DNA from: Pragia fontium DSM 5563 = ATCC 49100
GTDB taxonomy: Bacteria; Pseudomonadota; Gammaproteobacteria; Enterobacterales; Enterobacteriaceae
DNA: 64,000 nucleotides
Assembly: GCF_900112475.1 (NCBI RefSeq)
Contig: NZ_FOLW01000006.1
Span: 124,001-188,000 of the forward strand
Reading direction: 5' to 3'
A model generated the notes under the pieces. It did no database searches, was not told the origin of the DNA, and saw nothing but the letters and a program-made list of their open reading frames with translations. Below, piece after piece: positions 1 through 64,000 of this stretch. The position numbers were made by a program, and so were the translations under genes. Within the stretch, counting starts at the first letter, position 1, and each line of letters begins with the position of its first letter.

Positions 1-2613
1 AAAATATCTCAGGTTTCCGGGGTCGGTCTGGTCAGTCTATCAGGGGGGGAACGCCCCGCCGTCAGAGTCAGCCTGAATCCTCAGGCTATGGCCGCTTATG
101 GGCTGGATAGCGAAACCGTCCGCGCTGCCATTACCAGCGCTAACGTGAATACCGCCAAAGGGAGTTTTGATGGACCAACTCGCTCGGCTACGCTCTCGGC
201 TAACGACCAAATGAAATCGCCGGAAGACTATCGACAACTGATTATTTTTTATCAGAACGGCGCACCTATTCGCCTGAAAGACATTGCCAGCGTTGAGGAA
301 GGTGCGGAAAACACTCAACTGGCTGCTTGGGCTAACCAAAAACAGGCGATTATCCTGAATATTCAGCGCCAACCCGGTGCAAACGTGATTACCGCCGCAG
401 ATGGCATCCGCAATATTTTACCTCAGCTCACCGATAGCTTGCCCCACTCTGTCAACGTTCAAGTATTAACCGATCGTACCGTCACCATTCGTACCTCGAT
501 TAGCGATGTACAGTTCGAACTCTTACTGGCGGTGATTTTAGTCGTGATGGTAATTTATCTGTTCTTGCGTAATCTACCCGCCACGATAATTCCCAGCGTC
601 TCAGTGCCGTTGTCATTAATAGGTACTTTTGCCGTGATGTACTTTCTCGGCTTCTCGATTAATAACCTGACGCTTATGGCGATGATTATCGCCGCCGGTT
701 TTGTGGTTGATGACGCGATTGTAGTGATTGAGAATATTTCCCGCTATATCGAGCAGGGAGAAAAGCCGCTGAATGCCGCGCTGAAAGGCGCTGGCGAAAT
801 TGGCTTTACGATTATCTCCCTCACCGTTTCGCTGGTAGCAGTTCTGATTCCACTGCTGTTTATGGGGGATGTCGTCGGTCGTTTATTCCATGAATTTGCC
901 CTAACCTTGACGGTGGCCATTCTGATTTCAGGTATTGTGTCCCTCACCTTAACGCCAATGATGTGTGCACGTCTGTTAAGTCATGAATCTCTACGTCAAC
1001 AAAATCGTTTCTCATTAGCCTGCGAACGTTTTTTTGAACGTATTATTAACGGCTATGGTCGTTATCTGACCGTAGTATTGAGACATCAATGGCTCACCCT
1101 TTCCGTGGCTGGCGGAACACTGGCCTTAACCATTTTACTGTATCTGTTTATCCCTAAAGGCTTCTTTCCTTTACAGGATAATGGCTTGATTCAGGGCTCC
1201 CTTGAAGCGCCTCAATCGATTTCATTTTCAGCCATGGCTAAACGCCAGCAGGAAGTCTCCGCCATTATTCTGCAAGACCCGGATGTTGAAAGCCTCTCTT
1301 CCTTTATCGGCGTAGACGGTAGCAATGCCACCTTGAATAACGGCCGTTTGCAAATCAACCTGAAACCATTGAGCCAGCGTAGTGCTCGAGCACCTGAAAT
1401 TATCGAGCGTTTACAGCATAATGTGCAGGCCGTTCCCGGTATCACCCTCTATCTGCAACCAGTGCAGGATTTAACCATTGAAGACCGCATCAGTCGTACT
1501 CAGTATCAGTTCACACTACAAACCATGTCGCTTGAGCAATTAAGCCTCTGGGTGCCTAAATTACTGGAACGACTCAAGCAACTGCCGGAGTTAACCGATG
1601 TCACCAGCGATTGGCAAGATCAGGGTTTAGTTGCCTATGTGAATGTCAATCGAGATGATGCCAGCCGCTTAGGCATCAATATGACCAGCATTGATAACGC
1701 CTTATATAATGCTTTTGGTCAGCGACTGATCTCAACAATTTATACTCAGGCCAACCAATATCGCGTTGTTCTGGAACAAACTATTGATAAAGAACGATTA
1801 TATGACGCTTTTGATAACATTTATCTGAAGAATAGTGCTGGGCAATCCATCCGTTTAACCAGTATTGCCAAGATTGAAGAGCGTTTGGGCCCACTTTCGG
1901 TTAACCGGATATCCCAGTTCCCATCCGCGACTATCTCTTTTAACCTGCCAAAGGGCGCGTCTCTGGGTGAGGCAACCAAAGCCATTACTCAGGCAGAAAA
2001 AGATCTGAACTTCCCAACGGATATCACGACACAGTTTCAGGGAGCCACACTGGCATTTCAGGCCTCTCTCAGCAGCACCCTTTGGCTGATTCTTGCCGCC
2101 ATTGTCACCATGTATATTGTGTTGGGAGTACTGTATGAAAGCTTTATCCATCCGGTCACCATTTTATCTACTCTGCCAAGTGCCGGTGTCGGTGCTTTAC
2201 TGGCACTGATCCTGTCAGGACAGGAACTGGATATCATCGCGATTATTGGCATCATCTTGCTGATCGGTATTGTGAAAAAGAACGCCATCATGATGATCGA
2301 CTTTGCTCTTGCTGCCGAACGGGAACAAGGCAAAAGCCCTTACGATGCGATTTATCAAGCCTGTCTGCTGCGCTTCCGCCCTATTCTGATGACCACCATG
2401 GCCGCACTGCTTGGTGCATTGCCCTTAATGTTAAGTACCGGAATGGGCGCTGAATTACGTCAGCCGCTGGGAATTTGTATGGTTGGCGGTTTACTGGTAA
2501 GTCAGGTATTAACCCTGTTTACCACCCCAGTGATCTATCTGATGTTCGATCGCTTTAGCCGCAATAATAAGCCGGTAGCGCCACGCGCTGAAACCACCGA
2601 GGCAGGCGTATAA
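1..2613 (+). CDS. mdtB: Multidrug efflux RND permease subunit MdtB (5' end outside window)
   Basis: Inner-membrane, proton-driven RND pump subunit. In E. coli MdtB and MdtC form a heterotrimer that works with the adaptor MdtA and TolC to expel bile salts, novobiocin and similar compounds. The reading frame is open from base 1 and runs 870 codons to the stop, so roughly the first 170 residues of a ~1040-residue family member are missing. The visible part holds the rest of the first porter domain, the mid-protein membrane block ([18 protein letters not shown] and following helices with the [14 protein letters not shown] motif), the second porter domain and the C-terminal membrane block ([19 protein letters not shown]). 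An internal ATG at 88 is not the real start. The stop is one base before the ATG of mdtC, so the two are co-translated. The assignment over MdtC rests on gene order and sequence resemblance. Confidence 0.95.
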
Positions 2614-2614
2614 C

Positions 2615-5600
2615 ATGAAATTTTATGCCCTGTTTATCAACCGCCCGGTAGCCACAATCCTACTGACGTTAGGCATTATTCTCAGTGGTCTTATTGGTTT
2701 TAAACTGCTGCCGGTTTCACCGTTGCCTCAAATTGATTTCCCGGTTATCTCCGTTAGCGCATCGCTACCCGGTGCATCACCGGAAACCATGGCTTCCTCC
2801 ATTGCTACGCCTTTAGAGCGTTCCCTTGGCACCATTGCTGGCGTTAACGAAATGACCTCCAGCAGCTCGCTGGGCAGTACTCGCATCATTTTGCAGTTTG
2901 ATATGGATCGTGACATCAACGGTGCCGCTCGTGATGTACAAGCCGCTATTAACGCCGCGCAAAACTTGTTACCCAGCGGAATGCCGTCAAGGCCGACTTA
3001 TCGCAAGGCCAATCCTTCCGATGCGCCGATTATGATTCTGACATTAACCTCAGACGTCTATAGTCAGGGAGAATTGTACGACTATGCATCGACCCAGTTA
3101 GCACAAAAGATTTCTCAGTTGGAAGGCGTTGGCGATGTATCCGTCGGCGGTAGCTCCTTACCGGCAGTTCGCGTTCAACTCAATCCTCAAGCCCTATTTA
3201 ATCAGGGCGTATCACTGGATGCGGTACGAAACGCCATTAGCCAAGCCAACGTACGTAAACCCCAAGGTTATCTCAAACTGGATAGCCAAAACTGGCAAGT
3301 TCAGACCAATGATGAAATTAAAGCGGCTGATGACTATCGCCCTATTATTGTCCATTACAATAATAATACCCCGGTTAGATTAAGCGATGTAGCGACCGTA
3401 ACCGACTCGGTACAGGACGTACGCAATGCCGGTATGGCCAACGGTATTCCGGCCATTCTGATTATGATTCGGCGCTCTGCCGATGCGAATATTATTGATA
3501 CCGTTGACCGCATTCGAGCCGAGATGCCCGAGCTGCAATCCTATATTCCTGCATCGATTAATCTGGCGATTGCTCAAGACCGCTCGCCAACCATCCGCGC
3601 TTCGTTATCTGAAGTAGAACGCGCGTTAGCCATTGCTGTCGCGCTGGTAATTTTGGTGGTGTTCCTGTTCTTACGTTCTGGTCGCGCTACCCTGATTCCC
3701 GCCGTTGCAGTGCCGGTTTCATTGATCGGTACCTGTGCCGCCATGTATATGCTGGGATTCAGTCTGAATAATCTGTCATTAATGGCTTTAACCATCGCGA
3801 CAGGTTTTGTGGTTGATGATGCCATTGTGGTACTGGAGAATATTTCCCGCCATATTGAGGCTGGGATGAAACCCTTTGATGCCGCACTAAAAGGCGTGAG
3901 CGAGGTTGGTTTTACCGTACTCTCCATGAGCCTGTCATTAGTGGCGGTATTTATTCCGTTGCTCTTTATGAGCGGCCTGCCAGGACGACTGTTTAGTGAG
4001 TTCGCAATTTCCCTTACGGTAGCTATCGCTATCTCTCTGGTGATTTCCCTGACCTTAACGCCAATGATGTGTGCCCGATTACTAAAAGCACGCAATCCGC
4101 AGCATCCACGGCCATCGGTGGGTTTCGGCCGGGTTATTCTGGCCCTACAGCAAAGCTATGCTCGTTCCCTCAATTGGATACTGAATCATGCGCGTTTAGT
4201 GCTTGTGGTATTTATCAGCACCGTGATACTCAATATCTGGCTGTATATGAACGTCCCAAAAACCTTTTTTCCTGAGCAGGATACCGGTCGATTAATGGGG
4301 TTTGTTCAGGCTGATCAAAGTATTTCCTTCCAGTCGATGAAGAAAAAGATGGAAACCCTGATGAAAATCGTCAGCAGCGATCCGGATGTTGATAATGTCA
4401 CCGGATTCACCGGAGGTTCACGCACTAACAGCGGCTCGATGTTTATCTCTCTCAAACCACTCACTGAGCGAAAAGATACGGCTCAGCAAGTGATTAACCG
4501 ACTGCGCGGCAAATTATCCCAAGAGCCTGGCGCCAGCCTATTTCTAATGGCGGTACAAGATGTACGAGCCGGAGGTCGGCAGTCCAATGCCGGTTATCAA
4601 TATACGCTACTGTCTGATGATTTGAACACCTTACGCCAGTGGGAACCGAAGATACGCACCGCTTTCGCAGCCCTACCGGAATTGGCCGATGTTAACTCTG
4701 ATCAACAAGATAAGGGCGCTGAAATTGCCATTATCTACAATAGAGAAAGCATGGCGCGATTAGGTATTGATGTATCGGATGCCAATGCGCTGCTGAATAA
4801 TGCCTTTGGACAACGACAAATTTCAACCATCTATCAACCGCTAAACCAATATAAAGTGGTGATGGAGGTGGCGCCGCAATATGCTCAGGATCAGAGTGCA
4901 TTAGAGAAAATGTTTGTGATTAACAAGGAAGGTAAATCCATTCCCCTGTCCTATTTTGCCCAATGGATGCCGTCCAATGCCCCGCTTTCGGTTAACCATC
5001 AGGGACTTTCTGCCGCCTCCACCGTTTCGTTTAATCTGGCTGACGGTTACTCACTTTCAGAAGCAACCAACGCCATTGAACGTACCATGACGGCATTAGG
5101 CGTACCGAACACCATCAGAGGATCGTTTGCCGGTACCGCGCAGGTGTTTCAGGAGATGCTCAGCGCTCAAATTTTCCTGATTATTGCCGCTATTGCCACC
5201 GTGTATATTGTGTTGGGTATTCTATATGAAAGCTATATCCATCCATTAACCATTCTCTCTACACTCCCGTCGGCGGGCATCGGAGCAATACTTGCGCTGG
5301 AGTTGTTCAAGACGCCATTTAGTCTGATCGCCTTAATCGGCATTATGCTGTTAATCGGATTGGTAAAGAAAAATGCCATCATGATGGTCGATTTCGCTCT
5401 GTCGGCTGAACGGCAAGGTCATTTAACACCGCGTGAGGCGATTTTTCAGGCCTGTCTGTTACGTTTTCGCCCTATTATGATGACAACTTTGGCGGCTATT
5501 TTTGGCGCGATACCTTTGGTATTAGGCAGCGGCGACGGTGCTGAACTCCGTCAACCGTTGGGGATCACCATTGTTGGTGGTCTGGTGATGAGCCAATTAA

Positions 5601-5710
5601 TAACCTTGTATACCACACCGGTGATTTATCTCTATTTTGACCGTTTGAGCCAATGGTTTAAACGTCGCCGTGTATCAAAGAGCTTGGTTCACCGCACATT
5701 TTCCAACTGA
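2615..5710 (+). CDS. mdtC: Multidrug efflux RND permease subunit MdtC
   Basis: Full-length RND permease of 1031 residues (E. coli MdtC is about 1025), the second half of the MdtBC pump in the inner membrane. The first transmembrane helix is at about residues 12-30 and is followed by a porter domain. The first membrane bundle carries [17 protein letters not shown] and the second carries [19 protein letters not shown]. The start ATG follows the mdtB stop after one base, which is typical operon coupling. MdtC is the subunit thought to carry drug binding while MdtB drives proton flow; that is knowledge of the E. coli pair and not visible here. The last ~20 residues are basic and cytoplasmic. The next gene, mdtD, starts 54 bases downstream in the same direction. 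Confidence 0.96.
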
Positions 5711-5764
5711 TAATAATAATGATTCCGATTAGAATGGTGAGAATATCAGCAGGGGCAGAATAAA

Positions 5765-7186
5765 ATGAAGAATTCAACAACGGGTGTGCGCTGGCAACTG
5801 TGGATTGTGGCACTGGGATTCTTTATGCAATCTTTAGATACTACGATTCTTAACACCGCACTACCGTCAATGGCCCAGAGTTTGAATGAAAGTCCATTGC
5901 AAATGCAGTCAGTTATTGTTGCCTATATTTTAACCGTCGCGGTGGGTTTACCGGCCAGTGGCTGGCTGGCCGATCGTATTGGGGTAAAATGGGTATTTCT
6001 GTCGGCCATCGTACTGTTCACGCTAGGCTCGTTGCTCTGCGCCCAGTCGGAAACGCTGGCCGAACTGGTTCGTTCCCGCGTAATTCAGGGAATTGGTGGA
6101 GCGATGATGGTTCCCGTCGGTAGGCTGACGGTAATGAAAATTGTTCCTCGTGAGCAGTATATGGCCGCCATGACCTTTGTCACCCTGCCCGGTCAGGTGG
6201 GTCCATTAATGGGCCCCGCTCTGGGTGGTTTTCTGGTGGAATACGCCAGTTGGCACTGGATTTTTCTGATTAATATTCCCGTCGGTATTATCGGGGTGCT
6301 GGCAACGCTCTATTTTATGCCTAATTACAAAATGCCGCCGCGCCCGTTTGATCTTATCGGATTCGGCTTACTGGCCATTGGTATGGCAACCATCACCCTA
6401 TCTCTGGATGGACACGCCGGCTTGGGTCTAGCTCCTGCAACTATTCTGCTGCTATGCGCCTGTGGCATTAGTGCGCTGGGAATTTATTGGTTATATGCCC
6501 GGCGAGCAAAAGCGCCGCTGTTTAACCTAGCGATGTTCAAGATCCCCACCTTCTCTTTGGGTTTAAGCGGAAGTTTACTGGCTAGAATTGGTAGCGGAAT
6601 GATGCCATTTATGACCCCGTTGTTTCTGCAGGTCGGTCTGGGATTTACCCCATTGAACGCCGGACTCATGATGATTCCGATGATTATTGGCAGTATGTGT
6701 ATTAAACGGCTGGTGGTGCAAATTGTGAATCGTTTTGGCTATCGCGCCGTTCTCAGTATTGCTACGCTGGTCTTACCGGTGATTACCTTGTTGATTCCTA
6801 TCGCCGGTATATTGGGCTGGTACTGGCTGCTGCCGTTTATTTTATTCTTTTTAGGCGTGACCAATGCAGTACGTTTTTCCACCATGAATACGCTAACCCT
6901 GAAAGACTTACCCGATGAGTTAGCCAGCGGTGGTAACAGTCTGTTATCTATGGTCATGCAATTATCTATGAGCCTTGGTGTCAGCATTGCTGGTATTTTG
7001 CTGGGCGTTTTCTCCGTGCACCAGATTAATGTCGGTAGCACAGATATCCAAATGGCGTTCCTGTATACCTACTTATGTATTGGCCTGCTTATGCTGATAC
7101 CTACCTTGGTGTTTGCTCGGGTTCCGAAAGATGAAGCCAAAAACCTGACGCTGGGGTCTCGACGAAAAAAGGATAAAAATGCCTAA
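5765..7186 (+). CDS. mdtD: MFS transporter MdtD (DHA2 family, 14-helix type)
   Basis: Major facilitator of 473 residues (E. coli MdtD/YegB is 471). The N-terminus shows the first helix followed by [20 protein letters not shown], the usual DHA2 opening, and a loop [12 protein letters not shown] resembling the MFS motif A between helices 2 and 3. It lies between mdtC and baeS, as in E. coli, and ends 21 bases before baeS, so it belongs to the mdtABCD-baeSR operon. In E. coli it is not needed for MdtABC-dependent drug resistance. The Salmonella homologue (IceT) has been described as an exporter of iron-citrate, which is a better functional guess than drug efflux. The substrate cannot be read from the sequence. 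Confidence 0.93.
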
Positions 7187-7207
7187 CCACCACGGAAACC
7201 GCACCTG

Positions 7208-8611
7208 ATGAAAATAGGGATCACCGGTAAACTGTTTTTTGCCATTCTGGCAACCTGCATGCTGATACTCATCACCATGAACTGGGGTACACGTATCAGC
7301 TTTGAACGAGGATTTACCGATTATATTCGTTCCAGTAATGAACAGCGTCTGAACCTATTGAGCCATGCCTTAGCAGAGCGTTATCGCCATGAAGGAAACT
7401 GGCGCTTTATACAGCGCAATGAAAAGGTGATCTATCAGTTATTACGTTCATTTGAGCAAAATGACGACCAACGTGATGAAGCACCGCTTCCCCCTCAGGG
7501 ATGGCGTGCCCCGTTCTGGATATTTGATACCCAGGGACGCATGTTGGCCGGCTCATCTCATCCCGTTCCGCAACAGGCTAACCGTAAAGCCATTATGCTG
7601 GATGGTGAAGCTATTGGCTGGATAGTTGGAATGCCCAGCGAAAAATTAACCCGCAGTACCGATATTAATTTCGCCAAACAGCAAAACCGTACCAGTTGGA
7701 TTCTGATTGGCCTCTCCACGCTATTGGCGGCTATTGTTACCCTGTTGGTTTCCCGCAGTTTACTCTCGCGAGTGAAACATTTGATGGCCGCCACTCACCA
7801 TTTGGCCGCCGGGGATTTCTCAGCCCGCGTTCCGGTAACCAGTCGAGATGAATTGGGCACTTTGGCTAATGATTTTAACCAACTCGCCAAAACGCTGGAA
7901 AAAAATGAGCGAATGCGCCGAGCGTTTATTGCCGACGTCTCCCATGAACTCAGAACTCCGCTGGCAGTATTACAGGGTGAGTTGGAGGCACTGGAAGATG
8001 GTGTCAGGCAGCTCACCCCAACATCTCTGCATTCGCTACAGGCTGAGGTGCGCTCCCTGACTAAGTTGGTTAACGATCTGCACCAGCTCTCCCTTTCCGA
8101 TCTCGGTGCCCTGACCTATAGAAAGAGCAATCTTGACGTTATTGCACTACTCAATCTGGCTATTGCGGCCTATCGTGGGCGCTTTGAAAATAAAGGCCTG
8201 TCAATTGAGGTAGAGCTACCGCCGAGCGCGATGCTATTTGGCGATCCGGATCGCTTATCTCAGCTATTTAATAATCTACTGGAAAATAGCCTGCGTTATA
8301 CCGATGCGATGAATAACCACACCAGTGGAAAACTCAAAATCTCCGCTAGCCAGACGAAAGACCAGCTCTTATTACTCTGGCAAGACTCTGCTCCCGGCGT
8401 AACCGATGAGCAATTGGAGCAAATTTTTGAGCGCTTTTATCGCACCGAAACCTCACGTAATCGGGCCAGCGGCGGCTCTGGCTTAGGGTTATCTATTTGT
8501 TGGAATATAGTCGATGCTCACGATGGCCAGATCAGCGCAACACATTCGCCTTTAGGGGGACTGGAAATTAAACTATTCTTACCTTTAGCCTCAGATACCA
8601 GCACGCTATGA
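7208..8611 (+). CDS. baeS: Envelope-stress sensor histidine kinase BaeS
   Basis: Inner-membrane sensor kinase of 467 residues. A transmembrane helix lies at about residues 9-27, a periplasmic sensor domain at about 28-162, a second helix at 163-183, then a HAMP linker. The dimerisation/phosphoacceptor helix carries [13 protein letters not shown] with the phosphorylated His at residue 247. The ATP-binding domain has an N-box ([13 protein letters not shown]) and the glycine-rich GGSGLGLSI. In E. coli BaeS senses envelope damage, indole, flavonoids and metal stress, and phosphorylates BaeR, which activates mdtABCD and spy. The gene overlaps baeR by four bases (ATGA), so the pair is translationally coupled. 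Confidence 0.95.
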
Positions 8612-9321
8612 CTATGGTTGAAAATTTATCATTATCCGGCACAGATCTACCGCCGATATTAATTGTCGAAGATGAACCCAAACTCGGCTTATTGTTGGTT
8701 GATTATCTTCAGGCCGCCGGATATCAAACCTACTTAATCGCCAATGGGCTTGAAGTGGTTGACTATGTTCGCCAATTTCCACCATCGCTGATTTTACTGG
8801 ACTTGATGTTGCCCGGCATTGACGGTATTAGCCTATGCCGGGAAATTCGTACCTTTTCTGATGTTCCCATTGTGATGGTTACCGCTAAAACGGAAGAGAT
8901 AGACCGGCTTTCAGGTCTGGAAATCGGAGCAGATGACTATATCTGTAAACCTTATAGTCCTCGGGAAGTGGTTGCCCGAGTGAAAACGATTATTAAGCGC
9001 TGCTATCAGGCTCCACGGCTGATTCCCAAAACGCCTCAAGAGATACAGCTGGATGAGTCACAGTTTCAGGTGCGTTATAACAATATGACCTTGGATCTCA
9101 CCTCAGCCGAGTTTCGCTTATTGAAAACGCTATTATCCCATGCTGGGCAGGTATTAACCCGGGAGTCATTGCTGGATAATCTCTATAATGACTATCGCGT
9201 CGTCACCGACCGAACCGTCGACAGTCATATCAAAAACCTGCGCCGTAAACTGGAAGTATTTGCCCCAGAAAAAACATTTATTCGCTCAGTTTATGGTTTA
9301 GGCTATCGCTGGGAGGGGTAA
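8608..9321 (+). CDS. baeR: Envelope-stress response regulator BaeR
   Basis: OmpR/PhoB-type response regulator, 237 residues. The receiver shows the acidic pair E21-D22 ([10 protein letters not shown]), the phosphoacceptor Asp65 in [12 protein letters not shown], a conserved [10 protein letters not shown] stretch and the K in [10 protein letters not shown]. The C-terminal winged helix includes [13 protein letters not shown] and [14 protein letters not shown]. It is the partner of BaeS, whose 3' end it overlaps. E. coli BaeR binds upstream of mdtA; that promoter is outside this window. A second in-frame ATG (MVENLSL) lies two codons downstream of the chosen one, so the exact start is uncertain. 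Confidence 0.95.
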
Positions 9322-9376
9322 ATAGATATTATCTGGGGTCATTTAATGGAGCAATATAACAGGAGTTATTGGTTTA

Positions 9377-10213
9377 ATGAGTTCAGCAATCCGAATATCC
9401 TTACTGACTTTGGCTATTGGTGCCTTATATTTTCCTGCTGCGAATGCTTCAGAAAGCTGCCCCATCACCAAAGAAACCAATAACAATAATCATCTGGCTC
9501 TGCTCAGCATCCCTTCCTTCAATCATGCTCGTGAAATTGAAACCGTTACTGAACGGGATAATACCGGGTCATTTTACTATTTTAAGTTTAACTATGATCG
9601 CTGCGGACAGTTGCAATCTATGTATGCTCAAATTTCCAAAAATGAGCAACGCTTTAGAATTGATTCATTCTATGATGTCCGCAAAACCGCCGATGGCTGG
9701 AAAAATAGTTACAACGTCACGTTAATTGGTCTAAATAAACTGTTGTATGCCCGGGAAGGCAATATCCTTTATGGCGTCAATCAACAGGGGTTGATTACCC
9801 ACTCTACCGATAGCTTTATTTCCGGCGGTGAAGGGAAAGTGGAGCAAGGCGTTACCAATGGCAGCTATACAATTGATGATCTTAATCGCATGGCCTACAG
9901 TCAACTTACCGGCAGTGATGAAACCGTCAACGGTGAATACCGATTCTTCTATAACGCCAATAATATGCCTTCTTTTCTGACGACCCCTTCCGTTAACATC
10001 TCTTACTTGTATGATGCCCAAAATCGCAATAATAGAATGATAGAAACAACGGTGTCTCCCTACTATCTTGGCAATAAGCTGACCGACTGTACTGAGTGGA
10101 ATAGCCAGAATGACTGTACCCGTTCAGTTTCCCGTGAAATAGAGTTGTTCCCCACCTATGCTATTGACCGCCAAACGACACTGCGTTCAACCTATAGCTA
10201 TTGGTCAGATTAA
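9377..10213 (+). CDS. Exported protein with YD/RHS-like short repeats, function unknown
   Basis: A 278-residue protein that begins with a clear signal peptide (hydrophobic LLTLAIGALYF, cleavage probably after ANA near residue 24), so it is probably periplasmic. The mature part contains several aromatic-Asp units that resemble the YD repeats of RHS proteins (for example KFNYDRCGQL, YTIDDLNRMAY, YRFFYNANNMPS, YLYDAQNRNN), but there are too few for a shell and no toxin or core domain is seen. Four Cys (one near the mature N-terminus, one in DRCG, and a late CTEWNSQNDC pair) could form disulfides. It has an AGGAG ribosome site upstream and follows baeR by 55 bases in the same direction, so it could be a BaeR-controlled envelope protein; that is inference. 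I do not recognise an experimentally studied homologue. Confidence 0.75.
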   Translation: MSSAIRISLLTLAIGALYFPAANASESCPITKETNNNNHLALLSIPSFNHAREIETVTERDNTGSFYYFKFNYDRCGQLQSMYAQISKNEQRFRIDSFYDVRKTADGWKNSYNVTLIGLNKLLYAREGNILYGVNQQGLITHSTDSFISGGEGKVEQGVTNGSYTIDDLNRMAYSQLTGSDETVNGEYRFFYNANNMPSFLTTPSVNISYLYDAQNRNNRMIETTVSPYYLGNKLTDCTEWNSQNDCTRSVSREIELFPTYAIDRQTTLRSTYSYWSD

Positions 10214-10292
10214 AGGATAACGACGCCAATACGCTATTGCTCTTGGGATGAATAACGTTTCCGCCATTGCCATTCGCCCTGACCAAGTCTAC

Positions 10293-10340
10293 AATTCCCG
10301 CCCTGGGAATTACCCCAACGTTGTCCCCCTTGGGGACGAC
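10293..10340 (+). other. Tandem hairpins in the yegQ leader
   Basis: Two adjacent inverted repeats lie 33-80 bases before the yegQ start. The first is AATTCCC / GGGAATT (10293-10299 with 10305-10311). The second is GTTGTCCCC / GGGGACGAC (10320-10328 with 10332-10340, one G-T pair). Neither is followed by a T run, so they are not typical terminators. They may stabilise or control the transcript that starts upstream of yegQ. Confidence 0.5.
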
Positions 10341-10372
10341 ACTGACTTGTGATCAGACAAAGAGAAATCAAT

Positions 10373-11737
10373 ATGTTCAAACCGGAATTACTTTCTCCGG
10401 CCGGTACGCTGAAAAACATGCGTTACGCCTTTGCTTATGGCGCAGATGCAGTTTATGCCGGTCAGCCTCGCTACAGCCTGCGGGTACGCAATAACGAATT
10501 TAACCATCAGAATCTGGAACTCGGTATTAACGAGGCCCATGCGTTGGGTAAAAAATTCTATGTGGTGGTAAATATTGCCCCGCATAACTCCAAGCTAAAA
10601 ACCTTTATTCGCGACCTGACACCGGTAGTGGAAATGGGGCCTGATGCCCTGATTATGTCCGATCCTGGACTGATTATGATGGTGCGTGAAGCCTTCCCTG
10701 ATATGGATATTCACCTTTCTGTTCAGGCGAATGCCGTCAACTGGGCCACGGTGAAATTCTGGAAACAGATGGGGCTGACTCGGGTGATCCTGTCTCGCGA
10801 GCTCTCTTTAGAAGAGATTGAAGAAATTCGCCAGCATGTACCAGAGATGGAACTGGAAACCTTCGTTCATGGTGCTCTGTGTATGGCCTATTCCGGCCGT
10901 TGCCTGCTTTCCGGCTATATCAATAAACGCGACCCTAATCAGGGAACCTGCACCAACGCCTGTCGTTGGGAGTATAAGGTTGAAGAAGGTAAAGAAGATG
11001 ACACCGGTAATATCGTGCATATTCACGAACCGATTCAAGTCAAAAACGTTGAACCTACGCTAGGTGCTGGCGCGCCAACGGATAAAGTGTTTATGATTGA
11101 AGAAGCCATGCGTCCGGGCGAGTATATGAGCGCCTTTGAAGATGAGCACGGCACCTACATTATGAACTCCAAAGATCTACGCGCAGTCCAGCACGTAGAG
11201 CGCCTGACTCAATTAGGCGTACATTCATTAAAAATTGAAGGCCGAACTAAATCCTTCTATTACTGTGCCCGTACCGCGCAAGTCTATCGCCGAGCTATTG
11301 ACGATGCGGTTGCCGGTAAACCCTTTGATGAATCACTGATGAGCACACTGGAATCCTTAGCCCACCGTGGCTATACCGAAGGCTTCCTACGCCGCCATGT
11401 GCATGATGAACACCAGAATTATGATTACGGTTACTCTATTTCCGATAGCCAACAGTTCGTTGGGGAATTTACCGGTGAACGCCGGAATGGTTTAGCTGCG
11501 GTTGATGTAAAAAATAAATTTTCCGTTGGTGACAGCGTAGAGATGATGACGCCTCAGGGCAATGTCCACTTCACGATTGAAACTATGGAAACCGTGAAAG
11601 GTCAGCCAACCGACGTTGCACCAGGAAATGGACATGTTGTTTATCTACCGGTGCCAGATGATATGAATCTGGAATATGCTCTGTTAATGCGCAATCTGGG
11701 CGCTAATAGTAATACGCGTAACCCGCATAGTGCATAA
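10373..11737 (+). CDS. trhP: tRNA 5-hydroxyuridine synthase TrhP (YegQ, U32 family)
   Basis: U32 peptidase-family protein of 454 residues that matches E. coli YegQ/TrhP almost throughout. TrhP makes 5-hydroxyuridine at U34 of tRNAs, using prephenate, as the first step to cmo5U and mcmo5U. The U32 signature runs from about residue 160 (FVHGALCMAYSGRC) to TCTNACRWEY. Cys170, 177, 193 and 197 are the likely iron-sulfur ligands. The start at 10373 is chosen over an in-frame upstream start at 10349 because the protein then begins MFKPELLSP, as family members do. It follows the baeSR block as in E. coli. A second U32 protein (rlhA) is encoded at 37.4 kb. Confidence 0.95.
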   Translation: MFKPELLSPAGTLKNMRYAFAYGADAVYAGQPRYSLRVRNNEFNHQNLELGINEAHALGKKFYVVVNIAPHNSKLKTFIRDLTPVVEMGPDALIMSDPGLIMMVREAFPDMDIHLSVQANAVNWATVKFWKQMGLTRVILSRELSLEEIEEIRQHVPEMELETFVHGALCMAYSGRCLLSGYINKRDPNQGTCTNACRWEYKVEEGKEDDTGNIVHIHEPIQVKNVEPTLGAGAPTDKVFMIEEAMRPGEYMSAFEDEHGTYIMNSKDLRAVQHVERLTQLGVHSLKIEGRTKSFYYCARTAQVYRRAIDDAVAGKPFDESLMSTLESLAHRGYTEGFLRRHVHDEHQNYDYGYSISDSQQFVGEFTGERRNGLAAVDVKNKFSVGDSVEMMTPQGNVHFTIETMETVKGQPTDVAPGNGHVVYLPVPDDMNLEYALLMRNLGANSNTRNPHSA

Positions 11738-11787
11738 GATCTAATTTTTACCATCAAAGTTGATAAAAAATCGGCTTTAATTGTCAA

Positions 11788-11833
11788 TTATTAGAAACAG
11801 ATCACATCTATTAGCAAAAAAATGGACTACTAT
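11788..11833 (+). promoter_or_regulatory. Predicted CRP-activated promoter of the CyaR-like RNA
   Basis: A CRP-like site spans 11788-11809. The right half TCACA (11802-11806) is perfect and the left half TTAGA (11791-11795) matches 3 of 5, with the canonical six-base spacer. A -10 box TACTAT lies at 11828-11833, placing transcription start near 11839. The CRP site is then centred about 40-41 bases upstream, the class II activator position. E. coli cyaR is likewise CRP-activated. Predicted from sequence only. Confidence 0.7.
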
Positions 11834-11838
11834 CTCAG

Positions 11839-11934
11839 TCCTAAAGATTAATAACTAGTTGTGTTCCTATTATTCATTTAATAGAAACCACCTCCTTACC
11901 AGTCCAATCTCCCTTGGGCTGGTTTCTTTTTTTT
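11839..11934 (+). ncRNA. cyaR: CyaR-type Hfq-dependent small RNA
   Basis: Downstream of yegQ, where E. coli also carries cyaR. The segment 11887-11898 reads ACCACCTCCTTA, the conserved anti-Shine-Dalgarno pairing core of CyaR, and is followed by AATCTCCCTT in the terminator loop, again as in CyaR. The terminator stem is ACCAGTCC / GGGCTGGT (11898-11905 with 11916-11923, one G-T pair), followed by a T-rich tail to 11934. The predicted start near 11839 gives about 96 nt (E. coli CyaR is 87 nt). In E. coli CyaR represses ompX, luxS, nadE and yqaE by pairing near their ribosome sites. The 5' half is not conserved to my eye. Confidence 0.85.
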
Positions 11935-12026
11935 AGCCCTCGTAAACCTACTTCCCGCTCAATATTTACAACAATCCTTTTCTTTTTATTTGATAGCCGG
12001 TTTCAGAAATAATTATCAGACTTAGC

Positions 12027-12371
12027 TTAACCGTGAGTTTCACGGCTATCCTGCGGCGCCTGCTCCCGTTCAAGCATGCCATAGTCGCGTACCACGCCAG
12101 CGATCCTTAATCGATAATCGTTAAAAATTGATTTTCTACCGGCTATCTGAGCCTGTCGGTGCAACTCCAGATCGCGCCATTGTGCTACTGCCTCTTCATC
12201 ACGCCAAAATGAAAGAGAAAGCAGCTTGCCCGGTTCAGAAAGACTTTCGAATCGCTCAATTGAAATAAACCCGTCAACCTCACTCAGTAACGGTTTTAAT
12301 CCAGCAGCAAGATCGAGGTATGTCGATTTCTGCCCCTCTTTAACCTGTACTTCAAAGATAACTGCGATCAT
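12027..12371 (-). CDS. ABM-family (antibiotic biosynthesis monooxygenase-like) protein
   Basis: Small 114-residue protein with the dimeric ferredoxin-like ABM fold: IAVIFEVQVKEGQK opening strand, GFISIERFESL, LSLSFWRDEEAVAQWR and HRQAQ. These match family members described as YgiN-like or as putative monooxygenases. The family includes quinone-interacting and haem-interacting enzymes, but many members have no known reaction and no catalytic residue can be assigned here. Its start is about 200 bases downstream of the HbpS-like gene on the same strand, with a terminator hairpin (12485-12514) between them, so it is probably a separate transcript. The C-terminal tail is polar. Confidence 0.7.
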   Translation of the reverse strand: MIAVIFEVQVKEGQKSTYLDLAAGLKPLLSEVDGFISIERFESLSEPGKLLSLSFWRDEEAVAQWRDLELHRQAQIAGRKSIFNDYRLRIAGVVRDYGMLEREQAPQDSRETHG

Positions 12372-12484
12372 AAATAATGCCCTTTATTGTTAACGCCATA
12401 AAATGCGGTAATACACTAAACTTGAGTCATTGAATGAAAATCATCTTAAATGAAAAGCGAAGAAGGGTCATTACAGGATAAGCA

Positions 12485-12514
12485 CTAAAAATGGGATGAC
12501 CCTAAAGTCATCCC
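12485..12514 (-). terminator. Terminator after the HbpS-like gene
   Basis: Perfect 8-bp hairpin GGGATGAC / GTCATCCC (12493-12500 with 12507-12514). On the minus strand it is followed by ATTTTTAG, giving a rho-independent terminator for the kinase-regulator-HbpS operon. Confidence 0.75.
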
Positions 12515-12567
12515 AAAATAAAGGAATAGATAATTCAAAAATGAGGGAGAATTAAAAATGATGAAAT

Positions 12568-13068
12568 TTAGCTATCTTTAAGCTGATCTTGAACTTTGCT
12601 GATGGCATCAAGCGCGCACTGTTGGTCAAGATGACCGCCTGGTGCACCACCAATACCAATAGCGCCAATCGTTTGTGTACCCACTTTTATCGGCACGCCG
12701 CCAGCGACTAACAAGAAGCCCGGAATATCACGTAAGTTTTGAGCACCGGCATTAGCCTGTGAATTTTTAGTCACATCATCCGTCGCGGTCTTAGTCGAGA
12801 GTGCGGTAAACGCTTTCATCCGGCTGGCTTCAACCGTATGTGGGCCGGCATTGTCCATACGTTTTGTGATTTTCACCACCCCAGCCCGATCCACGACAGT
12901 CACGGTAATATTGTAATTATTGGCGCTACAAGATTGAATGGCGTGTTGCGCCAGTTGATCGGCCAATTCAAGAGAGAGGTTTTTCTCATTCAATACACCA
13001 CTGGCAAAGCTGGGGGAAGCAATACTACTGCTCATCAATACCGCAGCGAATAGCAAACGTTTCTTCAT
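12568..13068 (-). CDS. Exported GlcG/HbpS-like (DUF336) putative haem-binding protein
   Basis: A 166-residue protein with a signal peptide (basic MKKR, hydrophobic LLFAAVLMSSSIA, cleavage near SFA-SG) followed by one DUF336 domain. Family landmarks are VVDRAGVVKITKRMDNA, KAFTALSTKTATDD, RDIPGFLLVAGGVPIK and the Gly-rich GAIGIGGAPGGHLD. The start at 13068 has AGAAGG eight to thirteen bases upstream; an in-frame ATG at 13092 has no ribosome site. Members include GlcG and Streptomyces HbpS, an extracellular haem-binding protein that modulates the sensor kinase SenS. Here the gene is directly downstream of a kinase and regulator on the same strand, 108 bases after the regulator stop. That arrangement suggests an accessory sensor role, which is inference. 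Confidence 0.82.
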   Translation of the reverse strand: MKKRLLFAAVLMSSSIASPSFASGVLNEKNLSLELADQLAQHAIQSCSANNYNITVTVVDRAGVVKITKRMDNAGPHTVEASRMKAFTALSTKTATDDVTKNSQANAGAQNLRDIPGFLLVAGGVPIKVGTQTIGAIGIGGAPGGHLDQQCALDAISKVQDQLKDS

Positions 13069-13176
13069 AGATTTGTACCTTCTCATAGACAATACAATGG
13101 ATTAGTTCATATCTATAAAATAGGCAGAGTACTGACATTAAGCAATTCGCTTAATTACCTATTAGCCTAGGTATTT

Positions 13177-13800
13177 TTACTTAGTCATCAAAGAAAGCGG
13201 CAGCGTACCATAGGCTTTTATCAATTTTGCCAATGAATTAATCTCTAACTTAGTGAATATATTGGCGCGGTGAGCTTCAACCGTTCGGGGAGAAAGATCC
13301 AAATATTTAGCGATTTCTTTGTTCGACTGTCCTCCCATAATCAAGCGAAGAACGTCATTTTCACGGGTTGAAAGCGTATTGATCTTGGCGGTTAAATCAG
13401 CATTTTTTTCCCGATGCTCCCCTAAAATACGCTGCTGTTCCATGGCTGCCCCCACCGTCTCAATCAACAAATCCGCATCGATGGGTTTGGTGAGAAATTC
13501 AAATGCCCCATTTTTAAAAGCCCGGCGACACAAGTCGATGTTGCCGTGCCCGGTCATAATAATCACCGGTATTTCCAGCCCATACTGTTGGCACTCTTCC
13601 AACAAGGTCATCCCGGTTTTTCCTGGCATTCGGATATCCAGTAACAGGCAGCCCGCTAAAGTGCTTAATTCCCCCATTTGCTGTTGGAAATCCAGTACGC
13701 TGCTATACGTTTCAGTTTGCCAACCAACGGTACCTAATAATGCGCTAAGCGAGCAACGAATGGCCTCATCGTCGTCAATTAGATAAATACGCTGTTCCAT
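13177..13800 (-). CDS. FixJ/NarL-type two-component response regulator
   Basis: Response regulator of 207 residues. The receiver has the acidic triplet IDDDEA at residues 8-13, the phosphoacceptor Asp in CLLLDIRMPGKTG near residue 56, MTGHGN, and the Lys in FLTKPIDAD, a FixJ/TtrR-like pattern. The C-terminal LuxR helix-turn-helix reads LSTRENDVLRLIMGGQSNKE and then RTVEAHRANIFTKLEI. It begins three bases after the stop of the histidine kinase gene and is clearly its cognate partner. The target is not known; the next gene encodes an exported HbpS-like protein with which it probably shares a transcript. Confidence 0.9.
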   Translation of the reverse strand: MEQRIYLIDDDEAIRCSLSALLGTVGWQTETYSSVLDFQQQMGELSTLAGCLLLDIRMPGKTGMTLLEECQQYGLEIPVIIMTGHGNIDLCRRAFKNGAFEFLTKPIDADLLIETVGAAMEQQRILGEHREKNADLTAKINTLSTRENDVLRLIMGGQSNKEIAKYLDLSPRTVEAHRANIFTKLEINSLAKLIKAYGTLPLSLMTK

Positions 13801-13803
13801 TAA

Positions 13804-15117
13804 TCAAACCTCATGCGGATTAAGAGGAAGCCATACGGTAAAGCGCGCTCCCTGCCCCTCAATATTCTCTACTTTGATATGACCATTGAGACGCTGTACC
13901 AAGGTCTCCGTTAGCGTCATTCCCAAGCCTAACCCATCCACTCGGGTGGTATAAAAAGGCATAAATACTTCCTGTAGTGCCTGTTCGGAGAGTCCCGAGC
14001 CTCCATCCGTTATCGTTAGCGTAATGCCTGTACCTGATTGCCAGGCATTGACCTCTACCCAGCCGGAAGCCATTGATAGTTGAGCCTGAATAGCATTGGT
14101 TAAGATATTATGCAGAATTTGCTCAACCCCGATAGGGTCAGCCAGTAACTCAGGTAACGTTTCGGACATCCGATTCACAATCGTGATTTTTCCACTCCGC
14201 AGCTCTTTCTCCAACAGCATAACTACCCGTAACCAAATCTGATTAAGCTGAACCGGCTGTAACGCCGCCTCATCATGGGTCAATTTTTGCCGCAGCTGTT
14301 GCAATAAGGCGTTAATCCGTTTGATCTGTACCACGCTGGCATCAAGTAATGGCGGTACGCCCTGAGTCTGCTGTTGCTGAATTAAGCGTACGGCAGCCTC
14401 GTTATAGCTTAACGCTGCCGTTAACGGTTGATTAAGCTCATGGATAATCCCGGCTGTAATTTCTCCCATGGCATTTAAACGGGTTAATTCAGAAAAATGA
14501 GCACGTAAGTTGGCAATATCATGCTGATGTTTATTGGCTCGATATTTATTAATAAAATAAACCATAACCGCCCAAAACAATGAGGATATCAAGATCATTA
14601 GCCAAGGTAAGTCCCCCCAATTAGGGTTATTCCCGACGGATAAATTAAACGGTTGTGATTGACTGACTAACGTTTTATTCCATTGCCAATAAGCATTTGA
14701 TTTGTCAGCGCCCTTTTCGATCAGGGGAACGCCATCCCAGCTTAAACTGACCTGCTGAAAATACTGAGTTTGTGGCAAGTCGGCGATGAGCGTATTAATA
14801 TCAATGAGTAACGAAAAACGCGGTGCGTTCAGCCAATAAGTGCCATGACCAGCAGGTGCCAGCGTCTTCTCCGGCCGAATGTCTGAATGTTGCTGCCAGC
14901 GTAAAATCTGTGGAAACTGCTGCTGGATCCGTTCAAAACTGCTGGAGGCTGACATCAGAGAAAGAATAGCATCATGCTGAGAGAGTTTTACCGCGATATC
15001 ACGATAAAGAATGCGGAATTCCGCGCTTTGTTCTTCATACTGTTGTTGCAAAGCATAGATACCCCATCCGCAGCCTGAGATAATTGATAAAACTAGCCAG
15101 ATGACGATCTTCTGCAT
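13804..15117 (-). CDS. Membrane sensor histidine kinase
   Basis: Kinase of 437 residues. Helix 1 is at about residues 4-23, a periplasmic sensor domain of about 147 residues spans 24-170, and helix 2 lies at 171-191. The phosphoacceptor motif GIIHELNQPLTA places the His at residue 226, the N-box is at 336-345 and the glycine boxes are DGGSGL (371-376) and GLGLGM (395-400). The HELNQPL form is typical of FixL/DctB/TtrS-class kinases. The periplasmic domain has no family I recognise. The first gene of a kinase-regulator-HbpS operon, it has 253 bases between it and the divergent yegS. The ligand is unknown; haem or redox sensing is suggested only by the HbpS-like neighbour. Confidence 0.88.
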   Translation of the reverse strand: MQKIVIWLVLSIISGCGWGIYALQQQYEEQSAEFRILYRDIAVKLSQHDAILSLMSASSSFERIQQQFPQILRWQQHSDIRPEKTLAPAGHGTYWLNAPRFSLLIDINTLIADLPQTQYFQQVSLSWDGVPLIEKGADKSNAYWQWNKTLVSQSQPFNLSVGNNPNWGDLPWLMILISSLFWAVMVYFINKYRANKHQHDIANLRAHFSELTRLNAMGEITAGIIHELNQPLTAALSYNEAAVRLIQQQQTQGVPPLLDASVVQIKRINALLQQLRQKLTHDEAALQPVQLNQIWLRVVMLLEKELRSGKITIVNRMSETLPELLADPIGVEQILHNILTNAIQAQLSMASGWVEVNAWQSGTGITLTITDGGSGLSEQALQEVFMPFYTTRVDGLGLGMTLTETLVQRLNGHIKVENIEGQGARFTVWLPLNPHEV

Positions 15118-15370
15118 AATGATTCCATGTAATCATTGAATTGATGTGAATATATCGCCTAACGTTCCCGCTATTCTTGGTACTAAACCGTACGACGCCC
15201 CTCTTTTAAAGCCGCCACTATAGCAGTAGAAAACTCAGCTAACCGAGTTTCTCATGTCAGAAAAAGGAAAAATAATTCAGTATCAGACTAAAGCTAAAAA
15301 TCCGATCCGGCAATATTAAGCGCTATACTGCTTCTTATTTTTTCTTATCTCACGACGTTAAGGAAAGTTT

Positions 15371-16273
15371 ATGGCCAATTTATCCTCTGCCTTTGTCATT
15401 CTAAATGGTAAAGGGGCTAATCACCCCGATGTTCGTATGGCTATCAAACACTATAGAAAAAAGGGATACCCGCTGGAAGTCAGAGTGACCTGGGAATATG
15501 GTGATGTTGCCCGCTACGTTAATGAAGCTTGCAATTGTGGCTCATCGCTGATTATTGCCGGAGGCGGCGATGGCACAGTGAATGAGGTTGCCAGCGCGAT
15601 CGCTAGCCTAAAACAAGCGATAAAACCCCGTCTGGCTATTTTACCCTTGGGAACTGCAAATGACTTCGCCACCTCCTGTCATATTCCGCTGAAGCCAATA
15701 TCCGCATTAGAACTGGCACTAACGACGACCGCAATCCCCATTGATATCGCGGTGGTGAATGAACGACATTTCTTTATTAATATGGCCACCGGTGGATTTG
15801 GCACTAAAATCACCACGGAGACGCCAGCAAAGCTAAAAGCGGCTCTGGGTGGTTTTTCCTATCTGCTACACGGTATTGCTCAAGCAAACACATTAAAACC
15901 GGAGAGTTGTACAATCACGTCAGATGATTTCAACTGGAGCGGCGAAGCGCTGGTAATTGGTATTGGCAATGGCCGCCAGGCTGGAGGCGGTCACGCTATC
16001 TGCCCCGAAGCAAAAATTAACGATGGTCGATTACAGCTAACCATCTTAATGAATGATGAATCTTTACCAGCCCTGCTATCCAGCCTGATTGACGGTAAGA
16101 ACAGTAACCACATTATTGAAAAATCACTCTCTCATCTGAATATTTCATCTTCACAGGAGATGATACTCAATCTGGATGGCGAACCACTAAAGGGCAACAG
16201 CTTTGCCATTAAAATCCTTCCCTCAGCGATTCTCTGCCATCTACCTGAAAACTGCCCGTTATTGACACAATAA
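15371..16273 (+). CDS. yegS: Lipid kinase YegS
   Basis: Diacylglycerol-kinase-family protein of 300 residues (E. coli YegS 299) that matches YegS throughout. Motifs are IIAGGGDGTVNEVA (nucleotide binding), LPLGTANDFA, INMATGGFGTKITTETP, GIGNGRQAGGG and LNLDGEPL. E. coli YegS phosphorylates phosphatidylglycerol in vitro; its physiological role is unclear. The ATG has AAGGA at good spacing. It is a single gene, convergent with the LysR gene, whose stop lies two bases away. Confidence 0.95.
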   Translation: MANLSSAFVILNGKGANHPDVRMAIKHYRKKGYPLEVRVTWEYGDVARYVNEACNCGSSLIIAGGGDGTVNEVASAIASLKQAIKPRLAILPLGTANDFATSCHIPLKPISALELALTTTAIPIDIAVVNERHFFINMATGGFGTKITTETPAKLKAALGGFSYLLHGIAQANTLKPESCTITSDDFNWSGEALVIGIGNGRQAGGGHAICPEAKINDGRLQLTILMNDESLPALLSSLIDGKNSNHIIEKSLSHLNISSSQEMILNLDGEPLKGNSFAIKILPSAILCHLPENCPLLTQ

Positions 16274-16275
16274 GA

Positions 16276-17205
16276 TTATTTGGTGACATCGTCACGTAAT
16301 CGAGCCAACACTAACTTAAAGCACTCATCAACCAAAGGCGTTGATGAGCTTTGTGTGGCCCGCATTAGAGCAATTGACCGATTCATCTGAGGCTGTTGCA
16401 ACGTTAAAACCACCAATTCAGGATCGCACAGCGTGGTGGTATACAGTCGGGGTAAAATCGCCACCGCCAGCTTAGAACGCACTAACCCGTATAGCGTCTC
16501 CAAAAAATCCACGTGGTAGTAAGCCTTTAGCGGCAAGCGATGGGTTTCCGCCATAGAGGCAACCATTCTGCTGATGTTTCCTTTGGAAAATAAGGCAATA
16601 TGACGCGCTACCAGCATACGCCAGGGAATATGCTGTGACTCAGCTAACGGATCGTCCTTACGAGTAATCGCCACAAATTCATCTTCCAATAACGGATAAA
16701 TTTCAAGCGTGCCGGGAACGCTACTATCCAAGGCCCCGATACCAAAATCCAATGCCCCAGATTCCAGCCCGGTTAACAACCCATCATTGGTCCGATCGTG
16801 GAACTCAACCCGCAACGTTGGAAACTGCTCGGCAATCAGCTCCGGAATCGAGGGGAAAATTAATGAACTCACTGAAGGTACCAACCCTATCTTGACCGTT
16901 CCATCACCACCCTCGACCACAATACGCTGAATATCATCAAATGCGCTATGGGCAATATTCAGCAGTCGCTCTGCATGGGGAAGTATCGCCACCCCTAATT
17001 CCGTTAATGTAAGCGCCTGAGCCGTACGGTGAACCACCTTCCCACCCAGCACAGTTTCAATATGACGAATGGCGCTGCTTAACGCCGGTTGGCTAATCGC
17101 CAACTGATTAGCCGTATCGGTAAAATGGCGCAGCGAAGCCAGCGTAACGAAATATTGAATTTGTTTTAGTGATAAAGCCGGCAAACGACGCCAGGGTTCA
17201 GCCAT
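16276..17205 (-). CDS. LysR-family transcriptional regulator, divergent to ade
   Basis: LysR-type regulator of 309 residues. The N-terminal helix-turn-helix reads LKQIQYFVTLASLRHFTDTA and then QLAISQPALSSAIRHIE; the substrate-binding domain follows from about residue 95. The gene faces away from the adenine deaminase gene with about 165 bases between the start codons, the usual layout for a LysR regulator and its target. Control of ade and the permease is therefore likely, though the ligand cannot be deduced. The C-terminus converges on yegS. Confidence 0.88.
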   Translation of the reverse strand: MAEPWRRLPALSLKQIQYFVTLASLRHFTDTANQLAISQPALSSAIRHIETVLGGKVVHRTAQALTLTELGVAILPHAERLLNIAHSAFDDIQRIVVEGGDGTVKIGLVPSVSSLIFPSIPELIAEQFPTLRVEFHDRTNDGLLTGLESGALDFGIGALDSSVPGTLEIYPLLEDEFVAITRKDDPLAESQHIPWRMLVARHIALFSKGNISRMVASMAETHRLPLKAYYHVDFLETLYGLVRSKLAVAILPRLYTTTLCDPELVVLTLQQPQMNRSIALMRATQSSSTPLVDECFKLVLARLRDDVTK

Positions 17206-17256
17206 AGTAACAACCTCGGATAATAAGCCGATAAAAGATAATCATGGTTTAGAAAA

Positions 17257-17281
17257 AGGAAAACGTTTGCTTTACTATAAT
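17257..17281 (+). promoter_or_regulatory. PurR-like operator and -10 box upstream of ade
   Basis: The 16 bases at 17257-17272 match the purine repressor box consensus at 13 of 16 positions, with a perfect AAACGTTT core (17261-17268) and a perfect right half CGTTTGC. A TATAAT hexamer follows at 17276-17281, so a bound repressor would cover the promoter. Purine-dependent repression of adenine salvage genes is the natural reading. Confidence 0.6.
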
Positions 17282-17370
17282 TTTTAGTTATAGCCCTATA
17301 AATTTATTCACCTGTGCAAACGCTGCCAACCCCCCTACATTACCAGAATACTGCGATTACAGGATGCTTT

Positions 17371-19167
17371 ATGTGTACTTCAAACACCCCTAAACAAACA
17401 CCAGTTCGCCGCCGAGCGGTCAATGCAGCACTGGGACAGGCTCCTTTTGATCTACTACTGATTAACGGTCAAATTGTCGATATGGTAACCGGAGAAATCC
17501 GTCAGGTCGATGTGGGAATCGTCGACCATCTGATTGCCAGCGTTCATCCGCGCGGACAGTTTTCTCAGGCTGAGCAGATTCACGATCTGAACAATCAATT
17601 TCTCAGCCCCGGACTGATTGATACCCATGTTCATCTGGAAAGCTCTCACCTTCCAGCCGATCGCTACGCTGAAATCGTAGTTGCTCAAGGTACCACCACC
17701 GTATTTTGGGATCCCCATGAATTAGCCAATGTACTCGGCCTCGACGGTGTGCGTTATGCTATTGAGTCCAGCCGAGATCTGCCGTTACGTGTCATCTGTG
17801 CAGCACCATCCAGCGTTCCGTCTACGCCAGGACTGGAAATGTCTGGGGCTGATTTTCGCGGTGACGAAATGAACACCATGCTGAGCTGGCCTGAAGTCGC
17901 TGGTGTGGCCGAAGTAATGGATATGCACGGCGTTCTGCACGGCAGCGATCGAATGATCGAGATTCTGGAAGCCGGTTTAGCCAGCGGTAAAATTATTGAA
18001 GGCCATGCCCGCGGACTCAGCGGTGAACGATTACAGGCCTATCTGGCCGCCGGGGTCACCTCCGATCATGAGTTAACTTCCGCCGCTGACGCACTGGAAA
18101 AACTCAGAGCCGGTTTAACGTTAGAAATTCGGGGTTCCCACCCTTACCTGCTACCAGAAATTGTTGAAGCCCTAAAAAGCCTGCCTCATTTATCTTCACA
18201 AATAGTTCTGTGTACCGATGATGTTTCACCAGACATGCTATTAGAAAATGGTGGCATCCTTCAGTTAGTTCGCCTACTGGTCAGCCATGGCTTGCCGGTT
18301 ACCGATACATTAAGGATGGCGACGCTCAACGGTGCAATTCGACTACAGCGTCCTGATTTAGGCTTAATTGCTGCCGGAAGAACCGCTGATTTAGTGGTTT
18401 TTGACAGTTTAGAGACGCTGGAACCCAAGGCCGTCTATGTGCAAGGTAAACACGTTGCAGCAGAACGACGCATGTTGGTACCGGTAAAGGCCAATGCGAG
18501 CGTATCAGCACCGCGAGATACTATCCGTTTAACGCCTCGTTGCCAGCAGGACTTTGAGTTAAGCATTCCTAATGTAACTCATGGTAAAGCCCGCTTAAGA
18601 ATCATTAAAGGTGCCCGTTTTACTCAATGGAGCGAAATCACCGTTGATGTCAGAAACGGTATCGCCGTTCTGCCCGCAGGCTATAGCATGATCTATGTTC
18701 AGCATCGTCATGGTAAACACCAGTTAGCGGGACAACTTGCCATTCTGGAAGATTGGGGAGAAATGAAAGGCGCGATTGCGACTACCTATTCTCACGACTC
18801 CCACAATTTAGTGGTTATCGGTCGTACCCCAGACGATATGATGTTAGCGGCCAATACCTTAATTGCCAGCGGCGGTGGTATGGTGCTGACGCAAAACGGC
18901 AGCATTCTGTCCCATGTTGCCATGCCTATCGCCGGTATGCTCTCGGATGCCGAACCGGCCATCTTAGCCAGAGACTTTAAAGCCCTGCGCGATCTCAGTG
19001 CTCAGGTAGCTGAATGGCAACCACCTTATCGGGTATTTAAAGCGATTGAAGGTACCTGTTTGGCCTGCAACGCCGGACCTCATTTGACCGATCTTGGCTT
19101 AACCGATGGTTCAACTCGCGAAATTGTTGAACCACTGATTGAGGCATGGTCAACGGAAACTGATTAA
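17371..19167 (+). CDS. ade: Adenine deaminase
   Basis: Amidohydrolase of 598 residues that converts adenine to hypoxanthine and ammonia, feeding purine salvage (E. coli Ade is 588). Metal-site motifs include LIDTHVHLESS (HxH), VFWDPHELANV, IIEGHARGL, VTSDHELTS and CTDDVSPDML; the C-terminal half has IASGGGMVLTQNGSI. I chose the ATG at 17371, which has AGGA eight bases upstream. An in-frame GTG at 17314 would add 19 poorly conserved residues. It is followed 72 bases later by an adenine-type permease gene, and a LysR gene diverges upstream. E. coli ade is silenced by H-NS; nothing in the sequence shows whether that applies here. Confidence 0.93.
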   Translation: MCTSNTPKQTPVRRRAVNAALGQAPFDLLLINGQIVDMVTGEIRQVDVGIVDHLIASVHPRGQFSQAEQIHDLNNQFLSPGLIDTHVHLESSHLPADRYAEIVVAQGTTTVFWDPHELANVLGLDGVRYAIESSRDLPLRVICAAPSSVPSTPGLEMSGADFRGDEMNTMLSWPEVAGVAEVMDMHGVLHGSDRMIEILEAGLASGKIIEGHARGLSGERLQAYLAAGVTSDHELTSAADALEKLRAGLTLEIRGSHPYLLPEIVEALKSLPHLSSQIVLCTDDVSPDMLLENGGILQLVRLLVSHGLPVTDTLRMATLNGAIRLQRPDLGLIAAGRTADLVVFDSLETLEPKAVYVQGKHVAAERRMLVPVKANASVSAPRDTIRLTPRCQQDFELSIPNVTHGKARLRIIKGARFTQWSEITVDVRNGIAVLPAGYSMIYVQHRHGKHQLAGQLAILEDWGEMKGAIATTYSHDSHNLVVIGRTPDDMMLAANTLIASGGGMVLTQNGSILSHVAMPIAGMLSDAEPAILARDFKALRDLSAQVAEWQPPYRVFKAIEGTCLACNAGPHLTDLGLTDGSTREIVEPLIEAWSTETD

Positions 19168-19239
19168 TCCTGTACTGAAATAACGATAACAGCATGAATT
19201 AATGCTGACATAACAAACTCTTTGAATCATAGGTAAAGC

Positions 19240-20568
19240 ATGTCACACACAACAAAGGATGGAATATTGCAGCGCGTTTTTAAACTCAACGAGCGCAATA
19301 CCAATGTTAAAACTGAAACGCTGGCAGGGATCACCGGATTTCTGGCCGCCGCTTATTTATTAGTGGTTATTCCTGGCTTACTGGCTGCCGGTGGTATGGA
19401 TAAAGGTGCGGTCACCACTGGTACCATCTTGGTTTTTGTTTTCAGTTCATTATTAATGGCTTTTTACGGTAACCTACCGTTTATCGTCGGACCTGGTATC
19501 GGTGGTTCGGTATTAGTCGGCATTACCTTAGCCAGTAATGACGGGATTGGCTGGCAAATTGGTCTGGGAATAGCCTGCTGGTCAGGTGTATTATTCTTTG
19601 TGCTCACGGTTTTTGGCTTGCGGGAGGTGGTAACCCGCTCGGTTCCACAGTCAATCAAGCTGGGACTAACCGCTTCAATCGGCCTGTTTGTCGCCGTGCT
19701 TGGCTTCCGTAATGCGGGTTTGGTTCTGGCTAATGCCAAGAACAATTCCTTCATGCTGGGTGATTTTACCTCTCCTGGTGCTTTGATTGCCCTACTCGGC
19801 TTGATGATTGCTATTGGTCTACAGGCTCGTCGTTTTCCCGGCGCTATATTATGGGCGATTCTGATTGCGACCCTTGTGGGTATTCCATTTGGCGTCACCA
19901 AAGTACCCGAAAACATCTTTGCGATGCCACATTCTCTGGAGCCGGTATTAGGCCACGTTGATTTAATCGGTGCGTTAAATATTGCTTTCCTGCCCTATCT
20001 GTTTGTGTTTTTCGCTTCTGAGTTTTTCTCCACCATGGGAACCACGCTGGCAGTAGGCGGTAAAGCTGGATTATTAGATGAACACGGCAATATGAAACAT
20101 ATAAACCGTCCGTTTATCGTTGACTCCATTGCTGCAGCACTGGGTCCCGTGGTTGGTATTCCCGCGGCGACTGCGTTAATTGAGTCATCCGCCAGTGCCG
20201 AAGCCGGTGGTAAAACTGGTCTTACCGCACTGGCTGCCGCGGTCATGTTTTTACTGATGTTACTGTTTACCCCTATTGCACTGATGATTCCTAAAGAAGC
20301 CACCGCTCCGGCATTGATTCTTATCGGCCTGAGTATGTTCAGCGGCTTACGTAAAGTCGATCTGGATAATTTCACCGAAGGGTTACCGGTGTTGATGATG
20401 GTGATGATCACGCTGATTGCCAACAGTTTTGGTACAGGTATTGCCGGCGGCCTACTGTTCTATATCGTGATTAAGTTGGTTGCTGGTAAATGGCGGGAAA
20501 TTCCATTCAGCCTGTATATTTTGGCGGTTCCATTAGCTTATTACTTCACCACGTTGGTAAAACACTAA
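19240..20568 (+). CDS. NCS2-family adenine permease (AdeQ/AdeP-like)
   Basis: Nucleobase:proton symporter of 442 residues with about 12 to 14 membrane segments. The opening TKDGILQRVFKLNERNTNVK and GITGFLAAAYLLVVIPG match the AzgA-like branch of NCS2 that contains E. coli AdeP, AdeQ, GhxP and GhxQ. ALIESSASAEAGGKTGLTAL is the substrate-site motif of this branch. The neighbouring deaminase makes adenine the most likely substrate. It has an AGGTAA ribosome site and shares a transcript with ade. Its 3' end abuts a strong bidirectional terminator that also serves fadR. Confidence 0.88.
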   Translation: MSHTTKDGILQRVFKLNERNTNVKTETLAGITGFLAAAYLLVVIPGLLAAGGMDKGAVTTGTILVFVFSSLLMAFYGNLPFIVGPGIGGSVLVGITLASNDGIGWQIGLGIACWSGVLFFVLTVFGLREVVTRSVPQSIKLGLTASIGLFVAVLGFRNAGLVLANAKNNSFMLGDFTSPGALIALLGLMIAIGLQARRFPGAILWAILIATLVGIPFGVTKVPENIFAMPHSLEPVLGHVDLIGALNIAFLPYLFVFFASEFFSTMGTTLAVGGKAGLLDEHGNMKHINRPFIVDSIAAALGPVVGIPAATALIESSASAEAGGKTGLTALAAAVMFLLMLLFTPIALMIPKEATAPALILIGLSMFSGLRKVDLDNFTEGLPVLMMVMITLIANSFGTGIAGGLLFYIVIKLVAGKWREIPFSLYILAVPLAYYFTTLVKH

Positions 20569-20575
20569 CGATAAA

Positions 20576-20604
20576 AAAACGGGCGCTAAATTAGCGCCCG
20601 TTTT
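20576..20604. terminator. Bidirectional terminator between the NCS2 permease gene and fadR
   Basis: Perfect 14-bp inverted repeat (AAAACGGGCGCTAA / TTAGCGCCCGTTTT, 20576-20589 with 20591-20604). It has A and T tails on the two sides, so it works for both convergent genes. Confidence 0.9.
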
Positions 20605-20624
20605 ATCTGATTCAATAAAGCTGA

Positions 20625-21341
20625 TTATTTCGCGTCAGCCAAATCCTTCGGCATTCCACCCTGCATATTCTGCCAAATTGCGCCGCTGGCTTTACCATAG
20701 TGGCGAACACAATCCATCACCTGATCGTGCAGCTTATCCTGACAAATATCAGAAAGCTTGCGATAGAAATTAATCGCCAACTGACGGGCTTCTGGATTAG
20801 AGAAATAATAGCGTCCAACGCGCATGTACAACCCTCTAATCCCATTGAGAATCAAACCATAAATCGGGTTTCCGGAAGCAAACGCCAAACCGCGAAAAAT
20901 ATTATAGTCGAGCTCAGTAAAGGTTTCTGAACCCTCATCAAACTTTTCAGCCTGAGCTAACACTTCCTGCGCTTTTTCTGGATTTTGACGAACTGCCGCA
21001 CGAATAAAGATCGAAGCGATATTCGTTCTAACGGCCAACAGGTTATCAATAAGCTGCGGCACGCTATCGTGATCCAATCGAGCCAACGTTTCTAGCAGGC
21101 TTAGGCTGGAAGTTTCCCAAAAGTTATTCACTTTAGTAGGCTTGCCGTGCTGAATGGTTAACCAGCCATCACGAGCTAAACGTTGTAATACTTCGCGTAA
21201 AGTTGTACGGGTTACCCCAATTAATTCAGATAGTTCCCGTTCTGCAGGAAGGATAGAGCCAGGAGGAAAACGATTATTCCAAATACTCTCTATCAAATAC
21301 TCTTCCGCAAATCCTGCCGGACTCTGCGCCTTGATCACCAT
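20625..21341 (-). CDS. fadR: Fatty acid metabolism regulator FadR
   Basis: GntR-family regulator of 238 residues (E. coli FadR 239). The DNA-binding domain reads [20 protein letters not shown] and then [15 protein letters not shown]; the acyl-CoA-binding FCD-like domain contains [20 protein letters not shown], nearly identical to E. coli. FadR represses fad beta-oxidation genes and activates fabA/fabB, and long-chain acyl-CoA releases it from DNA. The usual neighbour nhaB is absent; dsbB diverges upstream after 304 bases. Confidence 0.96.
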
Positions 21342-21645
21342 AAAAGTGTTATTCCATTAGGGTACATAAATAATTATTCATTGCGCGCATCATATCAGAT
21401 GCGTCTGGTTGGTTATAGCATCAAGCCATATTGATTAGAGGAAACTGTGGTTTATGTTGCAAAAATAACGAATTTCTAGCGTTAAAAGTTTTTCTTAATC
21501 AAATTAATAAACAGTAGAACAAGAATTTTAGCGCAAATAGGTCAAATCTGGCTCAGAAAATGCATTTCAAAGATGGCATAGCGATAAAACTAGTTTAAAC
21601 TAATCAACACTGGCGATCGCTGATACATATTAAAGTGAATGAATC
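21342..21645. other. Divergent intergenic region fadR/dsbB
   Basis: About 300 AT-rich bases that must hold the promoters of fadR (minus) and dsbB (plus). I see no convincing operator, repeat or small gene in it. Confidence 0.6.
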
Positions 21646-22173
21646 ATGTTACGTTTTTTAAATAGCTGTTCAAAAGGAAGAAGTGCTTGGCTGCTACTCG
21701 CTCTGAGCGTCATTGTATTAGAATCTATTGCCCTTTATTTCCAGCACGTCATGCTACTAAAACCCTGCGTACTCTGCATTTATGAACGCTGTGCGTTGTT
21801 TGGTATTCTTGGCGCTGCATTAATTGGCCTTATCTCTCCATCTTCAACGCTGCTTCGTTATGCCGCTTTAGGGCTCTGGTTATACAGCACCATTGAAGGT
21901 CTGATGCTGACGTGGAAACATACCATGATCCAGCTTTACCCTTCTCCAGCGAATATTTGCGATATTTTCGTAAACTTTCCAACCTGGCTACCCCTTGATA
22001 AGTGGATGCCGGCGGTGTTTATGGCCAATGGTGACTGCTCAGAAAAACAGTGGGCGTTTTTATCATTAGAAATGCCGCAGTGGTTGCTGATTATTTTCGC
22101 CATCAATCTGGTGCTGGTTTTACTGGTTATTATTGCTCAGTTTGTAAAACCTAAAAGACGCTTCTTCTCTTAA
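21646..22173 (+). CDS. dsbB: Disulfide bond formation protein DsbB
   Basis: Inner-membrane quinone-dependent oxidase, 175 residues, which reoxidises periplasmic DsbA. Four transmembrane helices are visible. The two periplasmic cysteine pairs are Cys41/Cys44 (CVLC) and Cys105/Cys131, the arrangement required for relay from DsbA to ubiquinone. The family Arg (YERCALFG) follows the CVLC motif. It ends just before a strong hairpin terminator. No upstream partner gene is on the same strand. Confidence 0.94.
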
Positions 22174-22190
22174 TAAGAGATGATTACCTA

Positions 22191-22225
22191 AATAAAAACG
22201 GCATCTTTAAGATGCCGTTTTTATT
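22191..22225. terminator. Bidirectional terminator after dsbB
   Basis: Near-continuous 17-bp perfect inverted repeat (22191-22207 with 22209-22225; core AACGGCATCTT / AAGATGCCGTT) with A-rich and T-rich flanks. On the minus strand it directly follows the stop codon of a possible small gene. Confidence 0.9.
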
Positions 22226-22295
22226 TGCCGAATTTACCCACCACTATTTTATTCACACGCTTTTTACTGTTCAGTGCGGTAAATAAAGAATCCAT
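22221..22295 (-). CDS. Possible small basic peptide (24 residues), unrecognised
   Basis: A short reading frame starting MDSLFTALNSKKRVNK and ending KFGK, net basic. Its stop codon (22221-22223) lies inside the far arm of the dsbB terminator, so the hairpin would end its transcript exactly after the coding sequence. A purine-rich GGGGAAG lies about 12 bases upstream of the ATG, which is farther than ideal. I do not recognise the peptide, and the case rests on position and composition only. A chance reading frame is quite possible. Confidence 0.3.
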   Translation of the reverse strand: MDSLFTALNSKKRVNKIVVGKFGK

Positions 22296-22724
22296 GGTTA
22301 TTGGTGTCTTCCCCTTATATCAGGGATTGGTAGCTCATCGTCTTTACTGGTGGGGTATGGGGTTAAGCGCGACTTAACAAAAAAAAAATTTCATTATTAT
22401 TATTAATTTGTTGATACACCAATCATATGTAATTGTGGCTTGTGCAGCGTCCATAACTTCTCTGCATCCATTAATATAATAAAAACTCGTTATACCAAGA
22501 TGTTATCCCCCGCCAGTCGGGGGTATTTTTTATCCTGTTATTCACTCCCTCATCTTATTAGTGCTACATAACCACTTTAGTTCTGATGACTTTCCCCTGC
22601 CAACGCTAAACTTGCTCAAACAATAATTTTGATATTGTTTATCAAATTATATGACTTACCTTTCGTTATCAGAACAATTACATTGAGGTCTCTATTGATG
22701 AGTACCATTGAAAAGGAGTTTTTC
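22296..22724. other. Intergenic region with an orphan terminator
   Basis: AT-rich DNA between the dsbB terminator region and the ankyrin-protein gene. It holds a short inverted repeat GTTAAG / CTTAAC (around 22362-22378) followed by an A run, and a plus-strand terminator at 22507-22532. No tRNA or clear coding sequence is seen. Confidence 0.5.
22507..22532 (+). terminator. Rho-independent terminator with no assigned upstream gene
   Basis: A CCCCC / GGGGG stem (22507-22511 with 22519-22523) is followed by TATTTTTTAT. It would end a plus-strand transcript from the 22.3-22.5 kb region. dsbB already has its own terminator 300 bases earlier, so the transcript served is unknown. Confidence 0.7.
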
Positions 22725-23462
22725 TTGAAACATATCATTGCTATATGCGCCCTGCTTTCTCTCTCTTTTGCTTCACACGCCAAAATTGTGAATAACAATA
22801 ATCCTGAAGGATTTAAAGCATTCAAAATGGACTACGCTGAAATGACCGATATTGCTAATCCCAATAAACTAGCATGGCGTGTTTTTTACGATAAACCCTC
22901 TACCGGTAAAGATCACCTATGGTTTGATGCGGTGAAACAAGGGGATTTAGACACAGTTAAAGCGATGCTGGCGGCCGGACAAGATATCGAAGCAAAAGAT
23001 ACCGGCAGCCTCGATCAAACTGCGTTGGGCTGGGCCGCCTTTATCGGTTATGACGATATGGTGGACTATCTGATTGCTCAGAAAGCCAACCTATGGGCCA
23101 CCGATAAAGGTGACGTCTATAACACGTTAAAATCTGCTGTATTGGGGAAAAATACCAAAGTGGTAGAAAAGATTTATACCCTGCTAAAAGACCAAGTTAA
23201 TATTAACGATCAAACGTTAGAAGACGATGGTGAAACGCTGGTTATGGTTGCTGCCAGCAATAACCGCATTGAAACGGTAAAATACCTGATCGGTATCGGC
23301 GCTAACGTGAATATCTCAACCACCACACAAGATAAAAGCTTAAATTCTTATGACCAAAGCCCATTAACTTATGCTTGTAAGCGTGATTTAAAAGAGATGC
23401 AGCAGCTATTAATTGCTCATGGTGCTGTTAACCATCGAACTAAATTAGCGGCCTGTGACTAA
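22725..23462 (+). CDS. Exported ankyrin-repeat protein (TTG start)
   Basis: About 245 residues: a signal peptide (KHIIAICALLSLSFASHA) then ankyrin-type helices, for example HLWFDAVKQGDLDTVKAML, TALGWAAFIGYDDMVDYLI, LVMVAASNNRIETVKYLIG and PLTYACKRDLKEMQQLLIA, so 4 to 5 repeats. The TTG at 22725 is preferred because AGGAG lies six bases upstream and the signal peptide then starts directly. An ATG at 22698 (GAGG nine bases upstream) would place nine extra residues before it. Periplasmic ankyrin proteins often act as binding or inhibitor partners, such as AnkB with catalase; the partner here is unknown. Confidence 0.75.
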   Translation: MKHIIAICALLSLSFASHAKIVNNNNPEGFKAFKMDYAEMTDIANPNKLAWRVFYDKPSTGKDHLWFDAVKQGDLDTVKAMLAAGQDIEAKDTGSLDQTALGWAAFIGYDDMVDYLIAQKANLWATDKGDVYNTLKSAVLGKNTKVVEKIYTLLKDQVNINDQTLEDDGETLVMVAASNNRIETVKYLIGIGANVNISTTTQDKSLNSYDQSPLTYACKRDLKEMQQLLIAHGAVNHRTKLAACD

Positions 23463-23828
23463 TATGAAGTGAACAAGATAGAGACTCGAGTTACATTTAT
23501 TTGATTTTTTATTCACTGTGTGCAGCTATCACTCAATAATTTAACTCATGAGATACAATAGTTAGGCTAACTAGTAAATATGACAGTTACAACGCTTTAG
23601 CTATTTCGTTAATATTAACTCGCTATAAATTGTTGCGTTCTATTATGTGTTAGTTCTTTTGCCCTGCCTCTGTGGGGCTTTTTTGTGCCTGAAAAAGTAA
23701 TGGAAAGGAAATACATACCTATATCATGGTTAATTGAACGCAAGTTTCATACTACTCTCTAGATATGTTAGAACATTATCCTTTTATAGTATTCATACTC
23801 GGATACTCTTGCTATCAACCCACTTAAA
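23463..23828. other. Gene-free stretch with a weak terminator
   Basis: AT-rich DNA between convergent genes. A GCCC...GGGC stem followed by six Ts (23661-23684) is a plausible, though weak, terminator for the ankyrin gene about 200 bases upstream. I see nothing else. Confidence 0.5.
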
Positions 23829-24275
23829 TCAATCAGTACAGCTAAAATGTAGAAGATAATTCCCATAGCTAGATTCAAAAATATACTCATCATATAAAGA
23901 ACCGTACCAGATTGGTGGAGCCGTAATGAGCCTATAAACTTTAAAATTATCCATTATCTCAAAGAGCATGTCATAAAAGCCGTTCATTATGGACATTCGG
24001 GTATTCTTATGTAGACTGTCAAGATCCTCATGCTCAAAAAACCAACGTCCCGCAGTTACTTCTACGTCATCAAAGTTCACTATTTCAAGATTTGGATGCC
24101 AATACTCAGGCGGGAATGATTCCGTTAATGATTTGTGATATTTATTAATTGAATCAAGTAGCGACTTACCATCTTCTAGCTTGACTATGTAATAATCGGA
24201 AACTCGATCGCAGTCATGATTGATTAACTCAAGTAGATGTAAGTATCCGTTTATTTTCTCAACATATTTATCCAT
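23829..24275 (-). CDS. Hypothetical cytosolic protein, 148 residues
   Basis: Not recognised. The product is acidic, without signal peptide or membrane segment, and rich in aromatic residues (FPPEYWHPNL, AGRWFFEHEDL, APPIWYGSLYDEYIF). Base composition is more AT-rich than the housekeeping genes around it and the ribosome site is poor, both signs of acquired DNA. The size, acidity and isolated position resemble immunity proteins of polymorphic toxins, but no toxin gene is adjacent and this is a guess. Confidence 0.55.
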   Translation of the reverse strand: MDKYVEKINGYLHLLELINHDCDRVSDYYIVKLEDGKSLLDSINKYHKSLTESFPPEYWHPNLEIVNFDDVEVTAGRWFFEHEDLDSLHKNTRMSIMNGFYDMLFEIMDNFKVYRLITAPPIWYGSLYDEYIFESSYGNYLLHFSCTD

Positions 24276-24472
24276 GATTTCTTTTACACATATCTATAGA
24301 GCAGTATATGAAACGTAGAATGAGATTTAGCAAAATAGTACTAATTTTCACTGACACGAATAGAGCATACATCAATCCAAACAATCTACCGCATTTATGA
24401 AAAATAGATGAGGGAATGCCCCCGATACCCCGACAATAAATGGATAATTAATAGGTTTATAAACTCAATTAA

Positions 24473-24919
24473 TTATCTAGCCCAACCGGGCTTATTCAAT
24501 ATATGGTCCTGCCAGTCAACCACTTCGCTTTCCGGTACCGCTATATGGCGAACCGTGATTCTGGCAGCATGCATCGCTGATTTAGAACCCACCAGCAACG
24601 GATGCCATTCAGGTAATGACTGACCTTCTGCTATCAAACGATAAGCACAGGTTGGTGGTAGCCAGCTAAAGGTCGGTAAATTATCTCTGGTCAGCTTTAT
24701 ACAATCCTCTTCCAGTTCGAAGCGGCGATCGTAATTACGGCACTGACAGCTTTTAATATTCAGCTGATCGCAGGCAACGTTAGTGAAATAGATTTCATCG
24801 GTATCTTCATCCATCAGCTTATTCAGACAACACTGACCACACCCATCACACAGCGACTCCCATTCATCATCGGTCATTTCAGATAAAGTTTTTTGCTGCC
24901 AAAAAGGGGTCTGACTCAT
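24473..24919 (-). CDS. ycgN: UPF0260 (YkgJ-type, Cys-rich) protein YcgN
   Basis: 148 residues that match E. coli YcgN. Conserved cysteines are in [39 protein letters not shown] and PPTCAYR, consistent with a metal or iron-sulfur site of the YkgJ/CxxCxxCC family. The biochemical function is not established. It lies downstream of ycgM on the same strand, part of the ycgL-ycgM-ycgN neighbourhood next to minCDE found in E. coli, but a terminator hairpin separates it from ycgM. Confidence 0.9.
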
Positions 24920-24968
24920 TACGCTATTCCACTCATTACTATAAAAAACAAGGCCTATCTAAAATCAA

Positions 24969-24996
24969 ACGCCTGTAACAGTGAGGTTACAGGCGT
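24969..24996 (-). terminator. Terminator after ycgM
   Basis: Perfect 11-bp inverted repeat ACGCCTGTAAC / GTTACAGGCGT (24969-24979 with 24986-24996). It is followed on the minus strand by a TTGATTTTA tail. Confidence 0.7.
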
Positions 24997-25022
24997 CAAC
25001 GATAATAGATGATATAAATTGA

Positions 25023-25679
25023 TTATAACACGCGACTGCTAATTTCTTTACCATTAAGGGAAACGGTGAAACGATCGCCATGTTCTATCGGCCCTACGCC
25101 GGATGGTGTACCAGTTAAAATGATATCTCCCGGCCGCAACGTAAAGAACCGACTCATATAGGCGATCAACGGTAAAATTGGCGTGATCATCTCTTTCGTA
25201 TTGCCGCTTTGACGGATTTCATCGTTAATGGTTAGCGATAAAGTGGCCTGTTGAGCATCCCCAAACTGCCCTACCGGAATAAAACCCGATATCGGGCAAG
25301 CGCCATCAAATGCCTTGGCTTTTTCCCATGGTTCGCCCGCTTTTTTGCATTCGGCTTGTAAATCACGCAGCGTTAAATCGATGGCAATACCGTAGCCTAC
25401 AATGGCGTTTGCCACTCGGCCTTCATCCGCATTCTTTAACGGCAGACCGATCAAAACCGCCAGTTCAACCTCATAGTGAACTGAGCCAAACCCGTCAGGA
25501 ATGGCGATTGGCTGAGTAATATCACAAAGCGAAGTTTCAGGTTTGATGAATAATAACGGCTGTTTTGGCGCATTATCCCCCATCTCTTTAATATGATCAG
25601 AATAATTCTTACCTACGCAGACAACTTTACTTACCGGTAACTCTAATAAGTCACCCTGCCAGTCCCGATGTTGATACAT
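25023..25679 (-). CDS. ycgM: Fumarylacetoacetate hydrolase-family protein YcgM
   Basis: 218 residues of the FAH superfamily, matching E. coli YcgM. Family signatures are VGKNYSDHIKEMG, SVHYEVELAVLIG (metal-binding Glu residues), AFDGACPISGF and ILTGTPSGVGP. Related FAHD1-type enzymes act as acylpyruvate hydrolase, oxaloacetate decarboxylase or oxaloacetate tautomerase; the E. coli reaction is not settled. Cytosolic. The gene order ycgL - transglycosylase - ycgM - ycgN differs from E. coli only by the inserted transglycosylase. Confidence 0.9.
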   Translation of the reverse strand: MYQHRDWQGDLLELPVSKVVCVGKNYSDHIKEMGDNAPKQPLLFIKPETSLCDITQPIAIPDGFGSVHYEVELAVLIGLPLKNADEGRVANAIVGYGIAIDLTLRDLQAECKKAGEPWEKAKAFDGACPISGFIPVGQFGDAQQATLSLTINDEIRQSGNTKEMITPILPLIAYMSRFFTLRPGDIILTGTPSGVGPIEHGDRFTVSLNGKEISSRVL

Positions 25680-25835
25680 ATGTTTACTACTCCTTCACAT
25701 AACCATGATCTGGTTCAGTCGGTTTACGGACTTATTATTTACCCGGCAGCGATGCAACGCTAACCTGATATTATCGTCCAACTATGATCTCAACATCATA
25801 TCACTGTACCAATAATGAAAACTTAGATTCACCGC

Positions 25836-26882
25836 TTAGTTTTGTATAACTTTATCCGCTAATGTGCCAATACTAATGGCAAAATAGGTAGAACGATTCC
25901 AATGCATGATGGTGCGGAAGTTATTAAACACCAAAAAGGTTCTGCCCTCAGCGTCATCAGGCTGAATAATCCATGCTCGCTGACCGGTAGGAACTTTCTT
26001 CGATAGTTTAATCCCTAACGTCTTCCATTCCCCAACCGTCTTGGATTTTTCATCTTCCAACCCAATCCACTCACGATTAAACTTTTTCGAAATGCGAACT
26101 TCCTGACCCCAACTCTCTTTATTATTCCACCCTTCAGTGGCTAAATAGTTGGCCGTTGAAGCAAACACATCATCCAAATTATTCCAGATATCAATCCGAC
26201 CATCGCCATCACCGTCCATGCCATAGGTAATAAAGGATGTTGGCATAAACTGGCATTGCCCCATAGCGCCAGCCCACGAGCCTTTAAGTTGATCGGCGGT
26301 GATATGCTTCTGCTGCAAAATTTGTAGGGCAGCCATCAGTTGTTTTGTGAAGAACGCTTCTCTACGTCCCTCAAAAGCCAACGTTGACATGGCTGAAATA
26401 ATATCCTCTTTCCCCTGCATCTTGCCGAAGTTACTTTCCATTCCCCATAGAGCAACAATATAGTTAGCCGGAACCCCGGATCGTTCACTGGCTCGACTTA
26501 GCTTATCCTGGTTAGCATGGTACATCTGACGAGCTCTTTGCACCTTTTTATGAGGGAGAACCCGTCGTAGGTAATCGTCCAACGTTATCTTTTTCTCTAA
26601 CTGATTCTGATCGGACTGGATCACCCGATTGAGAAAATAAACATTGGCAAACGCCTGATCAATTGTTTGCTGGTCAATACCTTGCGCCAGAGCTTTAGCT
26701 TTTAATTTTTCGATATAAGCAGGAAACTGGGATTCGTCATTAGGCACAACGTCTATCACCGGAACTGGCGCTACCGGCAATTCGGTCAAAACAGTTTCAG
26801 CTCCGATAACGTTACCAGAACCCCCAACCAACACCGCTGCGCCCATTAACCAAGCCATTATTGATAATTTCACTACGTCCAT
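25836..26882 (-). CDS. Periplasmic lytic murein transglycosylase, MltB-like (SLT_2)
   Basis: 348 residues with an N-terminal hydrophobic signal (LSIMAWLMGAAVLVGG) but no lipobox Cys, so it is secreted and soluble or anchored, unlike lipoprotein MltB. The SLT_2 domain shows the catalytic Glu149 in VALWGMESNFGKMQG, AGAMGQCQFMPTSF and an EF-hand-like DGDGDGRID at 223-231 as in MltB, followed by WNNLDDVFASTANYL. It would cleave peptidoglycan glycan strands leaving 1,6-anhydro ends. It sits between ycgM and ycgL, in the same direction as both. Confidence 0.88.
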   Translation of the reverse strand: MDVVKLSIMAWLMGAAVLVGGSGNVIGAETVLTELPVAPVPVIDVVPNDESQFPAYIEKLKAKALAQGIDQQTIDQAFANVYFLNRVIQSDQNQLEKKITLDDYLRRVLPHKKVQRARQMYHANQDKLSRASERSGVPANYIVALWGMESNFGKMQGKEDIISAMSTLAFEGRREAFFTKQLMAALQILQQKHITADQLKGSWAGAMGQCQFMPTSFITYGMDGDGDGRIDIWNNLDDVFASTANYLATEGWNNKESWGQEVRISKKFNREWIGLEDEKSKTVGEWKTLGIKLSKKVPTGQRAWIIQPDDAEGRTFLVFNNFRTIMHWNRSTYFAISIGTLADKVIQN

Positions 26883-26939
26883 CCTGAAGCATATTTACTT
26901 TAAAAAGTTAAACGGCAATATCTATATTTACCCCACGCA

Positions 26940-27221
26940 TTAATCTTCTGTTGACCAACCATATTCTTCAGGTTGTTGCAGCAAACTCTCTATCGGCGGT
27001 GGCACCTGTAAATAAAAGCCCTTCTCGGTTAAATCCTGCTTCACCCGTACGATATCCGCTGATGCCAGACGCTCTCGGCTATCGAGCGACAGCGTCATCA
27101 CAAAAATCGGTTTACCAAAATTAGCCATTAACTCTTCTGGTACTTTGGAGAAATCATCCTGCTTTTCTATATAAATATAGGTCTGATCGCGCTTATTACT
27201 TCGATAAATTGCACACAACAT
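26940..27221 (-). CDS. ycgL: YcgL-domain protein
   Basis: 93 residues (E. coli YcgL is about 97) with the family opening [20 protein letters not shown] followed by [16 protein letters not shown]. Small cytosolic protein of unknown function, conserved beside minCDE in gamma-proteobacteria. It diverges from minC with 147 bases between the starts. Confidence 0.92.
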
Positions 27222-27368
27222 ATGTCATTACGCTCTAATTAATTTATTCATTGACTTGCCTAGATATGCCGCTAACTATAACATGCAGTATCCGTTCGTG
27301 TATTTTACAATATTGAACTTTAAAGCAGTGCTTTGACGTTAGTTAGAGCCAAAATTGAGTCAGGATAG

Positions 27369-28052
27369 ATGTCACAATCGCCAATTGAATTAAAAGGCAG
27401 TAGTTTTACTCTGTCAGTTGTTCATTTAAATCATTCAGAACCTGAAGTTATTCGTGAAGCTTTAACCGAAAAAGTAAAGCAGGCACCGGCGTTTTTACAA
27501 AACGCCCCAGTGGTTCTGAACGTTGCTACTCTACCTTCCGATGCTGATTGGTTACAAATCCAACGCGCCGTATCGGATGCAGGTTTACGTGTGGTTGGCG
27601 TAAGTGGTTTTCAGAATGACGAGCAAAAGCTTTCCATTCAATTGGCTGGCTTACCGTTATTGACGGAAGGAAAAGCGCCGAAATCACCAAAATCTGCGCC
27701 TATTGTGGCACCGCCGCCAGTCGTGAAAACACGAATTATCAGTACGCCTATCCGTACCGGTCAGCAGATTTATGCCCGCGATTGCGACCTCATCGTCACC
27801 AGCCATGTTAGTGCCGGTGCCGAGCTGATTGCCGACGGTAATATTCATGTCTATGGCATGATGCGCGGTCGTGCCCTTGCTGGAGCCAGCGGTGACGCTA
27901 GTTGTCAGGTATTTTGTACCCAGCTTGCAGCTGAATTGGTATCAATTGCCGGTCAATATTGGTTAAGTGACCGGATACCAGCTACATTTTATGAGCACAG
28001 CGCCCGTCTGTTTTTGAAAGATAATATTTTAACCATTGAATCATTAAATTAA
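27369..28052 (+). CDS. minC: Septum site-determining protein MinC
   Basis: 227 residues (E. coli 231). The N-terminal domain inhibits FtsZ polymerisation. A proline-rich linker ([14 protein letters not shown]) at about residue 115 leads to the C-terminal beta-helix that binds MinD ([32 protein letters not shown]). First gene of minCDE, with AGGA five bases from the ATG. It blocks division at the poles in concert with MinD and MinE. Confidence 0.97.
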
Positions 28053-28075
28053 GCCTTTTTTACAAGGAACACGCT

Positions 28076-28888
28076 ATGGCACGTATTATTGTTGTTACTT
28101 CCGGTAAGGGAGGCGTTGGTAAGACTACCTCCAGCGCTGCCATTGCTACTGGTTTAGCACAAAGAGGTAAAAAGACCGTTGTTATCGATTTCGATATCGG
28201 TTTACGTAATCTTGATCTGATCATGGGCTGTGAGCGCCGTGTCGTTTATGATTTTGTAAACGTTATTCAAGGTGATGCCACGCTAAATCAAGCACTGATC
28301 AAAGATAAACGTACAGATAACCTCTATATTCTGCCTGCGTCTCAAACCCGTGACAAAGATGCGCTAACCAAAGAAGGCGTCGCCAAAGTACTCGAAGATT
28401 TAAACGAGATGGGATACGACTTTGTTGTCTGTGACTCTCCTGCTGGTATTGAGAGTGGCGCCCTGATGGCGCTTTACTTTGCTGATGAAGCCATTATTAC
28501 CACTAACCCTGAAGTTTCATCGGTTCGCGACTCTGACCGTATTCTTGGCATTCTGGCTTCCAAGTCCAGACGCGCAGAAAATGGCGAAGATCCGATCAGA
28601 GAACATCTGTTGGTAACGCGTTATAACCCTGGCCGCGTAACTCGTGGTGATATGTTAAGCGTAGAAGACGTGGTCGAGATTCTACGTATTCCATTGGTTG
28701 GTGTGATTCCTGAAAGTCCATCGGTTTTACGGGCATCTAACCAAGGTGAACCGGTCATTCTTGATACCGAATCCGATGCAGGCGTAGCCTATTCCGATAC
28801 CATCGATCGCCTTCTTGGCGAAGAGAAACCATTCCGCTTCCTAACGGAAGAAAAGAAAGGTTTATTAAAGCGACTGTTCGGGGGATAA
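28076..28888 (+). CDS. minD: Septum site-determining ATPase MinD
   Basis: 270 residues, the same length as E. coli MinD. The deviant Walker A GKGGVGKTT is at about residues 10-18, the switch region includes DFDIGLRNLDL, and the second motif is VVCDSPAGIESGA. The C-terminal amphipathic helix (KKGLLKRLFGG) tethers the ATP-bound form to the membrane. It recruits MinC and is displaced by MinE. It lies 23 bases after minC and 6 before minE. Confidence 0.98.
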   Translation: MARIIVVTSGKGGVGKTTSSAAIATGLAQRGKKTVVIDFDIGLRNLDLIMGCERRVVYDFVNVIQGDATLNQALIKDKRTDNLYILPASQTRDKDALTKEGVAKVLEDLNEMGYDFVVCDSPAGIESGALMALYFADEAIITTNPEVSSVRDSDRILGILASKSRRAENGEDPIREHLLVTRYNPGRVTRGDMLSVEDVVEILRIPLVGVIPESPSVLRASNQGEPVILDTESDAGVAYSDTIDRLLGEEKPFRFLTEEKKGLLKRLFGG

Positions 28889-28894
28889 CGCATC

Positions 28895-29167
28895 ATGGCA
28901 CTGTTAGATTTCTTTCTGTCCCGCAAAAAGGCAACAGCCAATATTGCCAAGGAGCGGCTGCAAATTATCGTTGCCGAACGCCGTCGCGGAGACAGCGAAC
29001 CTCACTATTTGCCACAACTGAAAAGAGATATTCTTGAAGTTATCTGCAAATATGTACAAATCGATCCTGAAATGGTCAGCGTTCAGTTGGAGCAAAAAGG
29101 AGATGATATCTCCGTGTTAGAACTTAACGTTACCCTGCCGGAAAATGAAGAGCCGCCGAAGCGCTAA
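28895..29167 (+). CDS. minE: Cell division topological specificity factor MinE
   Basis: 90 residues (E. coli 88). It begins [20 protein letters not shown], the membrane-targeting helix and MinD-binding segment that stimulates MinD ATPase. The C-terminal half ([13 protein letters not shown] and following) dimerises for pole-to-pole oscillation. It is the last gene of minCDE and is followed by a long hairpin. Confidence 0.97.
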
Positions 29168-29205
29168 ATAACCGCTTCCTGGTAAAAGTAACGGCAGTCT
29201 GGTCC

Positions 29206-29237
29206 CCGGTAACAGTAAATATTTTTACTGTTACCGG
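29206..29237. repeat. Perfect 14-bp inverted repeat downstream of minE
   Basis: CCGGTAACAGTAAA (29206-29219) is repeated inverted at 29224-29237 with a 4-base loop. It is not followed by a T run on either strand, so it may stabilise the minCDE mRNA 3' end or be a weak terminator. Confidence 0.7.
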
Positions 29238-29413
29238 AAATCGGGATAAAACAGAACAATAACAAATCAGAATCCACCAACCTCGTCCGACAAATACCCC
29301 CCATACCTATAAATAACACGCACAGAAACCTGCCGATAAATATCAGCAGGCAGAATATAACGCGTGGGAAACAGTATTTTTTATCGTTGGCGATATTAAA
29401 AATTATTCAACAA

Positions 29414-29803
29414 TCAATTTGATTTGGCTTTTCTGGCTATCATTTCAATTTCTACTTCGGCCCCCAAAGGCAAGCCCAGTACTGCGATGCAGGTTCGAGC
29501 TGGATAAGGCGCAGAAAAATATTTTTTATATTCTTCATTCATTTCTGAGAAATTTTCCATATCCGTCAGATAAACGTTAACCTTTACAACATCGCTCTCA
29601 CTCAAGCCAGCCGCTTTAAGCAACGCCAATAAATTTTTAAAACATTGAGCCGTTTGCTTTTGAATGTCATCTGCATAAGCAACGCCTGCTTCAGAATTCA
29701 TGGCCGTTTGCCCGGCAAAATAGACCAACTCTCCAGCGTCAACAGCATTGGAATAAGGCCCCGAGGCAACAATTTCTGGCGAATCGTAGACAATTCTTGG
29801 CAT
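29414..29803 (-). CDS. RidA-family enamine/imine deaminase
   Basis: 129 residues of the YjgF/YER057c/UK114 family. Landmarks are LVYFAGQTAMNSEAG, VVKVNVYLTDMENFSEMNE and PARTCIAVLGLPLGAEVEIE; the Arg103, Cys105 and Glu120 of the active-site cleft are present. RidA hydrolyses reactive 2-aminoacrylate-type imines made by PLP enzymes. A strong AAGGAG ribosome site is visible. It stands alone, with 580 bases of gene-free DNA before the plus-strand PAS-LuxR gene. It could be the housekeeping RidA or a paralogue tied to the adjacent catabolic cluster; the family name is firm, the specific role is not. Confidence 0.85.
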   Translation of the reverse strand: MPRIVYDSPEIVASGPYSNAVDAGELVYFAGQTAMNSEAGVAYADDIQKQTAQCFKNLLALLKAAGLSESDVVKVNVYLTDMENFSEMNEEYKKYFSAPYPARTCIAVLGLPLGAEVEIEMIARKAKSN

Positions 29804-30185
29804 ACTCTATACTCCTTATCGGATTAACTTGATCAATGGTAAACTTCAGTCTAACCGATAGTGGCATAAGGGCCGTAGCAAGACTATTAGTATTATTTTA
29901 CTAATCAAGCATAAATATGTAATACCAATGTATCTTAAACGTTACTTCTTAGATTATTTATCATTAAATCTTCCACTTCACATAACTATAAAATGTTAGG
30001 CAATTAAATGAATGAGACATCATTCAGCTTAATAATATAAAAACATTTTTTTGTTAAAAAATTATTTTCGTTTTTTTGATGCTGTTCAAAAAAGTGATAT
30101 TAATTCCTCGTATATTTTTATTTGTTTATTTATAAATAAAAGAGACTCATCAAAGTAAAAACAAGGAAAACTTTTCTCCTCATTG
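29804..30185. other. AT-rich upstream region of the PAS-LuxR gene
   Basis: About 380 bases, very rich in A and T with several A/T tracts (for example around 30040-30150). No coding sequence seen. It must carry the ridA-like promoter (minus) and probably the promoter of the PAS-LuxR gene. Confidence 0.5.
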
Positions 30186-30292
30186 CCATACCTTAGCCCC
30201 TTTTACCATCGGGTCAGGGGCAATGGTTTGCTGTCGCTAAGTCAGCGTGGCTTCTAGCCCCAGGAGAATGACTGACCTCTAACTACCAGCGA
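30181..30292 (+). promoter_or_regulatory. Structured, GC-richer leader element upstream of the PAS-LuxR gene
   Basis: A block of higher GC within AT-rich DNA contains nested stems: TCGCT / AGCGA (30234-30238 with 30288-30292), GTCAG / CTGAC (30241-30245 with 30272-30276) and GGCT / AGCC (30249-30252 with 30256-30259). Just upstream are two mutually exclusive stems, CATTGCC / GGCAATG and GCCCCT / AGGGGC. It ends about 93 bases before the ATG at 30386. The alternative pairing resembles a regulatory leader, but I cannot match it to a known riboswitch. Confidence 0.35.
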
Positions 30293-30385
30293 TTTAATAT
30301 GATTGATTTTTAATACGAATAGTCGACTGATAAATATTTTAAACCTTTACGTAATCAGCAAATTAAATGAATCAGGGATGTTTAA

Positions 30386-31000
30386 ATGCTCAATAAAAAT
30401 TTTCAGCCACCATTAGAAAATAATATTCATATCAACAATACTAGCAATAATGAACAATTGCTAAATGTTGCTTTTCATTTTTCTCCTGTCGGCTTACTCG
30501 TCGTTGCTAAAATAAGAACAATCAGTTTTTACAATAAAGCCTTCGCTGATATGTTTGGCTATGAGTCTGATGAACTTATCGATCGATCATTAGATTGCTT
30601 ATACCCTTCTCTTACGGAATTCGAGCATACCGGCAATCGAGCCGCAGCAGTTATGCGTGAAACAGGTTTGTACAGTGATGAGCGCATCATGCGCCATAAA
30701 ACAGGACGTTTATTTTGGTGTTATGCCTCAGGGCAGGCAATCGACAAAGCCGATCCACTCCAATCTGCCACTTGGGTTTTTCAAGACATATCATTACGTC
30801 GGCCAGTGTCCAGAGAATTGACTGTACGTGAACGTGAAGTTGCTCAATTTCTCGTGCTGGGTCAATCCAGCAAAGAAATTGGCAGGCAACTTGGTATCAG
30901 TCAACGCACGGTAGAAGCGCATAAAGAAAGGTTAATGCAGAAGCTGTCCGCGAAATCTACGGGCGAACTTGTCGCCAAGCTTATTGGTCGATATCTTTAA
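30386..31000 (+). CDS. PAS-LuxR family transcriptional regulator
   Basis: 204 residues. A PAS domain occupies roughly residues 25-125 (FSPVGLLVVAKIRTISFYNK, FGYESDELIDRSLDCLYPS, GRLFWCYASGQAID, WVFQDISLRR). A LuxR-type helix-turn-helix follows at about 140-200 (LTVREREVAQFLVLGQSSKE, then SQRTVEAHKERLMQKL). There is no receiver domain, so it probably senses a small ligand, redox state or light directly through PAS. AGGGA lies seven bases before the ATG. The 3' end converges on the DUF1330 gene. It is the only regulator next to the cupin/GntP/SDR cluster and is the likely controller. Confidence 0.85.
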   Translation: MLNKNFQPPLENNIHINNTSNNEQLLNVAFHFSPVGLLVVAKIRTISFYNKAFADMFGYESDELIDRSLDCLYPSLTEFEHTGNRAAAVMRETGLYSDERIMRHKTGRLFWCYASGQAIDKADPLQSATWVFQDISLRRPVSRELTVREREVAQFLVLGQSSKEIGRQLGISQRTVEAHKERLMQKLSAKSTGELVAKLIGRYL

Positions 31001-31044
31001 CGCCGTGATATCCCCCACATATCACAATCAGAGCTGGAATACGC

Positions 31045-31362
31045 CTATTCCAAGTCATTTTGTACCGGTAAACCATCCAGAATATAGAGATGTGTATACG
31101 CAGAACGAAATCTATACGTTATGATTTCTTGATATTCTTGTGAGTAATAAAAATCTTTAGCGACGTTAACAGAGCTAAACTCCAGTATAATAACGCGCGG
31201 CACATTTCTTCCGCCCTCAAGAACCTCTGGCACATTAGTGGAAACTAAAAATCGTGCCTCATACTTTTTCAAAATTGGCTCAACTCGGCTCATGTAATCT
31301 TTATAAAAAACCTCAGAATCAAGCACCCTCAACTCAGCAAAAAGATATCCTCGTTTAATCAT
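31045..31362 (-). CDS. DUF1330 family protein
   Basis: 105 residues with the DUF1330 ferredoxin-like fold (KRGYLFAELRVLDSEVFYKD, YEARFLVSTNVPEVLEGG, RVIILEFSSVNVAKDFY). The function of the family is unknown. A good GGGAGAG ribosome site is present. It is the last gene of the SDR-GntP-cupin-DUF1330 series, 128 bases after the cupin stop. Confidence 0.8.
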   Translation of the reverse strand: MIKRGYLFAELRVLDSEVFYKDYMSRVEPILKKYEARFLVSTNVPEVLEGGRNVPRVIILEFSSVNVAKDFYYSQEYQEIITYRFRSAYTHLYILDGLPVQNDLE

Positions 31363-31490
31363 AACTCTCCCTATGCATAGATATGATGCAAAAATATGTA
31401 GTCAACCTTCAAATACCGATCGCATTATTAAATGAAGAAAGCCTTCTGCCTCATCAGCTATTGATTACAGAAGGCGTACATCCGACAGGA

Positions 31491-31946
31491 TTATGCAAAT
31501 TTGCCGATACCCTCCGGCGGATTACAGGGAACGGTTTCCATTTTCGCGGGTACCGACATTTCAAATAACTCCAGATCCTCAGAGATGGCCGTTTCGTTAT
31601 GTTTTAGACCGGGTGGAATAAAGAGCGACTCGCCAGCACCCACTCGAATAGTCCTTCCGTCTTCGAACTGAAGATCAATCCAGCCTCGCAGGGTATAGAT
31701 AAAATGAACATCGCAGATGTGGTAATGCCATCCCGTTTGCTGCATGACGCCTGTTGCCATTGTCACTTGAGCTCTTACCTGCCCCTCCGTAGCATCTGTC
31801 AGACCAAGCTCTCGATACTTAAAAAATGCCCGGCGCCCAGGTACGAAAGGTGCTGTCTCAGGTGTAGCATAAGTCAGTTTTTTGAGTAGTTCCGCTGGGG
31901 ACTTCGGTTGCAGTGATGAATTCGAAGAATCTAGACTACTTTTCAT
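31491..31946 (-). CDS. Cupin-domain protein
   Basis: 151 residues with a C-terminal cupin barrel: WHYHICDVHFIYTLRGWIDL carries the HxHx(n)-type metal ligands, and GAGESLFIPPGLKHNETA provides the second motif. The start at 31946 has GGAGGA at proper spacing; an upstream in-frame ATG at 32078 would add a polar 44-residue tail and has no good site. The fold is used by dioxygenases, isomerases and small-molecule binding proteins, so the reaction cannot be named. It lies in the same direction as, and 142 bases after, the GntP-type permease gene. Confidence 0.8.
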   Translation of the reverse strand: MKSSLDSSNSSLQPKSPAELLKKLTYATPETAPFVPGRRAFFKYRELGLTDATEGQVRAQVTMATGVMQQTGWHYHICDVHFIYTLRGWIDLQFEDGRTIRVGAGESLFIPPGLKHNETAISEDLELFEMSVPAKMETVPCNPPEGIGKFA

Positions 31947-32088
31947 TGTATTCCTCCGGTTTACATAAATATGACTATCTGGTTGATGGCGTGTAAATCC
32001 CCCCATCATCGGACGATGATCAACACCTCGGTACAACTCGCTTTTATGATTTATAAAGCGTTCTTGATTAAATGGCATGGCTATAACC

Positions 32089-33489
32089 TCATACCCATCC
32101 AGTTATGTAATAAACCGCGATGACAACAAACACCGCAATCGTTTTAATTATCGTGATACCAAAGATCTCTTTATATGACTGTCGGTGAGTAAGTCCTGTG
32201 ACAGCCAGCATGGTAATAACGCCACCATTGTGAGGAAGCGTATCCATTCCACCACTTGCCATAGCAACAACCCGGTGCAAAACGTCTAGTGGTATCTGCG
32301 CTGCTTGCGTAGCAAGAATAAATTGGTCGCCCATTGCCGCTAATGCAATGCTGAGTCCCCCGGAAGCGGAACCGGTCACCGCCGCCAGCGTAGTCACCGA
32401 TACTGCCGCATTCACCAACGGATCGGGAATGTATTGTAATGCACTGCCCACCATCAGAAATCCTGGCAACACGGCAATCACACTGCCGAAACCATATTCA
32501 GATGCAGTATTCAATGCCGCCATCGATGCGCCTGAAATCGCTGTTTTAGAACCGGCAGTAAAACGTTTACTCACTGGTTTATAAGCCGTCAGAATGACAA
32601 ACAGAATCCCGCACAGCAGCGCCCCCTCGACGGCCCAGATGGCTGAGACGCTGGCGATTGACCCCGTTATTGGCGTATGAATACCCCGTAAAACCTCATT
32701 GGTAACGTTATAAGAGTTGCCATACCATTGCGGTATGAAAACCGTTAATAAATAATTCACCACACCAACTAATAACAGCGGTGCTATTGCTAACAACGGA
32801 TGGGGTAATTTAGAAACCTCAACTTTCTCTGGTTCATTGTCGTTATTCTTGCCATAACCTTCGCCGGTTTTTATTGCCGTGCGTCGTCGTATTTCAAGAT
32901 AAACCAATCCTGTGGTTAAAACGAAAAGAGAGCCCGCTATGCCCAGTACTGGCGCGGCTAACGATGTCGTATTAAAAAAGGTGGTGGGAATGATATTTTG
33001 GATTTGTGGCGTACCAGGCAATGCATCCATGGTAAAAGAGAACGACCCCAGAGCGAGTGCGCCCGGCATGAGTCGCTTTGGGATATTACTTTGCCGATAA
33101 AGTTCTGCGGCAAATGGATAGACCGTAAAAACGACAACAAAGACCGAAACACCACCGTAAGTCATCAGCGCACACGCAGCGACGATAATGATATTGGCTC
33201 TTGATAGTCCAAAAGATCGAATAACCGCAGCGACAATCGCCGACGAAAAACCCGATATTTCAATAACCTTGCCAAACAGCGCCCCCAAAACGAATACCGG
33301 AAGATATAACTTCATAAAAGTCATCATCTTCTCCATAAAAACGCCAGAGAAGACCGGCACGACAGCGGATGCATCCGTTAATAACACAGCCCCGAGTGCC
33401 GCAATGGGCGCGAAAAGTATCACGCTATACCCTCGATAGGCCATAACCATGAGAAATGCTAATGCTGACAACACTATGAATATAGGCAT
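32089..33489 (-). CDS. GntP/GntT-type proton:hydroxyacid symporter
   Basis: 466-residue membrane protein of the gluconate/citrate-like symporter group (COG2610 type) with about 12 to 14 helices (LPVFVLGALFGKVIEISGFS, SVFVVVFTVYPFAAELYRQS, AVTGSASGGLSIALAAMGD, MASGGMDTLPHNGGVITML). The SGG and HNGG motifs are typical of this group. Members import gluconate, glycerate, fructuronate or hydroxybutyrate. The start at 33489 fits the family; an in-frame TTG at 33540 would prepend a basic tail. Translation may be coupled to a 13-residue reading frame that overlaps the start. It lies between SDR and cupin genes. Confidence 0.85.
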   Translation of the reverse strand: MPIFIVLSALAFLMVMAYRGYSVILFAPIAALGAVLLTDASAVVPVFSGVFMEKMMTFMKLYLPVFVLGALFGKVIEISGFSSAIVAAVIRSFGLSRANIIIVAACALMTYGGVSVFVVVFTVYPFAAELYRQSNIPKRLMPGALALGSFSFTMDALPGTPQIQNIIPTTFFNTTSLAAPVLGIAGSLFVLTTGLVYLEIRRRTAIKTGEGYGKNNDNEPEKVEVSKLPHPLLAIAPLLLVGVVNYLLTVFIPQWYGNSYNVTNEVLRGIHTPITGSIASVSAIWAVEGALLCGILFVILTAYKPVSKRFTAGSKTAISGASMAALNTASEYGFGSVIAVLPGFLMVGSALQYIPDPLVNAAVSVTTLAAVTGSASGGLSIALAAMGDQFILATQAAQIPLDVLHRVVAMASGGMDTLPHNGGVITMLAVTGLTHRQSYKEIFGITIIKTIAVFVVIAVYYITGWV

Positions 33490-33515
33490 TTTATTATCAT
33501 CTCTATAACAGACAT
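33474..33515 (-). CDS. Possible 13-residue leader peptide overlapping the permease start
   Basis: An ATG at 33515 has a textbook GGAGG ribosome site, whereas the permease ATG at 33489 lacks one. The frame encodes a short peptide (MSVIEMIIKCLYS) and stops 16 bases inside the permease gene in another frame. It may serve as translational coupling or control; it may also be a chance frame. Confidence 0.3.
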   Translation of the reverse strand: MSVIEMIIKCLYS

Positions 33516-33565
33516 TTTTTCTCCTCCCGGTTTTGGGCAAGAAATCGATATCCTACTCAGCACGT

Positions 33566-34342
33566 CTAGCTTATTTTTCCGGTTTTATTGACGCCCCCAG
33601 CAAGATAACCGCCATCAACCGGCATAAAGATGCCATTGATATAACGAGCATGATCGGATGCCAGAAAAAGAATGGCATTGGTCATTTCATCCAACGTACC
33701 TAACCGTCTGGCTGGAATCATCGAAGTGTAAGCATCGATGGTTTCTGTGGTATAACTTGCTGCGGTCATCGGGGTTAATACCGGGCCTGGAGCTATCGAA
33801 TTGGCCGTCACGCCATATGGACCTAATTCCATGGCCAGTTGTCTGGTTAAACCCACCATCGCCGCCTTGGATGTCCCATAAGCAATCCGGCCAACCCCAG
33901 CCCGCTCCGCACTAACGGAAGCTACATTCACAATGTGTCCAGCGTTTGCCTTAACCATACTTCTTGCCGCCCGCTGAGCGCATATAAATGCCCCTGTGAC
34001 ATTCACCGCCATCACTTGCTGAAATTGTGCCAATGTATAATCAAGAAAAGCATTGATACCAATGATGCCAGCACTGTTTACCAAGACGTTCGTTGTTTCA
34101 CCGTACCAAGCTTCAGCCTGTGAAAATGCAGCATCTACCGACTCAGCACTCGATACATCAAGTGAAATAGCGATGGCTTTACCACCTTTGCTCGTAATTT
34201 CATCCGCGACCTTTTTAGCATGGGTAAAATTAAGATCGGCGATAGCAACACGTGCCCCTTCAATCGCAAATGCTTGACTAACTGCCCCACCGATACCGGA
34301 TCCGCCGCCAGTTACAAAGACCGTTTTATCGGGAAATCGCAT
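33566..34342 (-). CDS. Short-chain dehydrogenase/reductase (classical SDR)
   Basis: 258 residues. The Rossmann nucleotide motif VTGGGSGIGGAV is at about 10-21, LVNSAGIIG at 87-95, and the catalytic Ser142, Tyr155 and Lys159 are in NVASVSAERAGVG and AYGTSKA. Asp36 at the end of beta-2 (VAIADLN) favours NAD(H). The ribosome site is AAGGA. It is the first gene of the cluster and precedes the GntP-type permease by about 76 bases, which suggests oxidation of an imported hydroxy acid or polyol-like compound. The substrate is unknown. Confidence 0.85.
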   Translation of the reverse strand: MRFPDKTVFVTGGGSGIGGAVSQAFAIEGARVAIADLNFTHAKKVADEITSKGGKAIAISLDVSSAESVDAAFSQAEAWYGETTNVLVNSAGIIGINAFLDYTLAQFQQVMAVNVTGAFICAQRAARSMVKANAGHIVNVASVSAERAGVGRIAYGTSKAAMVGLTRQLAMELGPYGVTANSIAPGPVLTPMTAASYTTETIDAYTSMIPARRLGTLDEMTNAILFLASDHARYINGIFMPVDGGYLAGGVNKTGKIS

Positions 34343-34885
34343 ACCGTAATCCTTTTATAAATTTAATGAATTAGCAGGCCGCAGTACTTATCAAATGATG
34401 AAAGTGGCACCCAGTGAGCATTTAACGGCCGAGATGTAACAAGGAAATAATTAACAATTAATTTTCTTTTCATTAACAACGCTTCGCTAATATCAGTCAG
34501 AAATCATGCCGTTTCTAGTCGTAAAATTACCTAATCAAATTGAGTTTCAGCGTGTGATAAAAATCCCGCCTATTGATATATAAAATGCCGATATGGAATG
34601 AATGCCTCCAATCGGAGGTGATGGTCGTTAAAAACGGAAAATTTCAAGCTGAAGTAACAAGTTGAGATGAAACGTTCTTATTAGACGATTTGAGTTTTAC
34701 GAGAGGATTAACACGAAGCTTATAAACAATAAAAGTGAGCCATTAAATTCAGCCGCTTTGAACATGACCACCAAATAGTTAGCATCAATCTCAACGCGCT
34801 AACTATTTGGTGAAAGAAAAGAAAACAAATAACCCCTGCATTATTGACACCTAGATAACGTTCACCACTTCAGAATCACGCTTAT
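34343..34885. other. Gene-free region with a long inverted repeat
   Basis: 540 AT-rich bases between the SDR start and the MscS-type channel gene. It contains a short CCTCC / GGAGG hairpin (34605-34618) and a perfect 15-bp inverted repeat (34769-34812, listed separately). No believable gene. Confidence 0.5.
34769..34812. repeat. Perfect 15-bp inverted repeat
   Basis: CACCAAATAGTTAGC at 34769-34783 is mirrored exactly at 34798-34812, with a 14-base spacer. There is no T run on either side. It lies 74 bases past the MscS gene stop (34886) on the minus strand, so it could end or protect that transcript, or bind a dimeric protein. Confidence 0.75.
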
Positions 34886-37351
34886 CTAGGCATCATCTTT
34901 CTTCGCGTTATCCGTATAATTCGCCGCAATCTCCGCAGGAAGATTTTGCACCACCAGATTCTGTGGACTGGAGAGTTGCACCCCGGCAACCCGCAAACGC
35001 TTAAGAATATCAAACAACAAATCACTTTTGGTACGGCTAACAATACGCGGACTGCTGACGTATCCCGTTACGCTTAGCGTGATACCATCAGGCGTGAGCT
35101 GACTAAACGAAACTGACGGTGCGGGCATATCTTGAATGGATTCATGCTGGGTATACGCCTCCAGGAGAATATCCCTGACCTGCTCAGGATCGATATCCAA
35201 CGGAAAGATCAACGGAATGGTTGCAACCCCTTGGGCATTGCCCATCGTAACGTTACGCACATTCTGAGAAATCAGTTGAGAGTTAGGTACAATCACCGTT
35301 GATTTATCGCTGAGCTGAATTTCAGTCGCCCTGACGTTAATACGGCGAATATCCCCTTCAACGCCACTTATACTGACTAAATCACCAACTTTTACCGGTC
35401 GTTCTGTTAATAAGATCAGGCCAGAAATAAAGTTCTTCACGATTTCTTGTAGGCCAAAACCAATACCGACGGATAATGCACTGACAATCCAGGCCAATTT
35501 ATTCCACTCTATGCCCAATACGGACAAGGTAACCAGAATAACTAACACATAACCGATATTACTGAATAGCGTTACCAACGACATTCGCATGCCGGAGTCC
35601 ATGGCAGTTTTCGGCAGGAACTTGGTATTCAACCAGCGTCGTGCCGTACGCAGAATGTATAGGCCAACCACTAAACAAATAACGGCATTCATCAAATTAG
35701 CCGGTACGATATTAATCTTGCCGAGACTATCGCTGCCCATAATTTCGATAACTTTATCGACAATCGTCATCGGCGTCGTTGAGCCATAGGTACCGTTAAA
35801 CAAGGCAATAATTGCCAACAGTACCAGGATGGTTCTGCCAATAGCAGAAAACAGGATACTGGCCTGTTCTAAATAGCGACCATCCAGATTAAACGCTTGT
35901 TTAATCCATTTACCGCTGGCGTGGTGTTCAGAAAACAAGCTCTCACACAGATCGCCGGTTAGCTTAGTCGTTAAATACAGGCAGGATAATACAATGCTGA
36001 ACCACACCACTTCATAGGTAAGAAAGCGGGCTAATGGAATATAACCGATCATTAATGCCAGTAATATCACCACCGAAACCACTGTAGCAGAGAGATAAAT
36101 CAAACCCACAATGGTAGAACGAGATTCCACGGTCTCGTCCTGAGCCCTCAGTTTTTTACGTGCTTTATTAACCCGTAATGTGGCTGAGCCAAGCAATAGT
36201 CCAATTAACAACGAGGCAATACCGTTGCCGAAAATCGCCGTAGAGACGCTGCTACCGACTACGGAATTCATCTGCTCAATGGTACCAAAAAGCATCAATA
36301 AAATAGCCATTGCCGCTGGATAGCGACGAAGTGCATGAGCTAAAGGATCCGGCAGGTGCATCAGGCGCCATGATGGTCGTTGAATTGATAATAGCGCCCT
36401 GCCCAAACCCACAATCAAGGCTGAGAAAATGGTCAATCCCAGTAGCGCATCAACAAACCCTTGCATCAACGGCGTAAGCTGATAGTTACGGGCAAACACC
36501 AAATACATCAGGTTAGCGCCACCATAGATGGTCACCACCGTTCCCACTACCATGGCACAAGCCAGAAAACTGCGGCGTAGCCTGCCATCGGGAAATACCC
36601 GGGCACTGATCCACACCAATACATTTTCCATTAACCGTCGACTACAGAGCCAGATAGCAATAGAAAGTAGCGCCAGACTTAAGGAACCCCAAAAAACATC
36701 CGATTCCCAAGCGGCAGACCAGGTATCTTTCAGTTGTTGCCAAAAATCGTCAAATTTAAGCTGATCCTCCGGCAGAGGACTAAAAATAGGCGACCAAAAG
36801 CGAGAACTTAATATGCTACCCGCATCCAATGCCAGTTGAGTCTTCAAGGCATTCCGGCGTAACTCAATGATCTGTTTGGAAAGGTTAGCCGCATTACTCT
36901 TTAGCGTTTGAGCATAGTCCAGATTCTTCTCAATCTTCGCTTTCTCATTATTAAGGCTGTTACGTTTTTTGCTCACTTCAGCAGATTCGTCCAGCGCTCC
37001 CGGTTCGGGCGCTGGGCCAACTACCTCTAACTGAGTTTTTATCTGCGCCAAATTAGGTAATAAAATGGTGGTATATTCATCCGCCTTATTAGCTAACTCC
37101 GCTGCCTGATTATTTAATGCGCTAAGCTGACTATCTTTAGAAGCAGCAGAAACCTGCTGCTTTATCTCATTCAACTGCTGCTGTAGGTCTTCCAAATCGG
37201 CCGTCTTAACCGTTTTGTTCTCTTCAACGGCCGTTGTGGTGTCACTGTTCTTCCCAACAGTATTAGATTTATTGACCGCCATGCTTGCGGATGACCAACC
37301 AATAAGCAACATGGAAAAACAAAGTAGTAAGGTCCGTGAAAATTTGCGCAT
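34886..37351 (-). CDS. Large MscS-family mechanosensitive channel (DUF3772 type)
   Basis: 821 residues: a signal peptide (LLLCFSMLLIGWSSASMA), a periplasmic coiled-coil region (about 50-180, including DLEDLQQQLNEIKQQVSAA), then about 10 to 11 transmembrane helices. The MscS pore and beta domain follow at roughly 600-780 (GIGFGLQEIVKNFISGLILL, TERPVKVGDLVSISGVEGD, STVIVPNSQLISQNVRNVTM). Such channels release solutes on hypo-osmotic shock. The extended N-terminus resembles DUF3772 proteins and is distinct from the 1100-residue MscK/MscM. It is in the same direction as, and 51 bases after, rlhA, so possibly co-transcribed. Confidence 0.88.
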   Translation of the reverse strand: MRKFSRTLLLCFSMLLIGWSSASMAVNKSNTVGKNSDTTTAVEENKTVKTADLEDLQQQLNEIKQQVSAASKDSQLSALNNQAAELANKADEYTTILLPNLAQIKTQLEVVGPAPEPGALDESAEVSKKRNSLNNEKAKIEKNLDYAQTLKSNAANLSKQIIELRRNALKTQLALDAGSILSSRFWSPIFSPLPEDQLKFDDFWQQLKDTWSAAWESDVFWGSLSLALLSIAIWLCSRRLMENVLVWISARVFPDGRLRRSFLACAMVVGTVVTIYGGANLMYLVFARNYQLTPLMQGFVDALLGLTIFSALIVGLGRALLSIQRPSWRLMHLPDPLAHALRRYPAAMAILLMLFGTIEQMNSVVGSSVSTAIFGNGIASLLIGLLLGSATLRVNKARKKLRAQDETVESRSTIVGLIYLSATVVSVVILLALMIGYIPLARFLTYEVVWFSIVLSCLYLTTKLTGDLCESLFSEHHASGKWIKQAFNLDGRYLEQASILFSAIGRTILVLLAIIALFNGTYGSTTPMTIVDKVIEIMGSDSLGKINIVPANLMNAVICLVVGLYILRTARRWLNTKFLPKTAMDSGMRMSLVTLFSNIGYVLVILVTLSVLGIEWNKLAWIVSALSVGIGFGLQEIVKNFISGLILLTERPVKVGDLVSISGVEGDIRRINVRATEIQLSDKSTVIVPNSQLISQNVRNVTMGNAQGVATIPLIFPLDIDPEQVRDILLEAYTQHESIQDMPAPSVSFSQLTPDGITLSVTGYVSSPRIVSRTKSDLLFDILKRLRVAGVQLSSPQNLVVQNLPAEIAANYTDNAKKDDA

Positions 37352-37402
37352 AATAAGTACAACCTCAAAGCCTAATCACATTCCATCGCTAAGTTATTTT
37401 CT

Positions 37403-39358
37403 TTATGATTTAATGGTCTTCTTCAAATCATCAACGCTAATTGACGCCACAATACTACCGGCTAGCGGCGTTTTCAGGACATGAGGTTTTATCTTACCCC
37501 ACACCTGCATCTCACAAGGCTTACAGTCAAACTTTAACGTTAATACTTCATCGTTATGCACCAATTGCATCGGCGTCGCTCGACCTTTAACCCCTTGAAC
37601 GCCTTTTGCCTGTTTCGGGCACAAATTAAAAGCAAAGCGTAAGCAGTGTTTGGTAATCATCACCGGAACATCGGATTTTTCCTGATGAGCTTCATAAGCG
37701 GCATCAATCAACTCTACGCCAAACTGCTGATAAAATTCACGAGCTTTATGATTATAAACGTTAGCCAAAAACGTTAGATGCGTCTCAGGATAAACCGGCG
37801 CCGGAACGGAAACAGGTCGACGCTCGGCACGCTGATAATTTTCTAAACGAGCAATGGTTAATGCATCAATGGCATTACGTCTTAACTGATTTAACTGAGC
37901 GCTGGGAATAAAATAAACCGTCGGTAAATCGATAGTCACCTTACTAGCGCGGTAGACTGTCTGCCCAAGCTTAGCAAGCCCGTCCTGCAGACTTTTCCGC
38001 GCCTTTTCGACCTGATTAGCCACTTCAAACCGCTCATTAAGTGACACTGTAACCATGACACCTTCTTCGCATGTTGCCTGAAGCTCCAGGCCTGAGGCCC
38101 CTTCGGTTAAATATAATTCAACATCAATACGGCGTTCGCTGGATGACTTCAATAATGCTTGTTGCCAAACATGATCTAAATTGCGGCTTAGCGGATGGTT
38201 CGGCCTTAATTTACTAAACTCACTTAACATTTCATTCGGGTAAACGCGATAACGCAGGCTATCAACCTTCTCCACTTTACTGGCGCGAAAGCCAACAATT
38301 TCACGCTTAATCAAAACGTTCAACCCATCACCGTTACTTAGCGATTCAGTAACCTGAACATCGAGATATTTATCCGCCACTTTCAGCACTTCTCCTATCG
38401 GTAATCCGACAAATTTTGGAGAATCAAAAGCACCAATATCTATTTTTCGTTGATTAACAAAATAGTCGGTACTGCCGCGATGGAACGTTTTTTGCGGATC
38501 GGGAGTAAAATAGTGTGTTGTTTTACCGCTGGCAGCGCGAGATAAATCCGGGCGCTGCTCTAAAATAAGATCGAGCTGCTGGCGATAATAGGCGGTAATG
38601 TTTTTCACATAGCCCATATCTTTGTAACGCCCTTCAATTTTAAATGAACGTACGCCAACATCAATTAAGGCAGACAAATTAGCCGACTGATCGTTATCTT
38701 TCATCGATAACAAATGCTTGTCATAGGCAACCACGCCCCCTTTATCATCCTTTAAGGTATAAGGCAGACGGCAAGCTTGGGAACAGTCACCACGGTTAGC
38801 ACTTCGACCAGTTTGCGCATGAGAAATATAGCATTGACCAGAAAATGCGACACACAAAGCCCCATGAATAAAGAATTCAATAGATGCATCCACATTTTGT
38901 TTGATTTGTCCTATCTGCTCCAGACTCAGTTCTCTGGCTAAAACCAACTGGGAAAAACCAACCTCCGACAGGAATTTAGCTTTCTCTACCGTCCGGATGT
39001 CTGTCTGAGTACTGGCATGGAGATCGATGGGCGGAATATCCAGCTGTAGAATGCCCATATCTTGTACAATCAGCGCATCAACACCGGCCTCATAGAGCTG
39101 GCTGATCAACTTCCTCGCTGGTTCAAGTTCATCATCATGCAAAATGGTATTCAGAGTAACAAATACTTTAACGTAGTAATGATGGGCAAACGTGACTAAA
39201 TCAGCAATATCTCTGAGACTGTTCCCCGCGTTATGCCTGGCGCCAAAACTGGGGCCACCAATATAAACAGCGTCCGCACCGTGCAAAATAGCCTCACGAG
39301 CAATTTCTACATCACGAGCCGGGCTAAGTAATTCAATTTGATTGTCTAAAAGTCTCAT
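37403..39358 (-). CDS. rlhA: 23S rRNA 5-hydroxycytidine (C2501) synthase RlhA
   Basis: 651 residues, U32 family, matching E. coli RlhA (YdcP) over its full length. The N-terminus is LLSPARDVEIAREAILHGAD, the U32 signature is FFIHGALCVAFSGQCYISHA and then DCSQACRLPY, and a C-terminal Cys cluster (CLRFAFNLCPKQ, FDCKPCEM) is present. RlhA hydroxylates C2501 of 23S rRNA, linked to iron availability and prephenate in E. coli. The ATG at 39358 is chosen; an in-frame GTG two codons earlier (39364) is possible. The window thus carries both RNA-hydroxylating U32 enzymes. Confidence 0.93.
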   Translation of the reverse strand: MRLLDNQIELLSPARDVEIAREAILHGADAVYIGGPSFGARHNAGNSLRDIADLVTFAHHYYVKVFVTLNTILHDDELEPARKLISQLYEAGVDALIVQDMGILQLDIPPIDLHASTQTDIRTVEKAKFLSEVGFSQLVLARELSLEQIGQIKQNVDASIEFFIHGALCVAFSGQCYISHAQTGRSANRGDCSQACRLPYTLKDDKGGVVAYDKHLLSMKDNDQSANLSALIDVGVRSFKIEGRYKDMGYVKNITAYYRQQLDLILEQRPDLSRAASGKTTHYFTPDPQKTFHRGSTDYFVNQRKIDIGAFDSPKFVGLPIGEVLKVADKYLDVQVTESLSNGDGLNVLIKREIVGFRASKVEKVDSLRYRVYPNEMLSEFSKLRPNHPLSRNLDHVWQQALLKSSSERRIDVELYLTEGASGLELQATCEEGVMVTVSLNERFEVANQVEKARKSLQDGLAKLGQTVYRASKVTIDLPTVYFIPSAQLNQLRRNAIDALTIARLENYQRAERRPVSVPAPVYPETHLTFLANVYNHKAREFYQQFGVELIDAAYEAHQEKSDVPVMITKHCLRFAFNLCPKQAKGVQGVKGRATPMQLVHNDEVLTLKFDCKPCEMQVWGKIKPHVLKTPLAGSIVASISVDDLKKTIKS

Positions 39359-39775
39359 ATTCACTGATTTATATTATTGTTAATCGGAATTGCTACACGT
39401 TTGCAATGGATACCGGTCTAAACATGGCTAAAACTAAACCATTAATATTCAACCAATTTTTAACTGGTGAATAGACCATGATTCACGATTGCGTATTGTA
39501 CCTTAGATTTGATTATTCTCGCATTGTCAGATTGATAGCGGAATATTTTGTCAGGAATCATTTCCTATTGAAGGGGATACTGCCCAGAGAGGGAAAACGC
39601 CATATGTTTAATTGATTAAAATAACCACACTGATACACCAAATCATGCTCAAGAGAAATAGCTGAAGAAAAACACCTATCCAGCTATCCTCTTCAGCTCC
39701 TCCCCAAAATACGACATCGCATAAATATACAAATAAACGTTCCTGATAAATGATATTCAGGCAAAATGATAATGC
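39359..39775. other. Intergenic region between rlhA and the InsA-like gene
   Basis: 420 bases. It contains a 9-bp inverted repeat AGCTGAAGA / TCTTCAGCT (39660-39668 with 39690-39698) downstream of the InsA-like gene. I looked for an insB remnant after the InsA-like gene and saw none. A 45-codon plus-strand frame at 39478 lacks support. Confidence 0.5.
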
Positions 39776-40060
39776 TTAATATGCGTCACTTTCCATTGAA
39801 ATCAGATAAAGATAGCGATCAACGACCACTGGATTAACTCCCAGATTTCGACAAATTTCTGCCCTGGTTTTTCCCTCATCGTACATGGACTCGACCTGAC
39901 GTAGAATCTTCCCTTCGTGCCCCTGATAAATATAGTTAATCTGAAATGTTCGTTTACAGTTTGAACAAAAATACCTTTGTAACCCAGAACGAGCTTTTCC
40001 GTGTCTACGAACACAGTTTCTCTCGCTACAATGATGACATATAATCAGACGACTTTTCAT
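39776..40060 (-). CDS. Orphan IS1 InsA-like DNA-binding protein
   Basis: 94 residues that resemble the whole InsA protein of IS1 (about 91 residues). A zinc ribbon has Cys8/Cys11 and Cys32/Cys35 (ICHHCSERNCVRRHGKARSG, QRYFCSNCKRTFQ), followed by a helix-turn-helix (about 54-85, RAEICRNLGVNPVVVDRYLY). The ATG at 40060 has GGAGG seven bases upstream; an upstream in-frame start at 40147 lacks one. No InsB transposase frame follows and no IS1 ends were seen. InsA alone binds IS1 ends and represses transcription, so this may be a domesticated regulator next to the type I secretion operon; a relic of an IS is the alternative. Confidence 0.7.
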   Translation of the reverse strand: MKSRLIICHHCSERNCVRRHGKARSGLQRYFCSNCKRTFQINYIYQGHEGKILRQVESMYDEGKTRAEICRNLGVNPVVVDRYLYLISMESDAY

Positions 40061-40255
40061 TTCAATACCTCCATATATCTCACGCCCTGAAAAGCGATAG
40101 CAACGGCTGTACGCATTTTCTGCCTTAAGTGGCATTTTGGAACACAACGATTAACCGATTGTGCCAATTTGTTTCAGACAGGATAAATCTGTTGATAAAT
40201 CAATTCCTTTTCCTGTCACAAAACAAAACTTCATTATTTTTCAAAACTTCACTTT

Positions 40256-41956
40256 TTATTGATTAAGTGGACTGTTTTTGATGGTAGACACGTTCAGCTG
40301 ACCTAAACTTGAAGCTAACGCAAGCCGGGCCAAGTGCCAGTCCACCATGGTATTTACATTATTCATTTGCGCTTCTGACAGGTCGTTTTGCGTATTGAGT
40401 AATTCTAAGATGCTACCGACGCCAGATTGATAACGACCACGAGCAATGTCATACGCTTTACGTGATGACGCGACTAATTCACTCATATTTGTTAGATTAT
40501 TTTGCGCGGTTGTTAATCGTTGATAGGTTTGCCATACCTGTAGCGCAATATCTTGCCGAGTTTGAGCTAACTGATTCTTTGTCAGCTCAACTTTATTTTG
40601 CGCTGTCCTTACTGCGTTATACTGGCTAAAACCGCTAAATAGAGGAACTTTGACGTTAACCCCCATATACAGCTCTTCGGTATCATAGCCAGGACCGTAT
40701 TTAAGGCGATCGTTGCCCCAACGGGAGGTAAAATAGACCGAGGGTAGAAAGCCCCTCTTTGCCACATCAAGCTCTTTCTCTGAAACCCTTATCTGTTCTT
40801 TCGCCGACAACAACTGTGGATGTTGATTCAACGCCTTCTCAATCAGTTGATTAATATCATTAAGAGAGCGCTGAGAAGGCACCGTTAAACCACGTTGGAA
40901 ACTAATGTCTTTAGTAATATTTTTCCCCAACACTGAGGCCAGAGCACCCATCGCATTGCGCACATCACCTTCCGCTTTAATACGATAGTTTGTGGCTGAT
41001 AAGGCGGCGTTTTTAGCCTGTAATTCATCCGCTAATACACCAATTCCCGCTTCACGCTTAGCCTTGGTAACCTGTAGGCTCTTATAAGCGATCAGTTCGA
41101 TATCTCGGGCAGCGTCCAAATAAGCTTCAGCAGCGATAACGGAAAAGTATTTCTGAGCAGAATCCAGAACCACATCCTGTAAATCAGATAGCGATAAAAA
41201 CTCTACGGCTATTAATTCACTTTTCGCGCGGTCTACGCTAGCTTCTCGCTGGCCAAAATCGAATAAAAGCCAACTCAGCTCCAAGGTGTGTGCCCAGGAC
41301 TCCTTTTTAATATCAATATCTTGCCCTTCAACCTTAGTCGTGTTGTCGGTATGATTAAAAGATGAAGTCAGATCTACCGTCGGCATATAACCGGCATAAC
41401 TACCGTCTTTGGCAATTTGATAATGGCGTAAATTCAGCCAGGTCGCCTTAGCTTTAGGGTCGTTACACATCGCTAACACAACGACCTCATAAAAGCTCAG
41501 CTTGTTCTTACTCGCCGCGTTCGTCAGGCAAATATCCGGTTCCATTCCCTTCTTCACGGAGAAATCTTGTACTACCACCTGATTTTGAGCCGGCGGCGGC
41601 GTCAATGAGGTTGACTGAGATAATGACTGCTCGGGTTGCGATAATGGTGACTCCGTTGAGATCTCATTTGAACCTTGATAGGTCGATGAAACCTTGGTCC
41701 ATGTTTTCCCCTCGGATTGCTGAGCAACCCTATTCGGATTGGCTTTAACTTCTCTCAGATATTGTGTTGCATCCGGCAATTCCTTAAGGGAGGTTTCGCT
41801 TTGCGGTATGGATACAGCTCGACTCTCCCCGGTTGATACCGGTCTTGATGTTGCAATATCATCAATGAAATTGTGTACATTGTTTACTGCGCTACTGGCA
41901 GTTCCAACCGGAAACAGGACTGAATAAATCAGGCTGGCAAGAAGTATCTTTTTCAA
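40256..41956 (-). CDS. TolC-like outer-membrane channel of the microcin-type exporter
   Basis: 566 residues: a signal peptide (KKILLASLIYSVLFPVG), an unusual polar linker of about 110 residues (rich in Ser, Gln, Pro) and then a TolC/AggA-type outer-membrane efflux domain (LDLTSSFNHT region, WLLFDFGQREASVDRAKSEL, YQSGVGSILELLNTQNDLSE). It would provide the outer-membrane exit for the CvaA/CvaB-like pair encoded just upstream; its start codon immediately follows their stop. TolC homologues normally begin the barrel-helix repeat soon after the signal peptide, so the N-terminal linker is odd. Confidence 0.85.
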   Translation of the reverse strand: MKKILLASLIYSVLFPVGTASSAVNNVHNFIDDIATSRPVSTGESRAVSIPQSETSLKELPDATQYLREVKANPNRVAQQSEGKTWTKVSSTYQGSNEISTESPLSQPEQSLSQSTSLTPPPAQNQVVVQDFSVKKGMEPDICLTNAASKNKLSFYEVVVLAMCNDPKAKATWLNLRHYQIAKDGSYAGYMPTVDLTSSFNHTDNTTKVEGQDIDIKKESWAHTLELSWLLFDFGQREASVDRAKSELIAVEFLSLSDLQDVVLDSAQKYFSVIAAEAYLDAARDIELIAYKSLQVTKAKREAGIGVLADELQAKNAALSATNYRIKAEGDVRNAMGALASVLGKNITKDISFQRGLTVPSQRSLNDINQLIEKALNQHPQLLSAKEQIRVSEKELDVAKRGFLPSVYFTSRWGNDRLKYGPGYDTEELYMGVNVKVPLFSGFSQYNAVRTAQNKVELTKNQLAQTRQDIALQVWQTYQRLTTAQNNLTNMSELVASSRKAYDIARGRYQSGVGSILELLNTQNDLSEAQMNNVNTMVDWHLARLALASSLGQLNVSTIKNSPLNQ

Positions 41957-44116
41957 TTAATTACCCTCCTCTGCTACCGGCTCGGCGGTTTGGAAAAGCT
42001 CAGCCGGTGTCAGCTCCTGTCCTACGGTTCCATTTTCAATCACAATAATTCGATCGACCATAGCCAAGGTTTGTGGACGATGAGCAATAACTAAACGGGT
42101 AATGGCTAATTGACTAACGGACTGGTTAACCAACTGTTCAAGTTGAACGTCGAGATGACTGGTCGCCTCATCAAGAATGATGAGCTGAGGTTGCTTATAC
42201 AACGCTCGGGCTAATAAGATTCGCTGTTTCTGACCACCGGATAAGGCAATCCCCATATCACCAACTAACGTGTTGTATTGCATAGGCATTTGTTCGATAT
42301 CATGATGAATCGCCGCCATACAAGCACATTTAACCGCCAATTCATGATTAATGTTGTGATCAAAGAAGGTGATATTGTCCAGAATCGATCCAGCGAACAA
42401 CACGTCATCCTGCAATACGGTGGCACTAAAACGTCTGAGGTTCGCAACCGTCAGGTTTCTAATGCTAACGCCGTCAATCAGTATTTCGCCGGAGTTTGGC
42501 TCCAGACTACCGATTAGCAGTTGGCTTAACGTTGTCTTACCGCAGCCGGAAGCGCCGGCTAGTGCTACACATTCCCCAGGTTCAATGGTGAATGACACAT
42601 CATTAATCACCAATGGTTCATGTTCTGAATAGCGGAAACTGACGTTTTTAAACTCAATTCTCGGCGGTTTGGTTTGTGGGGCAACCTGCTTTTGTTCAAT
42701 GGCATCTTCAGGTTCAGTGAGTACAATATCAGCCAAACGTTCGGTTTGAATACTCAACATCTTCAATTCAAAATATTTATCGATCAGGCTACTAATACGG
42801 CTACTGAACTGCCCTTTATACGACGTAAAAGCCATCAAAACCCCAACGGTAAATGTTTGGTCCATGACCATCACCGCCCCCAATCCTAAGACCACTAAGT
42901 TTTCAATCCCGAACAGTAATCCGTTCAATTGCTGATAATAAATCTGTAGTTTTTGTACTCGAACGCCGGAGTTAACCTGCCGGACCAACAAAGCCATCCA
43001 ATCTGCAGTACGTTCCGCCTGACGTTGGAATAATTTGATGGTTCTGACGCCGCGTACCGTCTCTAAAAAGTGACTTTGCTGTTTGGCGCCATGGATAATT
43101 TGCTCCTCGGTTGCCATACGTAATGGCCGATACCAAAGGATCCGGCCAATAACATAAAACAGCATGGTGATCAGACAGATGGTTGCCAACATTGGGCTAT
43201 AGATATACATCATGACCAACGTCACAATCGTCATCAGACCATCGAGAATAGCCACAAAGAACGATGACGATAGCGTAGATTGAATCGCATCAACCGAACC
43301 AAAACGGGAGACAATATCGCCCAAGTGACGCTTTTCAAAATAACTAATGGGAAGACGCATCAAATGCCGAAATACGCTATCACGCCATTGCACACTGATT
43401 GATGTTGAAATATACATCATCACCCACGCACGTACGGCGGAAGTCAACTGCTGAACCAGCATCATAAAACCAAAACCGACGATCAAGGTTAGCAACAGAT
43501 TTTTATCATTCGAGACAATGACATAGTCAATAGTCCATTGAGTAAATAGCGGGGAGACAATACTAAATAGCTCAATCCCTAACGCCAGTATCAATACCTG
43601 AATAAAACTGCCTTTCAGACCGGTGATTTTGCCGATAAGATCCCTGAATCGAACGTGACGACGCTCCTCTTTGGCTTTAAATCCCTCATCTGGCCATAAT
43701 TCTACCGCTACACCAGTAAACGACTTTGATACTTCAGAAAATGTCAGTTGGCGAACGCCAAATGCCGGATCGTGAATAATGCATTTATTACCTTTAATCG
43801 CTTTCAAGACAACGAAGTGAGAAAATTCCCAATGCAGTATGCATGGCAGCTTAAGCTTAGGAAGTTCGTCAAGCTCCAGTCTCAACGAACGACTGTTCAA
43901 ATTTAGCTGCTTTGAAATATTCAATAATTGGCTAAGGTTGGCACCTTTTTGGGAAATACTGTATTTTCCCCGTAAGGTCGCCAAATCGATATTGTAATTA
44001 TAATAGCCAGCTATCATGGCTAAACAGGCCAGTCCACATTCAGCAGACTCTGTCTGTATCAGAACTGGTAAGCGCTGACTGGTTAATCCAAAGTTAATTT
44101 TCTTAACAAAACTCAT
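41957..44116 (-). CDS. C39-peptidase ABC exporter (CvaB/microcin type)
   Basis: 719 residues. The N-terminal C39 peptidase domain has the complete catalytic set: Cys27 (TESAECGLACLAMIAGYY), His100 (HWEFSHFVVLKAI) and Asp116 (CIIHDPAFG). A six-helix membrane domain follows at about 160-440. The nucleotide-binding domain has Walker A GASGCGKTT at 521-529, signature ALSGGQKQR and Walker B LIILDEATSHLD. Such proteins cleave double-glycine leaders and export bacteriocins or microcins together with a CvaA-like adaptor and TolC. The operon order is adaptor, this gene, TolC-like. No precursor gene was found nearby. Confidence 0.9.
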   Translation of the reverse strand: MSFVKKINFGLTSQRLPVLIQTESAECGLACLAMIAGYYNYNIDLATLRGKYSISQKGANLSQLLNISKQLNLNSRSLRLELDELPKLKLPCILHWEFSHFVVLKAIKGNKCIIHDPAFGVRQLTFSEVSKSFTGVAVELWPDEGFKAKEERRHVRFRDLIGKITGLKGSFIQVLILALGIELFSIVSPLFTQWTIDYVIVSNDKNLLLTLIVGFGFMMLVQQLTSAVRAWVMMYISTSISVQWRDSVFRHLMRLPISYFEKRHLGDIVSRFGSVDAIQSTLSSSFFVAILDGLMTIVTLVMMYIYSPMLATICLITMLFYVIGRILWYRPLRMATEEQIIHGAKQQSHFLETVRGVRTIKLFQRQAERTADWMALLVRQVNSGVRVQKLQIYYQQLNGLLFGIENLVVLGLGAVMVMDQTFTVGVLMAFTSYKGQFSSRISSLIDKYFELKMLSIQTERLADIVLTEPEDAIEQKQVAPQTKPPRIEFKNVSFRYSEHEPLVINDVSFTIEPGECVALAGASGCGKTTLSQLLIGSLEPNSGEILIDGVSIRNLTVANLRRFSATVLQDDVLFAGSILDNITFFDHNINHELAVKCACMAAIHHDIEQMPMQYNTLVGDMGIALSGGQKQRILLARALYKQPQLIILDEATSHLDVQLEQLVNQSVSQLAITRLVIAHRPQTLAMVDRIIVIENGTVGQELTPAELFQTAEPVAEEGN

Positions 44117-44141
44117 CCTTTATTCCCTATTCCTCTGGCTG

Positions 44142-45395
44142 TCAGTCAGCTGTTCTTTTTGTAATGCTTAACAAGGGTTCCAATACCCATTCATAAAGCC
44201 TTCTCTTATCCAGCGTAATATCCGCCTCGAGCTCCATCCCTGGTTGCAATGGCTTATCTTTTCCATATACCTTGACAAATTGTTGTTCCGGCTGAACGGT
44301 GATTTGATAAAGAGAAGCTTCATTGCTGATACTGGCTGTACTTTTCAGCTCATGCTGTAACAATGCCGTTTTAGAGATAGAGATAACTTTACCGCGATAC
44401 TGGCCAAATTTTTGATAGGGATAAGGTTGATAGCGTAACCAAACTTCCGCACCTTCCTGAATAAACCCAACCGCATTACTTGGCGCATAAAGATGAACCA
44501 GTAGTCTGGATCCTTCTGGAATAATACTGACCATAGGTTTGCTGTTGTCGACAAACTGCCCCGTTTGAGCCACAGCCGCTGTGATCGTTCCCGACTGAGG
44601 AGCCTGAATAATGATTTCACGCTTAGCTTCACTTTCAGCCAGTTCTTGTTTTGTTGAAGAGATATTTCGTTCTATCTGAGACTGTTGTTTATCAAACTTC
44701 AGTAATAAACCGTCTAACTCTGACTGTCGCCCAGCCAGCTCTTTTTGAGCATTAATCTTTTCTCGCTCATAGCTACTCAGCGCACTCTGTTGTTGGAGTA
44801 CCTCTTCTTTAACCCGCTCAAATTGTTCCAGAGAAATATACTCTTTTTTATAAATATCCTGATACTGCTGCTGACGTCGCTGCACTAACTGTAATATTTT
44901 TCTCTGATTAACAATTTGTTTGTCTAATGTATTCACTTGATTATTGAGCTGGTGAATATAGTTCTCGAGCAGTGATTTCTCCGCAGTAAACTGTTCGCGG
45001 TTTTTATCCAGATCTTCATTTAGAGAAGCCAAGCGAGACTGTATTTGTGTACTGATGGCCTGCTGTGTTCCACGATTGTTCGACGCTTCCCTTTCGCTGG
45101 AAATAATATAAAGAACGTCACCTTTATTAACCAACTCGCCTTCTTTGATCTTTTTATCCGTAACAACACCATACTGCTGGCTGTAAACCTTAATAACGCC
45201 TTTATCTGGCACCAATTGTCCCGTAACGGTTTGTTTTCGGGTATAGGAAAATAGTACGCAGAACACCACGATAAAAACGGTAGTGGTACAAACAAAAAAA
45301 GTAAAAAACTTCAGCGTTAAAGGTGTACTTAGCATCACGCTGCCAAGCCACTTTTGCTTTTCAGCCTGAAGAGCCTCCTGGCGAAATAGCCCCAT
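44142..45395 (-). CDS. CvaA/HlyD-like membrane fusion protein
   Basis: 417 residues. One N-terminal membrane helix (about 28-50) is followed by a biotinyl-like half (QQYGVVTDKKIKEGELVNKG), a long coiled coil (about 110-250, Gln/Glu-rich) and a beta domain (IIQAPQSGTITAAVAQTGQF, LQPGMELEADITLDKRRLYE). The length and C-terminal LYEWVLEPL match CvaA-type adaptors of colicin V secretion. It spans the periplasm between the ABC exporter and the outer-membrane channel. First gene of the minus-strand operon, starting at the edge of the 1-kb AT-rich divergent region. Confidence 0.88.
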   Translation of the reverse strand: MGLFRQEALQAEKQKWLGSVMLSTPLTLKFFTFFVCTTTVFIVVFCVLFSYTRKQTVTGQLVPDKGVIKVYSQQYGVVTDKKIKEGELVNKGDVLYIISSEREASNNRGTQQAISTQIQSRLASLNEDLDKNREQFTAEKSLLENYIHQLNNQVNTLDKQIVNQRKILQLVQRRQQQYQDIYKKEYISLEQFERVKEEVLQQQSALSSYEREKINAQKELAGRQSELDGLLLKFDKQQSQIERNISSTKQELAESEAKREIIIQAPQSGTITAAVAQTGQFVDNSKPMVSIIPEGSRLLVHLYAPSNAVGFIQEGAEVWLRYQPYPYQKFGQYRGKVISISKTALLQHELKSTASISNEASLYQITVQPEQQFVKVYGKDKPLQPGMELEADITLDKRRLYEWVLEPLLSITKRTAD

Positions 45396-46425
45396 AATCC
45401 CTCTTATCCTTAATATTTATGGTATTGCATATGCTACTGAGTGAGATGATTGTTCCAGTAAACCAACAGGGATTAGCCTGTCTTTACTAACTCAACTACC
45501 CTCAGTTTTTCTCAAATTTAAAATAAAAAAATCACACGCTATCATCCGGTTATTAATTACCCCCCGGTATTTGACGGTGTAATCTCACTAACATCTAAAT
45601 CATTATCTATTACATAACACTGAATTTTGCATAGACAGAATTAATAGCGTTTTATGTACAACGAAAAATATAACTTACTTCATATAAGAAGTTACTCATA
45701 AGAAATTAATAAAAACCTAATTACTTATTTGAAGTGGATACCAAAACATCACCCTTTATTAAAATAGACGCTATATTTTTTTGAGTGTATAACAACAGTG
45801 TAAATAAATGCAATGACAATTACTAACTTAAAAACATTTTACCTGACAAGCAATCTTATTATAAAGTGACTCTTAATAACTTAGAGAAATATGTCAATCT
45901 CAATCCTTCAAAAGTTACCATCAACCCTATATAAGTTATTTTCACTTACATAATAGTCGCGCCATGAAATTAATTAAAACGCATTCATTTTTAATCGATA
46001 AAAACAATGTTTAAAATTAACTCATTGATTTTACTTTAAAATAAAAAACAAAAAACCAAGAAGACACAGGTATCAAAGGAGTTCTAAAAAAAAATTAACA
46101 ACACCACACCACCACATAAGTATAACTTTGTTTTTATAAATGAAATCTAAATTATTATAAATCAGTACTTATTTTCATATAAAAACAGCAACATATCTTT
46201 TCTTTAAATTTGCATTATATATTTTTTTTGTTAAATTTGACTCGCACATAAATAAGCATATGAAGCCGAATGAGGAGGGAGTGGATTTGTTAGATTGAAA
46301 AATTTGACATTAATGCATTTAAACAAAATATAGAAAGTTACACTGTTAATGGAAACTATTAGCTGGTAATCCCCTTAAATTAAATATTTATCTTTAAAGC
46401 TAATTTTACACCTCAAATATAGGTT
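45396..46425. other. 1-kb AT-rich divergent region between two secretion operons
   Basis: A very AT-rich segment with many A and T tracts and scattered stops on both strands. I read all frames for short genes with ribosome sites, especially double-glycine precursors, and found none convincing. It must hold the promoters of both secretion operons. The length and composition resemble xenogeneic-silenced DNA bound by H-NS, which is inference. Confidence 0.65.
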
Positions 46426-49400
46426 ATGGATATGAAACTATACGTACAAAAAGCAGGGCAAGCTGTACAAGAAATGCCGTTGGATCTATCAACAAGCATT
46501 AGCGCAAACCCAGGCACTCGTTTATTTGTTGAAGGCAATAATGGCAACATCGCCAACATGTCTCGTTCTGGATCACAATTAGTGATTCATACCACAGACG
46601 GCAAAGTCATTAATGTTGATAACTTTTTCGGCCCAGCCGATCAGGCAATGAGTTCTATCACTATCGATAACGATCCTCAATCAGGCTTACCGGAAAAACA
46701 AATTGTTCTGGGTGATGAGCGTCTTTATGCTGATGGTAGCGAAGTTATTGCCTATACCCCAGAGCAATTAAAAGACGTTATCTCCGGTTGGGATTACTAT
46801 GAACTACGTGGCGAAGAAGGCGCAGTCGCTGAAGATGGTGATGATAATACCGGTTTATTTGTTGCATTAGGTTTAGGTGCTGCAGGCGTCGCAGGTCTTA
46901 TCGCTTTAGCCGTTGACCACAACAAAGATTCATCCTCTGGCTCTCGCGGTCCAAATCCAAGCGACGCGGGTGATGCAACGACTCTGACGATTAATCGTTC
47001 AAATGGTTCGAGCCTGTCTGGCGCAAGTGATGCGAAAAATACCACGGTTTATATTGATGTAAACAGCGATGGTCAGCATGACTTTACCGCGACAACAGAT
47101 GCAAATGGCAACTGGACTTTCCCTGCACCAATCACTATTCCTGATGGGGCAACGGTTACTGTTTGGGTTCTAAACAAATCAGGCGAAAAAGTACTGGTTA
47201 AAACCATTATTGACGCAACTGCACCTGATTCTGAATCCATGGTCGTTTCTCAGGATCTCAACGTTATTACTGGTAAAACCGAGCCTGGTGCAGTAATCAA
47301 GTTAGACGTAGATGGTGACGGTAAAACTGATTATGAAGTGAAAGCCGATGATAAAGGCAACTACAAAATCACTCTGGCCGATGGCACCGCATTAATTCCT
47401 GGCACCAGCGTCATCAGCATGGCGGATGACTTAGGTAACACAGCAAAAATCACTGTTCCTGTCACAACCAAAGCCACCATTATTGGTATGAGTGACGGTG
47501 AAAACGCCATCGATATCTCTGCTACCACTGAGATTACCTCACCAACTATCCATGGTCTGGGAACCCCAGGTTCTGTGGTAAACGTGATGGATGGTGATAA
47601 AGTTGTTGGCACCACCACCGTAGGCAAAGATGGTAATTGGTCAGTTAAAGTTGAAAATTTACCTGTTGGTAAGCATGATTTTGACGTTAGTACTGTGATT
47701 ACGGCACCAGTTACTGATTCAACCAAAACCGCTGATATCACTTTCGAACAAAAACCTTACAATATGTCTGTCATTACGGCTGACATTCGTGGAGTCGAAA
47801 CTGATAACGAGGTTGACGCACCAATTTCTATCACCCGTGCCCTGCCTAACGGCGGCTATCTGGTAGCTTATCCAGAAACCGAAGCACCGGGTTCTAAGTT
47901 CTATGATATTAAAGTTAAAATCTTTGATGCTCAGGGTGCGCTGGTTAATGAAATGACTCTGGGTGACAAAAATGTTGCCGATGGTTACAGCAGAGCAACT
48001 GCCCAACAATTCCTGAGTAACTTTGATGTTGCTGTATCACCTGTTGATGGCGCAATTACCGTGCTTTACGCCAAGAATGGTGACGCAACCAGCTATACCG
48101 GTCATGATGTGGTATTTGAGCGTTTCACCGCTGAAGGTACGCCAATTACCAACGGCCCACAGATGGTTAAAGCACATAATGATATCGGCGGAATGAATGG
48201 CTTCCTGAAAGAATGGCTGCCGGACAACGTTGCTGACTTCATTACCAATACTTTATCAGGCATCGTTAACCCAATTGCTGACTTCCTGACCAGCGCTCTG
48301 AAAACCATTGATTTCCTGCATATCCTTCCGGATACAGACTTCAAAGCAATGGTTGATGGCTTCGTGAATACCCTGACCAACCACATTGCTACCGCACTTA
48401 TCGGTCAAGGTGCACATAGCACCTCTATTATTCAAATGGAAGATGGTAGCGTTGTCTTTACCGGCAGCAACAACCGTGAACCTCTTGATTTAGAAAATAT
48501 CGTCGATAACCTAGATGTTTCTGGCCTGGTGAGAGAATTCTGTAGTGCTTTAGGTTTAAAAGGCATTCCAATCGTCGGTTCTCTGATCGATACCATCGTT
48601 GAAGGTATTCTGAAGCTGGCTGTTGAACCGATCGAGTCTATCGTTGATAAAGTACTGAGCTTCTTCGATTTCAACCTGTTAGAAGCGGGTACCAACCTGT
48701 ATAGCATGCGCTATGCTGAAGATGCTAACGGTAATCTGGTCAAGGTAAGTGACAATCTGGAAACCCCACATGACATCTTGTTAGGTGGCTTCCTGTCTGA
48801 AAATGGCTATATCACCACCAACAATGGCGTATTCGACAAAGTTTGTAACTTCCTGTTTGGAACTAACCCAGGTAGTGACAGCCAAGGCTTAGCCGGTTCA
48901 GATATCGGTGGCGGTCAATACGCGGTCGTATGGCAGCAGGGATGTAAAGACTGGTCTCTGGATCAATTCCTGAAGAATCCAATCGATCTGAAACTGTCTG
49001 TTGTTGACTTCAAAACTGGCAAGATCGTTCTGGATGGCGTTACCCTAAATACCAATGCACCTAAAGGTTCCGCTGACGTTGCACCTAAGATTGTTGCTCT
49101 GGATGACGGTACTTTCGCTGTTTCATGGGCACGCATTTCTGGCGGCGACAAAGGTGACTTACTGTTACAACGCTTCCAAATCGTAAATAATAAGTTAGTA
49201 CCGATTGATGCAGAGCCTACCGTAGTCAATACTACAACCGATGGTGCTCAAGGCGTTCTGATGAACACTTTGGTTGGCGCACACGACATCACTGTTCTGG
49301 AAAACGGAAACTATGTTGTCACTTGGGCCTCTATGACTACCGAAGGCGAGTCTCACGTTGTTTCTCGTGTTTTTGATATTTATGGTCAAGCAATCACGCC

Positions 49401-50073
49401 AGAAATCATTGTTGATAAAGGTGTTGACGATCCAGGTACGTGTTCACTGCCTTCAGTTGTTGCTTTGGCTGACGGTGGCTTTGCGGTTACCTGGTCTGAA
49501 GTATCAGATACCGGTGGCAACCTGTATAGCCGTACTTACAACAACGATGGTTCTATCCGTGGAACGGGTGAGCATGGTGATGTCACTAAGCCTGGCGAAT
49601 ATGTTGAAGGTAACTATGAATCGGCTGTCGGTACCGAAGGTCACGATGTTATTGACGGACTGAAAGGTGTAACTAAAGTGAATGCCGGAGACGGTAACGA
49701 TCACATTATGGTTATGTCTGACAAGTTCACTTCAATTGATGGCGGCAAAGGCTTTGATACCGTGTTCTTTGGTGATACCGAAGCGAAAACCATCGATTCA
49801 ACAACCTTAAACAAACTGAGCAACATCGAGCAAATCGATTTAAATACCACTTCCGCCCTGACGCTGGATGTTAAGTATGACGATCTGGTTAAGCTAAACG
49901 ATGAGAAGAAACTGTTTGTTAATGGTGATTCTGAAGACAAAGTTGATCTGGATTTAACCAGTTGGACTAACGTTGCTGTCGCTAACAAAAATGGCGTTGA
50001 ATACAATCTGTATGTCTACGATAAAGACGAAGATGCACAGATCTGGGTTCAAAACGGTATTTCTGTAATGTAA
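46426..50073 (+). CDS. BapA-like type I secreted surface protein with VTW repeats
   Basis: 1215 residues, no Sec signal. Residues 1-140 resemble the BapA/Bap prefix domain (RSGSQLVIHTTDGKVINVDN). A hydrophobic Gly/Ala stretch is at 143-163. Two to three bacterial Ig-like modules follow at about 180-440 (DANGNWTFPAP, DDKGNYKITLADG, KDGNWSVKVENLP). Five repeats of the type G-x-aromatic-(A/V/L)-V-x-W/Y occur at 476-482, 830-836, 895-901, 961-967 and 1017-1023. A helical, partly hydrophobic insert lies at about 590-760. The C-terminus has RTX-like GDGNDHI and a type I secretion target domain to the end. Four Cys (706, 807, 840, 1006) are unusual for such proteins. Probable adhesin or biofilm factor, exported by the system encoded next. 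A second in-frame ATG is at 46432. Confidence 0.85.
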   Translation: MDMKLYVQKAGQAVQEMPLDLSTSISANPGTRLFVEGNNGNIANMSRSGSQLVIHTTDGKVINVDNFFGPADQAMSSITIDNDPQSGLPEKQIVLGDERLYADGSEVIAYTPEQLKDVISGWDYYELRGEEGAVAEDGDDNTGLFVALGLGAAGVAGLIALAVDHNKDSSSGSRGPNPSDAGDATTLTINRSNGSSLSGASDAKNTTVYIDVNSDGQHDFTATTDANGNWTFPAPITIPDGATVTVWVLNKSGEKVLVKTIIDATAPDSESMVVSQDLNVITGKTEPGAVIKLDVDGDGKTDYEVKADDKGNYKITLADGTALIPGTSVISMADDLGNTAKITVPVTTKATIIGMSDGENAIDISATTEITSPTIHGLGTPGSVVNVMDGDKVVGTTTVGKDGNWSVKVENLPVGKHDFDVSTVITAPVTDSTKTADITFEQKPYNMSVITADIRGVETDNEVDAPISITRALPNGGYLVAYPETEAPGSKFYDIKVKIFDAQGALVNEMTLGDKNVADGYSRATAQQFLSNFDVAVSPVDGAITVLYAKNGDATSYTGHDVVFERFTAEGTPITNGPQMVKAHNDIGGMNGFLKEWLPDNVADFITNTLSGIVNPIADFLTSALKTIDFLHILPDTDFKAMVDGFVNTLTNHIATALIGQGAHSTSIIQMEDGSVVFTGSNNREPLDLENIVDNLDVSGLVREFCSALGLKGIPIVGSLIDTIVEGILKLAVEPIESIVDKVLSFFDFNLLEAGTNLYSMRYAEDANGNLVKVSDNLETPHDILLGGFLSENGYITTNNGVFDKVCNFLFGTNPGSDSQGLAGSDIGGGQYAVVWQQGCKDWSLDQFLKNPIDLKLSVVDFKTGKIVLDGVTLNTNAPKGSADVAPKIVALDDGTFAVSWARISGGDKGDLLLQRFQIVNNKLVPIDAEPTVVNTTTDGAQGVLMNTLVGAHDITVLENGNYVVTWASMTTEGESHVVSRVFDIYGQAITPEIIVDKGVDDPGTCSLPSVVALADGGFAVTWSEVSDTGGNLYSRTYNNDGSIRGTGEHGDVTKPGEYVEGNYESAVGTEGHDVIDGLKGVTKVNAGDGNDHIMVMSDKFTSIDGGKGFDTVFFGDTEAKTIDSTTLNKLSNIEQIDLNTTSALTLDVKYDDLVKLNDEKKLFVNGDSEDKVDLDLTSWTNVAVANKNGVEYNLYVYDKDEDAQIWVQNGISVM

Positions 50074-50082
50074 TTACCCCCC

Positions 50083-50106
50083 AAAGGGGCGGATTCTCGC
50101 CCCTTT
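50083..50106 (+). terminator. Hairpin between the adhesin gene and its exporter genes
   Basis: A 9-bp stem AAAGGGGCG / CGCCCCTTT (50083-50091 with 50098-50106) lies ten bases after the adhesin stop and has only a weak T tail. It probably reduces but does not stop read-through into the exporter genes, allowing more adhesin than exporter to be made. Also a possible 3' mRNA protector. Confidence 0.6.
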
Positions 50107-50185
50107 ATTAATTAATCATTATTACTTGATAGTTATTAATTAATAATTAGTTGTTTTATATAAATATGAAGGCAAAGGATTGGTT

Positions 50186-52279
50186 ATGGAATTCTCTCCA
50201 TGGAATGAATGCGTAACAATTATCGCTCGTGAGTTGGGCGTCAATGTTACGGTAAATAACTTACAGCACATTATTCAAAATGGCGGTAGTCATGATGAAT
50301 TAATGACTCGCCTGGTTGACCATATTGGCTTGAAATGTAAGAAGTTAGACGAAAAACTGGAGCGTATACCATCACTACTCTTTCCGGTATTTGTACCGTT
50401 GAAAGATAATCAGGCTGTTGTGGTTTTCAGTATTAATGAAAATAAAACTGCAACCGTTTCATTTAATATCTCTCCGGATATTAAAACCCAGATAGATTTA
50501 GAAAAACTAGAATCTTTAAGAGACGGTGAACTTTGGCTCGTCTATAACAAAGAGCGAGCTAAAGATAAACGAATTGATGATTTTCTTAAGCCGTATAAAG
50601 AGAACTGGCTATTACAGTTGATCTCCAAAGATGCCAGATTTTATGGTCAAATCGCTCTTGGCGCTTTGTTTGGTAATATTCTTGCCCTGTCCAGCGCCCT
50701 CTTTTCTATGCAGGTTTATGACCGGGTTATTCCAGCTCAGTCATACTCAACATTATGGGTACTGTTTATCGGTGTAACCGTTGCTCTTCTGATGGATATG
50801 GGATTACGCCTGGCCCGTAGCCACTTAGCCGATGCCATCGGTAAAAAAACCGATATGTTTATGTCGGGCATGTTTTTCTCTCGCGCATTAAGAATTAAAA
50901 ATGATGCCAGACCCAACTCCACTGGCGCTTTCGTGGCTCAGTTAAGAGAAATCGAGCATATTCGTGAACTATTAACCTCAACAACCGTTATTGCTATGGT
51001 TGATATGCCTTTTATTATTCTCTTCATTGGAGTTATCGCCTTTATCGGTGGCGAGTTAGCTTTTGCCCCACTACTGGCTATTCCACTGATTGTTATTCCG
51101 GGATTGATTGCCCAATGGCCTCTATCACGCCTTTCTCAACAAGGTATTCGTGAAAGCGCCATTCGCAACTCTATGCTGGTTGAAACCGTAGAAGGTCTCG
51201 AAGATATAAAAATTATGCAGGCAGAAGACCGTTTTCTTCGCACCTGGAATGAATGTAATACCACCACCGCCCAGATTTCTCTTGAACAGCGTCATTGGGC
51301 AAGCCTGATTACTAACTGGTGTCAGTTTGTTCAACAGCTGGTTTATATCAGCGTTATCGCGATTGGGGTTTATCTGGTCATTAATAACGATATCACTACC
51401 GGTACGTTAATTGCCTGTTCCATTCTCTCCAGTAGAACCGTAGCGCCATTAGGCCAATTAGCGCAGGTATTAACCCGCTGGCAGCATGCCAAAATGGCAA
51501 AAACTGGACTAGATGAATTCCTGAAAAAACCATTAGATCAAAAACCTTTTGATGAAACACTTCATACGGATTCGATCAAAGGTAACTTCAGCTTAAGAGA
51601 TGTGAAATACCGCTTTAATCAAGAGTCTCCTATGGTGTTAAACATTAACAGCCTCAAGATTACCCCGGGAGAAAAAATCGCCATTTTAGGCTCTATTGGT
51701 GCAGGTAAATCAACTTTACTCCGTCTGGTATCCGGTATTGCCGAAGCAACTGAAGGTGAATTGCTGCTGGATGGGCTGGTGATGAAGGATATATCCAATA
51801 ACGATATCCGCCGAGATGTTGCTTACCTTCCTCAAGGCGCACAGTTGTTCCACGGCACCATTCGCGAAAATCTGATCTTGGGTAAACCTCAGACCTCAAT
51901 AGAGCAGATTGTTGAAGTACTCAATATTGCTGGCGCCGCCAGTTTATTAAAAACCGGTAAAGGGTTGGATTTATCGATTGCGGAAGGTGGTCGAGGATTA
52001 TCCGGTGGGCAAAAGCAAACGCTCCTGTTGGCCAGAACGCTATTACGCAACTCCCCCATTCTATTTCTCGATGAACCGACTGCCAATATGGATGAAAAAT
52101 TGGAAAACCACGTAGTGAATGCTTTAGGCAGTCATATAAAAGATAAAACTTTCATTATTGTCACTCACCGTCAGGCACCGCTCAAACTGGTCGATAGGAT
52201 CATCGTGATGAGCCAGGGAAGCATTGTTCTTGATGGGCCACGAGATCAAGTCTTACAAAGACTGAAATCATCAAATTAA
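50186..52279 (+). CDS. Type I secretion ABC exporter (LapB-like, degenerate C39-like domain)
   Basis: 697 residues. The N-terminal ~130 residues are C39-like but the position of the catalytic His motif reads VFVPLKDNQAVVVFSINE, so no His or Asp triad is present and the domain probably only binds substrate, as in HlyB and LapB. A membrane domain (about 150-430) and an ATPase domain follow, with Walker A GSIGAGKST, signature LSGGQKQT and Walker B ILFLDEPTANMD. The ATG at 50186 has AAGGA at good spacing; an upstream TTG is not favoured. It exports the BapA-like protein encoded just upstream. Confidence 0.9.
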   Translation: MEFSPWNECVTIIARELGVNVTVNNLQHIIQNGGSHDELMTRLVDHIGLKCKKLDEKLERIPSLLFPVFVPLKDNQAVVVFSINENKTATVSFNISPDIKTQIDLEKLESLRDGELWLVYNKERAKDKRIDDFLKPYKENWLLQLISKDARFYGQIALGALFGNILALSSALFSMQVYDRVIPAQSYSTLWVLFIGVTVALLMDMGLRLARSHLADAIGKKTDMFMSGMFFSRALRIKNDARPNSTGAFVAQLREIEHIRELLTSTTVIAMVDMPFIILFIGVIAFIGGELAFAPLLAIPLIVIPGLIAQWPLSRLSQQGIRESAIRNSMLVETVEGLEDIKIMQAEDRFLRTWNECNTTTAQISLEQRHWASLITNWCQFVQQLVYISVIAIGVYLVINNDITTGTLIACSILSSRTVAPLGQLAQVLTRWQHAKMAKTGLDEFLKKPLDQKPFDETLHTDSIKGNFSLRDVKYRFNQESPMVLNINSLKITPGEKIAILGSIGAGKSTLLRLVSGIAEATEGELLLDGLVMKDISNNDIRRDVAYLPQGAQLFHGTIRENLILGKPQTSIEQIVEVLNIAGAASLLKTGKGLDLSIAEGGRGLSGGQKQTLLLARTLLRNSPILFLDEPTANMDEKLENHVVNALGSHIKDKTFIIVTHRQAPLKLVDRIIVMSQGSIVLDGPRDQVLQRLKSSN

Positions 52280-52292
52280 CAGGGATGACAAA

Positions 52293-53534
52293 ATGAGTTT
52301 TTTTAATAAAAAGAAAAGAATCGCCAATATTGGTGAACAAGAGATGGGTAAAAACACCACCATTATTTGGTTGATATTAATCACCTGTTTTGTCCTGATT
52401 GTTTGGGCTAACTTTGCCGAATTAGATGAAGTGACCAACGGTCAGGGAACCGTTGTTACCTGGAACCGCTCGCAGGTTATTCAGACCCGCGATGGCGGTG
52501 TGATCCGTGAATTGATGGTGCGTGAAGGCGATATCGTTACTGCTGGTCAACAACTGGCGATCCTGGATGCCACACGCTTTCAGGCGGGTTATAACGAAAT
52601 TGGAGCTAAAGTAAAAGCCTTAGCGGTCAGCATAGCTCGCTTAACCGCTGAAATTAAAGATGAAAAAGGTAGACCCGATTTTGTCTTACTGTTACGTGAA
52701 TATAACAGCGGCATTGAAGATAAAAACCTCAGTGATAAAGAACTGATGGATGAGAATAAAGTGCTTATCGATCATGAAATGTCCCTGCTGCTTTCTCGCC
52801 GCAGAAGTCTGGATGAAAATGTCTCGGGTTTACAGCGTAGCCTTAAGCTCACGCAAAACGAATTAAACCTTATCCGACCACTGGTTACCAAAGGTGCAGT
52901 AAGCCAAGTGGAAGAGCTACGTTTAAGACGTGAAGAAAACGAACTGAAAAATAAGGTCACGGAAGCACGAAATCACTATTTTGAACAAGCCAAAGAAGAA
53001 TTGGTGAAAAAGAAAAATGAACTGGACTCTATCTATTTCCAACTGCTGCAACGAAAAGATCAGCTTGCTAGTACCATTATTGTCTCTCCGGTAAAAGGAA
53101 TTGTAAAAGACGTTCAGGTAACGACCGTTGGTGGCGTACTTGAGCCTGGCGGTAAATTGATGGAAGTCGTTCCTTCAGAAGATCAGCTATTAATCGAAGT
53201 AAAAATCAATCCACGCGATATCGCTTTTATCCATCCGAACCAAAAAGCTATCGTGAAGGTTAGTGCTTATGAATCATCTATCTACGGCACCATGGATGCC
53301 ACAGTAGAGCGTATCTCTCCAGATACCATTCAGGATCAGGTACGCCGTGAACAATATTACTACAAAGTTTTCGTACGAACAGAGCGTTCAGCGCTTGAAA
53401 CACCAGACGGAAAGCTCCACGAAATTGTTCCAGGGATGTTGGCCACGGTAGATATTAAAACAGGGAAAAAGACGGTCTTCGATTACTTAATCAAGCCGCT
53501 AAATAAAGCCAAAGAAGCACTGAGGGAAAGATAA
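52293..53534 (+). CDS. HlyD/LapC-type membrane fusion protein
   Basis: 413 residues: a membrane helix at about 24-43 (TTIIWLILITCFVLIVWANF), lipoyl-like halves (VVTWNRSQVIQTRDGGVIRE), coiled coil at about 100-240 and the C-terminal HlyD beta domain (ARDV-type DIAFIHPNQKAIVKVSAYES, GMLATVDIKTGKKTVFDYL). The typical C-terminus YLIKPLNKAKEALRER matches type I adaptors. It follows the ABC gene by 13 bases and abuts the outer-membrane channel gene with no gap. It links exporter and channel across the periplasm. Confidence 0.9.
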   Translation: MSFFNKKKRIANIGEQEMGKNTTIIWLILITCFVLIVWANFAELDEVTNGQGTVVTWNRSQVIQTRDGGVIRELMVREGDIVTAGQQLAILDATRFQAGYNEIGAKVKALAVSIARLTAEIKDEKGRPDFVLLLREYNSGIEDKNLSDKELMDENKVLIDHEMSLLLSRRRSLDENVSGLQRSLKLTQNELNLIRPLVTKGAVSQVEELRLRREENELKNKVTEARNHYFEQAKEELVKKKNELDSIYFQLLQRKDQLASTIIVSPVKGIVKDVQVTTVGGVLEPGGKLMEVVPSEDQLLIEVKINPRDIAFIHPNQKAIVKVSAYESSIYGTMDATVERISPDTIQDQVRREQYYYKVFVRTERSALETPDGKLHEIVPGMLATVDIKTGKKTVFDYLIKPLNKAKEALRER

Positions 53535-55166
53535 GTGACTAATTACAATAAAATAATGCTCACAATTGCGTTAACGTATTGCACAATGACAACCACGGAG
53601 CTAAGTGCTGAAACCATCAAGGAAACATTACAGATGGCCATTAACCGCTCTCCGACCATTAAATATCATACCGGGAGAATTGCTTCAGCGGAAAGTTCTA
53701 TTGGTGAGGCCAGAAGCGGCTGGTTACCCAATGTTTCACTCAACGCAGGTAATGAACTAACCAAAACCAATAAAGATAATAATAACAATGACGACGGTAA
53801 TACCTACTCACTAAAAGTTGAACAAAATATTTTCGACTTTGGTCGTACCGGCGATCGCGTTGATTACGCTGAGCATAACCGGACGTCAGAAGTTTACACC
53901 GCCTTCGATGAGGCGGAAGTGCTTTCGTCTAAGGTAGCCGAAATATATTTAAACATCCTTAAATACCAAGATCTTATTGATATAAACAAGAAAAATAGTA
54001 TTGAACACCGAAATATCTTAACGCTGGCGGAAGCCAGAGCCAGCGGTGGTGTGGATAGTCGTGGAGACGTAGAACAAGTAGAAGTCCGCATAAAAGGTCT
54101 TGATGCTGAGTTATCCAACTACGAAGCTCAACTGAAAGCCGCTCAAGAAGACTATTTAATTCTTGTTGGCAAGCGCCCTTCTGGTCTAAGCGTGCCTGAT
54201 GTAAAACAGCTGAAAAATAAGCTTAGCGGTCGAATGAAACAGCGAATCGCTAATTCTCCACGCGTAAAAGCAATAAAAGCCAACAAAGAAGCCGCAGCTT
54301 CTGAGTATGCTTACACCAGTAAAAGTTGGATGCCGGCATTAAGCGTGTCACTATCACAGGGAAAAACGACAACTTATGGTGAGAATGACACCTTAGTGAT
54401 GCTAAATATTAACAGTAACGTTTTTGACGGTGGTGGTGCGATTTATCGTAGCCGCGGGGCTGCACAACGGGTAGAAAGTGCCCGCTGGAACATTGAGAAA
54501 TCAATTGAAGACCTATCGACCAAAGTTTCACAAATGTATCAGGATGCACTCAGCCAGGAAAATCAGGCGAATATCTATGCTCAACGTATTATTCACTCTC
54601 AGGAAGTAAAAGAACTGTATCACGAGCAATACAAGGTAAATCGCCGTTCGGTCTTAGACGTACTCAACTCAGAGCAAGAATTTTTTCAAACCATGAGTAA
54701 TAAAGTAAATGCTGAATTTAACTTTAGAATTCTTTTAATTCGGGTATTCTCTGAGCTCGGTGAAATAAATAATGCATTCAATATCAAGGTCAATTTTGAT
54801 AAACAAAATGATGGAAATTTTGTCACTGACATGCTTGGATTTAATAATAGCCAAACCGAAAAACCTATAAACATCACTGAAAATCAGGCGCAGGTACAAC
54901 ACCCTGAAAATCAAAGAAAAATTGAATTAATTGAAACGTTAAGTGCTAAGGCGCCACTGGTTCAGGAAAAAAATATCGAAAAAAGAACCATTCTAGGCAC
55001 CTCGATCATAGATAAAAGTGCAGTAAGCACCCCATCGAATGACGCGAGTTTAAAATACGAAACTAAAAACATTATTCATGAAAATAAGATCAACGACCTT
55101 GATAATCAACAACCGGTTAAAGAAATAGAGGATCCATTGCTCCTGATTGGAGTTAGAAGCAAATGA
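53535..55166 (+). CDS. TolC/LapE-like outer-membrane channel with C-terminal extension
   Basis: 543 residues, GTG start immediately after the adaptor stop (GAGGGA ribosome site). A weak signal sequence (MLTIALTYCTMTTTELSA) leads into a TolC-family domain with two repeats (SSIGEARSGWLPNVSLNAGN, NIFDFGRTGDRVDYAEHN, NIFDGG-like NVFDGGGAIYRSRGAAQRVE, VNRRSVLDVLNSEQEFFQ). The last ~130 residues, after FRILLIRVFSELG and NIKVNFDKQ, are polar, low-complexity and Asn/Lys/Glu-rich, beyond the usual end of the fold. Third component of the plus-strand type I system. A decayed insertion sequence begins just after its stop, so the odd tail could partly reflect loss of the original end. Confidence 0.87.
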   Translation: MTNYNKIMLTIALTYCTMTTTELSAETIKETLQMAINRSPTIKYHTGRIASAESSIGEARSGWLPNVSLNAGNELTKTNKDNNNNDDGNTYSLKVEQNIFDFGRTGDRVDYAEHNRTSEVYTAFDEAEVLSSKVAEIYLNILKYQDLIDINKKNSIEHRNILTLAEARASGGVDSRGDVEQVEVRIKGLDAELSNYEAQLKAAQEDYLILVGKRPSGLSVPDVKQLKNKLSGRMKQRIANSPRVKAIKANKEAAASEYAYTSKSWMPALSVSLSQGKTTTYGENDTLVMLNINSNVFDGGGAIYRSRGAAQRVESARWNIEKSIEDLSTKVSQMYQDALSQENQANIYAQRIIHSQEVKELYHEQYKVNRRSVLDVLNSEQEFFQTMSNKVNAEFNFRILLIRVFSELGEINNAFNIKVNFDKQNDGNFVTDMLGFNNSQTEKPINITENQAQVQHPENQRKIELIETLSAKAPLVQEKNIEKRTILGTSIIDKSAVSTPSNDASLKYETKNIIHENKINDLDNQQPVKEIEDPLLLIGVRSK

Positions 55167-55189
55167 TATTGATTTTAATGATATTAAAT

Positions 55190-55745
55190 ACATTTCATTA
55201 AATATCAATATGAATGATGATCGTGCGATGGCCGCTAAACAGTCTGTTCTAACTAAAGCGCCACAGGCAGGATTTTGGAAATCAGACACTTTCGACTTCG
55301 TTGTCAGGGAGAGCACTTTAATTATAACGGAGTCGATTGTGTTTACTGTCGTTTAGGACTGAACTTAAAGCTTTGGATTAAAAGTTACCGCCTAAACGAG
55401 AAAGCTGTCCCCTGTTAGTCGCTAAGGTGGCGAATATCCTGTGGACATTGAATTTTATAGATGATGCGTTGTATTACAGAAAACGCTTTCGTACACTGAA
55501 TTTTCTGATAAGGACACTCGAGAATGTATAACGATTAAGATTAATACGTCATTACTGACAGAGCGGATTTATTGAGCGTTTTAATGGTTTTTTTTCATCG
55601 TAAGTTTTTAAATGTGTACTTGTTTAATTTATTAAGTCAGAACCGTGAAATGGTCTGATTTTGGCAACATGACTATAACGATGAAAAAGCACCCAAAAGC
55701 ATAGAAATATGCCAAAGAAAACACCTGAAAAACTCTAATGACTTA
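55190..55745 (+). pseudogene. Heavily decayed IS3-family transposase (OrfB) remnant
   Basis: Several pieces of an IS3-type OrfB follow in order but in different frames. They are QAGFWK (about 55265-55282), a HFRLRCQGEHFNYNGVDCVY piece then YCRLGLNLKL (55287-55415), NILWTLNFIDDAL and RFRTLNFL (about 55433-55507; intact elements have VWSMDFMHDAL), DKDTREC and SLLTERIY (55507-55569), IERFN (55571-55585) and WQHDYNDEKAP (55672-55704). At least four frameshifts, internal stops and a deletion of the central part are evident, and the first catalytic Asp is changed to Asn. No ends or target duplication were identified. Confidence 0.8.
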
Positions 55746-56003
55746 CTGTTCCAATAATTGGGGAGTGGATAATGAAAAATTATCTAATTGATAGCTTTTA
55801 TGTTTGTTAATTAAATGAGATTAGGAAATATAAGTCATTAAAATGCTTCAGCATACTATTTTAGCAATAGCGCAGTCTCAATTAGCTATATATAAATCAC
55901 TCAATCATCATTTTTTATGATGGATTTATCATGGTTATGAGATTTCATTGCATTCAACATAAGAATCATGAATGCGGTATTAAACAAACGATAGGCACTT
56001 AAA
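55746..56003. other. Upstream region of the LuxR-type regulator
   Basis: AT-rich DNA between the IS remnant and the regulator at 56004; presumably its promoter. A short inverted repeat ATGATTTT... / around ATCATTTTTTATGATGG (55905-55922) is visible. No gene. Confidence 0.45.
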
Positions 56004-56609
56004 ATGGACAAAGGCAAAATAAAGACGTTGATCGTCGATAATAATCAATTCGTATGTTTCGCTATCAGTGAAATATTAAAAAACACTGATTTTCTAGATA
56101 TCGTAGGCGCCATTCACTCAACATCTGGTGTAGTGGATATGATAAAAAATCAGGATATACAGCTTGTCCTTATCAATATTGACTTAATCAATAAAGATAA
56201 ACTGGTCAAAGAAATTCATGGTGAAAATGCATCGACTAAAATTATCGGGCTGACATCAGAAAATTCTAATTCTAATATCATCAACTCTCTGGATGTATCC
56301 ATCGATGGTATCATTGATAAAACACATGATATTGAATCACTTACGCTAGTATCAAAGCTGGTTATGAATGGTTTCCAATGCATTCCTAAAAATAAGCTTT
56401 GTAACGATAAAGTCAGCAAAACCGCAACATTGACAAACCGTGAACGCGAAATTTTGCAATTCATCACTCAAGGTCTGTCTAACAAAGATATTGCTGAAAA
56501 ATTAAATATCAGTAGCAAGACAGTTAGCGTTCATCGCTATAACATTATGTTTAAACTAGAAATCAAGAACTCTCTTGATCTGTTTAAGCTAGGTCATTTT
56601 TCGGTTTAA
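56004..56609 (+). CDS. LuxR/NarL-type regulator with atypical receiver
   Basis: 201 residues. A receiver-like domain (1-120) is followed by a LuxR helix-turn-helix (LTNREREILQFITQGLSNKD, then SSKTVSVHRYNIMFKLEI). In the receiver the acidic pocket is D12-N13, the position of the phosphoacceptor Asp is N58 (LVLINIDLINKD), while the Thr84 and Lys106 positions are kept (IIGLTSEN, GIIDKTHD). It is therefore probably not controlled by normal phosphorylation. No histidine kinase is adjacent. Closest to the adhesin secretion block, it could regulate it, which is inference from position. Base composition is AT-rich like the rest of the accessory region. Confidence 0.85.
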   Translation: MDKGKIKTLIVDNNQFVCFAISEILKNTDFLDIVGAIHSTSGVVDMIKNQDIQLVLINIDLINKDKLVKEIHGENASTKIIGLTSENSNSNIINSLDVSIDGIIDKTHDIESLTLVSKLVMNGFQCIPKNKLCNDKVSKTATLTNREREILQFITQGLSNKDIAEKLNISSKTVSVHRYNIMFKLEIKNSLDLFKLGHFSV

Positions 56610-56615
56610 CACACC

Positions 56616-56645
56616 TTCAGGGGAATACGTCCACATTCCCCTGAA
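56616..56645 (+). terminator. Hairpin after the LuxR-type regulator
   Basis: Perfect 11-bp inverted repeat TTCAGGGGAAT / ATTCCCCTGAA (56616-56626 with 56635-56645), seven bases after the stop codon. The T tail is missing, but the position suggests a 3' end or terminator. Confidence 0.6.
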
Positions 56646-57558
56646 AGCTTCAATGGATTGTTTGAATAACTCATCTTTGGGCGAAAATAGATTATCAACC
56701 ATGTTTATTAATATGTTGCCAATAATATTCCCATCCTTTTCATATAATATGAAAATCAAGGTATTCCATCAACCGTTCAGCACAACGCAATTTAATATAT
56801 CTTTAATGTAATATAGTGACGATTATTATATTAAAAAAGTATAATCGTATTGTCAGCATTTAACTCCACTATATTGCCAATCTTCTGATAACCTATGAAA
56901 AATTTAATTACGGCATACTGATAATGAACAATGTTGAATAAAATACCAATAGCACAAAACCGGTTACGAACAGTAAGACTTTCATTGTAAGTACCTCACC
57001 GCTTGAAAAACATCATATAGCAGGTATCACATTAAAAATATTCATTTAAAACGTGATAAATCATATTAAATAGCTTAGCTATCATCCGGTATTTTACCAC
57101 TGAGTTGTGATGGAAATGTTAAGTTATAATGTTAAATTACAATGTAAATAAACAATAATCAGCATTTAACTTCAAAATAAAAACAATAATCGAAACTTAA
57201 TAGGTATAAAACCTAAAGTGATTGCCTTTAAACATTAAACAACATTTTCACCTATTAGTGCGATTGATAATACCTTTCAATCGCACAATTTAATGCCATG
57301 AAGATAATAAATAGCAGGCTTAATAATAAAAAATGCAGCAAATATGCAGCGTTCTCTCCTGACAAACTGACACTACTACGCTTTAAAATAAATGATATTT
57401 AAAGCATATCTACATCAACGGATACGCTCAGTAGCGATAACGTATTCCCCTTTGTTTATGGTAGGCTATAGCCATCATTTTGACTGACTATCTTTACGCA
57501 ATTTAAGCGGCGGTCTCTCCCCGTCTATCTCAAATCACCGCTTTTCAGGATATCCCCT
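56646..57558. other. AT-rich stretch holding one small membrane-peptide gene
   Basis: About 900 bases between the regulator and the pyrophosphatase gene. It contains a small minus-strand gene (56908-56985), a perfect 10-bp inverted repeat GTGCGATTGA / TCAATCGCAC (57258-57267 with 57277-57286) of unknown use, and presumably the ppaC promoter near the end. Confidence 0.55.
56908..56985 (-). CDS. Predicted small single-span membrane peptide (25 residues)
   Basis: Begins MKVLLFVTGFVLLVFYS and is almost wholly hydrophobic, ending in SMP, so one membrane helix of about 20 residues. GAGGT lies seven bases before the ATG, and an extended -10 like sequence (TGCTATATG) is about 40 bases upstream on the same strand. 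Hydrophobic peptides of this size include regulators of membrane proteins and type I toxins; no antisense RNA could be identified. I do not recognise a named homologue. Confidence 0.5.
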   Translation of the reverse strand: MKVLLFVTGFVLLVFYSTLFIISMP

Positions 57559-58452
57559 ATGATTTCTGTTTTTGGCCACCTTAATCCAGATAGTGATTCT
57601 ATCTGTTGTAGCATCGTTGTGAGTGATTGGTTAAACGCAACAGGCAGAGCGGCAACAGCCTACCGACTGGGTGAACTTAACCCTGAAACGAATTTTTTAC
57701 TTGCCGAAGCCCAATGCATTGCACCCGATTTACTGGAAAAAAATGTGGCCGAAGAAGACGTCTGGCTGGTTGACTTTAGTGACCTGGAACAAGGCCCAAC
57801 TGGATTAAGTAAAAGCAACGTTATTGGCCTTATCGACCACCATCGCTTAGGTTCATTAATCACCGCTGAACCATTGGATGCTTGGATAAGAAAAGTGGGA
57901 TGCTGTGCAACGTTAGTCTATGACATTGTGTCACAGACCGATGGATACCAATTAACCCCAGCTCACTCGTTGTTGCTATTAGGGGCTATTCTGAGTGATA
58001 CCCTTGGTTTCCAATCACCCACGACAACAGCTCAAGACCGGTTAGCCGCCCAAAAATTAGCAGAGCTATCCCATGTCGATCTGCATGAATTCACCTTGCG
58101 CTTACTCAATGCTAAAACTGATATTAGCGGGCTCAGTATTCCTCGACTACTGCAAAAGGACGAGAAAAATTACGTCATTAACGACAAAAAGCTGATTCTG
58201 GCGCAAATTGAAATCAGTAGTTTTGCCGCTATTGAAGATAAAATTTCGGCGATCGCAGAAGAAATGGAAAAACGCGCTAAACATGAAGGCTTAGACTTCT
58301 ACGTTCTGATGGTGACCTCGTTATCCACGTCGCAGAGCCAGATTTACTTTTCTGCTGACAATCCTATCAGTCAGACGCCTGTAACGTTCGATAACATGTT
58401 AAGCAGGAAAAAACAGTTGGTTCCCTGGCTAAATGAGGTATTAAACACATAA
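57559..58452 (+). CDS. ppaC: Manganese-dependent inorganic pyrophosphatase (DHH family)
   Basis: 297 residues, family II (DHH) pyrophosphatase, cytosolic, hydrolysing PPi to two phosphates. Metal ligands are seen in FGHLNPDSDSI (His and two Asp near residues 7-14), WLVDFSD (about 70), the DHH motif IDHHRLGS near 92-94, and GAILSDTLGFQSPT. The C-terminal DHHA2 domain ends with SRKKQLVPWLNE, which supplies the substrate-binding Arg-Lys-Lys. Enterobacteria usually rely on family I Ppa, so this is an additional enzyme. It stands as a single gene with a DUF3811 gene 93 bases downstream. Confidence 0.92.
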   Translation: MISVFGHLNPDSDSICCSIVVSDWLNATGRAATAYRLGELNPETNFLLAEAQCIAPDLLEKNVAEEDVWLVDFSDLEQGPTGLSKSNVIGLIDHHRLGSLITAEPLDAWIRKVGCCATLVYDIVSQTDGYQLTPAHSLLLLGAILSDTLGFQSPTTTAQDRLAAQKLAELSHVDLHEFTLRLLNAKTDISGLSIPRLLQKDEKNYVINDKKLILAQIEISSFAAIEDKISAIAEEMEKRAKHEGLDFYVLMVTSLSTSQSQIYFSADNPISQTPVTFDNMLSRKKQLVPWLNEVLNT

Positions 58453-58545
58453 GCTACGTTGTCATTGCAGTTCTGATATCAGCCCCACCACTTTACTAGA
58501 ATTTAGACTACACTATTTCCGATAACCTTCACTGACGGAGTAACA

Positions 58546-58809
58546 ATGAAGAAACTGACCTTAAAAGATTTAACTGAAAGCCAGCTACAGCGAATCCACA
58601 TGCAGCATGCACAAGCTAAACGCGAACTAGGTAGGGATCTGACCAACGGTGAGAAAGGTAAGATTAAAGATGAGATTATTGCTTTAATCATGAAGGAACA
58701 GGAAAAAGAAGATAAAAAAGCTCGCGCCGAAAAGAAAAAGCAGAAATATAAACCAAGTGATGAAACATTCGACTGGAGTAAGAAAAATCACTCCCGTGGT
58801 GTTCGCTGA
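58546..58809 (+). CDS. yjbD: DUF3811 protein (YjbD-like)
   Basis: 87 residues, highly charged, no membrane segment. It matches E. coli YjbD (90 residues) in layout: MKKLTLKDLTESQLQRIHMQ, RDLTNGEKGKIKDE, a Lys/Glu-rich helix (EKEDKKARAEKKKQKYKP) and the tail FDWSKKNHSRGVR. The function of the family is unknown. A downstream perfect hairpin AGGGGCTGA / TCAGCCCCT (58827-58845) may mark the transcript end. Confidence 0.8.
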   Translation: MKKLTLKDLTESQLQRIHMQHAQAKRELGRDLTNGEKGKIKDEIIALIMKEQEKEDKKARAEKKKQKYKPSDETFDWSKKNHSRGVR

Positions 58810-58874
58810 GTATTCCCGCATAGAACAGGGGCTGATTCAGCCCCTACCAATAAGAAATAAAAATTCTACTGTTT

Positions 58875-59180
58875 TCATTTTGCTACTTTAAGGGTCTGGA
58901 TATATTCGGCCAAATGTTTAATCTCATCATCACTAAGACGCATCTTCACCTTATTGCCTGCACCTTTAATTTTTCCATCTCGCCTTACGGTTAAGGCCTC
59001 AATAACTTGTGCCTCATCGAGAGTGGATAATGCTCTGGCTTTATTCAATGCGGTCTTTTCACCGTTTCTGCCGTGACAGGAAGCACAGCTCTGAGAGTAA
59101 AATCCCGCTGTCGTTTGAGCGCTAAGCGAAACACTATATAACAATCCACTTAGCAGCAAACTAACCCTTAGGGTTCTCAT
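58875..59180 (-). CDS. Small periplasmic class I cytochrome c
   Basis: 101 residues: a signal peptide (LRVSLLLSGLLYSVSLSA) then one c-type haem domain with CASCH (CxxCH) and a distal Met, probably in KVKMRLSDDEIKHLAEYIQT. The start at 59180 gives a proper signal peptide; the upstream in-frame ATG at 59240 lies within the preceding gene. It is the last gene of the DUF2318/ABC/TlpA cluster, likely translationally coupled. In FTR1/P19-type iron uptake clusters small cytochromes and thioredoxin-like proteins are proposed to handle iron redox; here that is inference. Confidence 0.85.
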   Translation of the reverse strand: MRTLRVSLLLSGLLYSVSLSAQTTAGFYSQSCASCHGRNGEKTALNKARALSTLDEAQVIEALTVRRDGKIKGAGNKVKMRLSDDEIKHLAEYIQTLKVAK

Positions 59181-59196
59181 CAAATCGGTCACCGGC

Positions 59197-59694
59197 TTAC
59201 CCTTTTGATTTATCAAAAATAGCTTTAAGCTGCGGTTCATTCATCATGCCGACATACTGAGCCAGTAACTTTCCTTCAGGGTCAATCAAGAATGATGTTG
59301 GCGTACCGATAACCTGATAGCGTTCCTGCGTAATCGCCATCTGATCGCGAACATTTGGGAAAGTGACTTGTCTATCTTGCAGCAGTGTCTGAATATTAGC
59401 CTCTTCCCGGTCGGTATTTATCCCGACAACGACGATGTTATCACGGTGAGACTGGCTCAACTTTTCTAGCGTTGGCATCTCGACCAGACAGCCACCACAG
59501 TTAGATGCCCAAAAATTAAGGTAGACATACTTCCCTTTCCACTGGGTTAATGACACTTGATTTCCCTGCAAATCATAAGCCGCTAATGTCGGAGCCGGTG
59601 CTCCCACGCTGGCTTTTTCTTCTTTACAGGCGCTAAGCAACAGCGTCGCGGCCAGCAGGAGAACTGTGCTTAATTTTCTGCCATCAATTAACAT
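59197..59694 (-). CDS. TlpA-like thiol-disulfide lipoprotein
   Basis: 165 residues. A lipoprotein signal ends in LLLSACKEE (Cys near residue 22), followed by a TlpA/ResA-type thioredoxin fold (APTLAAYDLQGNQVSLTQWK) with active site WASNCGGCLVEMPT (CxxC) and the cis-Pro loop GTPTSFLIDPEGK. Likely anchored to a membrane facing the periplasm, where it would reduce or oxidise thiols or haem-binding cysteines. It overlaps the ABC ATPase gene by 11 bases and precedes the cytochrome c gene. The order ABC - TlpA-like - cytochrome c is typical of Fet-Flp/Cj1658-Cj1665 type clusters. Confidence 0.88.
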   Translation of the reverse strand: MLIDGRKLSTVLLLAATLLLSACKEEKASVGAPAPTLAAYDLQGNQVSLTQWKGKYVYLNFWASNCGGCLVEMPTLEKLSQSHRDNIVVVGINTDREEANIQTLLQDRQVTFPNVRDQMAITQERYQVIGTPTSFLIDPEGKLLAQYVGMMNEPQLKAIFDKSKG

Positions 59695-60403
59695 GTTCTA
59701 CCTCATGATGATTAATTTCTTCACTCAAATATTTCCCATGTTGCAAACGTACAATTCGATCGGCAAACTTTCCCAATTCAGGATTATGCGTCACCATAAC
59801 AATGGTTCGTCCCTGCTTATGCAAGTCTTCCAACAACCCCAGAACCAACTGTTCATTTTGTTCATCTAAATTACCCGTTGGCTCATCGGCAAAAATCACC
59901 GGGGGTTCATTAACCAACGCTCGGGCAATACAAACCCTCTGCTGTTCACCGCCGGAAAGCTGGCTAGGTAAGTGATCAACACGATGCGCTAGCCCAACTT
60001 GCTCAAGTACCTTACGTGCCGCCGCTTCATCCACCACACTATGATAATGCTGAGCCAGCATCACGTTTTCCAACGCCGTCAGGAACGGTATCAGGTGAAA
60101 CTGTTGAAACACCAGACCAATCTTGTCGGCGCGGAAAGCCCGACGCCCTTCCTCATCTAATACGGCGGCATCCGTTCCATCAAGAATGACCTGTCCTTCA
60201 CTGGCGGTATCCAGACAGGTCAAGATATTCATTAAGGTAGTTTTACCCGAACCTGATGCCCCCATGATGGCAATAAATTCACCGCGCTTTATCTGCAAGT
60301 TAATATCATCCAGTGCGATGACCTGATCGAAGCGCTTGTATAAATGACGAGTTTCAATCACCCAAGGTGATGGTTGCTCTTGCTCTGTCTGTTGCTGCAT
60401 CAC
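59684..60403 (-). CDS. ABC transporter ATP-binding protein (LolD/MacB type)
   Basis: 239 residues. Walker A MGASGSGKTT, Q-loop VFQQFHLIPFLTALENVML, signature LSGGEQQRVCIARAL, Walker B VIFADEPTGNLDE and a switch His in IVMVTHNPEL are present. This ATPase type partners with FtsX-fold permeases, which are encoded directly upstream (60407-62813). Such MacB-like complexes transmit force across the membrane and rarely move a small solute. In iron-uptake clusters the role is not proven. Its 3' end overlaps the TlpA-like gene. Confidence 0.9.
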   Translation of the reverse strand: MMQQQTEQEQPSPWVIETRHLYKRFDQVIALDDINLQIKRGEFIAIMGASGSGKTTLMNILTCLDTASEGQVILDGTDAAVLDEEGRRAFRADKIGLVFQQFHLIPFLTALENVMLAQHYHSVVDEAAARKVLEQVGLAHRVDHLPSQLSGGEQQRVCIARALVNEPPVIFADEPTGNLDEQNEQLVLGLLEDLHKQGRTIVMVTHNPELGKFADRIVRLQHGKYLSEEINHHEVEHVN

Positions 60404-60406
60404 CTT

Positions 60407-61543
60407 TTATTCTCCTTTCAGAACTTTAGCGGGTTCAATCTTCACCGCCCGATAGGTTGGCAGAACGGCTGCAATCAGCGCCACCAACAATGATAAAACC
60501 AACGTCAACGGTATGACTTGTATACGCAAACCAATCGATGCAGAGAAAACCGTGTGTCCTAAAATCTGCGCCAGTATGTAACCCGCAATAATGCCAACCA
60601 CCGTCGCAAACAGGGAGATAATCAGGGTTTCCGCTATGATTTGGCGCACGATATCGCTGCCCTTAGCTCCCAACGCTTTTTGTAGGGCAAACTCGCGCGA
60701 ACGTTCGCTAACAATAGCCATCAGAGTGGTATTAACGCATAAGGTTGAAAGTACCAAAATCACCAAAGAAACCAGCCCCATCAACCCTTTAATCTTGTCT
60801 AATACCTGACCTTCTGACGCCGATACTTTACGTATTGGGCGAATCTCTAAGTCCGGATAAATTTTCTGTAATTGTTGAGCAAAGCGATCGACTTGCCCGT
60901 TCTCATTATTAACGCTGAATAATGCATGACTAATAACGTCCGATTGATTTAACCAACTCTGCGCTAACGGTAGGTTGACAATCAATAAGTTATCTGTGGC
61001 ATCCCCAGCCTCAACAATGCCTTTAATCTGTAGGGATTTTTTCTGGTCACCATTAACCAGAACCACTGAATCCCCCACTTTTAACTCCAGACGGTTTGCC
61101 AGCTTATAGCCCATCATGGCATTACGGTCGTCGAAACTGACACCAATCCAGTTGCCGGTTACTTGCCAATAAGGAACAATTTGTTTCAGCGATTCAAACC
61201 AAACGCCCATCACCACAACTTTTTCCAACTCGGTACGAGCCATGCCATACAAATAGGGGCTGCCAGCATTAATCACCCCCTTGGGCGCATCATCAATAAT
61301 TTGCTGATAGTCAGCCAACGGTATGGTATTTCCATGGCCAGGACCAATATAAAAGTTAGCGCCAAAAGTGCGTAATTCCTGACTCATTTTGGCGTTGATA
61401 TCAAAATAAACCGCTGACATCGCGGTAACGATTGCCGCCCCAACCGCCAGTGCGGCAAAAACCACGACCACTCGCTGCATCCGTAAACGTAATGCGCGGA
61501 ACACCAAACGCCAAAACATACTAAAGGTGGGATTAGCGGCCAT
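60407..61543 (-). CDS. FtsX/MacB-type ABC permease (second of two)
   Basis: 378 residues. One N-terminal helix (VVVFAALAVGAAIVTAMSA) is followed by a periplasmic MacB-PCD-like domain (about 45-245) and three C-terminal helices (LVSLVILVLSTLCVNTTLMA, LIISLFATVVGIIAGYIL, LTLVLSLLVALIAAVLPT), with the typical tail ending IEPAKVLKGE. It overlaps the upstream permease gene by 11 bases and sits four bases before the ATPase gene. The two permeases probably form a heterodimer on the ATPase dimer. Confidence 0.88.
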   Translation of the reverse strand: MAANPTFSMFWRLVFRALRLRMQRVVVVFAALAVGAAIVTAMSAVYFDINAKMSQELRTFGANFYIGPGHGNTIPLADYQQIIDDAPKGVINAGSPYLYGMARTELEKVVVMGVWFESLKQIVPYWQVTGNWIGVSFDDRNAMMGYKLANRLELKVGDSVVLVNGDQKKSLQIKGIVEAGDATDNLLIVNLPLAQSWLNQSDVISHALFSVNNENGQVDRFAQQLQKIYPDLEIRPIRKVSASEGQVLDKIKGLMGLVSLVILVLSTLCVNTTLMAIVSERSREFALQKALGAKGSDIVRQIIAETLIISLFATVVGIIAGYILAQILGHTVFSASIGLRIQVIPLTLVLSLLVALIAAVLPTYRAVKIEPAKVLKGE

Positions 61544-62813
61544 ATAGCACCTCTACCGGATACAGATAGGCAATGCGTCGCGCCGGGAACCAAGTGCCGA
61601 TCAACGCAATCAATACTGAGAGCACCAATACACAAGGCACAACAATCCAGGCAAAACTTAGCGGTGCGCCAAAGAGCATAAAACCAATACCCTTGGCTAA
61701 GCCCCAACCAGCCAGACAACCGAGTAAACCGCCAATAATGCCGCTAATTGCCGCTTCCAGATAAAACAACAGCATGATTTGCCACTGTCTTGCGCCAAGG
61801 GCTTTCATCAGACCAATCTCTTTACTACGCTCCATGATATTGCTGGTCATCAGTGAGGCTATCCCCATCGCAGAGGCTAGCAACGCAGCCAATGTCACTA
61901 CCGCCAGCAATAATTGAATTTTCTCAATCACAATACCTTCGGATGCTGCAACCTGCCAGATAGGTCGAACGCCGGAGCCAGAGATGGCTTCTTCTAATTG
62001 GTGCGCGATGGAAGACACATACGCCGTGCAATACCACAGGTCATATTCTTCCGCATCGAGAGATTCCAGATCGGCTCTGGCCTTACGCGATAGTTCATTT
62101 TCAGGTACGGTTAGCGCGGATACCCGAATAGCCTGTACTTTTGCCGGTAAACCAAGCAGCGTTTGTACCTGTACCAGCGGCATAACCAACTGCTGTTCTT
62201 CATCACCACCGCTGGCTAAAATACCGCTAATCGTGACGTCCAAACTGGCTTTTGCCCCTTTCAAATGAATGGTATCGCCAATTTTCCAGCCGGTTTGCTG
62301 TGCCAGTTGTTGACCTAACAAGGCTTGATGATATTTGCCAGTTTCATCCGGCCACTCTCCCGTCACCTGCCAATAGGTACTGATGATTTTCTGACCGGTG
62401 TGATAATTTTCTTCATCAGGCACGTTTACTTTTTGCTCAAAAAAAGTGCCTAACACTGGAATAACGCGTCCCTTAACGTTGACTTCACCGCTGAGCAACG
62501 GTGCAAAGCCCATAATATTATTACGCCAAAAGATATCCTTGATATTCGGGAGCTCCGCTTCATCAAGAAAATCTTGCCCGGCCAATGGGTTATTTTTCTC
62601 ACCAAACAGTGATGGAAGCGTAGCTTGCCCGGCGGGTTCTATCAGGATATTCGCGCCGTAGGACTTCATCTCCCGCGCCATTTTATCGCCGATATCAATG
62701 GATACCGCCAACAGCGCAGAGACCAATCCAGCCGCCAGAAAAATGGTGATCACTGCCAACGATTTCTTGCGGATATTGCGTGCCCAAGACTGCCGTAACA
62801 TGATCCATAACAT
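61533..62813 (-). CDS. FtsX/MacB-type ABC permease (first of two)
   Basis: 426 residues with the same layout: N-terminal helix (LAVITIFLAAGLVSALLAVS), a large periplasmic domain, and three C-terminal helices (LLAVVTLAALLASAMGIASL, LFYLEAAISGIIGGLLGCLA, IVVPCVLVLSVLIALIGTWF), ending VEVLYGR. It carries the KEIGLMKALGAR motif of the FtsX domain. The gene lies two bases after the DUF2318 stop, so the cluster is one operon. Paralogous to the following permease. Confidence 0.88.
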   Translation of the reverse strand: MLWIMLRQSWARNIRKKSLAVITIFLAAGLVSALLAVSIDIGDKMAREMKSYGANILIEPAGQATLPSLFGEKNNPLAGQDFLDEAELPNIKDIFWRNNIMGFAPLLSGEVNVKGRVIPVLGTFFEQKVNVPDEENYHTGQKIISTYWQVTGEWPDETGKYHQALLGQQLAQQTGWKIGDTIHLKGAKASLDVTISGILASGGDEEQQLVMPLVQVQTLLGLPAKVQAIRVSALTVPENELSRKARADLESLDAEEYDLWYCTAYVSSIAHQLEEAISGSGVRPIWQVAASEGIVIEKIQLLLAVVTLAALLASAMGIASLMTSNIMERSKEIGLMKALGARQWQIMLLFYLEAAISGIIGGLLGCLAGWGLAKGIGFMLFGAPLSFAWIVVPCVLVLSVLIALIGTWFPARRIAYLYPVEVLYGR

Positions 62814-62815
62814 GA

Positions 62816-64000
62816 TTACTGCGCCTCCTTCACATACTTTTCAGGATTGTCCCGGAAAGCTTCATAATTAGCCGCATTAGCGAAGAAATAGGTTTTGCCG
62901 GCAAAATTATAGCGATGTTCAGCTTTGGTATTGGTGACCTTACTGCCATCAACCGGATCGCTTACCTGCAGTTCAACAATAGTACTGAAATAATTAAGCC
63001 CGGTTTCCAGTGACTTTTTACCGATCGTCAACTCCGTTTCGGTCATATTCCATTCATCAATAGGAACCGGATTACAACCGCCGGGCTTACCAATTGACGG
63101 AATAAAGATTCGCACATCGCAGGCCACGCAGATAACCTGATTACCTTCCATTACATAGCCCTGATCGCCACATAACAGACACGCATCAAATACCACGCCT
63201 AAACGCAATTTGTCCGGATAGCGGTTAATCACAAAGAAACGTACGGCTTTACCGTCATCAGCAATCCAGACAAAACGATGCAGTTTGCCATCCTTCACCT
63301 GCTCCAGAGGAATATGTACCAAACCATCAGCAGCCAGAGTGACAGGTAAGGCTTCTGACAAGCGCGGCGGTTGAGAGGCGACTTTGTCCCAGTAAAACTG
63401 AGCTAGACCGATAAATACTGCGAGTACGATGATGACAAGTAGCGTTCTACGTGCATTGCGATAATAAGCAATGGCTTTACGATGTTCTGTCGGACGCGAT
63501 TCTACTCTGGCTGCGCTACGGGGCAGCACCACGCTAAACAGATAAACCAGCGCCACCAACAGCAATAAGGTCGCGCCGATATAATTAATCAGGCTGTTGG
63601 CATTAGTGACTTTTGCTACATAGCTGAGTAATGACTTGGTCAGCTCAACCACCTGCAGCTTCATCAGTACCAGCATCAATTCTCCCGATAGCGGTGCCAG
63701 TAATACCAATGAAAGAATAATCAGCAGCGGCCAGCGTAAATAACGCAGCTGACGCACACAAATTGCCATTAATGCAGCGGAAAAAGCAACGAGCATCAAG
63801 CCAATGACCACGGCAGTCACGTTTAATAGCAGTTCGGTATTAATCACGCTGGTTGCAGTAATAGCGCTCATATTTGGGGTTTGTCCCCAGCGTAAGGCGG
63901 CCACAAAAATTAGCAGTAGCTGCCAAAAATAGCCTATACGTAAAGAGGAAGTTGCCTGACTAAACAGGAATAACACGACAAAAACGATTTGCAGGATGGT
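62816..64000 (-). CDS. DUF2318 iron-sulfur-type membrane protein (start outside window)
   Basis: The frame stays open through base 64000, so the start lies beyond the window; a GTG at 63976 is not reliable. Several N-terminal membrane helices (VVIGLMLVAFSAALMAICVR, LLIILSLVLLAPLSGELML, LLVIIVLAVFIGLAQFYW) are followed by a periplasmic DUF2318 domain with Cys pairs CLLCGDQGY and CVACDVRI plus Cys in GKPGGCNP. The C-terminus is AKTYFFANAAN-like (NFAGKTYFFANAANYEA), as in YHS-type haem or metal modules. DUF2318 proteins go with FTR1 permease and P19 in the Fet-Flp (Yersinia) and Cj1658-1665 (Campylobacter) iron systems. Confidence 0.88.
   Translation of the reverse strand, partial: TILQIVFVVLFLFSQATSSLRIGYFWQLLLIFVAALRWGQTPNMSAITATSVINTELLLNVTAVVIGLMLVAFSAALMAICVRQLRYLRWPLLIILSLVLLAPLSGELMLVLMKLQVVELTKSLLSYVAKVTNANSLINYIGATLLLLVALVYLFSVVLPRSAARVESRPTEHRKAIAYYRNARRTLLVIIVLAVFIGLAQFYWDKVASQPPRLSEALPVTLAADGLVHIPLEQVKDGKLHRFVWIADDGKAVRFFVINRYPDKLRLGVVFDACLLCGDQGYVMEGNQVICVACDVRIFIPSIGKPGGCNPVPIDEWNMTETELTIGKKSLETGLNYFSTIVELQVSDPVDGSKVTNTKAEHRYNFAGKTYFFANAANYEAFRDNPEKYVKEAQ

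Follow-up and report, generated by a model that had tools for sequence, protein, structure and literature searches.

A colicin V-type exporter operon of Pragia fontium and putative double-glycine precursors encoded at distant loci

The export operon described here most probably (at roughly three chances in four) encodes a class II microcin exporter of the MccV/McbC type that acts in trans on scattered, mostly glycine-rich peptides, a reading drawn from comparative sequence analysis. In the proposed mechanism, the C39 domain of the exporter would cut MRxLxxxEIExVxG(G/A) leaders, after GG/GA, off several small peptides encoded across the chromosome, and the CvaA/TolC conduit would release the mature peptides, as for MccV and McbC (PMC10233263, PMC2761928). 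The released peptides would most likely be antibacterial microcins or surface-held glycine-zipper bacteriocins. We infer both the cleavage and export of the remote precursors by this exporter, alone or with a second CvaAB pair, and the antibacterial nature of the products.

An intact exporter operon beside an adhesin locus

The window (the whole 64-kb stretch of DNA analysed) is part of contig C10 in a draft genome of 3.95 Mb. As originally predicted, CvaA-, CvaB- and TolC-like genes form one operon, which is borne out by the adjacency of the three type I exporter genes on the minus strand and by their profile matches (Table 1). The operon proper occupies 40256–45395; the span first proposed, 39776–45395, captured this anatomy correctly and at its left edge took in a separate IS1-InsA-like gene (39776–40147). 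The C39 catalytic residues Cys27, His100 and Asp116 are found exactly as claimed, the oxyanion residue Gln21 is likewise intact, and solved PCAT protease domains align to the C39 domain with the Cys, His and Asp matched. The Walker A (GASGCGKT) and LSGGQ motifs of the exporter are both intact. The operon has the parts that define a class II microcin exporter, namely a C39 domain with catalytic Cys, His and Asp, an adaptor and an outer-membrane channel. The exporter is under strong purifying selection (pN 0.07 versus pS 0.77 over 719 codons), and its C39 domain is 93% identical.

Across a gap of 1,030 bp lies a divergent BapA-like adhesin locus, and this exporter/adhesin neighbourhood, including the adhesin's own type I system, is conserved in all four genera compared (this one and the nearest named relatives for the gene, Limnobaculum, Leminorella and Budvicia). 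The conserved arrangement could be taken to mean that the adhesin is the cargo of the microcin-type exporter. We regard this as very improbable, given that an LssB-type exporter, adaptor and channel follow right behind the adhesin (TIGR03375, 802 bits against a cut-off of 693) and that the adhesin has no GG leader.

Table 1. Positions of the features discussed; those given without a contig (C) or locus (L) label are in the window.
Feature	Position	Strand	Remarks
Stand-alone IS1-InsA-like zinc-ribbon protein, 94 aa, no InsB	39779-40060	-	ATG at 40060; NF033558 7e-12
TolC/OEP-like outer-membrane channel, 566 aa, last gene of operon	40256-41956	-	OEP 9.3e-56; TIGR01844 193.8 bits (cut-off 225)
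CvaB-like peptidase-containing ABC exporter, 719 aa	41957-44116	-	Peptidase_C39 7e-38, ABC_membrane 1e-41, ABC_tran 7e-31
C39 peptidase domain, exporter residues 17-143	43688-44068	-	Gln21, Cys27, His100, Asp116
CvaA-like membrane-fusion adaptor, 417 aa, operon gene 1	44142-45395	-	HlyD_3 E 1.5e-17; TIGR01843 1.1e-39, under its cut-off
Gap between adaptor and BapA-like adhesin	45396-46425	.	No precursor or immunity gene here, in Limnobaculum or in Leminorella
BapA-like adhesin with LssB-type exporter, adaptor, channel	46426-55166		Adhesin 46426-50073; type I system 50180-55166; divergent from microcin-type exporter in four genera
Precursor, 67 aa	C7:85205		Two-gene cassette with C7:85433
Precursor, 102 aa	C7:85433		Two-gene cassette with C7:85205
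Precursor, 62 aa	C17:198357
Precursor, 72 aa	C17:198987
Precursor, 108 aa	C19:206751
Precursor, 99 aa	C19:207153
Precursor, 75 aa	C11:189973
C6 CvaAB pair	L009 9204-12627
C11 exporter (C11:1140)	L011 1-3272
Limnobaculum C26 ortholog of C6 pair	L182 4159-7911
Budvicia precursor and immunity-like ORF	L042 8049-8624
Further InsA-like loci	L074 6660-6932; L114, L115, L116, L118, L112, L117		Beside fimbrial operons, adhesins, a precursor cassette
Klebsiella sp. PL-2018 plasmid pmk4 locus	L050 1-9002

Precursor genes lie on other contigs

Microcin searches usually examine the DNA next to the exporter. In the present case, a six-frame scan of the 64-kb window for a GG, GA or GS motif 11–32 residues after a start gives no plausible GG precursor, this permissive scan returning implausible chance matches only, and the gap before the adaptor holds no ORF of at least 60 aa. 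The original prediction, that no precursor lies within several kb of the exporter on either strand, extends to the entire window, whose intergenic DNA has no precursor gene by either the six-frame scan or the ORF listing. A decayed precursor in the gap was also considered and rejected: tblastn with the precursor of Budvicia (see below) finds no match in the window. In alignment, the gap shows homology near its ends only.

A search of the whole genome, on DNA, with an MccV-type leader pattern (Ser or Asn before GG/GA) identifies MRxLxxxEIExVxG(G/A) leaders in seven precursor genes. These occupy four loci far from the operon, and none is on the contig of the window; the reversed control pattern gives 0 matches in the same genome. 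Such a search had been proposed with the original prediction, as had three explanations for the missing precursor. The first, a precursor elsewhere in the genome, is what we find. The other two, a product longer than a microcin and a precursor of a new type, do not fit genes that encode 62–108 aa, which is not unusually long, with classical 15-residue MccV-type leaders. The leaders fall within the expected 15–18 residues, end in GG/GA and are hydrophobic at −4, −7 and −12; these three positions are imposed by the pattern itself, and the real test is the excess over the reversed control.

The cores of all seven are glycine-rich (14–26% glycine), and across the 23 precursors examined in this genome and its relatives the content is 12–29% in 22 and 3% in one Leminorella candidate (G062_C2n). 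Known class II microcins have 12–26% glycine in the core (PMC11494933). Precursors of families A and B carry GxxxGxxxG motifs. None of the Pfam or NCBIfam microcin models reaches its cut-off on the precursors. Hydrophobic ORFs lie near the C19 and C17 precursors, and those at C19 are immunity-like; adjacent to the two-gene cassette of C7, no immunity-like gene is present in any of the four genera. The upstream regions of exporter and precursors were compared for a common motif; only A/T-rich words were recovered, nothing specific, against a control that preserved base content and not dinucleotide content.

Exporter orthologs and precursor families in related genera

Orthologs of the exporter are 89% identical in Limnobaculum allomyrinae, about 85% in Leminorella grimontii and 81% in Budvicia diplopodorum. 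The comparison of this locus among relatives, which the original prediction had called for, is informative in Budvicia, where a 106-aa precursor with a MRELNTNEIQEVSGA leader and a glycine-rich core, together with a 72-aa hydrophobic immunity-like ORF, directly precedes the adaptor of the orthologous exporter; both are absent from the window, from Limnobaculum and from Leminorella. Since the Budvicia ortholog has a local MRELNTNEIQEVSGA precursor, the exporter lineage carries the MRxLxxxEIExVxG(G/A)-type leader.

Leader matches number eight in Limnobaculum, four in Leminorella and two in Budvicia, against seven here, and are mostly scattered in the relatives. Over 38 genomes, a related leader pattern gives 50 matches versus 3 for the control. 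Of the 22 genomes that have a window-like exporter, 16 contain at least one match, compared with 3 of the 16 that lack such an exporter (Fisher p 0.0013). The six exporter-bearing genomes with zero matches mean that either the leader pattern or the link between exporter and precursor is incomplete.

The precursors are real genes, as the recurrence of the cassette, the spread of families across genera and the low dN/dS values all attest. The two-gene cassette of C7 (67 and 102 aa) is present in each of the four genera, at differing places. A W-core family is common to this genome, Limnobaculum and Leminorella, both members of this genome matching Pfam DUF5862, and a third family is common to this genome and Limnobaculum. 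Precursor pairs with a finite estimate have dN/dS of 0.12, 0.12, 0.15, 0.19, 0.22 and, in one case, 0.54, the synonymous sites of the remaining pairs being saturated; most pairs measured are, by these ratios, under purifying selection. The conserved cassette without an adjacent immunity gene is best read as the oldest cargo.

Candidate exporters for the precursors

This genome has three C39 exporters: that of the window, a CvaAB pair on contig C6 and an exporter on contig C11. The C11 exporter was rejected as the machine for the seven precursors; it is 28% identical and has a different precursor of its own just upstream. We note that this upstream precursor combines MKEIELHHGKKAVGG with the Cys-rich core CLIWKLICWKPCRPCKPKPPCGGGNGGGTGPR, is of another leader type, and has a tRNA-like sequence adjoining.

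The C6 pair is intact, has the catalytic Cys and is 43% identical to the window exporter. No local precursor was found at the pair in this genome; in Limnobaculum, where the ortholog is 63% identical, a local precursor is present and has a leader of the same type. A precursor present in the relative and missing here repeats the pattern of loss or absence seen in the window. The leaders alone do not separate the window exporter from the C6 pair as the machine, and one could imagine the window exporter to be a substrate-less relic, with the intact C6 pair exporting the scattered precursors. We consider this improbable in view of the purifying selection on the window exporter and of the situation in Leminorella, which has four precursor loci but no C6-type exporter. 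There, a search with the window exporter to E 1e-60, the level at which the C11-type exporter is picked up in other genomes, finds a single C39 exporter, the ortholog of the window's (86% identical), and the four loci, on three contigs, are all unlinked to it, linkage in both genomes being read from draft assemblies. The only candidate machine in Leminorella is therefore the window ortholog. Because Leminorella has the window-type exporter only, the window exporter is strongly suggested, on these genomic grounds, to be the exporter of the seven precursors as well; the C6 pair could share the cargo of this genome.

Nature of the exported peptides

If the exporter acts in trans, its cargo may be toxins, as we favour, or non-toxin GG-leader peptides that act at the surface, in biofilms or in signalling. 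Non-toxin GG peptides are already documented (PMC10233263), and the constant proximity of the exporter to the adhesin and its type I system, as well as the location of related InsA-like genes at fimbrial operons, would suit such a role. The C7-type cassette without an immunity-like gene in four genera is odd for a bacteriocin, and it counts against our preferred explanation; a conserved pair of this kind raises the question of whether the pair kills. The glycine content of the cores, the resemblance of the GxxxGxxxG motifs of families A and B to known glycine-zipper bacteriocins, and the immunity-like hydrophobic ORFs beside precursors in Budvicia and at C19 of this genome argue for toxins, and leave non-toxin cargo a possible, though rather unlikely, alternative to antibacterial microcins.

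Comparison with known systems

Machinery of this kind is known; what departs from published systems is the genomic layout. The closest counterpart is the Mcb system of Moraxella catarrhalis plasmid pLQ510 (McbA, McbB, McbC and McbI; PMC2761928), in which McbB, with a C39 domain, is 53% identical to the window exporter, and McbC, encoded beside McbB, has a MRELLLDEVRSISGG leader of the same type as the remote precursors (PMC2761928). In Mcb, the precursor and immunity genes directly follow the exporter, whereas the window exporter has no linked precursor. Microcin V (CvaAB-TolC, CvaC, Cvi) and other class II systems likewise use a C39 exporter, an adaptor, a channel and a 15-residue leader (PMC10233263), and the remote precursors resemble class II microcins in their mostly glycine-rich cores of 47–93 residues. 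Unlike in these systems, the channel gene lies inside the operon here. According to published accounts, the precursor and immunity genes of class II microcins are encoded close to the exporter (PMC11494933, PMC10233263), whereas here they are dispersed, some cassettes being without a visible immunity gene.

The cassette of 67 and 102 aa resembles the Cdz system of Caulobacter (CdzABCDI; PMC5380434), in which two adjacent small glycine-zipper proteins undergo type I export; the GxxxGxxxG motifs of the pair are like those of CdzC and CdzD, and its export is predicted only. The Cdz genes form a single cluster, a three-TM immunity gene included, whereas the pair lies away from the exporter and shows no immunity gene.

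Genomes with an exporter and no detected microcin in cinful/PCAT surveys likewise lack an obvious precursor nearby (PMC11494933); those searches accept matches near the exporter, whereas the precursors here are far from it. Dispersal by itself has a precedent, an unlinked class II bacteriocin gene having been reported from Xylella (PMC11885251), and exporter promiscuity is documented for class II microcins (PMC10233263). Apparently orphaned exporters can have their full set of cargo elsewhere, all MccV-type precursors found here being on other contigs. Should a single exporter handle many dispersed peptides, its cargo would be defined by leader recognition alone; Leminorella, whose sole exporter is unlinked to all four precursor loci, is a simple system for leader-defined cargo.

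Two loci outside the four genera are of separate interest. Pandoraea horticolens has seven leader matches on four contigs (L044, L122, L126 and L137), two of the precursors lying immediately upstream of the exporter. On plasmid pmk4 of Klebsiella sp. PL-2018, a related exporter (53%) has radical SAM, methyltransferase and lysine-acyltransferase genes as neighbours, and the locus may be a modified-peptide cluster.

InsA-like proteins

The InsA-like gene that follows the exporter operon is conserved in position in Limnobaculum and Leminorella, and its N-terminal part is found in Budvicia. An active IS1 was rejected, as no InsB ORF is present in the 400 bp behind the gene; between 38.4 and 44.5 kb, there is no IS1-end-like match within 3 mismatches. 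Small, diverged InsA-like proteins (about 85–95 aa) number 13, 16, 16 and 14 in the four Budviciaceae genomes. Several of the genes in this genome adjoin fimbrial operons, and one precedes the C7 precursors. Possibly, and this is a guess, the InsA-like proteins are domesticated regulators. One may go further and picture, for the Budviciaceae, one chromosomal C39 exporter serving a dispersed, evolving set of 2–8 glycine-rich peptides per genome, the ancient immunity-less cassette included, with domesticated, IS1-derived InsA-like proteins regulating exporter, peptides and adhesins as one surface-competition programme; this wider scheme is speculative, and we hold it to be doubtful. At a stricter cut-off, in a survey of 60 relatives, most other genomes have no InsA-like protein, this genome has 11 and Limnobaculum 15 diverse copies, and one genome (G023) has 21 copies of equal score, which is what an active IS1 would give.
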